NCBI GenBank assembly: GCA_009193035.1
Contig: SWDT01000274.1
Location: forward strand, 17,310 to 81,309
Direction: 5' to 3'
DNA length: 64,000 nucleotides
Source of the DNA: Halicephalobus mephisto
Lineage: Eukaryota; Nematoda; Chromadorea; Rhabditida; Panagrolaimidae
Both the position numbers and the translations under genes were made by a program. The notes beneath the pieces are model-generated. The model worked only from the letters and a program-made list of their open reading frames with translations, was not told the DNA's origin and did no database searches. Below, piece after piece: positions 1-64,000 of the stretch. Numbering within the stretch: position 1 is the first letter of the stretch; every line of letters begins with the position of its first letter.

Positions 1-998
1 ATCCATTGCATTTTTATCCTAATCGATTCGACATTGTCATATCCGTACCATTGACCTTTGCTGACAATATAAGGTATTTTCATGATATCCTCCCAGAACC
101 TCTTTCCTTTCAGTTTACAGATTTCGTAATAAGCTGCAAGTCCTCTTTCACGGCTGAATACTTGTATCGGACGGTTTTCTTTTTTCGGAGCTCCAATAAT
201 TGTATTTTTGGGATCTGCCAGTCTCCATCCTATTCCATAAGTAGGAATTCCTATTAGGATTTTCTCCTTCGGCATGCCTTTTTCCACCCAGTAGTTGAGA
301 GCAAAAGCTGCATTAAAATCAGAAGGATGGTTTTCACGGGGATATAATGAACTGTGATGTTGAACTCCGGATATCGAATTTGAGTACATGCTATAGGTTT
401 TCACATTGACGAAATCCACTGACTCAGCTAATGATGGGACGTCATATACAAGATCGATCACGTATTTGTACGGCGAAACTCGCAGTGTGACGATTTTATC
501 TCCAGCAATGATTTTCAGTTCCATCATAAACAACGCAAAATCTTCCTTGTTGTCAACTATAGAAAAATCCCATTCAATCTCAATGCCATCGAAATCGTAT
601 TGATCGATAAGTTGAATAGCAGAGTCGATAAACTTTCTTCTTTTTTGTGAATTTGAAAGCAGTTCTTTTCTTTCCAAATAATCGTCTTTTTTGTTCCAAA
701 ATGTAAGGATGATCTTTAATCCAGGCTGCTTATCTTTGAACTTGGTGATTTGCTCAAGGTATTCATTGTAGGGTTTATCGGAAAGATCAATATAATCCTT
801 AATTTCTGCGCTGTAATCTTCATCCATCCTGCCAAAGGCATAAAATATATGAGTGCAAAGACCAGGAATATATTTTTCCGGATTAAAATTGGCAGGAGAT
901 AGACGGTCCCAGGCCCAACTGTTCAAATAACATGCTCTTATATAACTTGAAGCTACAAATGGAAAAATTGTCAGTAAAAAAAATAAGGTAGTTTTCAT
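1..998 (-). CDS. GH18 chitinase-like protein, partial (3' end outside window)
   Basis: The reading frame starts at the ATG at 998 and runs leftwards without a stop to the window edge, about 332 codons. It begins with a signal peptide (MKTTLFFLLTIFPFVASS), then SYIRACYLNSWAW, the usual first strand of a secreted GH18 domain. The barrel segment GLCTHIFYAF and the later WYGYDNVESIRIKMQW are also readable. GH18 enzymes cleave chitin with the motif DxxDxDxE; here the corresponding stretch (plus-strand 567-590) reads DGIEIEWD, so three of the four acidic positions are altered, including the proton donor E changed to D. I infer a secreted chitinase-like, possibly chitin-binding, protein with weak or no hydrolase activity. 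It is closely similar to the genes at 20008-21365 and 22399-26140 and shares their orientation. The C-terminus, perhaps with a CBM14 module as in the paralogues, is not visible. Confidence 0.85.
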   Translation of the reverse strand, partial: MKTTLFFLLTIFPFVASSYIRACYLNSWAWDRLSPANFNPEKYIPGLCTHIFYAFGRMDEDYSAEIKDYIDLSDKPYNEYLEQITKFKDKQPGLKIILTFWNKKDDYLERKELLSNSQKRRKFIDSAIQLIDQYDFDGIEIEWDFSIVDNKEDFALFMMELKIIAGDKIVTLRVSPYKYVIDLVYDVPSLAESVDFVNVKTYSMYSNSISGVQHHSSLYPRENHPSDFNAAFALNYWVEKGMPKEKILIGIPTYGIGWRLADPKNTIIGAPKKENRPIQVFSRERGLAAYYEICKLKGKRFWEDIMKIPYIVSKGQWYGYDNVESIRIKMQW

Positions 999-2222
999 CG
1001 TTACAATCTATCGAAATGAAGGAAATGATTTTTTAAATCGATAAATTGTCTTAATAATTCCACCTTTTAGAACCATCATTGTTGACGTTTGTTTTTTCGT
1101 TTGATAAATGATTAAGTAGTAATTCGAAATTGGTCTTCTTTAGGTGATGGACAAACGTTGATTAGTAATGAAAGCACAAAAATAGTTCTTCATTAAAAAA
1201 GAGCTTCATCTTCGAAAAATCGAATTTATTTTTCAAAACAAAGTCATGATTGTTCAATTTCGAATACTTTTTGAAATACCCTAAGGTATGGATAAAATGA
1301 TCATCTTTTTAGGATGAACTTTGTAATAATTCTTATATTAAAACTCATTTTACATTTTTATATCTAATTTTATGACTATTCTTATATTTGAACAAAAGAT
1401 ATCTATAATAAATAATTCTACTCACAGATTTAGAATTTGAAATCAGAATTAGAGGTTAGTTTTTTTATGGAAGATATTAAGGATAACTGAAAATGTGGAA
1501 TTTACTACTTGTATGGAATATTTAAATTGTATTAATTGAAAATAAAAATCAGTAAATTTCACAATCACCACCTAGGGCATGACTTCAGAACTTTGTGTAA
1601 AAAAATCGGAAATTTCACAGAATTATTATTATTCAAAAAGAGAACTAATTTGAATAAATTTCATTTAACCAAAATATATGAATTTAAACTTTAGAATCCA
1701 AAACTTTGAATTTTCGGATTCTGAAGATTAGTCTTCAACTCTCACGTCAAATTTAGAACCTACAGATCTGATTATTGTATTCTTTACAAATTTTGTTCAA
1801 TTTTAAAAATGTTGAAATTTTATAACATAAAAGTGCAAATTTAGGATTTTTAGTGTTTAGAAATTTAGAAAACCTCTAAAATCCACATTGAAGTATTTTC
1901 GTGAAAGTTTTAATTTTTTAAATAGTATGATGTTGAATTACTGCTTTAAGTTTATTTCCTGATATTGAGTGATGGTTACCATTTTTATCGAAAAATAAAC
2001 AAACTGAATAATTTTAATTAGAAATTGCACAAGCTAAGATGGCTATGAATCATTGCACAAAATCGAATTTTAGGTAAAAATCGAAGTCTGCTTTTACAGT
2101 AAAATAAAAAGAGATCCAGTGACATTCCGAGAACAATCAGGAAGTTCTCGATGTTTAGCCACAAAGACCAAGGAATCGAAGTGAACTGAAAATAATGATT
2201 ATTATTATCGAGGAATTAAACA
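999..2222. other. AT-rich intergenic DNA
   Basis: No coding frame is supported. The first 150 bases or so upstream of the chitinase-like start at 998 resemble the 5' flanks of the genes at 21365 and 26140 (a CATTATTGACNTTTGTTT-like block), so this is probably the shared promoter. The rest is short-word AT-rich sequence and the 3' flank of the Ser/Pro-rich gene. Confidence 0.6.
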
Positions 2223-5200
2223 TTACCGTTTCTTTCTCTTTCCACCACAGAAGGATGGAAGTTGGAACGAAGGACAAGGACAGCAGGATGAAGCAGGAGC
2301 GGGACAAGGTGGGGGACAAGCCGGAGCACAGGCTGGAGCTGGGCATGGTGAAGGACATGGACAAGAAGAACCGCAACCTGACTGAGGGGGTGGTGGAGGA
2401 GGAGTACATGGGTTGTAGTTGACAGGAGCACAGATACCTCCTTGCTGAGAGAGCCAGTTTCCACCACAACATCCAGATTGAGAAGGTGGAGCGTAGTTTT
2501 GAGCAGGAGGAGCGATTTGATAAGATGGCTGAGGTTGAACAAATCCTACTTGAGGTTGAGGAGCAGCATTATAGGAGCCACCAAAGCCAGTTTGTCCTTG
2601 GTTGAAGCCTCCAAAGCTAGGTTGTACCGGGTTGAAGCCTCCAAAACTAGGTTGAGGAGCTGGGAGAGGCTGAGGAGCTGGGAGAGGCTGGGGAGCTGGA
2701 ACAGGTTGAGGAGCTGGGATAGCCTGAGCAGATGGAGCAGTATTAAAGTCGGTTCTTGGTCGTAAGTTAGCTTCACTGTTGTAATTTTGTTCATTAGTGC
2801 TTACAAAACCTCCTGAAGTTTCTTGTCCTTGTTCTCCGGTGAATCCATCAGATCGGATCTGGCTTTCATCAGGTTCCTCGCTGATGATTTCAGATGGAGC
2901 CACGGGTTGACTTCCTCCAGTATATGTTGGGGCAATAGTTTCTTCATCGTAGTCTCCAATTGAAGTTTGTTCAGGAACTGGAGGAGGAGGAGGAGGTGGT
3001 GGTGGTGGGGGTTGTGTCGGAGGTGGGGCGGTTGTGAAATCGATTGATTCGACTTCGTTTCTGATCTGGAAATTACACTTTTAGTGAATTTTATAATTTT
3101 AAACTTTACTTCATATTTAACATTAGAATCAGGAATGACGGTCTTCACTTGAGGAGTTTCTGGAATGTAGGTGTTAGAGGGAGCTGGTGGGGTCAACTTT
3201 TCTTCAGTACTGGCTTCATATTTGGAATCAGAAGTAGAAGATGAACTAGTTGATGAGGATGAACTAGAAGATTGACTATTGTAACTAGAACTAGAGCTAG
3301 AAGTCTTTTCAGAATAAGAACTGCTGGATCCACCGGGGATACTTCCTGGCAATGGTTGCAGTGTCCCTTGTCCTGGGGTAGCAGGACCATTAGCTGAAAA
3401 AAATAATTTCAAAAAGTTCGTTTTAAAAATCTAACATGGTCGATAATTTCCGGATTCAACTTCGTCTTCATAATCAGTTTCATGAGAACTTGCAGAAGGT
3501 GCGACACGAATTTGTTCACCAGACCCTTCATTAGTGTTCACAACAGTGTTGGTTTCTACAGTAGGGATTGAAACAGGGGCTGGAGGAGCAGGAGCTGAAG
3601 GAGCGGGGGGTGCGGGTGGAGCAGGAGGGGCAGCAGTCTGGATAGGCAAAGGTGCCGCAGTAGCCGGTGGAGCTGGAGTCTCTGGAACTGGTAAATAGCT
3701 TCCTGGTTCAACTGCAGGTGCGACCTCAATCTGACCAACTTCAGAAGTTCCCGTGAGCGAAGTTTGGGAATTAGAAGTTTCACTCGTGCTTGAAGAACTG
3801 GAAGAAGAAGCCGAAGAAGAAGAAGTTTCAGTGGAGATCGAAGAAGATCCAGAAGAAGCTGTTAAATCAGTGGATCCGGATTCAGTTCCGGAAGTAGAAG
3901 ATCCAGAAGAGGCTGTTAAGTCAGTAGAAGAAGAACCGGATTCGGTTCCAGAAGTAGAAAATCCAGAGGAGGCTGTTAAATCAGTGGATCCGGTTTCAGT
4001 TCCGGAAGTAGAAGACCCAGAAGAGGCTGTTAAATCAGTGGGTCCTGATTCAGCTCCAGAAGTGGAAGAAGATGAATCAGTTCCTGAGACAACTGAAGAA
4101 ATGGTTTCAGTTTCCGTGCTAGTCGAAGAAGGTGCTTGTGTTTCAGACACAACAGAGGGTGTTTCTTTAGTGTCAGTTGTTATAGAAGTAGAAGAACTCT
4201 CGGAAGTAGAAGAAGCACTCGAGGAAGTAGAAGAAGCACTCTCGGAAGTAGAAGAAGAGCTACCTGAAGTAGAAGAAGCACTTGAAGAAGAAGTACTCGA
4301 AGAAGAAGCACTCGAAGACGAAGTGCTTGAAGATGTGGAAGCTGAAGTGTCAGTAATTTCGGTTTCAGTTTCTCCGATGGATTCCTTATTTAACTGAGTA
4401 CCGGAGGCAGTTAGGTCTTCGCTACTTTCTTTATTCTCGGCACTGTGGGTCTCTGAACCGGCTTCAGATGGCCCTATCTGTGCCTGAGATTCAGAAGTAG
4501 CCACAGAGGTTGAAAGTGAGTTTGCAGAAGTTGCAGTGGAAACAGAGGAGCTGGCAGACCCAGCTATGAAAACTCAATAGTGAAAGAAACAAAAGATTAA
4601 AAATTAAAAACTTCATACCAGTTGCCTTAGCCGAAGCAGAAGCACTTGCGCCAAATCCAGGAATGTTCGTCTGTTGTCCCAGATTCCGGATGGTAAATTT
4701 GACTTTCGCTGAAGATCCGATTTTAGCCGTAGCATGGTCCGATGAACCTTGTTCAGAAGCAGGAATTTCTTCTTTCTTTTCCTCTTCTGGAGTATTGTAA
4801 GAATCCTCTTCAAGAACCCCGCTGGAATCGTATTGTTGTAAAAATAAAAATCAACATCGTCAGAAACCTATTTCAACATCGATTTTGGCCTATTTTAGAA
4901 ATTTTTAAACTTTTTTGATTTTAAAATTTTCCAAAAATGAATTTTAGGCTATTTTAGAGATTTTTAAACTTTTTTAGTTTTAGGATTTTTTTGGATTCTA
5001 AATAATTTTAAAAATTAATATTTTTCAAAATTTTCCAAAAATGGATTTTTAGATTATTTTGGAAATTTCTAGAATTTTCTGAAATCAAAAATTTCAGAAG
5101 TCCTTTTTAGATTCTGAAAGATTTTCAAAAGTTATAATAATCCAAAATTAGTATTGTTAAAAATTGTTTTAATGTGAATATTTATAAATTTAACAAAAAA

Positions 5201-5683
5201 TTTTTATAAAAAATTAAGAAAAATTTCGAAATTTACTTTTTTTCTATTTTTAAAAATCGAAAAAATTACATTATTATGAAAATTAAAAAAAAATACTTTT
5301 ATTTTTTTAATTTTCTAAGAAATTCCAAAAATTGGGTTAAACAAACAAAAAAATTAATTAATTTCGATAAAAATTACGAAATTTATTTTTTTTTATTTTT
5401 TGTAAAAATTTAAATATTATTTTTTAAAATTGTTATTTTTGTAAAAAATTAAGCAAATTACAGTAACCAAAACTTGCCCGATGTATCTTGGATCAGGATG
5501 GGGGATTTCTGGAGGAGGAAAATAAAAAACATTTGAAGACGGCAAAAGTGGAGAATATCCCCCAGAAGCATGGGGATTATCGATGGAAACAGAAGCCCCT
5601 ATGGGAGCCGAATGTCCCGGAGTCAGGTCATACTGTGCTAATGCTGATCCTAAAAATATCGAAAATACGATATTCAACAGCAT
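2223..5683 (-). CDS. Secreted Ser/Thr- and Pro-rich protein with Cys/Pro-rich C-terminal tail
   Basis: Five exons join in phase: 5478-5683, 4619-4821, 3436-4563, 3110-3393 and 2223-3065, giving about 887 residues. The protein opens with a signal peptide (MLLNIVFSIFLGSALA). Residues about 137-512 are dominated by Ser/Thr with four imperfect copies of an STSGTESGSTDLTASSG unit, then a Pro/Ala segment. Exon 5 carries a run of prolines, APQPLPAPQP repeats, SFGGFN repeats, and a tail dense in Cys and Pro (SGCGSSCPCPSPCPAPAC) ending in a basic KRKKR. This composition fits a mucin-like or cuticle/matrix protein that is heavily O-glycosylated and cross-linked through cysteines; no catalytic domain is seen. 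The first intron (4822-5477) uses a GC donor (gcaagt); the other introns are 42-55 bp. Large frames on the opposite strand (for example 3753-4397) are shadows of the Ser-rich repeats. No family recognised. Confidence 0.75.
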
Positions 5684-8600
5684 CGTTTAATCTGAAAAAT
5701 ACAGTAATTAAATATTTTATTTCAATTAAATCACAAAATAAAACTATTTTTAAAATACTAAAATTATTTAAAAATCGTCTCGACACGAATTTTCAGAATT
5801 TAAGTAAAAAATTCAAAAATTAATTTTAATTATTTATTTTTAATTTTTTATAAAAATTAATATTTTTAATTAAAAATTTCAAAAATATTGTATTATTATA
5901 GAAATTTAAAAAACATTCTTAAAAAATTTCTTCAACGTCAATGTTTGATATTTTAGATAATTCTAAAATTTAAATAAAAAAAGTTAATTTTAATTTATTA
6001 GATTTTTTATTTTTTATAAAAATTTCAAAAATACTGTATTATTATAGGAATTTAAAAAATAAATTTCTAAAAAATTTTCTCAACGTCAATGTTTGATATT
6101 TTAGATAATTCTAAAATCTAGATAAAAAATTTTAAAAAAATTATGTCGATAAAGATCACTGGATTTACTACTTTTAACTTTCACAAACATTTTTTGGAAA
6201 TTATAAAATCCTTAAAAAATTATTTTTTGTACAAATATAACGTCTGTATTAAAAAAAGAAAATAAATGAAAAAAGCAATTTTGGCAAATCTCGGATCCAA
6301 ACAGGAAGTGGAAAAACTGGTCGACTTTTCTCCACCCAGTTATGAAATCAAGATCCACCAAAAATTCCCAAATTGCAATTTTAATGATTTTTCGTAATAA
6401 TCCGTGAACAACCACCAGAAGAGAAAAAAGATAAAATTCGAGAAACAAGTAGTTTTTTGAACAAGCTTTGCTCCTCTGTATCCTTCCTTCAAAAAGAGAA
6501 TCATCCGGTCTCGAACATGTTTGATGAAGATTCTCCAAAACGAGAAATTTAAAATGATTCAAACCGGATTGGATTTTGATGGTCCATCATCTGCCGAATG
6601 TCCTCCTGATCCAAACTGAAATCAGCGTGACGACAAGTCTTGATGATAAAAAGAAATTCAAAAAAATCAATTTCGAAAAAACTGGGAATTTTTAGAATTT
6701 TCCAGAACTTCAAAAAGAATTCAAAAATACTTGTTTTGAGATATTTGTTTTTAAATTTTATCTGATTCCGGAAATTTCTGAGATTTTGAAAAAAATTAAA
6801 AGTTTACTGGAATTTGAAAAATTTGAAAACATTTAAAAATTGATTTTCGAAATTTTACAAAATTGTAAAAAATTCCAAATTTTTACAAAATTTCAGAAAG
6901 TTCTAAAAATAATTAAGAAATCCTGAAAGCCCTAAAAATTCTATAAAACTTTTAAAGGCTTCAAAATCCTCAACTAGATTCTAGAAACCTTTATGAAGTT
7001 CTAAAACATCATAAAAGCTTCCATAAAATCTTGGAAAAATTGTAGAGATTTTATAAGATTCCTAAAAGCTCCAGAATCTTCTCTGTTAAATTTTAAAAAT
7101 TTTTCCGAGATTCCAAAAGATTTCTAGAAATTTCAAAAGATTTTATAAGATTCCTAAAAGCTCCAGAATCTTCTATGTTAAATTTTAAAAATTTTTCCGA
7201 GATTCAGACAATAAGCTAAAAATTTCAAAAGATCTTAGAAAAGTTTATGATTTCTAAAAGCTCCAGAATATTTTACATTTACTTTCAGAAGTCTTTACAA
7301 GATTCCAAAAGATTTCTAGAAATTTCAAAAGATTTTAGAAAATTTTATGATATCTAAAAACTCCAGAATATTCTACATTTAATTTCAGAAGTCTTTACAA
7401 GATTCTAAAAGTATCCTAAAAATTATAAAAAACTTTAAATCTCGAGAATCTTCTCTATTAAATTTCAGAAATCTTCACAAGACTACGGTATTTCTAGAGA
7501 TTTTAAAATATTCCAAAATCTTTCATTTTATTCTTGAAGATTCTAGAATTTTCCGAAAAATTATAATTTTGTATCGTAAATTTAGAAACCAAAAAGCGCA
7601 ACGGTATCCGAGGAAAAACTGACCATTGTTCAGAAAAGAAACAAGTTTCTTTACTCGTAAAAAAACCAAAACTTGAAACAACAAAGATGGAAGAAGAAGA
7701 TCCAATTTGGATTTTTGAAAGCGAAAGTAAGATTTTTCGGGCAATTGACCTTGCAAAATGTATCAACTTTGGCTTCCGGATTTTCTGATTTGATGGTCCT
7801 TGATTGATCATATCAAAAACGAAATCTAGATTTCAAACATCCATGGAAATTTTTCTCGGACCGGATTTTGGATTTTTGCAATTTGCGTTTTTCGCGTCAG
7901 AATGCCTCAGGTCATAGATCAACCTTTTTTGAAAAAAACAGAAAACACATTTCGTCAAATACTGTATTTCTTTGCTCAAAATTCGCTTCAGGAAAACTTC
8001 GAAGTAGATGTATTTTTTAATTTTATACAAATGCGATTTCCCGTCGCGTCAAATCGCCTCAGGCCGTCGATCAACTTTTTTTGGAAAATTGCACGTCTCC
8101 GGGTATCGTATTTCTTGATAAATTTAGAATATCCTGGAATTCCAGATTTACAGTAAATTCTGAAATCTTTAAATTTTTAAACATTTCAAAATTTTTTAAT
8201 TTTTTTTGAAATTCTTCAGAATCTTTTTCTGAAAGTTTTATGATTTTTCGAAAATCTCATAAAATATTTTAAAAATTCATTGAAAGTTTCTGGAGTTTTT
8301 TAAAATTTTTTTGAAGTTTTTTGAATTTTATAAAAGTTTGGGACTTTTTTGAAGATTTCTGAAATTTCTTAAACCACTTCTAGAATTGATTGGAAATTTT
8401 TAGGATTTTGCAGAATTTTACAGAGGCTTCTGAGATTTTTTAGAATCTTCCAGAAGCCTTCAGATTCTGGAATTTTATAAAGGCTTCCACAATTCTTCAA
8501 AATAATCAAGGTTTTGCAGAATTTTACAGAAGCTTCTAAGATTTTTAGAATCCTTCAGATTCTGGAATTTTATAAAAGCTTCCACAATCCTCCAGAATCC

Positions 8601-9022
8601 AATAGAGGTTTCCGAACACTTCCAGAATTTCACAAAAACCTTCAGAATCTTTTCAATCTCTTTAAACCTTTCCGGAATTTCATTGTAAACTTCTAACTTC
8701 ACTTGAAACTTCGAATTCTAGTGGATTGTGAAAATTCCTATCATGATAATTTCGCAATAATTTTTTATTTTTAACACTACGATTTTATTCCAAAGATTAA
8801 TCTACTAAATTTGACATGTTTAAATAATTTCAATGTACATAACTTAAAAAATCATCGATGAAAAACTTTTCGAACACAAAATGCTGGATTTTGAAAATTA
8901 ATTTTGGCGCCAGTTTTATCGCTTTGAATCGACGCGCCCTTTTTGTTTTTCGCAATCCTCCATCGGTTCCTCATTCGTCTCTCCTAAACCCCCGCGAATT
9001 ACCCTATATTTCTTCTGTGATC
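5684..9022. repeat. Gene-free AT-rich region with degenerate tandem duplications
   Basis: No coding frame stands out on either strand. Stretches near 7048-7203 contain an almost exact tandem duplication of about 91 bases (two blocks beginning GATTTTATAAGATTCC). A related pair lies at about 7216-7410, and another direct duplication of about 100 bases is at 8408-8600. All are built from RATTYYARAA-type words, as is common in nematode intergenic DNA. Confidence 0.6.
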
Positions 9023-9329
9023 ATGGAGAAATCTGAATCCACTACTGACCGAAATGTCAATTCCAACGAAAACGGAGAAAGATGCCGGACTCCGCCGCCA
9101 GAAGTTCCGAAAGAAGTAATTTTTATTTTTTTTATAAATTTTTATATGTGAATTTCAGAAGAAATACACTCCAGCGTTGATGAAAGTACGCAAGACCATG
9201 AAGGAGTTCCAAGTCCACTCTCCCAGCGACTCAATCATGTCCCCATGTACTGCCAAGCTCACCCGCAAGTCCTCCAAGGTCCTCGCCGAACAGCAAGACC
9301 CGATTTCACAGCTTAGTTTTGACGATTGA
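9023..9329 (+). CDS. Small hydrophilic protein, two exons, function unknown
   Basis: Exons 9023-9115 and 9159-9329 join in phase 0 across a 43-bp intron with a clean GAA/gtaatt donor and aatttcag acceptor, giving 87 residues. The protein is hydrophilic, has no signal or membrane segment, and contains several S/T-P sites (RTPPPEVP, TPALMK, HSPSDS, MSPCTAKL), suggesting a proline-directed kinase substrate. The region 9160-9330 is richer in GC than its surroundings, which supports coding. The chosen ATG is the first methionine of the conserved-looking frame; the open frame extends upstream to 8858 but over AT-rich promoter-like sequence. It lies tail-to-tail with the transporter gene that ends at 9448. 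I do not recognise the family. Confidence 0.6.
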
Positions 9330-9447
9330 TCTGATCCATGTATGGATTTCCATTTGTAAACTCCTCGTCCACCTTATTGTGATGTAAGTCTAACTTCATA
9401 TGTCATTTTTATTACAAGATCGGAATATAAAAACTGTCGAGTCCTAA

Positions 9448-11007
9448 TTATTCCTTATGTACCTTTGGTTTCTCCACAGTGAAGAAGAACGACCCGCTGA
9501 AGACGAGGAAGGTTCCTAACCAGTGAAGACCGGTGAAAACGTTCCCGAACCAGAAGATCGAAATCAGAAGGGACAGGAATTTCCTCAACGTGACGACCAA
9601 CGTCACCGACAGCGAATCCAGACTTGAATTGAGCTGATAGACGAACCTAATACAGACCCATTGACCTATACAAGCACCAATCAGCATTACCCAGAGTTGA
9701 GGGACACCAGTATTGACTCCGAACAAAGTGTAAGGGCTGCTTTGGTTGAACATGATGGCGTTTTTGTAGATATCAGCACCCATGAAGGCGAACATCGGCA
9801 ATGAAAGAGCATGAGTATAGAACATGGATTCTCTAGGATGTTTTCCATGATCTTTGTAGAGTTTTTCTTGGACAATTGCCAGAAGGGAAGTGAGAACAAG
9901 GGCCAAGATGAGAAGAATTATCCCAATGATCCATTCTTTGTAGTGTTTTTCGGCTTCTTCAAGGGTCAATTCCTGTCCCTGGAATACAACTATCGTAGTA
10001 TTGTAAAATTCATGTATAAATTCCTCAGGAAATAATCCCACAAAGAACTAGAAGTTTTTAGAAACTAAAGATCGCTTAAATTTTTGAATTTTTATTGTAA
10101 TTATTTCGTAATTTTTTGGATTTTACAATTACTGATTTATTGTAAAAGTCATAAATTTTCCACGAAATTGTTCCGGAAGGAATTTTTTAGAAGTTTTTAT
10201 AAACTAAAAGTAGCCTAAAGTTTGATTTTACTCGATAATGATTTCTTAATTAATTTTTTGAAGCTGTATTTTATCTAAATATATTTAGAACTTTTTAAAT
10301 TAATATGTACAGGATATAAAACCCTCTATCTACATTTTAGGATTAATTTTCATATATGAAAATATTAATATACATCCTAAAAATCATATCTAATCTTCAA
10401 CTACTCCATCGAAAACAAGTTTTTTGTTGTTTAAATTTTATAAAATTTACAAAACTGAAAGTAAGTTTTTGTTGTTTAAATTTTATAGAATTTAGATAAC
10501 TGAGAGTTAGTTTTTATTTAAATTTTATAACTTACAGCACTGGCTCCAGAAGAAGCAAGAGTACAGATGATGATTCCGACAGTGATGACGACAACACAGA
10601 TGTATTTTTGGGTGGAGTAGGATCTTCCGACGATGAGTTTATTCATGATTAGGTTCGTCAACAAAGAACCCTGGGAATTTACTTTTTTAAATATATAAAA
10701 ACGGAGGACTTACTGATCTGAAGATTATATGAAGAGGCACTGGGACATGGAAGTTGAGTGCTTGATTGTTGATCCAATTAGAAAGGAAAAATATCAACAC
10801 AACAGGCAAATAAGCTCTGATCGGGATGTGATTCTTGACTGTCAGGAATCTACTGGTTATGACGAGTCCTTCTATGGTGATGAACAAAAAAGTCGAAAAT
10901 GTAAGAAGATTCATCGATGTCGGCTGCTGTTTTGCCAATGATTCCACACATGTCATAGATCCGATGCATCCCGTCAAAGTTCCAAATACGGCGAAAGCAG
11001 CCGACAT
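9448..11007 (-). CDS. SLC35B4: SLC35B4-type nucleotide-sugar transporter
   Basis: Exons 10714-11007, 10536-10670 and 9448-9978 join in phase 0 to give 319 residues, close to the family's usual 320-330. The protein is strongly hydrophobic with about ten membrane segments, as expected for a Golgi or ER antiporter exchanging UDP-sugars (UDP-xylose and UDP-GlcNAc in vertebrate SLC35B4) for UMP. Family landmarks are visible: LHIIFRSGSLLTNLIMNKLI across the first splice junction, GKHPRESMFYTHALSLPMF, and the C-terminal VTLVVTLRKFLSLLISIFWF then HWLGTFLVF. The start at 11007 (MSAAFAVFGTLTGCIGSMT) lines up with the first helix of human SLC35B4. The second intron (9979-10535) is 557 bp and AT-rich. 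Assignment to SLC35B4 rather than SLC35B1-B3 rests on memory of the sequences. Confidence 0.85.
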
Positions 11008-13228
11008 GGTTCCAGCTGACTAGAAGGACTGCTGAAATGAATTTATTTACGTTCATATAAACCGCGGTCGAGCACAAACTACAAAAAATAAATAATCACG
11101 CAAAACACGAAGGAACTAATCAAATAAAACATGTCACAAACTAAAAACAATCAATCAACTAAAAAGAATTTCAAACATAATAAAAATGAAAATCTTTATA
11201 TGGAAGGTAATTTTCGGATCAGTTTTTCCACTTCAAACCCAACTTTACTCATAAAATAAGGGAAATCAGTTCTCGATCGATTTTTTCTTTTTAAAGATTC
11301 CTTTTGATCTAATGAACAAGGAAAATTTGGAAAATCAGACGGTCCTTGATCGATTTTTCCACTTTGAGGTCATTATTAGTCTACAAATAGGAAAGTGTGA
11401 AAAAGTAGACAGTTGTGGATCAGTTTTTCCATTTCGAAGGTCATTGTTGGTCCATTAAATAGGAAAGTCTGGAAATTCCACTTTTTTTAGAATTATTAGT
11501 AGCTAAATAAATAAATAAATAATTAAAAAAATAATTTTTAATTGATTTTTTAAAAATTTATTTTTATTTATCAAATATTTTAAATAAATTTTTTTATTTT
11601 AAAACTTATTTTTGATCTATTAAATAAAAAAAATAATTTTTTATCAATTTTGATATTTTTGATCGATTAAATAAAAAAAAATTTTTATTTTAAAATAGTT
11701 TTTTATCAATTTAAATATTTGTGATCTATTAAATAAAAAAAAATAATTTTTTATCAATTTAAATATTTGTGATCTATTAAATTAAAAAATAATTTTTTAT
11801 CAATTTAAATATTTGTGATCTATTAAATTAAAAAAATAATTCTTAATCGATTTTCTCCAAAATTATCATTAATTAATTCAATACTCGACGTCTTTGGCCA
11901 TCTCTAGACGAATTAAAAGTGGAAACTTTGGATGGAAAACATTGGAAAAAGCTCTATAAGAATGCACTTGCCATGGCCGTCACAGCTTCAGTGAGGATGT
12001 TCTGTAATCTCAAATCACGTCGTTATGTCGTTATTAAAGCGAAATGGTGATTATTAATTTAATGAATAAAAACACTTAGAAAGTAAAGTAATTTTGGATC
12101 GATTTTTCTTCGGTCGTTGTTGATCCAGTAAACAAGGAAAGTCTGGCACTTGAGACGACCCGGGCGCTCGGAGGATTGACGGTCAAATGACCGGATGCGT
12201 TCTTTCAAACTCAAAGAACCGTGAAAAATCCGGATATCGTGGTCGACATTGATATTCTTCGAAAAAAATTATTTTATGAAAAACTGAAGAAAAATTTGCA
12301 TAAATTTATCATCAAAAGCAGTATTAATTAAAATCTAACAGAAAAAAAATTTGTTTTTTATATTTTTTGATTACTGTAGAAGGATTTGAAGTAATTCCTG
12401 AGACGAAATTTCTTGAAAAACGGAGTTTTGTGATTTATTATTGAATAAACTTATTTCAAAACAAAAAATGAGTCTTCTGTCGAGGTCGACATCAGAGTCC
12501 AAGTTAAATCAAAATAAAATCCGCACTTTGCCCGCAACATTCGGACAATTTCATTTCCCTAATTTTTATGCAAAAATTCAATCTGATTTTAATTTTGAAT
12601 TTTTTATAGACTTTGATACTAAATTATCATAGAATTCAAGACGATTCCCAACACGAAATTCCCTGAAAAGAGTGGGAGCTCACTCACCTTCTTATTCTGA
12701 ATAAGATCGAGCGAGAAAAGATCGATTGATATATGAAGTTTTGTTATTGTTACTATTATTACTATTACTATTATTATGTTCTCTATTATGTTTATATCTT
12801 GTAAGCTACTTGTACGTGATGAAGAAGACGTCAATCGCGGATATAAGAACAAGATCGAGGAACTACATGTTCGGAACAAGAATGAAGCGTTACGATCCGA
12901 GTGAAGCCCGTTGATATATGAAAAATAATAGCCGTACTGCTAGATTCTTCTCTAGTACTCTCTACATTTTAAGAAGTAATTGTTGCAAGATAACCACGAG
13001 ACGATTTACCCTATAATCGAGGAGGAAGTAAAATAAGTCAGTCTTTACGATGATCACGATTTTTGTGCTCCCCGTGTTGTAAGTCGTGTTCATTTATCGA
13101 TAAGGATGACAAAGGCAGTATCTGAGATAAAAACAGTCCTGAGAAGAACACAACTCTGAGATTTTAGGTAAATAAAAGTGTGAAAATAAAGCGATTCGAA
13201 AAAGGAATATAAACTTTGAAGATCAGGG
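11008..13228. repeat. Intergenic region with two decayed tandem arrays
   Basis: At 11200-11480 a unit of about 90 bases containing GATCGATTTTTCCACTTYRAGGTCATT is repeated three to four times, with another copy near 12090-12150. At 11610-11830 a unit of about 47 bases (GATCTATTAAAT ... TTTTTTATCAATTTAAAT) is repeated five times at spacings of 46 to 62 bases. A short GC-richer island at 12140-12250 and a (TTA/CTA)n microsatellite at about 12740-12776 are also present. I see no gene I can support. Confidence 0.6.
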
Positions 13229-16200
13229 TTATCTGTAGCCCGCGGGCCTTCCGGACATGTTAAGTCTGTTGGTTTGGGAAACGAGATCCATGTGAACATC
13301 CTTGAGGTCTACATACTGTTTCATGGCAAACTGGAAGTGACAATGACCCTTGGAAGTAAGTTCGACTTTGTTGTTCTTGATCGTCACGACTCCCCTCAAT
13401 CTAGGATCGTTCTTTCCCAGGTAATCTTGGAAAATATTGGCAACATTGGTTGTCACTGGAAGGACTAATACACCATCCTTCGCTCTGAAATCATTCACAG
13501 ATAAATCGCATTACTGTAAAAAAAAAGTTTGTAAAATTGCTTCGACACGGATCTTCTAGAATTTCAAAATTTGTAGTTTTAGATGTTTTAAAAAGTTCTT
13601 ATTGGATCTTAGAAAATTTAAAAAAATCCATAAGAGATTCTAGGAGGCTTCAGAAGCTTGGGATTCTGGAAATTCATACAGAATCCTGGAAAGTTCCAGA
13701 AGTTTGGAATTTTAGAAGGCTTCTGGAACTTTGATGAGATTTTCGAAGACTTCAGAATCTCTTATTAGATTCCGGAAATTTATAGAATTCTAAGCAACTG
13801 TAAAAATTTCCTCCAGATTCCGGAAGGTTTCTGAAATTTTTCCAAAATTCTAAAAATTTCATGATTCTTGACAATTTTGAAATCTACTGAATTTTAGAAA
13901 TTTTCAGAAGTCCTCATGAGATTCTAAAAGTTTTCAGAGTAATTCTATTAAATTTCGGAATTTTTTACAGAATTCTAGAAAGTTTCAAAAATTTTCATGA
14001 AATTCTTAAAAAATTCAAAAATTTCCAAAATACTTTGAAATTTTGGAAGATTTTTAAAATTCCGGAATTTAGTAAATTTAAAATTGTTAAAATTACCGTT
14101 TTATAGAAATGGTAACCATGCCGAAGAGAGTCGAAACCAAATGATACGTCCCACGGTAGCTCAGTTCTTCGATTACGATAGAAGCTTCGGTTTGGCTCCC
14201 GGAGTTGACGATGATGTTGCTGTCAACGCTCCAAGTGAGGATTTCGGATTTGGTGTTCTCAGTTAAGGAATTAAAATGAACTTCATGTTTGAATCCTGTT
14301 TTCAATTCTGCGATTTCACAGGGGGTCTTCAGGGTGAGTTCTGCTTCGGCCCCGAACATGAAGCCCTGCTCCCTGACGACCCCGCAGATACTTTCGCTCG
14401 TTCTTTCTGTCTTCAAAGAGTACGATTGAGCTTGAGAAGTACTGTTGGTGAAAACCGATTTGAATACAGTATTCGGACGGATCCCTGTTTGCTGAATATT
14501 TGAATAAACAGGTTCTTCATGAGTCAGCACTAGTCGTTTTCTGTTCTGTAAAATTCGAATTTCGAAATTGTACTATTTTAAAAATTAAAAATAAACATTT
14601 TTATGAAATTTTAGAATTGTCTAAAAACTTTTCAAATTAAAGATTTCAAATACTCTGGAATTATAAAAATTAAAAACAAATTTTTTTCGCGAAATGGTCT
14701 CAACACGAAATTTCAAAAACCTTAAAATTTTTAGTTTTTGAAAATTTTTTTACTCAATTCTGGAAGATTATATGAAACTGTAATTACAGTATTATAAAAG
14801 TTATAATTTTTTCTACAAAATGGTCCTAAAAAGAAATTTCAAAAACCTTAAAATTTTTAATTCTCAAAAATTTTTTTACTCAATTCTGGAAAATTCTAGA
14901 AGTTTTTATGATGTTCTAATTACAGTATTATAAGTTATAATTTTTTCTACAAAATGGTCCCAACAAGAAATTTCAAAAACCTTAAAATTTTTAGTTTTTG
15001 AAAATTTCTTTACTCAATTTTGGAAAATTCTAGAAGTTTTTATGATGTTCTAATTACGGTATTATAAGTTATAATTTTTTCTACAAAATGGTCCCAACAA
15101 GAAATTTGAAAAACCTTAAAAATTTTTTACTCAATTTTGGAAAATTCGAGAAGTTTTTATGATGTTCTAATTACGGTATTATAAAAGTTAAAAATTAAGT
15201 TTTTAAATGGTCTCAACACGAAATTTTAGAATTTCTTAATGTCTAAAATAACATATGTAATAATTTTAATTTTGTATAATAATTATTTCATAATAAACCG
15301 TACTTTTATAAAAATTAAAAATGAACTTTTTAATGAAATTGTCTCAACGAATTTCAGTGATTTTCTAAAAACTAAAATAAACCGTAATTTTAGTTTTTTT
15401 GTGATTTTACGTTGTTTCGTAATTAAATTTTTTGGAATTTATTTTATCCAGATGAATTTAGAAATTTATAAAATATAATATATAATATATAAAGTATCTG
15501 ATTTTATATATTTTCGAAAATTGAAGATTAAATGTGAAAATTTCACGGATATTTTTGGATCGTGCACCTGTCGGCTGTTGTCTCCAACGACATTTGCTCT
15601 CTTTTTTCCGCAAGATTTACTTTGTTTTTATATTATTTTTATATTATTTTTTTATAATTAAATTAATATTTTAGTTAAGAAAAAATTAATTTAAAAAAAA
15701 TTCAAAATCAGTGAAAATTGGAGAACAAATATCGCTAGAAAACTATGCAACATTTGTTTCCTCTTTTCAGAAAGATTTACTTCATTTATTTCGTTTTTTT
15801 AAATTTTTTAATAATTAAATTTATTAAATATCTCAGTTAAGTAAGAAAAAATTAATTCAAAAAAATTTCGAAATCGGTAAAAAATTGGAAAAACGAAAAA
15901 CAGGGAACAAATATCGCTGGGGGCAGCTGACATACAGTACACCCGACCATACAGTATACCTGGCCGTTTGAACGCAAGTCCACATCATGCTGGCCCTGAG
16001 GGGAAATACCCTGAGGCTAACGATTGTGAATAAGTGGGAAATTAAGAATATTGTGAAATTATTATTAAAATTTTTTTGTTTTTTTCTCATTTCTACGTGG
16101 ACCAGAAGTCCCGCCACGATCTAACAGATATTTATAAACGCCGACTAAGACCAAAATGACCCCCGAAAACGAGTTACTTTACTTTTAAGAAAAAACTTGT

Positions 16201-17912
16201 TCAACAAAGGCAGAACTAAGATAAAGAAACCCCACTGAGCCGATTTTCCATTGACCTTGGACTCAGAATCGAAAAATTTAAAAATGAATAAACACTCAAA
16301 AGTGTAGGATATTCTTTTTGACTTTTCTCTCGAATCTCCAAGTGCCATTCTTTCGTTTTTATTGAAGAATATTAAAAGGACCAACACGAGTCAAAACATT
16401 GATCGAGGATCGACGATAACTCCGAAAATTCCGAAAAATCTGATTTTATAGATGACCTCATTTGCCCCGACCTTTTCATTTAGCATTTTTCCGAAAAATC
16501 ACACAATTGTAAAAATCAAAAAATGGAAATTGTTACAGAATTTTTTCAAAACAAATTTCTAGAATCTTTTAGAATTCAAAATTTTCATAGATTTTCGAAA
16601 ATAATAAAAATTTGCATTTGATTTTGGAAGGATCTAGAAATTTTCAAGGTTTCAGAATCTTCAGTTGGATTCTGGAGACTTTGGAAAATTTTATTTAATT
16701 TTTAAAAAATTCTAAAAATCTCCAGAATCCTCTTTGTTGAAATCTGAAGATTTCTGAAAATTTTTATTTAATTTAAAAACATTCTAAAATATTTCGTAAT
16801 ATTCTAAAAATCTTCAGAATTCTAAAAATTTTTATTTAATTTAAAAATATTCTAAAAACTCCCAAAATTTTAGAAAATTTTTAAAATGCTCTATTAGATT
16901 CCGAAAACTTTTATTTTATTTTCGAAAATTCCGGAATATTTCAAAAGTTTTTGTTTTAAAAAATTCTAAAAATTTATGATTCTAGAAAATTTCGAAAATT
17001 TTAAAAATTTTACTTTTTATTGAATTCTGAATTTTTCGAATGTTTCAATTTTTGATTAAATTTCGAATTTTTGTATAATTTTTACATAAATATAATTTTC
17101 TTAATATAGTACTTTTGAAAATTGGCAGCTAGAAGAAAAATGAAATTGTCAGAAAAATGTGGAAATCGATACTTTTTAAAGCTTTTCGAACTATTGTCCA
17201 AGAAGGTTTTCAAAATTGAAAACGACATTTCTTGGGTTAAAAGAAAGCAGATGGAAAAATGGCAATATGTTGTAAAAAATAAAAAAATTATATTACAAAA
17301 AATAAAAATAAAATTTTTACAAAATAAAAAAATTATATTACAAAAAATAAAAATAAAATTTTTACAAAATAATTTTGAAACAAATTTTTTAAATTTAAAA
17401 ACAAATTATAATTTTATAAAATTTCGAAGTTTATTATATTGTAAAAAATAAAAATAAAATTTTTAAATTTAAAAAAAATTTATAATTTTAATTTTGTAAA
17501 ATTTCGAAATCAATAATATATTAAAAATAAATTTTTAAAACTTTTATCCTAAAATTTTAATTATTATTTTTCACTTAATTATGTATTAAAAACAGAAATA
17601 AATTTTTTAAAAATAATTTTAAAAAAAAATTTTAAAAATAATTTTCAGAAAATTTTAGGAATAGTAAAAACTTACAATTACGAAATCGACTTCTTCTTTT
17701 TTAAGTCCTTTGAACTGATCCAGACCGGAATTTTTGATACTTTTCATGTCTTCGAAAATCCTCCAGGCATATTCCTCGAGCAAAGCGTCCACGTCGACGT
17801 GTTTCTCGACTGCAGCTCCAGAAGTGCCCTTAGTGGGGGATCCTGGAGCTGAATACGGGTTCCTCGAAGGCGAAGCCGTTTTGTATACTGTACCAAGTTT
17901 CTGGAAATTCAT
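13229..17912 (-). CDS. Aerolysin-like (ETX/MTX2 family) putative pore-forming protein
   Basis: Four exons keep phase: 17676-17912, a 36-base micro-exon 15960-15995, 14097-14545 and 13229-13484, for about 325 residues, the usual size of ETX/MTX2 proteins. The third exon shows the family hallmark: long beta-strand stretches with alternating Ser/Thr and polar residues (SVFTNSTSQAQSYSLKTE), a GFMFGAEAELTL strand pair, a Pro turn, more Ser/Thr-rich strands (the insertion hairpin region in relatives), and a closing GTYHLVSTLFGMV strand. The N-terminal 79 residues are unlike known receptor-binding heads I can name. No signal peptide is visible at the chosen start, so export would need an upstream exon or another route. 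The frame is unbroken. Introns are 612, 1414 and 1680 bp and full of AT-rich repeats, unlike the short introns elsewhere. Family membership is by pattern; activity is unknown. Confidence 0.7.
14690..15215. repeat. Tandem repeat of about 120-134 bp inside an intron
   Basis: A unit beginning AAATGGTCYCAACACGAAATTTC and ending in a TACGGTATTATAA-like word recurs at about 14693, 14818, 14952, 15086 and 15206, roughly 4.5 copies, within the second intron of the aerolysin-like gene (14546-15959). The core CTCAACACGAAAT also occurs singly elsewhere in the window. Confidence 0.75.
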
Positions 17913-18094
17913 TTTAAAACTTTTTCAAAAATTTTCGAAAATTATTTTTATACTTTTTTTATTTACAAAACTCGCGTCAAAAAATACCATAAACAATGAA
18001 AAAAATGATCCAGAAAACGATGAGTAACAAAAAAATTTTTATTATGAAATACACAATAAAGTTTAACAAAAGGTAAAAATTGAAGCTGAGCTTT

Positions 18095-18136
18095 AACCAG
18101 CTTTTTGACTTTTCATAAGTCCGTCAAAAGCTGGTT
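18095..18136. other. Hairpin with 14-bp stem
   Basis: AACCAGCTTTTTGAC at 18095 pairs with GTCAAAAGCTGGTT ending at 18136, with one bulged T and a 13-base loop. It lies about 100 bases beyond the stop codon of the small-peptide frame, within what would be its 3' UTR. Confidence 0.7.
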
Positions 18137-18232
18137 CTGTCTCTTGTTATGCCACAAGCCGAGAATGTAAGCGTTAAAACAACGATAAGACGGATGTCCC
18201 CAGTCTCTGAAAGCACCGACGGACGAACTACG

Positions 18233-18457
18233 TCAAGGGTTTCTTTTGACTCGCGCCGACGAAGACCCGGCAACAGCTCCGCCTTTCGGAGGCAGCCTTT
18301 CAATCTTTGAGAGTCTGTGAACGAGACTTCCTAAAGTGTCAAGAGTCAATCGGAGTTGATTTTCGAAATTAAAATTATAATTAAAGTTCGAATCCACAAA
18401 ACAGATCAAAAGAAAAAGAAGATCGATCTGTTTCGAGATATATAGAACAGTCAACAT
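18233..18457 (-). CDS. Candidate small secreted peptide, 74 aa
   Basis: A single-exon frame from the ATG at 18457 encodes 74 residues: a hydrophobic leader (MLTVLYISKQIDLLFLLICF) and then a short Asn/Phe stretch, a potentially amphipathic segment (LRLTLDTLGSLVHRLSKIER), a PPKGG turn and a basic ARVKRNP end. The coding stretch 18233-18340 is markedly GC-richer than its surroundings, and a strong hairpin follows at 18095-18136. The pattern suggests a neuropeptide-like or antimicrobial precursor, or a small membrane protein; I recognise no family. It lies about 320 bases upstream of, and on the same strand as, the aerolysin-like gene. An alternative is that it supplies a leader exon to that gene, but I see no good donor site in it. 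Confidence 0.4.
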   Translation of the reverse strand: MLTVLYISKQIDLLFLLICFVDSNFNYNFNFENQLRLTLDTLGSLVHRLSKIERLPPKGGAVAGSSSARVKRNP

Positions 18458-18939
18458 CAAAATCAAGATCAGATTAAATTTCCCGCAGTAATCGACAAGA
18501 TCGATTTGCTCAAATGTTACGAGCAAGCTGCAGAATTAACTTTTACTTCGAAATCTTTATAAAGTTAGATATAAAAATATCGACTGATCTACTAAAAGTC
18601 GCGAGAAAATTAAGGATTTTGATGTTGATTTTTTTCAGACCTCGGCAAAAGTCACATTATGAGTCAGATCTAGAAATGACGTCAGAGTTATGGGAATGTT
18701 CAAAACGAAAATCCGTTCTGGAAGGACTGACAGGGACAGATAAAGGGTTTTCGAAATCCCGTACTCTGATTCTTGAGTAAACTAGAACTAAAAAATAAAA
18801 AATTATATTTAATATTTTTATTTTAATCACAATTTGCAGAAATTTAAAAATTAAATAAATTTATTTTTTATATTTTATGAAAATTGATAAGACAATAAAA
18901 AATTTCTGATGCATTTACAGTGATAGAAATATTAAATTT

Positions 18940-19215
18940 ACAAAGATCAAGGTTCTTAGCACGAATATTAAATTTATAAAAATATTTATAGAGGTTCTAA
19001 ACACGAATATTAAGCTTATAAAAATATTTATAGAGGTTCTCAACACAAATATTAAACTTATGAAAATTTTTAACGAGGATATTAAAATTCATAAAAATCT
19101 TTATAGAGATTCTTAAGACGAATATTGAATTTATAAAAATCTTTATAGAGGTTCCTAACACGAATATTAGATTCATGGAAATTTTTATAGAGATTCTGGA
19201 CATAAAGTTTAAAGG
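18940..19215. repeat. Minisatellite, unit about 55-60 bp, about five copies
   Basis: A unit containing AATATTAARCTTATAAAAAT followed by ATTTATAGAGGTTCTNAACAC repeats with substitutions. The open frame across it on the minus strand is only the translated repeat. Confidence 0.75.
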
Positions 19216-19426
19216 AAAGCGACTAAACATAAAAATATTTTTGGCAGAGACAGTCCTGATAAAGATCTCTTAACAAGCAAGAAATTGGCCTAACCCATTT
19301 CTACGAGTACGAAGTCAGGAAAAATAGTCTTATACTTTTAATAAGCAACAATGACGACAATATATAAACAATTCAGGAACAATCTGCATAGCGCAATTAA
19401 TATTTTTATATATGACTTAATAGTGA

Positions 19427-19636
19427 CACCAACCTCACTATATTTTCATCAATGACGAAGATGCTAGATATTCATCGCAATTTGAAAGAAAAAGTTCTTT
19501 AAATGATGCTCCATTTAAGAATTGTTATAATAATCCTCTTAAAGTAGATTACGAAGAAGATGCTGAAGGTTATCATGAAAGCGTCACTGCTCTTGCAATT
19601 CTTAGTACACTTTCGAAAAATCGCTATACTATTTAG
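19427..19636 (+). pseudogene. Orphan coding-like exon or gene fragment
   Basis: An open frame of about 69 codons ending at a TAG at 19634-19636 has normal, polar protein composition (for example FERKSSLNDAPFKNCYNNPL and DAEGYHESVTALAILSTLSK) in otherwise AT-rich DNA. It has no in-frame ATG, so it is either a terminal exon whose partners I cannot find or the remains of a gene. Not recognised. Confidence 0.3.
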
Positions 19637-20007
19637 TGAAGTTCACAAATCAGATTTAATAAAGTTTATTTATTGTATTGCATTTCAAAAATTAGCATTA
19701 AAAATTCATCAGTAAATAGTATATGCCATTGACCGCAGTTAATGAATTCATTTAAAAAAATAATACAAATGTATTCAAATAGAGTTGTACAAAAAATATA
19801 ACAACAATCGAATTATTAAATACGATTTTTTTTAGAAACATTAATAATAATCATTTATTCCATAACCTCAAAATTGAATAATTAAACCCGATAATCGAAT
19901 GCGGTTCATTACTAAAATGTACACAAAAGTATAAAAATGAAATCTCTTACAATTCTGAAGTAAGTTCTCTTTCTATTTTTCCCTAGTAAGTCTGTCAATA
20001 CCACAGA

Positions 20008-21365
20008 TTATATCAAGTTTTCTTTAGAACAACCATAAGAAGAAACACAAGAGAGTGATTTTTCGTCGAATTCTTCCTTAGGAGGACAATGAATACGGTT
20101 AGGATCTCCATACAAGCATCTGTAGAAACGTGTGCAACTTTCTGGATCAGCAAAGGCTCCTTTCTCACTTGGACAAGTAAATTCTGAAATTCAAAAAGCT
20201 TTAAAAATACTTTCTCAAACAGTTTACCATCAATTGCATCGGTGTTTAATTCCTCTAGATATGTCTTGATCGAATCCACTATTGGGTATTCGCCTTCACC
20301 ACAGATTCCGTTGAAATCATCTAAATCAAGACTCCATACAAACGCCCCTCCGAACCCATTTTTTTTAGCCCAGTGCATCTTTATTCTGATTGATTCAATA
20401 TCATCATATCCATACCACAGATCATCGCTGACCATATATGGTACTTTCATGGTATCATCCCAGAACCTCTTTCCTTTCAGTTTACAGAGTTCATAATAAG
20501 CTGCAGTTTCCCCTTTTGCAGTGTATATCTGTTTTGCACTCTCTTCTTTTTTCGGAGCCCCAATTACTGTATTGTTGGGATCTGCTAGTTTCCATCCTAT
20601 TCCAAAAGTGCCAATTCCCATCAGGATTTTCTCCTTCGGCATCCCCTTCTCCGCCCAGTAGCTGAGAGCAGCAGCTGCACTCCAATTATCAGAATCGTTG
20701 TTGGAAGAATACAAAGAACTATGGTGATGAACTCCAGGTTTCGAATTTGAGTACATACTATATGTTTCTACATCGATGTAATCTACCGACTCAGCCAAGG
20801 AATGAACATCATACACAGTATCGATAACGGATTTTTTGGGACAAACAGCCAGTGTGATGATTTTGTTTCCAGCAGCAGTTTTTAGTTCCTTCATAAACAA
20901 TGCGAAATTGGTCTTGATGTCCGATATATTGAAGATCCATTCGATATCAATGCCATCAAAATTATACTGATCGATAAGTTCAATAGCAGAATCAATAAAT
21001 TTTTTTCTGTTTTCTGGATTCGAAAGCAGTTCTTTTTTTTGGATGTCATTATAAAAACGAAATATGAAGGAAAGGCTAACCTTTAATTCAGGCTGCTTCT
21101 CTTTCAATTTTACGACGCTTTCAAAGTATCCACTTCGGGGTCCATCGGAGAGGTCAGTGGAATATATAGCATTTGCGGTGTAGGTATTGTTTGCAGTTCC
21201 ACCAGTGTAGAATATATGAGTACACAAACCAGGAGGGTAGTTTTTAGGGTCGTAATTAGCGGGGGATGGACGGCGCTGGGCCCAGCTAGCAATATAACAT
21301 CCTCTGATATATGTTGAGCCCACTGTCGGAGAGATTGTTAATAGGAAAAATAGAAAACTGTTCAT
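20008..21365 (-). CDS. GH18 chitinase-like protein with C-terminal CBM14 chitin-binding module
   Basis: Exon 20228-21365 and exon 20008-20183 join in phase across a 44-bp intron, giving about 437 residues. A signal peptide (MNSFLFFLLTISPTVGS) precedes one GH18 domain (TYIRGCYIASWAQRR ... GGAFVWSLDLDDFNGICG), and the second exon encodes a six-cysteine peritrophin-A/CBM14 module (FTCPSEKGAFADPESCTRFY onward) ending CSKENLI. GH18 enzymes need DxxDxDxE; here plus-strand 20934-20957 encodes DGIDIEWI, so the catalytic Glu is Ile and the protein is predicted not to cleave chitin but could still bind it. C. elegans has a comparable family of catalytically altered chitinase-like (chil) genes induced by oomycete exposure (established knowledge); whether this gene belongs to it is inference. 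The 5' flank is almost identical to that of the gene starting at 26140. Confidence 0.9.
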
Positions 21366-22179
21366 CGTTATAATTCACCAAAGTAGGAAAGTTCGTTTTT
21401 TAAATCAATAAATCTTAATGATTCCGTCTTTTGGACGATCATTATTGACATTTGTTTCTTCATTAGAAAAACTTCCATCTCCAAAGACGTCTAATGTAGT
21501 TGTTCAAGAAATTACACGATTGTTCGTTTTTCAGAATTTATTTTTCATAGTCTAAATTTTCAAACAAATAGTCATTTACTTTCCAACCTTATTTCAGTGA
21601 TGAATAATTATTACATTGTAAACCATTCTGTTCAACCATAGAATTTTTGACATGTATATTTATAGATTTCGACAGAATATCGAACATGAGTAAACGGATC
21701 TGTACTTTTGATTCAAAGTTAAGAGTTTGTCTATAGAATTCTGCATAGAATTGGAATTTGAAAATAATTTTTGAATAATCTTTAATTTTTCATAATTTTC
21801 TGAACTCATCATGAGTGTTATTTGGAATTGTTCTTTAATTACTCAAGTTTCAGTAAACGGTTTCTCAAAAGTAAAAATGAATTCTTGAAAATGGTTCTTC
21901 AGAAAACTAATTTGTGATAAAAATTGTGAAAAATTATGGAAAACGTTCCTAAAATCATCCTGATTACTGTATTCTCTTAGGATAACTCGAGTATTACAGG
22001 ATGAATCATAAGTTGCCTTTATTATGTACAAGACAAATGATCCTTCGATTTTAATAAAAATTAAAAGTAGAGGATGCATTTCTGAAGATATTATTTAAAA
22101 AGATCCTGACGTCTGCAAAGTATATTCAAATCTTGTGTTCTGTATTTGTGTACATTCTGGAGACTCCTTGGATTTGTGT
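21366..22179. other. Intergenic; contains duplicated promoter block
   Basis: Bases 21420-21563 are nearly identical to 26200-26340, both ending about 55-60 bases upstream of a GH18 start codon. The remainder is AT-rich with no supported gene. Confidence 0.75.
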
Positions 22180-22389
22180 TCAATAGACATTGTCCCAGAT
22201 CCTAATGCCCTCTTCCATAAACTCCAAGGGTTCATCGTTCAGTAATGAGTCAATCATTATGTCTCCCTTAAAAAGTTGTTCATAACCGTCTATACTATAT
22301 TGTATAATTGGGTAGATATCCCCTATGATGTGATTAATTTTTAAAGCATTTATCATTTGCTTGCTTAATAAATCACTTTGTAGGTTCAT
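22180..22389 (-). CDS. Short uncharacterised ORF, 69 aa
   Basis: A true ATG frame begins 10 bases after the stop of the three-domain GH18 gene and encodes an acidic 69-residue product (MNLQSDLLSKQMINALKI ... EFMEEGIRIWDNVY) without signal or membrane segment. It may be a real small gene, an exon of something else, or a chance frame in the 3' UTR. Not recognised. Confidence 0.25.
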   Translation of the reverse strand: MNLQSDLLSKQMINALKINHIIGDIYPIIQYSIDGYEQLFKGDIMIDSLLNDEPLEFMEEGIRIWDNVY

Positions 22390-22398
22390 TCGCTCACA

Positions 22399-25300
22399 TC
22401 AGTATCTTTCAGAACAACCATAAGCAGGAACACAAGATAGTGTCTTTTCATCGAATTCTTTTTTTGGAGGACAGTGAATACGACTGGGACGATTGTACAG
22501 ACATCTATAATAACGTGTACAACGCACAGGATCGGGAAAGGTGCCTTTCGGACTTGGACACGAAAATCCTGAAATTAATTTTGAAATCTTAAAAATACTT
22601 TCTCAAAACCAGTTACGTTCTAAATATCTTTTAACTGCTTTTGTTAATGGATACGTTCCATTGCCACAGATTCCGTTGAAATCATCGTAATCTAGAGTAT
22701 CTACAGACACTCCTCCAAATTCGTTTCTTATAATCCAGTACATCTTTAGTTTGATAGATTCATCATCATCATATCCGTACCAAAGATCATCGATGACCAT
22801 ATACGGTACTTTCATATTGTTATCCCAAAACCTTTTTCCTCCAAGTTTACAGAGTTCATAATAAGCTGCGAATCCACCTTCATGACTATATACCTGCGTT
22901 GGAAGATCTTCTTTTTTCGGAGCCCCAACGACTGTGTTATCGGGATCTGCCAGTCTCCATCCTTTCCCGAAAGTGGCAATTCCCATCAGGATTTTCTCCT
23001 TTGGCATGCCTTTCTCCACCCAGTAATTGAGAGCAGCAGCTACATTTACATCATAAGAATACTTTTCACGAGGATATAAAGAACTGTGATGCTGAACACC
23101 AGAATTAAAGTTTGAGTACATAGCAAGGGCTAGCACATTCACGAAATCTACTACCTTAGCTAATAATGAGACATTGTATATATTATCAATAAACTTTTTG
23201 TAAGGTGAAGCGCTCAGGGTAAGGAGTTTCTCTCCAACAGCAGCTTTTAATTCCTTCATAAATAATGAAAAATTTGCCTTGATATCCGATGTAGAGAATT
23301 CCATATCAATATCAATGCCATCAAAATCGTATTGATCAATAAGTTTAACAGCAGAGTCGATAAACGTTTTTCTGTTTTCTGGGTTTGAAAACAGTTCTTT
23401 TTGTTTGGTAGAATTGACATTACGAAATATGAAGGAAAGACTGACCTTTAATCCAGCTTGTTTTTCTTTCAACTTGATGATCCTTTCAAAGTATCCACTT
23501 CGGGGTCCATTGGAGAGATCAGTGTAATCCATGACTTTCCCGGTGTAGTTATCATTCATAGACGCCCCAACATAGATTATATGGGTGCAGAGTCCAGGAA
23601 CATAGTTTTCTGGATAAAACTCAGCAGAAGTTGGGCGATTACGAGTCCAACTGAGCACGTAACATGCTCTTATGTATTCTGAAATCGCTTCCGAAGCTTT
23701 TAAGGTGTTTTTTAAAAAAATACTCACGTTCATTCACCTCTTCCAATGATATAATTGTATTGTTGTCCGTTTCTTCAGGAGCTTCAGTTACAATAGTGTA
23801 CGCTTCTTCAGGAACCTTGGTCACGTCAGTGTCTAATTCCATAGAAGATGTAGTCACATTTGTGTCTAGTTCTTCGAGATATGTCTTTATTGTTTCTGTC
23901 AATGGATACTTCCCTTCGCCACAAATCCCGTTGAAATCATCCCTTTCAAGAAGCCATACGAATGCTCCTCCGAACCCGTTTTCCTTGATCCATTCCATCT
24001 TTAGTTTGATTGACTCAACGTCGTCATATCCGTACCAGAGATCATCGCTGACAATATAGGGCACTTTCATAGTATCCTCCCAAAATCGCTTTCCTTCTAA
24101 TGCACAGATTTCATAATAAGCTGCGAGTCCACTTTCATTTGTATATGGTTGTATCGGACGATCTTCTTTTTTCGGAGCCCCAATTACTGTGTTATTGGGA
24201 TCTGCCAGTCTCCATCCTTCTCCATGACTGGCAATTCCCATCAGGATTTTCTTCTTCGGCATCCCCTTTTCTACCCAGTAGTTGAGAGCAAAAGCTACAT
24301 TTACATCGTAGGGATCCCTTTCACGGGAATATAAGGGACTGGGGTGTTGAATACCAAGTTTCAAACTTGCGTAGATGTCATAGGTTTTCACATTAACGAA
24401 ATCTACTATCTCAGCTAAGGTAGAGACATCATATGCATTATCAATCACGTATCTGTAGGGTGAAACATGCAACGTAACGATTTTGTCCTTAACAGCGGCT
24501 CTCAATTGCTTCATAAACAACGTAAAATCTGTTTTGGTATCTAATGCACTGAATTCCCACTCAATATCAATACCATCGAAATTATATTCATTGACAAGTT
24601 CAACAATAAAATAAATAAAATCTTTTTTAGTTTCTGAACTTGAAAGCAGTTCTTTTATTTGTGTATCATTGAAACCATCAAATTGGAAACAAAGACTGAC
24701 CTTCAATCCAGGTTGCTTCTCTTTCAACTTCACAACTTCTGCAAAGTATTCATTTTGGGATTCGTCGGTGAATTCAGTGGAATTCATAGCTTCTGTAGTG
24801 TAGTTTTCATTCACAGTCCAACCAACATAGAATATATGGGTACATAGACCAGGGATGTAATTCTGTAGGTCATAAGAAATGTTAGTTTGATTGGAATAGG
24901 TCTTTCCGTTGATGTAACATGCTCTTATATATTCTGAATTCACTTTAAAAGTTTTCAAGATATTTTTGTAAAATCAACACTTACCTTTATTTGATTCTTC
25001 AAGAGAGTTAGTCCCATCACTGCTTTCATTCTCTAAATACTTTTTCACCACTTTTGTTAAAGGGTATTTGTTTTTACTACAAACTCCGTTGAAATCGTCG
25101 CAATCTAAAGTCGAGACGAACGCTCCTCCGAATCCGTTTTCCTTGATCCAGTGCATCTTAAGTTTGATTGACTCAACGTCATCATACCCGTACCAGAAGT
25201 TACCACTGACTATATACGGTACTTTCATGGTATCATCCCAGAACCTCTTTCCTTCCAGTTTGCAGATTTCGTAATAAGCGGCAAATCCAGATATATTGGT

Positions 25301-26140
25301 GTATTTTTGTGGAAGAGCTAAGTTTTTTACAGGAGCTCCAATTCCTTTTTCTTCGGGATTTTTAAGCATCCATCCTCTTCCATGAGTGTTAATTCCCATC
25401 AGGAGTTTATTTTTTGGCATTCCTTTTTGTGCCCAGTAATTGAGAGCATAAGCTGCATTCCAATTTGAGGAATCACTTTTGGGGGAATATAGAGGACTGT
25501 GATGGTTGACTTTAGGCTGCCATCCCCAATAGTAATCAAAGGTCCTCACATTTACGAAATCCACTGATTTGGCCAAAGAAGACACATCATATCCAGTATC
25601 AATCACGGACGGCTGGGAGAAAACGGTTACCGTAATCGTTTTTCCTCCAGAAGCGGCTTTCAATTCTTCCATAAACAGTGCAAAATTCGCCTTGTCGTCT
25701 GCATCTGGATACAACCAATCAATTCCAATGCCATCGAAATCATTATAATTGACGATGTTAATAGCGGAGGCGATAAACTTTTTTCTGGATGTGGAACTTG
25801 AAAGCAGTTCTTTTATCGGCAGATTAAAATTTACTCCATTCCGGAAGGAAAGGATGACCTTCAATCCAGGTTGTTTTTCTTTCAAACTAACAACATGATT
25901 AAACTGTGAAGTATTTGATCCATGGAGGTCAGTGATGTAAACAACGCCTCCTGTGTAATACTTAGTAACGATCCCGCCGATGTACAATATGTGGGTACAT
26001 AAGCCAGGAATATAATCTTCTGGATGGAAATCAGCAGGAGGTGGACGATCCCGAGCCCAACTGTTGAAGTAACATGCACTTACATATTCTGAGTTTATCG
26101 AAGGAAATATTAACAATAGAAAAAGTAAAAAATACTTCAT
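22399..26140 (-). CDS. Secreted protein with three tandem GH18 domains and a CBM14 module
   Basis: Four exons keep phase: 24985-26140, 23728-24942, 22617-23678 and 22399-22568, separated by introns of 42, 49 and 48 bp, for about 1200 residues. A signal peptide (MKYFLLFLLLIFPSINS) leads into GH18 domain 1 (about residues 20-370), domain 2 (about 388-735), a Thr/Glu-rich linker (EELDTNVTTSSMELDTDVTK and on), domain 3 (about 792-1143) and a six-Cys CBM14 module (about 1146-1200). Catalytic motifs differ: domain 1 DGIGIDWL, domain 2 DGIDIEWE, domain 3 DGIDIDME. Only domain 3 keeps all four acidic residues of DxxDxDxE. No stop separates the domains, and only the first has a convincing signal peptide, so I read one gene. 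Three separate genes is the alternative. Role: chitin binding or limited chitin cleavage outside the cell. Confidence 0.8.
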
Positions 26141-28290
26141 TGCGATTTACTAAAATGAGAGAGTTGGTTTTTAAATCGATTCATTTTCTCGGTGATTCCG
26201 TCTTTTGGACGATCATTATTGACATTTGTTTCTTCATTAGAAAAACTTCCATCTCCAAAGACGTCTAATGTAGTTGTTCAAGAAATTACACGATTGTTCG
26301 TTTTTCGGAATTTATTTTTCATAGTCTAAATTTTCAAACAGATATCCGATTTCGACGAAATTACTGAATAAAGAATTTTAAAAAACTTATTTTATTTTTA
26401 AAAATAAACTCATTTTTTTATTTTATTTCATTTTTAAAAATAAACTCATTTTTTTTATTTTATTTGAAATGGATCTAATTTCGAAAAATTAAAATAATTT
26501 TCTACGATAAAATTTTATCAACTAAATAAATTTGAGAATTTTGAGTAATTTTGAAATTTTTCTATATGTACTTTTGGTTTCGTCAAGTGACGATTAGATA
26601 AAGTTTCGTTCAAACTAAAAAGAAAAAATTATTCGACGTGGCGTTCTGGGGAAAAATCATTATGTAACTTATTTGATGTATATTTGTAATCGTTAAAATA
26701 AAAAATAGTAATTTTTACTAGAATAAAAGGAAGATAAAAATTTAGATATTTCTTCCCACATAACTACAGTCAAAAGTGTTATTTATGGCTTACAGTATTC
26801 CATATCCCCTGATATTCAGGCTATCGTTTTATGTCTTTTTAGTTTAGTTTTCTATCTCAACAGTAACCTAATAATAAATAAAATTATATTGATTAAAAAT
26901 TAATTATTATGATAGCAAATAAAATCACAATAATCATCTTTATTAGCACAATAAGACACAGATAAAAATTTATGCATTTTTTCCCACATAACTACAGTCA
27001 AAAGTGTTATTTATGGCTTACAGTATTCTACATCCCCTGATATTCAGGCTATCGCTTTAAATTCTTTCTTTCTAGCATAGCTTCTGTCCCTACAGTAATC
27101 TTTATTTAATTTTCGACGAATATATTTCTAAAATAAGAAAATCAGATAATTACAAAGATTTAATATATCGAAAATCGAAAAAATTAAACAAAGTCGCTTA
27201 TTAGGTCAACGAGCATTCAATAAGCTATTTTTAAATTATTTATTTTTATTTAATTAATTTCAATAATTCGTTTTATTAATAGGTATATTTTTTCATCATT
27301 TACAGTTATCTAGGCAGTTCCTCAAAAAACATTTTAAAAAATGAAAAAGCAAGTGTCCAGATTTACAGGTTTTTCAGATTATCTCGTTTCAAAAAGTGTT
27401 TAATAGAACTAGATTACATATTTTGAATGTACTTTTAAAAAAAATTGAATTTGATATATGAATACTTTTCAAAGTTTATTTTGGATAGTGACTTTTTGTA
27501 GGATTCAGGTTTTTTATTAGTTGCTTTTAGAAAAGTGTTTAATAAAACTAGATTACATATTTTGAATGTACTTTTAAAAAAAATTGAACTTGATATATGA
27601 ACCTTTTTGAAAGGTTTTTTGAGTCAAGTGTTTCTTAAAACGGAAAACTAGAATTTCGGACAAACTTTATTTTATCCGTTTACAATTCTCAGTAATTTAC
27701 TTTATTTATTTTCAATATAAACTTCTCCTAAATTTTGTTTTTTGAAACTTTTTTTTGAATTTTAATTTTTTGTAAATTTTACAAATTTCATTTTTGAATA
27801 AAAAATTTCCCAAAGATTTACGACATTCAGAAATGGAATTCTATGATAAAAATTGAATTATATTGCAAATCTAGGTTGTAATAAAAACTGACATTCGGGG
27901 ATTTTTAGGATTTAGTTGGCATCCAACTCCTCGATTTTCAAAAATCCTAAAATTTTGCACAAAATATTTCAAATTCAACTCTGATTTTGTATTTTTATAT
28001 TCCAACTTCTTAGTTTTCTAATTTAAATTAATTAGAATTTGATTTAAATTTAATTCAGAAGATTTAAGTAAATTCAAAATTTTATTGTCGATCGAGCTAA
28101 AACTAACATTTAAATTTTCGCGCCAGTTGGATTTGTGTGCAGATGGATGTTTGGCCTTTTGTCTAGACTGCGAGTTGTCTTTCCAACGAAACTCGTGCAT
28201 TTTGTGCTACGTTGCCTATCTTTCGGTTTTCGTTTTGAACAGACGGTGTTCGTTTGCTTGTAATTTGTTATTTTCAGGCAGATACGGGAG
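26141..28290. repeat. Intergenic; duplicated promoter and direct repeats
   Basis: Bases 26200-26340 copy 21420-21563. A block of about 80 bases beginning CCCACATAACTACAGTCAAA occurs at about 26756 and again at about 26986 with few changes. A second direct repeat containing AACTAGATTACATATTTTGA occurs at about 27408 and 27546. Short tandem copies of TTTTTAAAAATAAACTCATT lie at 26395-26460. Near 28280 a TTTTCAG lies 14 bases before the epg-3 ATG and may be a spliced-leader acceptor. Confidence 0.7.
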
Positions 28291-30058
28291 ATGGGGAGGA
28301 GTAAGAACAAAAATTTCTCAGATGCCAAAAGGACTAAAACGGTGAAAAATACCAAAGATGTTCATTTTAATGACGTAGGAGATGGGTCTCAAAGTGACAA
28401 AGAGTAAGTTTCCGTGTGATTTTGACTTGTTTGATATATGAATTGTCTAGGTATTTGCCTCCTAATGGAAAAGGACTGCATTCGGTGCCTTCCGCCGGGG
28501 CTTTGCTGCTGATGGAGCGCCAGAAGATCGTCCTCTGGAGACACCCGGTCACCTGCATCTACTATTGCCTCATGGAGATTCTATGGTTGCTGTACGAAGG
28601 AATGAGGGCGTAAGTTCACCATGTTGTTCCGACCTTTCATATGAAAATTCAGATTACTGAGGCACAAACTATCCGTCTTATTGGGAAGTTTACTCATCGG
28701 AGGCTTTATATATTTGTACCATCTTCCCGGTAACCACCAACTATACATTGCACCTCTGGAGAAGCAAATTCGATGGTGTCTTTACTGGGTTGGTCTCGGG
28801 GTGCTGTCGTCTATCGGATTAGGAACTGGGCTTCACACGTTCCTGATCTACCTCGGTCCTCACATTGCCCGAGTTACTCTAGCCGCCTATGAATGTAATT
28901 CCCTCGACTTCCCGAACTATCCTGACGAAGTTGAATGTCCTGAAACCTCCGGAGCTGTGGCCGCTAGTGCTGTTACCATCTGGGCGATTGTCAGCAAGGT
29001 TCGTATCGAGTCCTTGATGTGGGGTGCTGGCACGGCTATCGGTGAATTGCCGCCTTATTTTGTCGCTCGAGGGGCCCGTCTCAGTGGAGAATCCCCAGAT
29101 GACGAAGAATATAGAGAATTCCTGGCTTTACAACAGAAGGAGAAAGTCACAGAAGAAGCCACTTGGTTGGATCGAATGAAGTTAACAATTGAAAGAATTG
29201 TGAAAAATACTGGATTCTTTGGAATTTTGTTGTTCGCTTCTATTCCTAATCCTTTCTTCGATTTTGCCGGTATAACTTGTGGACATTTTCTGATACCGTT
29301 TTGGACGTTCTTTGGAGCTACTTTGATCGGAAAGGCCATCATGAAGATGCACATCCAAATGTTCTTTGTGATACTTGCCTTCAGTCAACATCACGTGGAG
29401 AACCTCCTGGACTACATCGGGAAAATCCCCGGCATTGGACCTATGTCTCAAGACGTTTTAACCAAATTTTTCAACAAACAAAAAGAAAAATTCCACAGAT
29501 CTCCCGGAACGAATGTAGAACAAGTAAGTTTGGTAATTTTTATAAAAATAATATTTTCGATAGGATTTTTGGATGTTATGGTTTTCGACGTATCTATTGA
29601 TAGTTTCATATTTGAAAAATCCTAAAAAACGGAGGATTTTAGATCCTGCATATCATAATCCAGAAGACTAGATTTATTTAGATGAAATATATTTCTAGAA
29701 TGTTGATTACGGAATCATTGCGAAGAATTCGAATTTTGGGCTACTTTAATTCCGAAGAATTTCTAAAAGTTCTTTTCGAGACAGTCTTTTAAGAGTTTTG
29801 TGATATGAATAATAACGAAATTGTACAAGATTATAAAATAGCCATTATGAAGATCCAAATTCTAAGCGATATTAGTTCCTAATATGTTTTTGCGAAAATT
29901 CCGAAATCATGATTTTTTAATTTCAGGAAGTCACTATTCTTCAATGGATTATCAATGGAGCTGTCAGTCTGCTAATTATTGGGTTCCTTATTTCTATTCT
30001 AAACTCTCTTGCTCAACGATATCATAAGCGAATTAGTGATGCGAAGAAGAAACAGTAA
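28291..30058 (+). CDS. epg-3: VMP1/EPG-3 autophagy membrane protein
   Basis: Exons 28291-28403, 28451-28609, 28653-29523 and 29927-30058 join in phase to about 424 residues, matching VMP1 (about 400). VMP1/EPG-3 is an ER multi-pass membrane protein and lipid scramblase that controls ER-isolation membrane contacts during autophagosome formation. Visible landmarks are the VTT/DedA core (GLGTGLHTFLIYLGPHIARV), AAYECNSLDFPNYPDEVECP, MWGAGTAIGELPPYFVARGA, FASIPNPFFDFAGITCGHFL and PFWTFFGATLIGKAI, with a hydrophilic Lys-rich N-terminus. The C-terminus KKKQ has lysines at -3 and -4, an ER-retrieval (KKxx) signal. A TTTTCAG 14 bases before the ATG looks like a spliced-leader acceptor. It is followed 650 bases later by unc-25 on the same strand, the same neighbour it has, as I recall, in C. 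elegans. Confidence 0.93.
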
Positions 30059-30707
30059 CCTTCAGATCGTCCTTGGCGTATTTATCTCTTATGTTTGACG
30101 AATTATTGTAATTTAATAAGGTGTGAAGTAACTAGAGGATGGGCTTTCAGAGTTCCCTTTCCAGAAATTAAACATTCCTTTCCTGGATCGGGATTGACAT
30201 ATTTGACGATTTTTTGGGTTCGTTATTTTGTGACGCGACTATTGATAAAAATAAATAGATTGCCAATTTGTCTTTTTGGAAATAAGAGGGATTAAATTAT
30301 GCCCTGAGGCAGACTTCAATATTTTTATTTTCGGAGATTTTAAAGTTAAGACCAAGGAAATTCGTCATTTTTGCGTGTCTGGCATTGTTTTTGAATTTTT
30401 TGAGAAGGTCTTTAACGAGAAGAGCTACAGTATGAAATGAAGCATATTGAATATTTTTTTACTTAGAAGTGCCATCGTTAATGAGCCGGAAAACAAATAG
30501 TGATGGGTTGTCTAGTTTCCCGAAAAATCCCTACATTTAAAAAAAGATGAAAAAAAATTTCAATAATCTTTTTGAGAAACAAATAATGTTTCAAGAACGG
30601 GCGGTCCTTTAAGTGCCATTTTTAAAATTGTCAAGTAAGACAGTTATTGTGACATCAGTAAAAAATTATAAAATTTAAAAAAAACTATTTTTAAAAAATT
30701 TTTAAAA
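30059..30707. other. Spacer between epg-3 and unc-25
   Basis: This spacer holds the 3' flank of epg-3 and the promoter region of unc-25. AT-rich, no repeats or genes that I can support; too long for the usual 100-bp operon spacing. Confidence 0.5.
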
Positions 30708-32952
30708 ATGGATTCTGAAAATGTTCTAGCAAGAATTGGAAAGCTTCATGCTACTGGTTTGTTTTTAAATTTGTTAAAAATTCGGAGGTTTTATTGAAAA
30801 ATAAAGATTCTAAATATTAAAGAATTTTATTTTTTAAAAATTACGAAATTTTAAATATTAAAAAAAAATAAAAAGTTTAGGTATTTAAAATTATAATTTT
30901 TGTTTAATTTTTAAATTTTATTTTTTAAATAATTACGAAATTTTAAATATTAAAAAATAAAAAGTTTAGGTATTTAAAATTATAATTTTTTTAAATTTTA
31001 AATTTTATTTTTTAAAAATTACGAAATTTTATTTTTTAAAAATGTGAAATTTTATTTTTTAAGAAATTTAAAATTTTGTTTTAAATTGCGGAATTTTTTT
31101 AATTAAAAATTTCAGATATTTTGCCTCAGGGCAATAACTGGGAAGCTACTTGTGATTTTTTAAAGTCCGTGGTCGAAATCCTTCTGGATTATATAAAAGA
31201 AGAAAATGATCGAAACAGTAAAATTCTGGATTTTCATCATCCGGAGGAAATGTTGAAAATTTTGGATTTAAGTATTCCTGAAAAACCGATGAATTTGGAA
31301 GAATTATTGAATTGTTGTAAAAAAGTTTTAAAATACAGTGTAAAAACTGGTCATCCAAGATTCTTCAATCAGATATCTTGTGGATTGGATCTGATATCCA
31401 TGGCTGGAGAATGGCTGACCGCAACTGCGAACACGAACATGTTCACTTACGAAATTTCTCCTGTTTTTATTCTTATGGAAAAAGAAGTTACAAAAAAAAT
31501 GATTGAATTAATCGGATGGAATTCTGATGAAGGTGATGCAATTTTTACTCCAGGAGGAGCCATTGCGAATCTGTACGCCATGAATGCGGCTCGTCATCAC
31601 CACTACCCCAGAGCGAAGCCCCTGGGGATGTCCGAAGTTCCGACGCTTTGTTGTCTGGCTTCAGAAGACAGTCATTACTCCATCAAAAGTGCTGCTGCTG
31701 TCTGCGGAATCGGAACAGATTATTGTTTCACGATTCCGACGGACAAGTTCGGAAGGATGATTCCGGAAGCCTTGGAGCAGAAAATTCTCGAATGCAAAAA
31801 AGACGGATTTCATCCATTTTTCGTGAGTGCCACTGCCGGGACTACAGTATACGGTGCATTTGATCCGTTGCCAAAAATCGCGGATATATGCGAACGTCAC
31901 AAGATCTGGTTCCACGTGGACGCGGCCTGGGGGGGTGGTTTGCTGCTGTCTCCAGAATACCGTTACAAGTTGTCCGGGATCGAGAGAGCGAATTCCGTGA
32001 CTTGGAATCCTCACAAACTCCTAGGAGCTCTTCTACAATGCAGTATCTGTTTCATCCGTCACGAGGGCCTTCTGTTCCAAGCAAACCAGATGTCCGCGGA
32101 TTATCTTTTCCAACAAGACAAACCTTACGACGTCAGTTACGATACCGGGGATAAAGCTATGCAATGCGGACGTCACAATGACATTTTTAAATTCTGGCTC
32201 ATGTGGCGTTCCAAAGGCATGGAAGGCTACCGTATCCAGATCAACAAACTCATGCACTTGGCCGCTTACTTCACGGACAGGATTAAGAGAACTGAAGGTT
32301 ACGAAATCCTCATAGAAAAAGTACTTTAATAAATTTATTTTATTTTAAAGTTAATTATTATTTTTAGCCCGAATATTTGAACATTTGCTTCTGGTACGTT
32401 CCTCCAAGTATCCGCCATCTGGAGCCGGCAGAGAAGAATGCCCGTCTGGAAAAAGTCTGTTTTTTTACGAATTAAAGTTTTTTAAAAATTCTAAAATGCA
32501 AAATTTCCAGATTTTTATAGAAATTTTAAAAATATTCCAAAACATAATAAATTTAAAAAATTTTTTAAATTATTTTAAAATTTAAAATTTTTAAAATATT
32601 CTAAAATTTAATAAATTTTGAAGATTTTTGAATTTTATTGAAATTTTTGGATTTTTTTAATTTTCTAAAATTTGATTTTTTTAAATATTTGAAATTTTGA
32701 ATTTTAAAAATTCGTTTCGAAATCAATTTGTAAAATTATTTTTAAACTTTGTAACTATGGAAAAACTGTTATTTTCAGATTGCTCCGAAGATAAAAGCCA
32801 AGATGATGCAGAAAGGAACGACAATGGTCGGTTATCAGCCAGACAAGAACAAACCGAATTTTTTCCGGATGATAATCTCCAACCAAGCCATCACTTACGA
32901 GGATCTGGATTTCCTCATCGACGAGATCATCGAAATCGGCAAAGATTTATAA
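30708..32952 (+). CDS. unc-25: Glutamate decarboxylase (GABA synthesis), UNC-25
   Basis: Exons 30708-30756, 31116-32320, 32368-32454 and 32779-32952 join in phase to 504 residues; C. elegans UNC-25 is about the same length. The enzyme converts glutamate to GABA and CO2 with pyridoxal phosphate in GABAergic neurons. Key residues are visible: the PLP-binding lysine in [17 protein letters not shown] (Lys about 317), the stacking His in [11 protein letters not shown] (about 203), the Asp in [11 protein letters not shown] (about 285), and the substrate-loop region [37 protein letters not shown] and [20 protein letters not shown] are near-identical to UNC-25 as I remember it. The short first exon ([16 protein letters not shown]) is followed by an AT-rich 359-bp intron. 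The C-terminal exon begins at IAPKIKAKM and ends IGKDL. Related CSAD is less likely given these motifs. Confidence 0.95.
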
Positions 32953-33101
32953 AATTTCCAAGTTTTTTATTCTTTTCTTAGAACGGCATTTAGTTACACC
33001 ATGATACTGTAGGATTACGCAATTTAAAAATTAGAATAAAATTGAAGCACGCGGATTTCGAAAGTGACAGAAAAGGAATGAAATTTGTGATTTTCCAAAA
33101 A

Positions 33102-34284
33102 TCAAATAAAAAATAACAAAAAGGTCAACGTCAATGGCAAAGAAAGAAGATTGACGGAATCGGAAGTGTCGTTCATCGCATCGGACACAAAGCGGCGTTT
33201 TTTCTTTGAAGTTTTGCAGCAGAACCTAGTGTTGCCGTTCCTCAACTGGAAGTCACGGAGCTTACTGTTGAGGTGATTCATGTTCTCCGAATATGACATA
33301 GTCCACTGTCGGATCAGCTTCTGAGCGGCACTGTTGAGGGACATGTAAGATCGACATCCTGAAAACGGATGCATTCCCATCAGACTGCATTCTCCTTCCT
33401 GAAAGCCACAGTGATAGAAAATTAAAAATAAAACTTTTTATAAAACCACTTTCATGAGAAATTTCGGAATTTTATAGGGAATCCTAAAATTTAGGAACAG
33501 AAGAGAGAGAGCGCGCGAGAATGAGACCAGAGCGAGTCGATTTCGCACCAGTTGGATACGCCACTTTTTCCATTTTTAATAATTTACCCTCTCTACGTGG
33601 AATTCGGAAATTGTAAAAAATTATAATATTAGAAAAATCAAAAATAAATTTTTAAAAAAATTGTCTTAACCAGAATTCTTGGAATTTTATAGAAAATTCC
33701 AGAATTTAGGTAAAAGTAGTGAGTTAATTTTGAGGATTGCCAGATTTATCACTTTTCCCATTTTTATAAAAATTATTCGTTTTTTGGAAACTTAAAAATT
33801 GCAAAAAAATAATTTTTATAAAAACTTCTTAATGAGAAATTTCAAAATTTTATGGGAAATCCTAAAATTTAGGTAAACGAAAAAAGAGCGCGAGTGGAAA
33901 GAGAGCGAGTCGATTTCAGAGCGATTGCTAAACTTACCACTTTTTCCTTTTTTAATAATTACCCTCTCTCTGCGCGGGAATTCAAAAATTGAAAAAAAAT
34001 TACTTTTATTTTAACATTTTTCAGGGGAAATTATTGTGTTTTTGACATACCTGGATACATTTACAGGACTTTCTGGTTCTGTCGACCTTCAATAAGGGAT
34101 CGTAGAATCGGGTGTATTTGGCTTCACAGGCGCTTTCTTCTCCCCCGCAGGCGTCTGGATTACAGTCCCCCGGTCGGACATCCTGACAAGGACCTCGGAC
34201 CGGAAATTGGGGTTCCATAGCTTGCACGCAGATAACCAGTAATCCGACAACAACAAAAAATAAAAATCTAAGAAAAACTACCAT
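33102..34284 (-). CDS. Cys-rich secreted, probably GPI-anchored protein
   Basis: Exons 34051-34284 and 33102-33398 join in phase 0 (donor CAG/gtatgt) to 176 residues. An N-terminal signal peptide (FLFFVVVGLLVICVQA) is followed by a Cys-rich segment (GPCQDVRPGDCNPDACGGEE, then SCKCIQEGEC), a helical stretch (QKLIRQWTMSYSENMNHLNS), an FCCKTSKKKRRF motif and a short hydrophobic C-terminus (LLSLPLTLTFLLFFI) preceded by Ser/Asn/Asp. That end is typical of a GPI-attachment signal, so I infer a small cell-surface protein, perhaps a receptor component. The Cys spacing is not one I can assign to a family such as Ly6. It is convergent with unc-25 (150 bases apart). The 652-bp intron contains copies of a GAGCG-rich dispersed repeat. 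Confidence 0.7.
33460..33995. repeat. Dispersed GAGCG/GCGCGGGAATTC repeat family
   Basis: Blocks at about 33480-33610 and 33865-33990 share the order AATTTAGG, a GAGCGCGAG run, GAGCGAGTCGATTTC, a CCACTTTTTCC word, AATAATTACCCTCTCT and GCGCGGGAATTC. Another copy lies at about 42895-43025, and weaker ones at about 33700-33780, 42555-42600 and 42715-42840. This is an interspersed, non-autonomous repeat. Confidence 0.7.
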
Positions 34285-36218
34285 GTCAATCGACCGGCAA
34301 ATGACAGCTTAGATGAACTTGTCGGCTCGTCAAATCTCTCGTTGTAAAAGTTACGCGGCCAAAAAGGCGTTAGAAAACGCAATTTTCGTAAAAATTTGGC
34401 CGATAAGCAACTGCCATCGAAAAAGCGACGATTAACTAATGAAGTACAACTCTATGAAAATCCCGATATATCTCAGGTCAGCAATGTCCACAACTGCTCC
34501 GTTTGTTTAGATCGACCAAGAGGACTAGACTTAAAACATTGGTCAATCAGTTGCAGAAATCTCGATTAATCTTTTTCTCAAAGAGCAATTAAATTTAAAA
34601 AACCCATTTTTCATATTGAGAAAATTAATTTAAAAAAAAAACTATTTTTAATCTATAAAAAAATTTCCAAAAAAATAATTTAAAAAATCAGTTTTTATAT
34701 AAAAATTTTCCAAAAAAATCAGTTTTTATATAAAAACTCTCCAAAAAAATCAGTTTTTATATAAAAACTCTCCAAAAAAATCAGTTTTTATATAAAAATT
34801 CTCATAAAATAAATCAATTTTTATATGAAAACTTTTATATAATTTTTTTAAAACTAATTTTTATAAAAAATTTATAAAAAAATAATTTTTATATAAAACT
34901 TTTTTAAACAAATCAGTTTTGAAGTAAGGAGAAATGCTTTTCAAAAAATAAATATTGATATATGGAAAAAATTTATTTCCCAAAAAACTGCTTTTTTTAA
35001 ATGGAAAAATTTATTTTCTCAGAGAAATTATTTTCATTGTATGAAAGACTTTTTTCTAAAAAAATTTGTTTTAATAGATGGAGATTTGTTTTTGATTTTC
35101 GATATATGAAGGATTTTTAAGGAATTTATTTTCATGCATGGGTTTTTTAAAATTACTTTTCATATATTAAAAACTTGTTTAAACAAATTAGTTTTGATGT
35201 AGAGAGATCTTTGATATATGAAGGATTTTTTAAGAAATTTCATATATGGGTTTTTTAAAATTACTTTTCATATATTAAAAACTTCTTTAAAAAAATTAGT
35301 TTTGATGTAGAGAGATCTTTGATATATGAAGGATTTTTTAAGAAATTTTATATATGGGTTTTTTAAAATTATTTTTTATACATGGGTTTTTTAAAATTAC
35401 TTTTCATATATCAAAAACTTTAAACAAATTAATTTTGATCTAGAGACTTTTGATATATGAAGGATTTTCAAGAAATTTACTTCCATATATGGAAAATTTG
35501 TTTTTTCTTAATTTTTCATCGAAAGAAGAATGACCAGCTAGCAACAGCGGACAAGTTAAATCTAAACAAAGGATCAGATGCTTCATGAGTACCTAGATCG
35601 GCCTTGGGGAAGAATATTTTTGCAACACTTATTCTCTAGCCTGTGTGCGCGTCTTCTCATATATTCGCGATAACTAGCGGTTGTCTTTCGGTCGGTCTCC
35701 GAGTGAAAATAGTCCTGCAGACGGACTGATTTTCCTTTCAAAGTTGGCGCCACTCGGGAACGCGCCTACTGTTGAGCAGCCCAATGGGAGGAAAACTGGG
35801 CCGCTGCGCTTGCTGCTTGTTCGTCTATTTCTCACCTGTGTACAATTATCCAATTCCTAAAATTTCCGTATTAATTACAATTATAGTACTCGCCGAGTGT
35901 ATTGTGGTTTACCTATCGACGTGATCTGTCTGATTTTGCGTGATTTTCCGACTTTTTAGCCGAAAATTAAATATTATTCCGAGGCCATTGATCAGTGTTT
36001 TAAACTATGTTTTACGTGATTTAGACGACCGTTCTAACCCAATTCCCAGTACCCGCGTGTTTCGGTTTCCCTACTGATGTATTTCGTGAAACCAGTCGTA
36101 CACAGGCTGAGTTGTCGATCCTACCTGTCGGGAGTCCGGATGATGATAATTTCGATATATCGAATTTTCAGAGCTTTTTGTATCTGGCTAATCTTACTGG
36201 TACTTGTGACTAGTATAG
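34285..36218. repeat. Intergenic region with simple tandem repeats; larp-1 5' flank
   Basis: At 34690-34815 a unit of about 31-33 bases (AAATCAGTTTTTATATAAAAAC) repeats four times. At 35100-35470 a longer unit (GATATATGAAGGATTTTTTAAG then ATATATGGGTTTTTTAAAAT) repeats about four times. From 35500 to 36218 the sequence is GC-richer and contains no repeat; it is the probable promoter and 5' UTR of larp-1, with a short upstream ORF at 36077-36259 overlapping the larp-1 start. Confidence 0.65.
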
Positions 36219-39200
36219 ATGGCCGAAAGGCTTTCGTTTGCTCAAATCGTATCTGGTAATGAAGATAGTGATTCGCTTCCTGTGGCTCAATCGACGGTGA
36301 ATAAGACTGCGGGCAAAAGTAGTGATTCTGAAAGACCCAAAATTGTTTCTGTGACTGCCAAAGAGAAGATGTCGGTTCAAAACCAACAAGGTAACAAGAA
36401 GAAACAACATGATAGGAGAGATCGCAAAGGCAAATCTGGTGGGAAAAAGGATGACAAGCAGGCAACTGGGCCGGAAAGGGATCAGTTGACGAAGATGGCA
36501 CATCAGGTTGAACAACAAATGAACAATACGCCTCTCATGACAGCTCCTCCCTCAGTCAACCCCTGGTTCCAAAAGTCTACGGGTAGGATGACGCGTGATG
36601 ACCGATGTGTTGATCACTGGTTTTCAGAAAATCCGAACGTGAAACAAAAACCAGTACCAATGACCAATGGACAAGCTAATAAGGGTGGAAAAGCGGTGAA
36701 AGTCATCACGGAGTCGCCGGATGATTGGCCTACTCTTCAGTCCAGTAACATCCATGACGATACTCATGATTCGGGTAATGCCACCTCCAACGAGGTTCTG
36801 ACGGATACTGCCAACTCTTCGAATGCTCAAAACAATACGGTACTTCTGAATTCCCCGAACCCTAATCACCGCTGATTTCAGGCTAGCAAAGGGACGTCCG
36901 AGCATAATAGCCCGAATGGAGTTCGTAATCAGAAAGTGCCCAAGGCCAATTGGAAGAAATTGGACATTGAGGTAGATTACAACAACCACCGACCAACTCG
37001 CAGGAATAAGACTAGAAAACAACAAGGTTTGTGTTATTTTACTTCGCTTATCGACATTGGTTTTTCCAGCAAATGGTCACGTCGCTCCGGCGGAAAATCA
37101 GCAAAACGAAGAAGAGGACGGCGAGGAACAGGACTACTGGTAGGTTGTTTTTGACTGTATTTCGATTTTAATATCGTTTTGTACTTTGTAAACAATCAAC
37201 AAATGTCAGTTGATTTGTCCTTTTTCCAGTTGGAGATTGGGATTTCAACTCCTCCAGGTGAAGGTCTTGATGGGTGTTTTGTTTCAATTGTAGGACAAAA
37301 CCGACGATAAGGAATGCCTAGGCCCCGGCATTTTGGGGTGGAAAATAGCATTAGCGCATACGCCCGCGATTCAATGATGGCCAGTTTTATTTCGGCAGGC
37401 TGAGTTCACTATTTTTCAGCATCTCTTTTTTCACTGGAGCTCTTGGGGTAGGACGGGAAAGACACGTTCTTAGCCTTTCCTGCCTTTTCTTTTTAGGACG
37501 CACTGATATTCATTTTTCCTCACACGTGTATAGCTCGTTCTTTTCTCTGACACACCGGAATGGGCAAGCGCGTGGCTCTGCAGTCAACTACTGGCCCCGG
37601 CTGCCACCAGTATTCTTTCTCGCGTGAAACCAATGCGACACGCACATATATTTTGTTGTTGTGCCCATTGGAAAAAGAACTAACCCTCTTGGACCTCTTG
37701 CTTTCACTATTGTTCTGTGTATTTTTTTACATTTTATTCTACTTAGTTTATGGTGGTTATAATGACTAAATATAAGGTTTAGCTCAAAATCGATGGGATT
37801 TTAGGGTTATTTACAATATGATGTTGATCAAATAGAGAGAAATGTTTGTTTTTTCAATATTAGTAACAAATGAGATCCGACTATCCACTTTTTGCCTTTT
37901 TACTTGCCGCTGTTGACAGACATGCTTGTTTTTTGCTGGCCTATGCCATGTATGCATCGCGCGTGATGCCACTCTCTTTTCTGTTCTGAAATGAGTTTTA
38001 TTGAATTTTTGGGTGGTTGGAGTTTTATTGTGTGTTAATTGATTATGAGTATTGAAATTTAACTAGTGGTTTTAGGTACTTTGACGATACATCAAACGGA
38101 TTTTATTATCAACACTCAGGAAGCCAAGGGTGGAAGAAAGGAGGAGGCCGTGGTGAGAACGCACAAATCATTAATTCAAGCACATCTTCTCCCGAAATGA
38201 TGAATAACGTTCGACAACAGGACGAAAATAACGCTCCTGTTCGTAATAATCGTGCACCTCCTAGAAGTCAAGGTAGACGTAAAGGTGATGATAACATTCC
38301 GAATTTATATGGTCAGAATGCTTCGACTTCCCGCGGAATCCAAGGTGGTAATAGAAGAGGACGGCAGGAATACAACGTTCGCGGTAATAACAGAAATAAT
38401 CAATCTTATTGGCGCGGGGATTCTGCGGGCGGTAGTAACGCTGATCAGAAGAAGGCTAACGACCCTGAGAAGGAGAAGCAACTCGCGGCTCAGAGACGTG
38501 GGCCGTTGCCGGACTGGGACGAAGTTGCGGACACAGGAAAGGATGAAATGTTCGATTATATGGAAATGATGGATCAACAGTATGCTCAATATTATGCAAT
38601 GACAGGCATCGGGCCATACGATCCATTTGGAATCGCTCCCAATGTCGATCCTGCTGGTTCGCAACCAAGGGTCCCACCTCCGTATAATGTTGGATTTCGA
38701 CCATCATTCTTCGTGCCTCCGCCGTATTATATGCAACATCCTGTTAGACCATTAGTCCCGGATGAATCTCAGAATGGCCGAACCACGGGTAATCCTACGG
38801 AAGAACATGCAAACGGGTCTCGTCCTGAATCTGCTGATTCCTCTCTGACGGCATCGGCTTCAGCGACGCCTACACCTCTATTATCACCGGAAGCTGTTTT
38901 TCACAGTGGTATTCCTATTCATCCTGCGATGAATCCGAGTTTCATCTTGGGTCCGAATTATAATAATTTCAACCCACCTACAGATCCCGCGCAGCTCAAG
39001 GAGCAAGTTCGTCGTCAGATGTAAGTTTCGGGGGGAATTCGAATGACGGTTGGTGTTTTCAGAGAATATTACTTTTCCGCAGATAACCTCCAAAAAGATT
39101 TCTTCCTTCGTCGTAAAATGGAACCTGATGGATATCTTTCTATTAGCCTCATTGCCAGCTTTCCACGCGTTCGTATATTGACTAGTGATCTCAGTGTTAT

Positions 39201-41315
39201 TATTGAAAGTTTACACGCCAGTGACAACGTTGAAATGCATGAAAATGGATTCAAGGTAACGTTTCTGGTGCATTAATGGGGATTATGGTTTGTTTTTAAG
39301 GTTCGTCCGAGGATTACACCTCATTTGTGGTCGCTGAATGCATCTGGCTCGCCTGACATACATCCTCGTTCGTCTCAAACTGAACTGCAGCCTCGGAGAA
39401 TTATAACGATCGCTGATCCCGCCAGCTCCAAGCCTATTATCGATGAGAACGAGATCATTGCCAAGTTGACGAAAGGAACTAGGAGTGCTACTGGATCAAC
39501 CGATGAACCTCCGAAAGGTGAGGAAAAACCCAAAGACCTGAAGGAGGAGAATAAAGAGATTACTCCTGTCGTTGAACAACCTTCTGCGTCCGAAACTTCA
39601 GTGAAGCGAGCAGAACCTAAGGTTGAAGCCCAGGAAAAAGATGAGAAGTCGAGTGAGTCTCAGAGAGATGACAAAGCCCCTGAAGTGAAGGAAGTTACTA
39701 CACAGAAGAAAGCGGAATCGGAACCTCCTGCTGAGCGTAAGGGTGGTGCTGAGGCCTCTGCGACTGTGAATGAAGATGAACCTGAAGAATGGCAGGAGGT
39801 GAAAACAAAACGGAGTAAGAAGCCGACTCGGGGAACCAGCGCCACTACTCCGTCGAACAAGAAGAACCATAGAACAGATAAGGTTGTTGAACTCGATTTC
39901 CAGTTTGATGACGAGTTGGAAAACGGCATTCCACAAGCACCAGGTCCGCGCGATAGACGAAATTCCCATTCTGATCTTCATGACGAAATGTCTGATGCCA
40001 ATATCGACCAGTTGATCATCGTCGCTCAGAACCCGGCTAAACGCCAATTCGATAGAACGGGGGATTTCACGAAGAGACACGAACGTCATCAGCTTTTGAA
40101 TGAGGAAATGGAACACGGACTGAGACGCTATGAGGAGGAACTTTGGTGTGCGGAGGCTCGTCGTGAGAGCTCTCCTAATGTAAGTATTTGGTCTTGTGCG
40201 TTTAGTACAGGGGTTTTAGTTGTCTAAGGTCACAACCGCGAGTGAGGAGGAGTTTGAGAAGCTGAAGAAGTGCGTCGAAAAGGCAGGTGAACCTGTGTCT
40301 CTGAAGAGTGCTTCCCCCGAGCAGAAGTTCTCTTCGCCCCCGCTTGAAATTCAGACGTCTCCTGATTCGAATTCCACCAATGCACCGTCGACTCCCGGGG
40401 CTTCTATTTGGACCCAGAAAGCGATGGAACGTGCTAAGGCCAACGCTGCTATTCCTAAAAGCCCAGTCGCTAAGCGGGAATCCAAGGAGAAACCATTGGC
40501 TCGATTCTACCCTGTCTCGACGAAGGACAACCGCCGCGGATCCAAGAAGAATCAGAAAGCCCAGAATGAACAACTGGCTACTTCCGTTGGCTGGGTCTTG
40601 GGGACTGAATCCGTTCCTCAGCGGACGACCCAGGGTCAGTCTGGGGCTGACAGCCATCCTTTGGTTAGTAATTTGCCGGCCACGCATCCTTCAGTTCTGC
40701 TTTTCCAAGAAAATGGATTTGAGCCCTTGGTTTGTTTCGCTCGTGTTGCTCTCTCTGATGGTTGTGTTCTAGGTTTACTCCGATTGGCGCGAGAAGTGTT
40801 TGAAACAGAGATCAGCTGTTGGTTACGACGTGGCAGAGATGAACACTTTGTACCGTTTCTGGTCGTATTTTCTACGGGATAATTTCAACAAAAACATGTA
40901 CGCTGAATTCCGAAGGCTTGCCATTGAAGATGCTACTGCCGGGTGGGTTCATATATGGTGTTTGCTGACTAATTGATGGGTTTCAGTTATCGCTATGGAA
41001 TTGAATCGCTGTTCCGCTTCTTCAGCTACGGCCTGGAGAAACGTTTCCGGCCTCTCATCTACAAGGATTTCCAAGACGAAGTCATTGCTGACATTAAGCG
41101 CGGCTATTCCTTCGGGCTCGAGAAGTTCCAGGCGTTTCTGAAGTTCTCCAAGCTCTCGACTCAATTAGAAATTGCCCCATGCCTTGCCAAAGAACTCGCG
41201 AAATTCTCGAAGTCAGATCAACACAACCCTGTAAGTCGTGGTTTCGGTGGGCCATACTGACTATATCATTTAGACAGCTGCCAAACGCGAAGTCGAGACC
41301 GAACACAAAGCGTAG
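36219..41315 (+). CDS. larp-1: La-related protein 1 (LARP1)
   Basis: Ten exons keep phase: 36219-36839, 36882-37026, 37070-37139, 38076-39020, 39063-39255, 39301-40179, 40220-40729, 40773-40942, 40987-41230 and 41274-41315, for about 1272 residues. LARP1 binds the cap and 5' TOP motif of ribosomal-protein mRNAs and represses or stabilises them downstream of TOR; in C. elegans it affects germline mRNA. The La motif is textbook ([20 protein letters not shown], about residues 590-660). The C-terminal DM15 repeats are clear: [60 protein letters not shown] and YGLEK-like [15 protein letters not shown]. The region before the La motif is low-complexity, with RGG-like stretches and PRT-like [13 protein letters not shown]. 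The 936-bp third intron is the only long one. The protein is longer than the C. elegans form as I recall it. Confidence 0.93.
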
Positions 41316-43686
41316 AACTCGTCGTGAACAGCCTTAATGCATTCGATGTCCGCTCAGTGTTTTTCTGATTTTTCAGCATCCACATTCTAATTGTTTTGCA
41401 GTTTTTCACATTTGAAATGTTGTTATATTGTTAATCTTTGTTATTTGTTTGACATTTTCAATCATCCGATGACTACAGCTAAGTTCCTGGAAACGGCTAC
41501 ACTTGATTACCTGCTTCGCAAAATCGTCGATATTGTGCAAGATCAACAAAAATTAAATACAACGGCACAGTTTGAATTCGGCACAGGAACGGGAATATTT
41601 TCGTTTTTTATTACTGAAAAATGCGTGTTTCCGAATTTTATTATCAAAATATATCCTATCTTTTAGTGATTCTGAGAAATTTTTAATGCTTAGGGTCTTT
41701 TTGAGGCCTTTCATCTTTGTTTTTAGGTACTAGTTGCTCGAGTAGTTTTGTTAGAATTTTGTTACATCGTTTCTGTCGACGAGTGGTTATTATGCAGATT
41801 ATCAACCAACCAAAATTTTAATTTTTATCATGTTTTTATTGAATAATTTTTTTCTTCAGAATTTAATGTAGGTTTTTAATAAAAAATTAAAAACTACTAT
41901 GAATTGTGGTATTAAAAATATAAATTTTGATGAGATTATGTGTTTTATGGAATTAGATAAAAAGAGAATATGTTAATGATAATTGCCAAATTTGAGTTGT
42001 TTGATGTTGATTTATTTTTGCAGGAATTTCAAAGTTTTGAAGAGTTATAGAAAATAAAAGTTTTAAAATAAATTATATTGATGTGGATTTATATTATTTC
42101 GCAAAAAATGATGAAATTTAAAAAATAAAACTATCTAGTGCCAGATTTAAATTTTTATAATCTTTAAGAAAAAAGGCAAAAGTTATAGAAAATAAAAGTT
42201 TTAAAATAAATTACATTAATGTGGATTTATATTATTTCGCAAAAAATAATGAAATTTAAATCTGGCACTAGATAGTTTTATTTTTTAAGTTTTTATAATC
42301 TTTATAAAAAAGGCAAAAGTTATAGAAAATAAAAGTTTTTAAATAAATTACATTGATGTGGATTTATATTATTTCGCAAAAAATAATGAAATTTAAAATA
42401 TAAAGCAATATTTAGTGTCAAATTTGCCTTTTTTGCACTCTCACGAAAAATCACTCTCTTGTGGGAACTTGGAAATCATAAAACATCAAAAATTAATTTC
42501 CAAAAGCTTTTGAAATGTTTTCAACAGAAAGTTTCGAATTAAATAGGAAATTTAAAGGTAACAAGAGTCATCTTCGGCAGCGATTTGCCAGATTTACTGC
42601 TTGTTTATTTTTACAATTTTTACAGAAATTAAAAAATTTCGAAAGATAATTAGCATTGTAAAAAATAAAGATTTATAAAATTATCTGAAAGTGAATTCGT
42701 AGAATTTTGTAGAAAATCTTAAAATTTAGGTAAAAGATGAGCGAATGAGGAAATAACAAATATAGTGGTAATTAGCCAAATTTGTCATTTTTTCTATTTC
42801 CTCCATGGGGGAGTTTGGAAATTATAAGAAATTAAATTACTATATAAAATTAAAACAATTTTATAGTTTTATTTTCAGTGAGGAATTTTGCAGAAAGTCC
42901 TAGAATTTAGGTAAACGAAAAAAGAGCGCGAGTAGAAAAGAGCGAGTCGAATTAGTGGTGCTTGGCCAGATTTACCACTTTTTCCCTTCCCAGTAAATTA
43001 CTCCCTCTCTGCGCGGGAATTCAAAAATTTCAAGAAAATATTATTACATTTTTGAAAATTAAATTCCTATGAAATAAAAAATTTCGATTAAGAATTATAT
43101 CAAAGCCACAATTGCTGATAATTTTTATATTGATAAAAGGAAAATTGTCTTATTGATATCCAGATTAAGATTGATATATTACTTTGTTATTATGCAGACC
43201 CCCACACGACACAGACCGTTATTAGAGGTTAGGTAGCAACTGGCTTATGTTGAGGTCTATTCGATCTTTCGTTTTTTGTTTTCATTCACGACGCACTCTT
43301 GACGAATTCCACCCGAACTATGCCGTCACATGCAAACACACGCAATCGATCGCCTATGTCGTCAAACCGATAAGACAGAAACAAAAAATACTCAGCTCAC
43401 CGCCAACTGCTCAGATTTTACCTTGAGAACTCAATTGTAAATTCAGTTAATTATTTGGTGCTTTATCGTACAAGTCTAACAAACACATCTACAACCTTTC
43501 AAAATAACAATCCCTAGAAAGATCACAGCGTGCTTGGACAACCCTCGCACGGAAAGCCACAAGGAATACTCCTAATGGAAACTGCCAAACTACGACAACA
43601 TACCAGAGAATTTATTAACAGTTCAGAGCCCAAAAGTTGCAAAATAACAAGACTGCAAACCGATGACTTGAGCGTCTGCCGCCAGC
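41316..43686. repeat. Intergenic; triplicated AT-rich unit with a fold-back
   Basis: A unit of about 80 bases (GTTATAGAAAATAAAAGTTT ... GGATTTATATTATTTCGCAA) is present at about 42041-42118, 42182-42256 and 42320-42396. A perfect 33-base inverted repeat is at 42120-42152 and 42254-42286 (TTAAATCTGGCACTAGATAG core). A GAGCG-type dispersed repeat is at 42895-43025. No gene is supported; 43190-43620 is probably 3' flank of the ANT gene. Confidence 0.7.
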
Positions 43687-44721
43687 TTAAATGAACTTCT
43701 GGATTTCATCGTAAATGGCGAGCACAAGGGCACCACCAGTACCACGAATAACGTTAGAACCGGCACTGAAAGTAAATGATCAAATTCGGTCGGACTTGGA
43801 AAATGACTCACCCCTTGAACATCGCAGTCATGCCTTCGTTCTTAATGATCTTGACAGCACAGTCCAAAGTGTTCTTGTAGAGAATATCCTTACGGCCTGA
43901 CTGCATCATCATACGACGACGGACAGTGTCCCATGGATAAGACAAGATACCAGAAGTAATAGTGACAACTTGCGCGATACCCCAGGCAGCGAAGAAGTTG
44001 AGCTTCTTGTCACCGGATTGGAAGGCGGCTTTAGCTGTGTCGAACATACCGAAGTAAGCAGCACGGTAGATGATAATACCTTGGACGGACACGAAGAAAC
44101 CACTGGAAAAAATCAATATTTAAGATATGAGGAACTTCAAAATTACCGGTAGAGACCAATTGGACCGTCGGACTTGGCGATCTTGATCAAGCAGTCGGCG
44201 AGACCCTTGAATTCACGGGTACTTCCCTTACCAACATCGGCAGCAAGACGGGTACGAGCGAAATCAAGAGGGTAGACGAAGCAGAGGGAAGTGGCACCAG
44301 CGGCTCCACCAGATGCCAAGTTACCAGCGAAGAATCTCCAGAATTGCTTCTTCTTGTCGACTCCATCGAGGAAAAGCTTCTTGTAGGTGTCCTTGAAGGC
44401 GAAGTTCAAAGCCTGAGTAGGGAAGTAACGGATGACGTTGGCCAAGTTACCACGCCAGAGTGAGGCGAATCCTTGTTCCTTGGGGACACGAACAAGAATG
44501 TCGATGATACCTTTGTAACGTTTGTCAGCGGCGATAGAAGAAGAAGCATCTTGGACCTAGAACCCGGAACTTAGGTAAGTCCATATATAAAAACAAACCT
44601 GGAGGAGAAGCTTGACGCGCTCAATTGGGGCAACAGCGGTCTTGGAGATAGCAGCAGCAGTACCACCAGAGGCAAGATCAATCAAGAACTTCCTGGTATC
44701 GAAACCTTTCTTTTCTGACAT
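43687..44721 (-). CDS. ant-1.1: Mitochondrial ADP/ATP translocase
   Basis: Exons 44599-44721, 44147-44556, 43812-44102 and 43687-43765 join in phase to 300 residues, exactly the usual length. The carrier exchanges cytosolic ADP for matrix ATP across the inner mitochondrial membrane. The three mitochondrial-carrier signatures are visible ([22 protein letters not shown]), as is the ANT-specific RRRMMM motif (about residues 236-241). [20 protein letters not shown] and [20 protein letters not shown] match C. elegans ANT-1.1 almost residue for residue. The start [20 protein letters not shown] fits the family. GC content and codon use are higher than in the neighbours, as expected for a highly expressed gene. 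The 5' flank (44722-45050) is GC-rich with no gene. Confidence 0.96.
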
Positions 44722-45919
44722 CTCGAAACTATACCCAGACGGGATTGGGGGCGCTCACAAACTTTCTTGCCGGCGCAGGAACGAACAAGCAAAAGACAGA
44801 CTGAGATCTTTAGTTCCAGGCTAGGGAACCCATTCACAAGCGAGCGTGAACATCAACTCGCTACGGTCAAATTCAAAAAAGTGCTGGATTCAACTCTCTC
44901 CAGCTGAGACCCGCCTTCGCGCCTACTCTTGCCCCTGCGAGAGCATGAGCCAGACGAGAACAAAGAGCGTTTATCTGGTTGAGGTTGATAAGAGAAAAAA
45001 ACTCCCTGGCTTGACAAGACAAGTGAAGGTATTTCGGTCATAACTGGCGAGGGAAGTGCTTCGTTCATTGAAGTTAAAAAATGCACAAAAAAGTGATTTT
45101 CAAAATGACATTATTAGTAATTATTTTTCACAAGTATCTCCTGTAAAGTAATCATTTCGAAATAAAACAAAATAATTAAAAATAATTCTATTGTAAATTA
45201 TTAATTTTCTGTTTTTTTGATATTTTTTTCATTTTTAAATTTTTTTTGTTTTTAAATATTTTTTAAATGTATTTTTGATAGGAAATGTATCTTTGAGGCA
45301 GGATTTGTCTCGTCACTTTTCCCGTGTTGAGACATCAGTGTCCCGGACATTTTCATTCCAATTTCTACAACTTTAATTCGAAAACTAAAAAGCGATTTTA
45401 AATAACTTTGAGAATTTCCCCAAAATGGCTTCTAAACTGCCATGTAAAAACACACTTTTATAAAAATTAAAAATAAAATTTTAAATATCTTTAGAATTAG
45501 AGATTAGTCTTCAGAATCCGGGATTCCAAAGGTTAATTAGTGATCCTGATTTCGAATTCAGAACTTGCGGGTTTGGTTGTCTTATTTAAGTGCTTTTTGC
45601 TCAAATCCAGCGGCGAAATCGGAACAGAAACGTCCAGGACACTGATGTCACACAGACGTTTTTCCGTCTGCATTGAATCGTTGGCGAAGCGAGACGAACG
45701 TCCGCTTCGTTTTCCCTACCAGACACTTTCATCATCGCAGTAATATACTGGTTTCCCAAAACTTTCCCTATTTTTGAAATAAATGATTTTTTATTACGAA
45801 ATTCCCCAGTTTATTTTACACATTTTACCCTAAATAATTAATTATATTTCAATTGGTTTTTGTATTTTAAATTTTAATGTAGACGGAATTTTATAATTTT
45901 CATTGTAGGTAATAGCAAC
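44722..45919. other. Divergent promoter region of ant-1.1 and abcf-2; contains a MITE-like element
   Basis: The first 330 bases are GC-rich and promoter-like. A 319-base element bounded by 35-base imperfect inverted repeats (45331-45365 and 45615-45649) lies in the middle. An acceptor-like CATTGTAG lies about 11 bases before the abcf-2 ATG and may be a spliced-leader site. Confidence 0.6.
45331..45649. mobile_element. MITE-like element with 35-bp terminal inverted repeats
   Basis: The left arm starts GACATCAGTGTCCCGGACAT and the right arm ends CCAGGACACTGATGTC; they pair over 35 positions with six mismatches, all transitions. The interior has no coding frame. No clear target-site duplication is visible, so the exact ends may lie further out. 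Confidence 0.55.
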
Positions 45920-48900
45920 ATGCCACCGAAGAGGAAGCAAGCAGGAGGAAAAAAGGCTCAAAATCAGCCTTCTAAATCCGGAAAGCAAAACGGAACTACC
46001 AACGGCGATCCGGTCGTCGACATCGAAGGTTTGCCTAAATTTATATATTTATATATTTCCCTGATTCAGATGAGGTTGATGCTGCTGCTGCGATGCTACA
46101 AAGGATCGAACTCGAAAACGCTAAAGCTCGGTCGGTCGCAGGTGCCTTGGGTTCTCATCCAAAGTCCCTCGATTTGAAAATTGACCAATTGACAATTACC
46201 TTCTATGGACGTGAAATTGTTTCCGACACTACTCTCGAGATTAACCAAGGTCGTCGTTATGGACTGATTGGATTGAACGGAAGTGGAAAGTCAACCCTAC
46301 TTCAAGCCATCTATTCCCGCGAGATGCCGATTCCGGACCACTTTGACATGTTCATGGTCTCCCGTGAGATGTGTGCTTCTGAGAAATCCGCTCTTCAGGC
46401 TGTCTACGATGTCGATTCCGAACGTAAACGCTTGGAGGCACTCGCTGATGAACTGGCTCTCTGCGAAGATGAAGGTAGAGATAACTTTTCATTTTAAAAT
46501 ACGAATATCCCTTTTCCAGACAGTCAAACCAAGCTATTAGACGTTTACGAACGATTGGACGAGATGGAGGCAGATACTGCTGAAGTTCGTGCAGCGGAAA
46601 TCCTCCATGGACTCGGATTTTCCCGTACAATGATGCTCAAGAAGTGTAAGGATTTCTCTGGAGGTTGGCGTATGCGTATCGCCCTGGCCCGAGCCCTCTA
46701 TCTGAAGCCGACCCTGCTACTACTCGACGAGCCTACCAACCACTTGGATTTGGACGCTTGTGTGTGGCTCGAAGGCGAATTAGCCAAATACAAACGTTGT
46801 TTGTTCATTATTTCCCATTCTCAAGATTTTATGAACAACGTTTGTACTAATGTTATCCATTTGTTCCAAAAGAAGCTCATTTACTACTCTGTAAGTTTGA
46901 TTCGAGACGATCAAGTTAAATGGTGGAATTCCAGGGCAACTACGACACTTTCGTCAAAACTCGCGCAGAAATGTTAGAAAACCAGATGAAACGGTACAAA
47001 TGGGAACAAGATCAACTACAACACATGAAGGATTACGTTGCTCGTTTTGGCCACGGTAGTGCTAAGCTTGCCAGACAAGCTCAAAGTAAAGAAAAGACCA
47101 TGGCGAAAATGATTGCTGGAGGTCTTACTGAAAAAGTTGTTACCGAAACCGTTAAACAGTTTTATTTCTTCGATGCGGGTTATATCCCTCCTCCCGTTAT
47201 TATGATTCAGCACGTGTCTTTCAAATACAACGAAGACGGTCCATATATTTACAGAGATCTCGATTTCGGCATTGATTTGGACACCCGTGTCGCTTTAGTC
47301 GGACCTAATGGTGCTGGTAAATCGACATTACTGAAGTTGTTAGCTGGTGATGTCGTTCCTACAGATGGAATGATTCGTCGTCATAGTCATTGTAAAATTG
47401 GTCGTTATCATCAGGTTAGTTTTTTTGAATTTTTTAAGAAATGTAATTAGATAACGGAAATGTGCATAATTGGCGTTGTTTTGAATAATTAACAATGCAA
47501 ATGTTTTTTGGGTAGATTCATTTGTATTTTTGTGGATATGAAAACAAGTCGGTAAGTTTGTTGAATGATATATAGGTTTGTATTGCGGTTATATAGGTTT
47601 GATATATCTAGCAGTGGAATGAAGAACGAAATTGGAGATAGTTCTATTTCTTCGGAATCTTCTACATCTACAGCTGTTGCAAATAACTTTGAAAAAAGAA
47701 ATATTTCCTGTGTTGTTGGTGATTCTCAAGAGGAAAATCTGAAGGAAGGAAGGAACAGAACGATGGAACTTCGGTTTAATCGTGTTGAAGGACGTTCATC
47801 CATTGCTCGTGTCGCTGTTTTGGTACGTAATGTTTCACAACAATCACTTTTTTACAAGTTTAAGACTGATGTTGGTGATTACCTGACGGTTTGTTTGATC
47901 TATATGAGTTTATAGAGGTAGAGTTTACAAATTTAGGCTTTGCCGAGTGCTAAAGGATATATCCCTGCTTGTGGAACTTCTGAAGTTGTGCTGACTTGGA
48001 GACGTCCGAAGAATAATTCATGGAATGACCTGATCTCGCCTAAGATATTGATAGAAATGAGTTTTCTTGATGATGAAAATGACAAGGATATATTTAGTAC
48101 TCAATTGTTCGCAGTTATTGATATGAGTAGAACTTGTCCTGTGGATAATCCTCCTGTTGAAGAACTTGTACTTGATACAATGTCTAAGAATCTTGACAGC
48201 AATGAGATGGATGTTAAAGACAATGATCCGGTTCCTCAACAAAATTCTAACACTAATCCGGGCCAACCAATGAATGTGGCTATTATTATTGCAGTTTTCG
48301 TTTTTGCTTGGCTTATTTATCGATCTCTTAATACTCGTGTAGCTAATACCCCTAGAAATCAGTGATAATTGGGTATATAGGTTATTTAACGCGATTTAGC
48401 TAATTAAAAATGAAACATTTCCGTTATCTGCAAATAGGGGATATACGGGGATTTAATTTTTTGATTTTTAGCATCTTCATGAAGAACTTCCTTTAAATCT
48501 TTCTGCTCTTGAATTCATGCTCCAAGCTTTTCCTGAAGTTACTGAAAAAGAAGAAATGAGAAAAATTATTGGTCGATATGGTTTAAGTGGTCGTGAACAA
48601 GTAAGGAATTCAATAATTTAAAGAAAAAATTATTTTTTAACTTTTAGGTTTGTCCGATGAAACAATTATCTGATGGTCAACGTTGTCGTGTTTCATTTGC
48701 ATGGCTTGCTTGGCAACAACCGCATATTTTATTACTTGATGAACCGACGAATCATTTGGATATGGAAAGTATTGATGCACTTGCTGAAGCTATTAATAAT
48801 TTTAGTGGTGGAATGATTCTTGTTTCTCACGATTTTCGACTTGTTCATCAAGTTACTAATGAGATTTGGGTTTGCAATCATGGCTTAACGAAATGGGAAG

Positions 48901-48965
48901 GAGATATTTTCTCATATAAGGAGTTCTTGCGTAAGAATATTGGTAAGTCCAAAGTCGAACGTTAA
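45920..48965 (+). CDS. abcf-2: ABC-F ATPase, ABCF2 type
   Basis: Exons 45920-46028, 46070-46474, 46520-46890, 46935-47414, 48472-48600 and 48648-48965 join in phase to 603 residues, close to ABCF2 (about 620). ABC-F proteins have two nucleotide-binding domains and no membrane segments and act on ribosomes or in translation. Both domains are intact: Walker [10 protein letters not shown] and GPNGAGKST, signatures [10 protein letters not shown] and [10 protein letters not shown], and Walker [12 protein letters not shown] twice. The linker has the ABC-F feature [20 protein letters not shown]. The N-terminus is Lys/Gln-rich ([16 protein letters not shown]), as in ABCF2. The fourth intron (47415-48471) is 1057 bp, far longer than the others (40-47 bp), and holds a complete MSP-domain gene on the same strand. 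The gene ends 96 bases from the end of cdk-5 (convergent). Confidence 0.95.
47619..48365 (+). CDS. Membrane-anchored MSP-domain (VAP/MOSPD-like) protein, nested in abcf-2 intron
   Basis: Two exons, 47619-47888 and 47937-48365, join in phase 0 across a 48-bp intron to give 232 residues. The stretch [20 protein letters not shown], then [20 protein letters not shown] and [18 protein letters not shown], has the immunoglobulin-like MSP-domain pattern (about residues 45-150). After an acidic linker there is one C-terminal membrane segment ([20 protein letters not shown], about residues 207-226). This is the layout of VAP-type tail-anchored ER proteins that tether organelles through FFAT motifs, but the usual coiled coil is missing, so MOSPD-like or a sperm-specific MSP-domain protein is possible. 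A CTAGCAG lies a few bases before the ATG and could be a spliced-leader acceptor. It sits wholly within intron 4 of abcf-2, same strand. Confidence 0.75.
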
Positions 48966-49061
48966 TTGTTGTTTTTTGGTTTTTTGTCTGCAGATATTTT
49001 TATTCTAGTGATATTCACTAGTTTGGAAATAATTGCGTTGTTGACATAAATTTAACAAGAT

Positions 49062-50226
<1,165 letters not shown>

Positions 50227-51259
50227 CGGATTCAATTACAATCCATGAAACAAAAAAGAAAATCGTTATAATTTCGCAGTTCCGACTTCGCTTCAGGAAC
50301 CTTCGGCTGGAATGTTTCGCGGGATAACTGAAGTCCTTCGTTAATCTACTTTCGAAATTTCCAAATGGATTTTGTGAAATATTTTTTATTTCCATTTTGC
50401 CTGAGGCGATTTTGTAAGATAATGAATTTTAAAAATTTTAGATTTTTTGAAATAAAAGTTGTTTGAAATTCGATGAATTTTAATAATCAAAATTTTTCAT
50501 TTTAAAAATTAAAAAAAAAATTGTATATTTAAAAAATTTCAAATTTTTTACTTCAGAAATCTCCAATTATTAAATTTTATATAAAAATATATTTTTTTCA
50601 AAAAATTGTTTGAATTTTTCAATCCAAATTTTTTATTTTAATTATATCTCTGAAGTTTTCACTTTTACATGATTAAATTTTTTAAATTTTATTATTTCAG
50701 AAATCTTCAATCAAAAAATTTAAAAAAATTTAATTTTTTTAATTTAAATTTTTATTTTTTCAGAAAATTTAAGTTATTGAATTTTAAAAAATCGAATTTT
50801 TTAAATTTTATTTTTTCGGAAAATTTAAATTATTGAATTTTAAAAAATCGAATTTTTCAAATTTTATTTTTTCAGAAACATCCGATCGATGGAATTCACG
50901 AAAAGACCGAAATTGTTTACCATTCTGACTTCGTTTCAAGAACCTTCAACTGACGGATTTTGTAAGATGATCGGAGCTCTTCGCGGTTCCAACACTGTCT
51001 GTCGAGGATAGTTCTTTTGACCCAACTTTTGTAAATCGCCCAACTACGGACGTGTACTCGTTTTAATATTGATTTTGACTCGCGATTTTTGTTTTCTGAC
51101 CACAACTCGAAAGTCCACAACGTGTATTAGCTCAACCGATCGCGATTTTTTCGATTTACGTGTTTTAAACAATTATGATTCATCGTGAATAAATCAAATG
51201 CCAACTGTTATGTAACAATTGGAATTTAAAAAAATTTAATTTTTTCCAAAATTTCAGTT
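50227..51259. other. Intergenic between cdk-5 and ced-6
   Basis: AT-rich sequence with short runs of AAATTTAAATT-like words at 50440-50870 and a less biased stretch at 50880-51130 that is probably part of the divergent promoters. No gene is supported. An AATTTCAG directly before TTATG at 51260 may be the spliced-leader acceptor of ced-6. Confidence 0.5.
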
Positions 51260-53413
51260 ATGTCTAAAACGAAAGAAGTATATCAGACACTAAAACGGTC
51301 CATATCAGCCACGACCAATGGACTCAAATCAGCGAGTTTGTTGAAAATGGGTAACCAAAGCTCCAAAGACGAAGCTAGCAAATGGATCCATCCTCCTGGT
51401 GAGTTTTTTAAATAGTTTTATCTATGAAGCAATATACAATTAATTTACATATAAAATTGCATGTTCTAAAACTTGATTTATTTATTAATTTGTATAAAAC
51501 TAATTTTCATGTAAAATCACATATTTTGAAATTAATTCTCCTATAAAATTATGTTTTTAGAATTATTTTATTTATAAAATTGTATAAAACTAATTTACAT
51601 ATAAAATTACATGTTTTTAAAGTTATTTTTTGAGAATAGTATGTGTTTACAAGATAGTTTATAAAAATAGTGTTTTTATAGAATTTATATATGAAAATAA
51701 TAAATTTTAAACTTCGTTCATATATGAAAATGATATATTTTTAGAGTTATTTCTTAAGAATAGTATGTGTTTACAAGATAGTTTATAAAAACAGTGTTTT
51801 TATAGGATTTATATATGAAAATAATAAATTTTGAAAGTAATTTATGAGAATAGTGTATTTTTAAAGTTAATTTATTTATAAAATTATGTTTTTAAAATTG
51901 TTTATAAAATTATAAATTTGTTTCAGACGCCCTTCTTCGAGGGAGAGTTGATTATGGCGTCAGATTCCTCGGCGAGAAAGAAGTTGCTGAAGCTAAAGGA
52001 GCTCATGTCGTGAGAGATGCCATTCATGCCATCAGATTCCAAGTCCAAGTGAACAGAGGTTTAACGAGTTCTTCCGCAGCTAAACCGAGAAAAGTCGAAA
52101 TCCAGATTAATATTCATTCAGTAACTATTGTTGATGCTAAATCTAAAATAATTATTCATCGACATCCTCTTCACAAAATATCCTTCTGTGCTGATGACAA
52201 ACAAGACAAACGGGTCTTCTCGTACATAGCAATGAACGACGAAGGAAAACATATTTGTTATTTATTTTTGAGTGACAAGTTGGCAGAACAGATTACTTTA
52301 ACAATCGGAGAAGCTTTTGATTTGGCATTGCAGGTGAGAGTTGGGTTTTTACTAAAAGGAAATTCATCTTCTGGAAATTACTGCAGTGTGATTTTCCAAC
52401 ATTTATGAATACTTTCATATATAAAAACCAACTTTTAAAGACATATAAGAAATCCTATACCCCATATAATCCTAATTTAGGACTTTTTAGATTAATTTGA
52501 ATAAGATGTATTTCAAAAATTAATTTCGAAATTTCTTTAAAAATTAACAATTTTCTAAGGAATTTATTTCTAATTTTTGTAATAATGTGACTAGAATCCT
52601 ACAGAACTTTCTAGAATTCAGTAAGAATGAAATGAATATATGAACCTAAGGATTTTTCAAGTTTTATAATTTGGTGAAAATTTTTACATGGTTTTTTAAT
52701 AATGATTATTATTTCAGCAGTACATCGAGGAGAAGACTCCGAAACTTTTACAAACAGAGGATGTTGAAAAATTGAAGCAAAGGATCACCGAACTTGAATG
52801 TGAAAACCGGGCTCTGAGGATTGAAACCCAATTTTTAAGGAAAAAATGCGGACTTTCGAATGGTCATGATCGTCCTATGTTGCCTGAAACCCCGGTTCCG
52901 AAGTTACCTCCTCCAGCTTTCCGGAATCAGAATAACGAAGTCAATATTGCTCCTTTGAATCCACCGCCCTCCAGTAACCGACGTCAGAAGTCAAATGAGG
53001 GTTCTCCACTCTCCGGGATCGACTTGAGTGGTCCTGATGTCGGGAGGAAATTAGAAAACTTAAAAATAGACAAAATTGACAACGTTTTCGATGATTCCTT
53101 CGATCCTAGGTCTGGAGAAGAAAAAGATTCTTTCGGACAGCAGCCGTTCGCGATCCCTAGTCTCGGAACTCCCAAATCTGATTTACTGAACGGTCAAAAT
53201 CATGGAAAAGACCTAGAAGACATGATAGCTGACTGTGATTCTAAGTATGTATTCTATAGTAGGTTTATTTTTAAAAAAAGTTTTAGAATTAACGAAATGA
53301 GCGGTTTCGCTACTGCCAGCCTCGACTTCGGAGACATCGGTGGTCTAGAAGGCTTGAATGTGGAGGACGATTACGTGATTCCATCGGGAACAAAGCAATC
53401 TTCTGAAAAATAA
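51260..53413 (+). CDS. ced-6: CED-6/GULP engulfment adaptor
   Basis: Exons 51260-51398, 51927-52333, 52718-53244 and 53287-53413 join in phase to about 399 residues. CED-6 is a cytoplasmic adaptor that links the receptor CED-1 (NPxY motif) to engulfment of apoptotic cells. The PTB domain (about residues 40-185) is clear: WIHPPD, RGRVDYGVRFLGEKEV, VRDAIHAIRFQ, HKISFCADDKQDKRVFSYIA and LAEQITLTIGEAFDLAL. It is followed by a coiled-coil/leucine zipper (KLKQRITELECENRALRIET) and a Pro-rich tail (LPETPVPKLPPPAFR), as in C. elegans CED-6. The third exon can begin at either of two adjacent CAGs. The last intron (42 bp) is a multiple of three without a stop, so its retention would keep the frame. The 528-bp first intron is AT-rich with repeated TATATGAAAATRATA words. 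Confidence 0.93.
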
Positions 53414-55721
53414 GTTTCGTGTAAAATTATCCGTGTTTATGAATTGTGATGACTGTGTTCCATTTTATCGAAGTTCAATGTCAAAGTTGGTGATCGAAAT
53501 TTGAGTTTCTCGTGCTAAAACAATATTTACAAATTTTTTTCTATTTAAAAATTATATAAATTGATAATTAGAAATTATTTGGATTTTCCGTGTCAGAACA
53601 TGACGTACTTTGACACGTTCAAATTTCGATCTTGAACTTGGACTATCAAATTTCGATCTTGAACTTTGATCGTCATCTTTGATTTTGAACTTTGATAAAA
53701 CGGATTTCTGATGTTCTTACGTGTGTATTAAGCATGTTATACGTATTTATTGAATCTTCAAACTTGACGAAATCGACTGTCTGAATTTTAATAATGACGA
53801 AATCAATAAAATAAATATATTGAAATTAATCTTTTTAGAATTAATTTTAAATTAAAAATTAGGAGGCATTTTATGTAATTTTTATTTTTCAACACAACAT
53901 CAGAAGCTAGGAAATGTCGAAAATCAGATTTCCGACAAAACTTAAAAGGAAACTAAAATTAATTTCGAAAATTGTAAAAATCAGACAATCTTTATGAAGA
54001 TTTGTCCAACTAGATACAATTCTAAGGGGAACACAAAAAATATTTTTGAGACTAACTGATCAAAGATGGAATGTAGAAATATCGAACTTAGAAGTTCAGA
54101 AAATATCTTCAACCAAGTAATCCATGTGTCATTTTCTTTAATTCTACACTGTTTTTATCATTCTGATAGATTTTTATCGAATTACGATACAATTGCCAAA
54201 AAGTGGAAACAAAAAATCGAATTCTATTTTCTTTAAGCCATTTTGTATTGTACCTTTTGAAATCTTTTAAAAAATATTTTTCTCAAAAGTGAAGGTAAAA
54301 AATCTAATTTTTTGACATGTAATTATGTAACTAAGATTGCTCTACAACAAACACTAGATTTGGTTTCTTGCGAAATTTGTGAAGAATTTAAATACAAACG
54401 ATATTGAGGCATATTCAAAGTGGTGTGATTTCATTCAAAATTAATGGAATCGAATGATTTATAAAACATAAAATAAAGAACGATTTCCTTGCTAGCACAA
54501 GTAAAACAATACCTCCCTAAATTTTTTATTAATTAAATTATGACTATTTTCCCGGATTCAATGTTAAAAAAGATTTGGTCCAATTTTTCATATCACGAAT
54601 TCATTTAATCCTGAAATGTTATATATCATTGGATTTACTATTTCAAAGCCTACAATATGCAGCAAAATTTAAAATCGGTTTTGGGAGTATTGAGTAAATC
54701 ACAAGGAAAACGAGAATTCATCAATATTAATTCTTTTTATAGGTTAGCTATGTTTAGTTTAATTTAGCTTTTAGGCTGGATTTAGGTTTAGGCTTGAGCT
54801 TAAGGTGAATAGATTAAAGTATATTAAGTCGAGTTAAATTTTTATCAGATGTATCTTTTTTATTTTCAACAACTAGGATTCTTGTTTTTGTGCATGAATT
54901 ACTGAGTTTATATACACTCAAATGAGACAATTTCCGAGCAAGGTAGATATCCAAGTATACCTATTCCTTTTTGATGGCGTTTGAAGGAATTTAGAAGTTT
55001 TGGTGGAATTTAAATTACCAGAAAGATCAGAAATGAACAGTAGTGTGAAATTATAAGAATACAAATTTGTAATTTTCCTCTTAGAAAAGGTGTTCGTGAA
55101 TAAAGTGAATTCGAAAGAGAACACACAGTGGCAAGAGAGTATTGCTATTCTTAGGGTACATAAGTTTCAGTTATGCTACTCTAGAGTCCAGTCCATTCTA
55201 CTTTTACTCTATTCACTCTAGAATCTAGTATGCTCCGATATTCGTGTCTGTCAGAATGAGGACTCCATTCCAGTCAAGTTCCCAATTGTGAAGAGTAAGT
55301 TCATCATTGATTATGGTGAGAGTTGATTTCGGACTCGTAGAAATAAAGGATATCTCAAAAGCAATGATCTTAAATTATTTGAGTGTTCTTACATTTGTTT
55401 AACTTTCAAAAACCATAAAAGGATGGTTTCAAAAAGATTCAGATTTTCGCGTTCAAGATTTTCTAGCTTTATTTCTTAAAAAACCCTGTCTCTAAATAGA
55501 TTAAGAGGGATGCTAGATAATTGAGTAGACACAACTAGATATCACTATACAAATTTAAATGTAGGAGGGGAAAAATTGTTTGACTTTTGTTAACCAAAAT
55601 TCAATAGTGGACCAGATTTATCGTTTCCCTAAAGGAATATCAGTCAACAGATGAAAGAGCCCGCTCATCACTCAGACAGATTTATTCTTTCATTTACAGA
55701 TATACCGATATAAGAGAGATT
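53414..55721. other. Intergenic 3' of ced-6; fold-back element near its start
   Basis: At 53455-53502 and 53629-53703 a sequence containing TCAAATTTCGATCTTGAACT is present in opposite orientation (about 21 of 23 matches in the core). Another direct copy of the core sits at 53646. The rest is AT-rich and without a supported gene. Confidence 0.55.
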
Positions 55722-56094
55722 TTATTCGTTTGTTGTTGAAGTTAACGCACTTCTTTTTACTTTGGAATAAGTCAGTTTTCCACTTTTCTCGTGATCAGCG
55801 TGAATGTAATCTTGTAAAACTTCTTGTTCTTTTCTTTCGTGGAGTAGAATCGTTTTATTACTAGAATACAATAAACCACTCTTCAGTAATGAAGTAATAT
55901 TGGAAGCTGTTAATATATTATTTATCTTCGCTCTTATATCAATACTACTTTTTGATACTAATAAGATATATTCATAGAGAGGACAACTAATAGTATAACT
56001 AACACAGAGATTATCTAAACTACAGAATGTTAGTTCTAGGGTTTTTATTATGATAATATTCTCTAATTCTCTAGTAGTTAGGTTCTTTTTTAAC
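55722..56094 (-). pseudogene. Open frame without ATG, possible exon or gene relic
   Basis: An unbroken frame of about 123 codons on the minus strand has plausible protein composition (TTRELENIIIIKTLELTFCS, HADHEKSGKLTYSKVKR) but contains no methionine codon at all and is preceded by a stop. It may be a terminal exon of an unseen gene or a relic. No family recognised. Confidence 0.25.
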
Positions 56095-56414
56095 AAGAAT
56101 CAAAGAGAACGCTCACTTCATTTCCTTGACCGGGGAAGTTCTAAGATGACTATCCCATATAGAGCATTCTACTCATCAGCTTGATTAGTAATTTCAATTG
56201 TACTGTTTTCTTTTTCAAAACCAAAAATAAGTGATTATTTAATCCACTTTATTCTTAAGAGTAAACTAATAAAAGAAAAAATAAGTCTTAGGAATTATAA
56301 AAGTTTGAAATATGATTAAGGAAAATGAAACAAGATTAAATCATTGACTAAATCTCTCTTCGACGAAGGCTTTAAATGTACACTAATAGTGAAATTACTG
56401 AATTAAACGTTCAT

Positions 56415-57627
56415 TTAGTTATCTTCATTTCTTTCCATCGGGAACCATTCATTCAATTGTTTGAGCCAAGATTTAATTTCGTCCTTTGTTCCCGGAAGAT
56501 GGTCTCCTTCATACATGTTTTTTCCATGATCTGTTAAGTACTTCATATAATCAACGTAGCTGAAAAAGAGTTTTTTCAATGCTGGATACATTCCTAAGAA
56601 GTCGTTTTTGTCCATCAATTTGTAGTCTTTTTTGGCTTTATACAAATTAAAGCAGATTTTAACAAATGACTTTTCTGATTCCATATCCGGAAGAATACCC
56701 GGATACCCAGCCTCTTCCATCTTCATTTCAATTTTTCGGTAAAAGCAGTAGAGATATGTGAGAAACTCTTCAAATGCAATTTCATTACTGACAACAGTTC
56801 GTTGAATTTCCTGACTTAATTCTTTATATCCAAACCAGATAGGAATATTCTGTTGAGAATGTTTCCTTTCCTTTATTTCATTCATAAATTTCAGAAGATT
56901 TTCTAGAGTCATTTCTCTGATTTCATCATAGTTGACCAGAACTCTACATCTGGTCTTCTTTTGGGCCTCATTAAAAGTTCTACTATCAAATAAATATTTT
57001 ACCTAAAAGAACTTTCTGTTAAAGTAAGTAAACAAAAATAATTGAAACATTTGCGTAATTTCCTGTCAAAAACTTATTCTCAGAACTATTCATTTTATAT
57101 CTTTTGAAGATCTGTCGAAAATTTAATCAAATTATAATAAATGTTTTACTGATATGGGGAATTTATGTAGGTAAATCTTACTTTGTACATATTTTCTGAA
57201 AATTCCGTTTTTGGGAACTGTACCCACAAATCCACGCCATAACTAATCTCATTGACAAAATGACTGCAGTTGGGTGGATACTTTGAAAATTTCTCAGAGC
57301 TTTCCTTTTGTCTGTAAAAATGACAACGAACTTCCCAATATTCATTTTCGTCAAAGATAATCCGGAAATCAAGGAATTTTCTGCACCTCGGTTCCAGAAG
57401 GGAACTTAACTGTTTCTAAAATATTTACAATGAATTTATTCAATAAACAAGAAACTTACCAAACGTCGAATATTAGTCGATGACAAATCAAAAGGAAAAC
57501 TATATTGCCATTTATTTCTGTCTTCCGATGTAACAATAGGAGATTTTCCCTCAACAGGTATCAATCGACTCGAAGATTCATTATATCCCCATCCTAATTT
57601 ACATTCACAGCCTAAACACCAACTCAT
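56415..57627 (-). CDS. Unrecognised nematode family protein P1, short copy lacking zinc-ribbon tail
   Basis: Exons 57460-57627, 57182-57415 and 56415-57002 join in phase 0 to 329 residues. It is the inverted paralogue of the gene at 58645-60544: same exon structure, same second-exon length (234 bases), and conserved segments MSWCLGCECKLGWGY, FDENEYWEVRCHF, FVNEISYGVDLWVQFPK, CRVLVNYDEIREMTLENL and EMKMEEAGYPGIL. No signal peptide or membrane segment. After WFPM it ends with ERNEDN and a stop, whereas the paralogue continues for over 200 codons through a Cys-rich domain. The stop and 3' UTR (TAAATGAACGTTTAATTCAG) match the very end of the paralogue, so the C-terminal domain was removed by an internal deletion that kept the frame. 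Function unknown; I recognise no domain. Confidence 0.75.
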
Positions 57628-58644
57628 TTTAACACCAATAATAATTTAATATTTTATAATTACAGAACAAATCAATAACTGAATTCACCCAACTTTATAC
57701 AACTAAAACTGATAATTTATCACAGAAAGACAACTTAGAAGAAACTTCAGCCATCTTTCAATAACAATGATTCAAGGCACTCCCTTTCGTAATAAAAAAT
57801 TCTCTCTCTCTCCAAAAATCAACTTTTAAGTACTATTTCCAAAAAATAAAAGCATAAACTAATTTTAAAATTCAGTTTTCCTATTTCCGTTTCGTAGTTG
57901 TCATGGAATACAACACGGTTCACGCAATTCTATTGTAACCTGATGAGGAAATAGTCCTTCCTCTTTATTCCAATACAGTACGATAATATATCCTAAAACT
58001 TAAGAAAACAATAGATTAATAAAGTGAAGATAGAATAATAAGACACAAGGATAACTAAGCAATGATAATAATTTCTGCTACGCGATGATAAGAGAATTTG
58101 GCGGTTTTCTTGAATACTGAGGGATTTGAGTTTCATTTGACTTGTACTCTAGGATAAGCGAACTTCAATAAACTTCAGGGAATCTTATGCCAGAATCGAA
58201 TTTATAATCCGCGATAATATGACCTTAAAACTATAAAATGATAGTTAATTGGAATGTGTAAATCCACCTTCTTCTATTGTGATTTCTTGTTTTTAACGTT
58301 CTTATTTCCATTTACTACTTCTTCGAAGTCTTATTAAGCTTATTGTACGACTTTGGTCTGCTACTATGAAACAGTAATAGGAAAAGTGAGTTTTTAAACC
58401 AGTTATGCTTTTATTTTTCTGTAGTGGGTAAAAGTTGATTTTTTAAAGAAGCAAACATTCCCATGTGATAGAAAACGCCTCGAATTATCACCAATAAAGA
58501 AGTGGATAAACTGAAGTTTCTTTTTGAATTCTTTTTTTATGATAAGTTATCGTTTGTTAGTTCTATAAAATTGGACGCTGTTATTATTTTCTATTGATTG
58601 ATTGTCTTACAATTATAAAATAGAAGATTATTATCAATATTAAA
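57628..58644. promoter_or_regulatory. Shared divergent promoter region of the inverted gene pair
   Basis: About 1 kb separates the two start codons. The roughly 40 bases next to each ATG are similar in inverted orientation (AATTATAAAAT ... ATTATTAT ... TTAAAATG), so the duplication extends into the 5' flanks. The middle shows no clear symmetry and no gene. Confidence 0.5.
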
Positions 58645-60544
58645 ATGTCTGAATGTTTCGGTCGTGAATGCAAATTAGGATGGGGATACAGTAGATCTTT
58701 AGGTCTACTGACACATGTTGAAGGTGAACCTCCCAATGTTACGTCGGAAATCAAGAATGAGTGGACATATGGGGCTCTTCCTTTGTCATCGACTATTATT
58801 CTATATTTGGTAAGTTTTTCTTTGTCGAATAAATTCATTGTAAATATTTTAGTCACACATAAATCTCTTCCTGGAACCGAACTACAGAAAACTCCTCGAT
58901 TTCCGGATTATCTTTGACGATAATGAATATTGGGAAGTTAATTGTCGTTTTTCAAGAGGAATAAAATGCTCCGAGAAACTTCCAAAGTATCCACCTGATT
59001 GCAGTCATTTTGTCAATGAGATTAGTTATGGAGTGGATTTGTGGGTGCAGTTCCCAAAAATGGGATTTCCAAGACAGTATTTGGAGGTAAGATTTAACAA
59101 CATAGAATTTATATAAATAAAGGATTTATTCTAATTTGGTTAAATTTTCGACAGATCTTCAAAAGATACTATATATTGAATAATTCTAACAACATGCAAA
59201 ATAGGTTTTTAATACTAAATTATGCAAATTTTTGGACATTCTCTACTTGTTTTATCAAAAATTTTTTAGATGGACTCTTTATTTAGAAATAGAAGTTTCA
59301 ATGAACACCACATGAAAACTAAATGCAGAGTTCTGGTCAACTATGATGAAGTAAAAGAAATGACTCTGGAAGAACTTGTGAAATTCATGGATGAAATAAA
59401 GGAAGGGAAACATTCTCAATACGATATTCCAGTCTGGTTTGGATATGAAAAACTGAGTCAGGAAATCCGAGAAACTGTCATCAGCAAAGAAAGGGAATTT
59501 AGATACTTTCTCAAATGCCTTTACTCTGTTTACCGCAAAATTGAAATGAAGATGGAGAAGGCTGGGTATCCGGGTATTCTCCAAGTTATGGAATCAGGAG
59601 AGAAGTCATTTGTGAAAATTAGTGTTAACCTAAATAAAGCAAAAGAAGACTACAAGTCAATGGACAATAATAATTTCTTAGAAATGTATCCAATCTTGAA
59701 GAGACTCTTCTTCAGTTACACTGATTACATCAAATATTCAATAGACCATACAGATTATATTGACGAAGGAAACCATCTTCCGGGAACAAAAGAGGAAATA
59801 ATACCTTCACTCCAAAAATTGAACAAATGGTTCCCGATAAAGGTGAATGGAGAATGGATCAACTGTACAGGACTCTTCATTGCAATTCCTCCTGGTTATG
59901 AGCAAGTAATTGAGATATTGAAGAAAACAATTAAATTAGGAAATTGCCAAGTGATTATTGACAATGATGCAGATGAGCCATATGTAGGAAATGAAAATAA
60001 TACAAAGATCCTATTTGGGTTAGTGGACATGAAAGAGGATACGGCAAATCAAAGCTCATGCTATTTTAATGCGTTGGAATTAGAATGTCCCAAAGAATGC
60101 ACTCTAAATACGAGGAAATGGATCTGCATTAAGTGTGGGGAATTCGTCTCTCAGAAAAATATGATTCTGTTCTGTTCTTGTGGATCAAAGAAATACAAAG
60201 AAAATCTTTTTTCTTGTCATCATCCAAATCACCGACTAGAACAGCAAAGAGAAATACAAAATGAATCGGAAATTGTTCACCCACCAGTCCCTGAGATGGA
60301 AGCAAATCAAAGTCAATTGTATGATGAAGATAATTTGTTGTCTAGAATCTGTGAACAACTCCAGAAAATAAAAATTAGGGAGAAGGAATCTACGAACTCT
60401 AAAGTCCTCTTTGCCATTATTGAGCTTCAGTCTAAGAACAAGAAAAAAGAAGAAATGAAGAATATTTTAAGACCACTTCAGAACTTATATCTGGATGGAG
60501 ATACTAAGCATCTTATCCGTCAGTACTTGGATGAAAATAACTAA
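58645..60544 (+). CDS. Unrecognised nematode family protein P2 with C-terminal zinc-ribbon-like domain
   Basis: Exons 58645-58809, 58853-59086 and 59270-60544 join in phase 0 to 557 residues. The N-terminal 330 residues match P1 (56415-57627). Beyond that point P2 has a Cys/His-rich segment: WICIKCGEFVSQKNMILFCS then CGSKKYKENLFSCHHPNH, that is CxxCG ... CxCG ... CHH, preceded by CPKEC, which looks like a zinc ribbon. A helical, charged C-terminus follows (EQLQKIKIREKE, LFAIIELQSKNKKKEE, HLIRQYLDENN), possibly a coiled coil. No signal peptide or membrane segment, so probably cytoplasmic or nuclear. P1 and P2 form a head-to-head inverted duplication. I know the Cys pattern only in general terms and do not assign a family; a nucleic-acid or protein-binding role is inference. 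Confidence 0.75.
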
Positions 60545-60887
60545 ATGAACGTTTAATTCAGTAATTCCACTATTAATTGTTTGTCCTTCGACAAGAAACC
60601 TTGTTGTAATTTATGTATTGCAAAAAGATAGGATAATAGGAAAACAAGGAACAACTCGAAAATCTATTCCATATATAAAAACCACTGACACAAACATTCG
60701 TGTCGACACCAAGATTGCTTATTCAAAAGGGCAACTTGGCAGCTAATGTACGCGCCCGTGAACAATAATGATAAAATTTGATATATGAAAGATAATGCAA
60801 TTACTAATGATAATTCGCTACGGCGGACTCTTACTCTATCGAGCAACATCTCTAGTTTGGAAAATAAACCTAGTCTAAAAAATAACT

Positions 60888-61094
60888 ATGACTTGCGGTT
60901 TTTGGAAAATCATTTTTAAAGAACATATTTTCGATGACGTGAAAACTGACATTGAAGAAGAATTACTAGACGAGATGAGACAAATGTCAAATGCCGAAAT
61001 GGAATTAAAAGAAAATGAACAAAATCCGATGATTCCTCATGAAATCATAAATGAATTTCAAGAAATATTTGAGGTATATTATATAAAATACTGA
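60888..61094 (+). pseudogene. Short acidic ORF or orphan exon
   Basis: An ATG frame of 68 codons with an acidic helical stretch (DVKTDIEEELLDEMRQMSNA) is followed at GAG/gtatat by a possible donor, so it may be a first exon. No partner exon, signal peptide or family is recognised. Confidence 0.3.
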
Positions 61095-61178
61095 AGAATT
61101 TACGTAACAGCAGGAGTGACTTTATTTTACATTTCCTAGTCAGACCATTAATATATGTATTATCACTAGTATTCTCAT

Positions 61179-61521
61179 TTAATTTAGAAGGAAAGCAACT
61201 ACTTTTAAATCTATACCATCTAATGACAATTCTTTTGGTTCAATAGTAATAACTCCAGTATTCGCTAGAATGTTGCCACTGGTATTTTTTATTCTATATA
61301 AAGAACTAATGTTATTTTCATTAGCATATGAAAGTCTACTAAATTACAAATAACATAAATATAAATATAGACATTATCCGGAATATTTTATTCTTTTTCC
61401 CTATAACTATATTGTTATTTTCATCAACACTCGCATTGGTATTAACCTCCCCATCTGTTTTTATCACAGCTATTTCACAAATCTTATCTAATATTTTTTG
61501 GTAATCAGTAACACTCAAGTT
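61179..61521 (-). pseudogene. Two coding-like exons of an unrecognised, possibly decayed gene
   Basis: On the minus strand, 61373-61521 (NLSVTDYQKILDKICEIAVI and on) and 61179-61338 (SSLYRIKNTSGNILANTGVI ... LDLKVV-like, ending LLN) join in phase across a 34-bp intron with gt and tttag ends. A third coding-like stretch (ETGEIMIYENGERAGNIIYT) lies just upstream at about 61570-61660 but runs into a stop. No start codon can be placed, so this is a partial or decayed gene. Not recognised. Confidence 0.35.
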
Positions 61522-61816
61522 TTATCATTAGAAATGGAGATTTAAGTGACCGTCCAATTATTAAAAAAATCTGTAGATTTGAGTGGTATATATTATATTT
61601 CCAGCCCTTTCCCCATTTTCATAAATCATTATTTCACCTGTTTCAGCAATTTTGTTCTTAAATTACACAAAAACCCTAAAAATATAGCAGATAATAGCCA
61701 TATTTCAAACGTAACACACTGATTCAACCACTCTCCAACTCTCCCCTATTACATTTTCCCCACTTTGATAACAAAGACATGCAAAGTAGAACCATTTATT
61801 TAACGGAAAATATAAA

Positions 61817-63468
61817 TTATTTCGAATTCATAACATCAATGAAACAATGCACATTGGTAAGAATTAAATTATAATATTCCTCATATTTTTCCATATAACT
61901 CAAATCACTGTATTCCAATTTGATATCTTTGATTCTGCGATTTACTTCGTCTAGCTTGTTCAAAAGATCCCAAGTTTGAAAGCTTTCCTTTGCGACTTCC
62001 ATTCCATTTGTTTTGAACGCTTTTTGGAAATTACTCACAATAACTTTCGAATCATGCTTGCGAAGACAAACCTAAATTTCATTTAAGTATTATTTGGGAA
62101 ATTGTTCATGATCAAACATTTCCTGGGAAATTAATGGAAAACGTTAAATTATCTTTCACTAGTATGAATATTTCAATATACCTGAAAATCGACGATAGAA
62201 AGACAACCATTACAATCGAGCCCGTAATTATATTCGTGGAGATCAACCAGATAAAGAATACTCTCAAGCAGTTTGCGTTTGTGCCATCTGTTTGTTCCAA
62301 TATTTGTTTTTGATGCAATCATAAAACCAGGTACTAAAGTAAAAAATCAAAAGCAATTAATTTGAAGACTAGTAACTCACCTTCTTTAGTTATTATATAC
62401 AATTCCAATTTAGAACCACGTTTATTTGAAACAAAATGCACTTCTGGTCCCAATTAATTACATTAATCGAAAACAGTAACAAATAAACGAAGAGTTCTCT
62501 CAAATCAATTGGGCCCATTGAACGAGATGTTTTCTCACAATGAGATTTCACGTAGAACGTAATGATTCCTTGATCTGTTGTAACTTTGCAAATGCATCCT
62601 CCCTGAAATTATTATTTTCAATTTCTCAACTAAAGCTATGATAAAGAAGTAGTAACTAACTTGTATTCCCTTCTGAGGTTTAGGCATGAAAGTAAAATTT
62701 AACGGAGGGCTGGATGGGTTGTCTGCTGCATAGATGCGATTAAAATATGCTTTGACAGCTTCCTCAATCTTGGGATCCACCAGATCTTCGTAACAGGCGA
62801 TTAAAAGATGTTGCCTCTCTTTGACTCTTCCAAGGTTGGGATAGCAAACAAAAAAATTAGATTCATCCAGGATATTCAATATCTTCAGTGCATTCAATGC
62901 CTTTTTCTTCTTCAAATAATCTGCGACTTTTTCGAAGTTTTCAATCACAACCAAATATAAATCCCATCTATCCAAATCGGAATGCTTCTAAAAAACTGGG
63001 TATATATTTTCGAAATTCCAATTAAATTTTGATAGCTTATCTTTTAAAATATGATTTCTTGATATCATTCTCAGAACTTTGTTATAAATTCATCCTAACT
63101 ATAAAGATGAATCTGGCAGGATCCACATCGAAAATCATGTCCATATAGCAAAAACAAAGAATAAATATCATTATAAAATTACTCACCACGATCACCGTGT
63201 CCATATCCTTTAATCCAATTTCAGATAGAGTACTATCTAATTTGAATCTAAAAATTTTGTCTCCATTGAAGAAAAATAATTGTTGATCTTCGTTGTCAAT
63301 TTCCCATTTCGAATGAATCTTTTCCTTCAGTTGCTTCAACGTGGTCTAAAATAAATTGCAATTAATAATTATTGAATCCATAAAAATAAATACCTCATCG
63401 GCGAATTCCGACTCAAATTCATTGTGGCAAACTCCTTCGTTATCGTGCAAAATGATGAGCAATTGCAT
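61817..63468 (-). CDS. Protein with N-terminal ubiquitin-like domain and kinase-like residues
   Basis: Seven exons keep phase: 63394-63468, 63187-63345, 62661-62987, 62524-62602, 62381-62443, 62182-62333 and 61817-62071, about 369 residues; the join 62524/62443 uses a weak donor and is the least certain. Residues 1-78 (MQLLIILHDNEG, TLKQLKEKIHSKWEI, DQQLFFFNGDKIF, STLSEIGLKDMDTVIV) have the ubiquitin fold pattern without a terminal Gly-Gly, so a fixed UBL domain. Further on, FYVKSHCEKT resembles a kinase beta-3 Lys strand, and VDLHEYNYGLDCNGCLSIVD followed by F has the spacing D-x4-N ... DF of a catalytic loop and metal site, as in lipid or aminoglycoside kinases. A coiled-coil-like C-terminus follows (LDEVNRRIKDIKLEYSDLSY). 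UBL is fairly sure; kinase-like is inference. Confidence 0.65.
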
Positions 63469-63586
63469 TACGAAAATCTAAAATATAAGAGCACATTATA
63501 AAGTGCTAGAAGAAAATATTAACAATATTAATTGATAAAGTCTACGTAGTTATATATTAAATTGCAACAAAGGTTGAAAGGGACGG

Positions 63587-63854
63587 CTATGAACACAGGG
63601 AAATGCAAAAAAGTCTGCTAGATAAAAGTAGAAACAAATTGAGACATAACGCCAAAAAAAACGGGCTACTTTGAATGTATGTAAATAAAAAGAGAACTAA
63701 CTGGGACAAAGATGGTCTATGCCACATTTCGCCCAAAATGGCGAATTTCTCTTTTAATGGTATAGATTTATTCAAATCTATTTTCAAGTGTTTTTAATAT
63801 TTTTTACAAATACATTAAAGCATTTAGAAACCGAAAAGACTCACCTTTCCACAT
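63587..63854 (-). CDS. Candidate micro-gene of three short exons
   Basis: Exons 63845-63854, 63702-63777 and 63587-63614 can be joined in phase (gtgagt and gttagt donors, aaatag and tagcag acceptors) to 37 residues beginning MWKDLNKSIPLKEKFAILGE. The middle exon looks protein-like; the whole is too short to judge. It may instead be part of a gene continuing past the window. Not recognised. Confidence 0.2.
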
Positions 63855-64000
63855 CAGATATTATGTATAACTTGTTTTAAATTGTCATAAGGCAGTTATA
63901 TGAATATTTTAAAAAAGAATTTCATGGTAATCTATGTAAAGTGCCATAATTGAAAATGAATATTGGTATGGAATAAGTTTAGTTCCAAACAGGGGATTGG

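What the first reader, a model, noticed from the sequence alone, without database searches (positions are those of the whole stretch)
13229..17912. A nematode-encoded aerolysin-like (ETX/MTX2) gene with long repeat-filled introns
The Ser/Thr-alternating beta-strand pattern and length match a family known mainly from bacteria and found patchily in animals. The gene has spliceosomal introns, including a 36-base micro-exon, so it is a resident nuclear gene and not contamination. Its introns (0.6-1.7 kb) are much larger than those of its neighbours. It may be an acquired defence or digestive protein.
Basis: partly seen in the sequence, partly recalled or inferred. Interest (0 to 1): 0.75.

Follow-up and report, generated by a model that had tools for sequence, protein, structure and literature searches.

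The report
Nematode LIN-24 gene, aerolysin-like fold
This is an intact worm gene for a protein built like a bacterial pore-forming toxin, but it is a copy of the known nematode gene lin-24, probably inherited from early animals, and not a recently captured bacterial gene.

Summary
The gene is real. It lies on the minus strand (17912 to 13229), and its product matches Pfam ETX_MTX2 (35.9 bits, E 8.9e-9). The model of its 89%-identical relative P0001 has the aerolysin-type fold.

Two parts of the reading fail. The 36-base micro-exon (15960-15995) is not a constitutive exon. Of 47 homologs spanning the junction, 44 cross it ungapped; no homolog shares more than 5 of its 12 residues at any place, and it overlaps a dispersed repeat. 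So the gene has three exons (313 aa), with introns of 3,130 and 612 bases. Nor is it a recent acquisition: it is the orthologue of C. elegans LIN-24, and all 46 organism-named proteins among 55 first-round hits are nematodes.

Wider searches found relatives in a priapulid, leech, brachiopod, two molluscs and a hemichordate. Nematode and non-nematode profiles align over 247 columns. I read this as an old bilaterian family inherited by descent; the root is untested.

Best mechanism: a non-secreted pore-forming protein, normally inactive; pore formation is inferred. Verdict: an ordinary member of a known family.

The parts
17676..17912 (-). Exon 1: start codon, variable N-tail, conserved N-terminal helix (HVDVDALLEEYAW)
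   Evidence: Translation and GT donor; aligns with P0001 from residue 1
14546..17675 (-). Intron 1, 3,130 bases, phase 0, GC 0.22, with tandem arrays and dispersed repeats
15960..15995 (-). Proposed 36-base micro-exon: rejected as a constitutive exon; intron sequence overlapping a dispersed repeat
14097..14545 (-). Exon 2: most of the ETX_MTX2 domain
14270..14353 (-). Codons for residues 144-171, the candidate amphipathic insertion hairpin (GAEAELTLKTPCEIAELKTGFKHEVHFN)
   Evidence: Alternating pattern and conservation
13485..14096 (-). Intron 2, 612 bases, GC 0.27
13229..13484 (-). Exon 3: C-terminal strands, C-tail and stop codon TAA

Best explanation
The gene is the orthologue of C. elegans lin-24 in a Halicephalobus-like panagrolaimid nematode, present once in this genome as far as searched. 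It encodes a 313-residue, apparently non-secreted protein of the aerolysin/ETX_MTX2 fold. The family was probably present in early bilaterian animals and reached this worm by descent. Proposed working: the protein is kept as a soluble, inactive monomer; a trigger (starvation or infection, by analogy with C. elegans) lets it oligomerise and insert the conserved amphipathic hairpin (about residues 144-171) into a membrane of its own cell as a small beta-barrel pore, which changes ion or endolysosomal balance and turns on stress responses; uncontrolled activation kills the cell. Shown here: gene structure, family, fold of a close relative's model, hairpin pattern and conservation, grouping with Caenorhabditis proteins, distribution. 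From the literature on C. elegans: roles in stress, immunity and gain-of-function cell death. Inferred: pore formation, its membrane and its trigger.
Against: No transcript or protein data. No signal-peptide program was available; hydropathy only. Full-length C. elegans LIN-24 was not itself in hand. The model is of P0001, not of the window protein, and its tip of the hairpin (residues 160-166) has pLDDT under 50; the hemichordate model draws a helix near there. Best Foldseek TM-score is only 0.52 by query length, rmsd 7.0. The free tree splits Romanomermis (P0120) from the other nematodes, though one clade is not rejected. By sequence alone no relative was found among solved structures (4 chains, best E 0.6, unrelated). 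Some nematodes show two entries (A. besseyi P0007 and P0021, D. destructor P0008 and P0023, A. nanus P0017 and P0032), so single copy is claimed for this genome alone. LIN-24 has no solved structure and its membrane insertion is uncharacterised, according to the review.
Confidence: 0.8

Rival explanations
1. Horizontal transfer of a bacterial ETX_MTX2 gene into an early animal or early bilaterian ancestor, followed by vertical inheritance.
For: The closest solved folds are bacterial crystal and epsilon-type proteins. A paper on snail biomphalysins favours transfer for animal aerolysins (PMC8047071, passages).
Against: No bacterial-named relative among the organism-named hits. The GTDB scan with profile A2 gave 28 pattern matches and 0 relatives, but it uses two peptide patterns only and is blind to distant kin.
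Confidence: 0.3
2. The protein has lost pore formation and works as a cytosolic scaffold or sensor with the old fold.
For: No signal-like N-terminus by hydropathy; the review says LIN-24 acts through host pathways and does not kill bacteria directly.
Against: The hairpin is the best conserved part and keeps its alternating pattern; gain-of-function alleles are cytotoxic (review).
Confidence: 0.25
3. The micro-exon is a real but rare cassette exon adding 12 residues before the first core strand.
For: In frame, stop-free, TCAG acceptor and GTA donor.
Against: No homolog among 55 shares more than 5 of the 12 residues, and 44 of 47 spanning homologs cross the junction ungapped; the stretch overlaps a dispersed repeat; in-frame AG..GT stretches are common in this intron.
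Confidence: 0.04
4. A secreted defence or digestive toxin recently acquired by this lineage.
For: Fold resemblance to secreted toxins.
Against: Orthologues across nematodes, relatives in other phyla, no signal-like N-terminus by hydropathy.
Confidence: 0.02

Closest known systems
C. elegans LIN-24 (aerolysin-like protein; cytotoxic Pn.p cell death, stress and immunity)
   Same: Same family and branch as Caenorhabditis rows, conserved N-terminal helix and hairpin
   Different: Longer variable N-tail and C-tail in the panagrolaimid protein (313 against 271 aa); function here untested
Bacterial ETX_MTX2-type proteins (2d42, Cry23Aa, Cry51Aa)
   Different: 13-14% identity, bacterial; the animal family has its own conserved N-terminal helix motif
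Other animal aerolysin-fold proteins: Dln1, lamprey immune protein, Bombina aerolysin-like protein
   Different: Only residues from about 86 on of the model align; Dln1 and the lamprey protein carry a separate sugar-binding part (recalled)

Membership tests
Pfam ETX_MTX2 (PF03318) | Score above the curated cut-off of 22 bits | tested here: met
   35.9 bits, residues 115-255 of the first, 325-aa model
Aerolysin fold | Elongated beta-rich domain matching solved aerolysin-type structures | tested here: met
Aerolysin fold | Amphipathic insertion hairpin | tested here: met
   Sequence pattern only: 8 of the 15 passing windows start at residues 141-148; conservation 0.93. The tip is of low confidence in the model
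Aerolysin-type pore-forming proteins | Oligomerises and makes a pore | not testable with these tools
   Needs protein
LIN-24 orthologues | Groups with Caenorhabditis LIN-24-type rows; one copy in this genome | tested here: met
   full-length C. elegans LIN-24 itself not in hand
LIN-24 orthologues | Shared cell-death or stress function | not testable with these tools
   No expression or mutant data
Secreted toxin or digestive effector | N-terminal signal peptide | tested here: inconclusive
   Hydropathy only: best 12-residue mean in about the first 60 residues is 0.52
Recent bacterial transfer | Closest relatives bacterial, patchy in animals | tested here: not met
   Closest relatives are nematode; other named relatives are animals; limited GTDB scan gave 0

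The most novel reading that the evidence does not exclude
LIN-24 is the nematode branch of a bilaterian-old family of non-secreted aerolysin-fold proteins, marked by a conserved N-terminal helix motif (D[VI][DE] followed by a [YW]A-type end), present in priapulids, annelids, brachiopods, molluscs and hemichordates. Animals would then hold an ancient intracellular aerolysin-type pore former, comparable in logic to gasdermins, and separate from secreted venom and immune aerolysins.
Probability: 0.55. Interest if true: 0.5.

Novelty: new member of a known kind. Interest (0 to 1): 0.32.

Why it matters
It corrects a gene model and replaces a transfer story with descent. It also links a genetically studied worm cell-death and stress gene to relatives in several other animal phyla, where its function could be compared. 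In the search listings I saw no paper that states this bilaterian spread, but the library lacks many journals, including the Moran 2012 paper on toxin-gene transfer (not held).

Tried and rejected
Micro-exon: rejected. The first protein model of 325 aa (with the micro-exon) was used; the corrected 313-aa model was used from then on. Sequence search of solved structures: 4 chains, best E 0.6, unrelated. A second PF03318 gene or a Romanomermis-type gene in the own genome: none found. Bacterial relatives in GTDB: 28 pattern matches, 0 relatives, a limited scan. Rfam (gathering score) and tRNA scans of the window: 0 matches each. Pfam on the first mixed alignment A2: 16 of 20 members match ETX_MTX2, so 4 do not. 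One nematode clade: the free tree needs 3 changes of the nematode label and starred branches force at least 2, but holding 28 rows together costs 3.0 log-likelihood units, p-AU 0.263; three of those 28 rows are unnamed and were added after the tree was seen. The tree used 56 rows: the window plus 55 of the 147 protein ids; short exon-like metagenome pieces and a number of partial or redundant nematode rows were left out by my choice before building. LIN-33, the genetic partner of LIN-24, was not sought: no sequence in hand.

Full report
What is there. On the minus strand, three exons (17912-17676, 14545-14097, 13484-13229) join at GT-AG sites into a 313-codon frame ending in TAA. PF03318 has one match in the own genome of 59.9 Mb in 331 contigs, and a Romanomermis relative finds the same exon and nothing else at E 10 or better.

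The micro-exon. In the homologs the residues on either side of 15960-15995 are contiguous (EVDFVI then NRKRL). Of the 55 proteins, 47 span the junction and 44 do so without a gap within 8 residues. The other three are P0032 (gaps a few residues away), P0055 (a distant row with several gaps) and P0053, which has 16 extra residues at the junction, beginning with V and ending with Q. I read those 16 as an unspliced 48-base intron at the same place; that is inference. The best ungapped match to the 12 residues anywhere in the 55 proteins is 5 of 12, and 6 of 12 in all 147 held. The stretch also overlaps a dispersed repeat: the search with 15880-16450 gave 25 matches, itself included, and hits at C87, C327 and C63 overlap query positions 456-491, which are the micro-exon. 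In-frame AG..GT stretches are common in this intron, although its GC-richer part holds more than a simple Markov model predicts (5 against 0.43 for TCAG..GTA).

Introns. Intron 1 is 3,130 bases and intron 2 is 612. Intron 1 holds a 134-base tandem array (14692-15127) and others. A piece with that array has 53 further matches in the genome: 31 at 66-73% identity and 22, mostly short, at 76-90%. They are AT-rich, so part of the likeness may be composition. Two introns of the ADP/ATP-carrier-like neighbour are 42 and 44 bases; no other neighbour was measured. H. mephisto's mean intron is 473 bp (PMC6872716, passages).

Organism. SL1-like RNA genes are present (47 matches, best 49 bits, gathering score 75), and the two aligned ones keep the consensus leader. 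The nearest protein is from Halicephalobus sp. NKZ332, 89% over 283 columns. NKZ332's assembly is 47 Mb and its nematode scaffolds 38% GC (PMC6909384, passages); H. mephisto's is 61.4 Mb at 32.1% GC. The window is 33.7% GC and the genome 59.9 Mb, so H. mephisto or a close species fits better. This is a guess from size and composition.

Family. Of the 55 proteins, 46 carry an organism name and all 46 are nematodes; 9 carry none. The alignment search (117 proteins, only the 7,995 candidates sharing most words scored) added, among named rows, more nematodes (such as Soboliphyme), Priapulus and the leech Helobdella. The third search (69 proteins) added Romanomermis, Lingula, Dreissena, Argonauta and Ptychodera; 7 of its 69 rows carry an organism name and all 7 are animals. 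Many unnamed rows are short metagenome pieces that look like single annelid exons (inference). Of the first mixed alignment, 16 of 20 members match ETX_MTX2 at E 0.01; of the 23 non-nematode rows of A3, all 23 do, but the hemichordate scores 19.5 bits, under the cut-off of 22. The nematode profile A4 and the non-nematode profile A3 align over 247 columns, probability 100%, E 6.8e-56. The hemichordate model has a similar order of elements, an N-terminal helix and then long strands, pLDDT 86.5; it was not searched against solved structures.

Tree. In a 56-row tree the window lies with NKZ332 and Panagrolaimus, then with plant-parasitic and other nematodes, and 24 nematode rows (the window counted) plus two unnamed rows form one starred branch (100/100). 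Romanomermis falls outside it with an unnamed row, but one nematode clade is not rejected (p-AU 0.263). There is no bacterial outgroup, so the root and the deepest origin are open.

Verdict. An ordinary orthologue of a known gene, with a corrected gene model. The wider point, that the LIN-24 type is spread over Bilateria, rests and was not seen in the listings.

Noticed in passing
20016-26146, minus strand: Tandem cluster of long single-frame GH18 (chitinase-like) genes: the three frames tested match Glyco_hydro_18, and a fourth frame, 23642-24973, begins alike (not scanned).
   Followed up: partly
15880-16450: GC-richer island in intron 1 (GC 0.37) with pieces of dispersed repeats found at other places in the genome.
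   Followed up: partly
L005 1501-1602; L006 1501-2005: SL1-like RNA genes with the consensus leader score far below the Rfam gathering score; in L006 two copies lie about 300 bases apart on opposite strands, and other such pairs are listed.
   Followed up: partly
P0120 (Romanomermis) and P0069: They group with non-nematode members and not with the other nematode LIN-24 proteins: slow evolution, an old second gene lost in other nematodes, or tree error.
   Followed up: partly
P0047, P0051: Database nematode LIN-24 models whose N-terminus is unrelated up to the exon 1/exon 2 junction, suggesting wrong first exons or alternative starts.
   Followed up: no
31103-32326, plus strand: Long pyridoxal-dependent decarboxylase frame (398.5 bits).
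   Followed up: no
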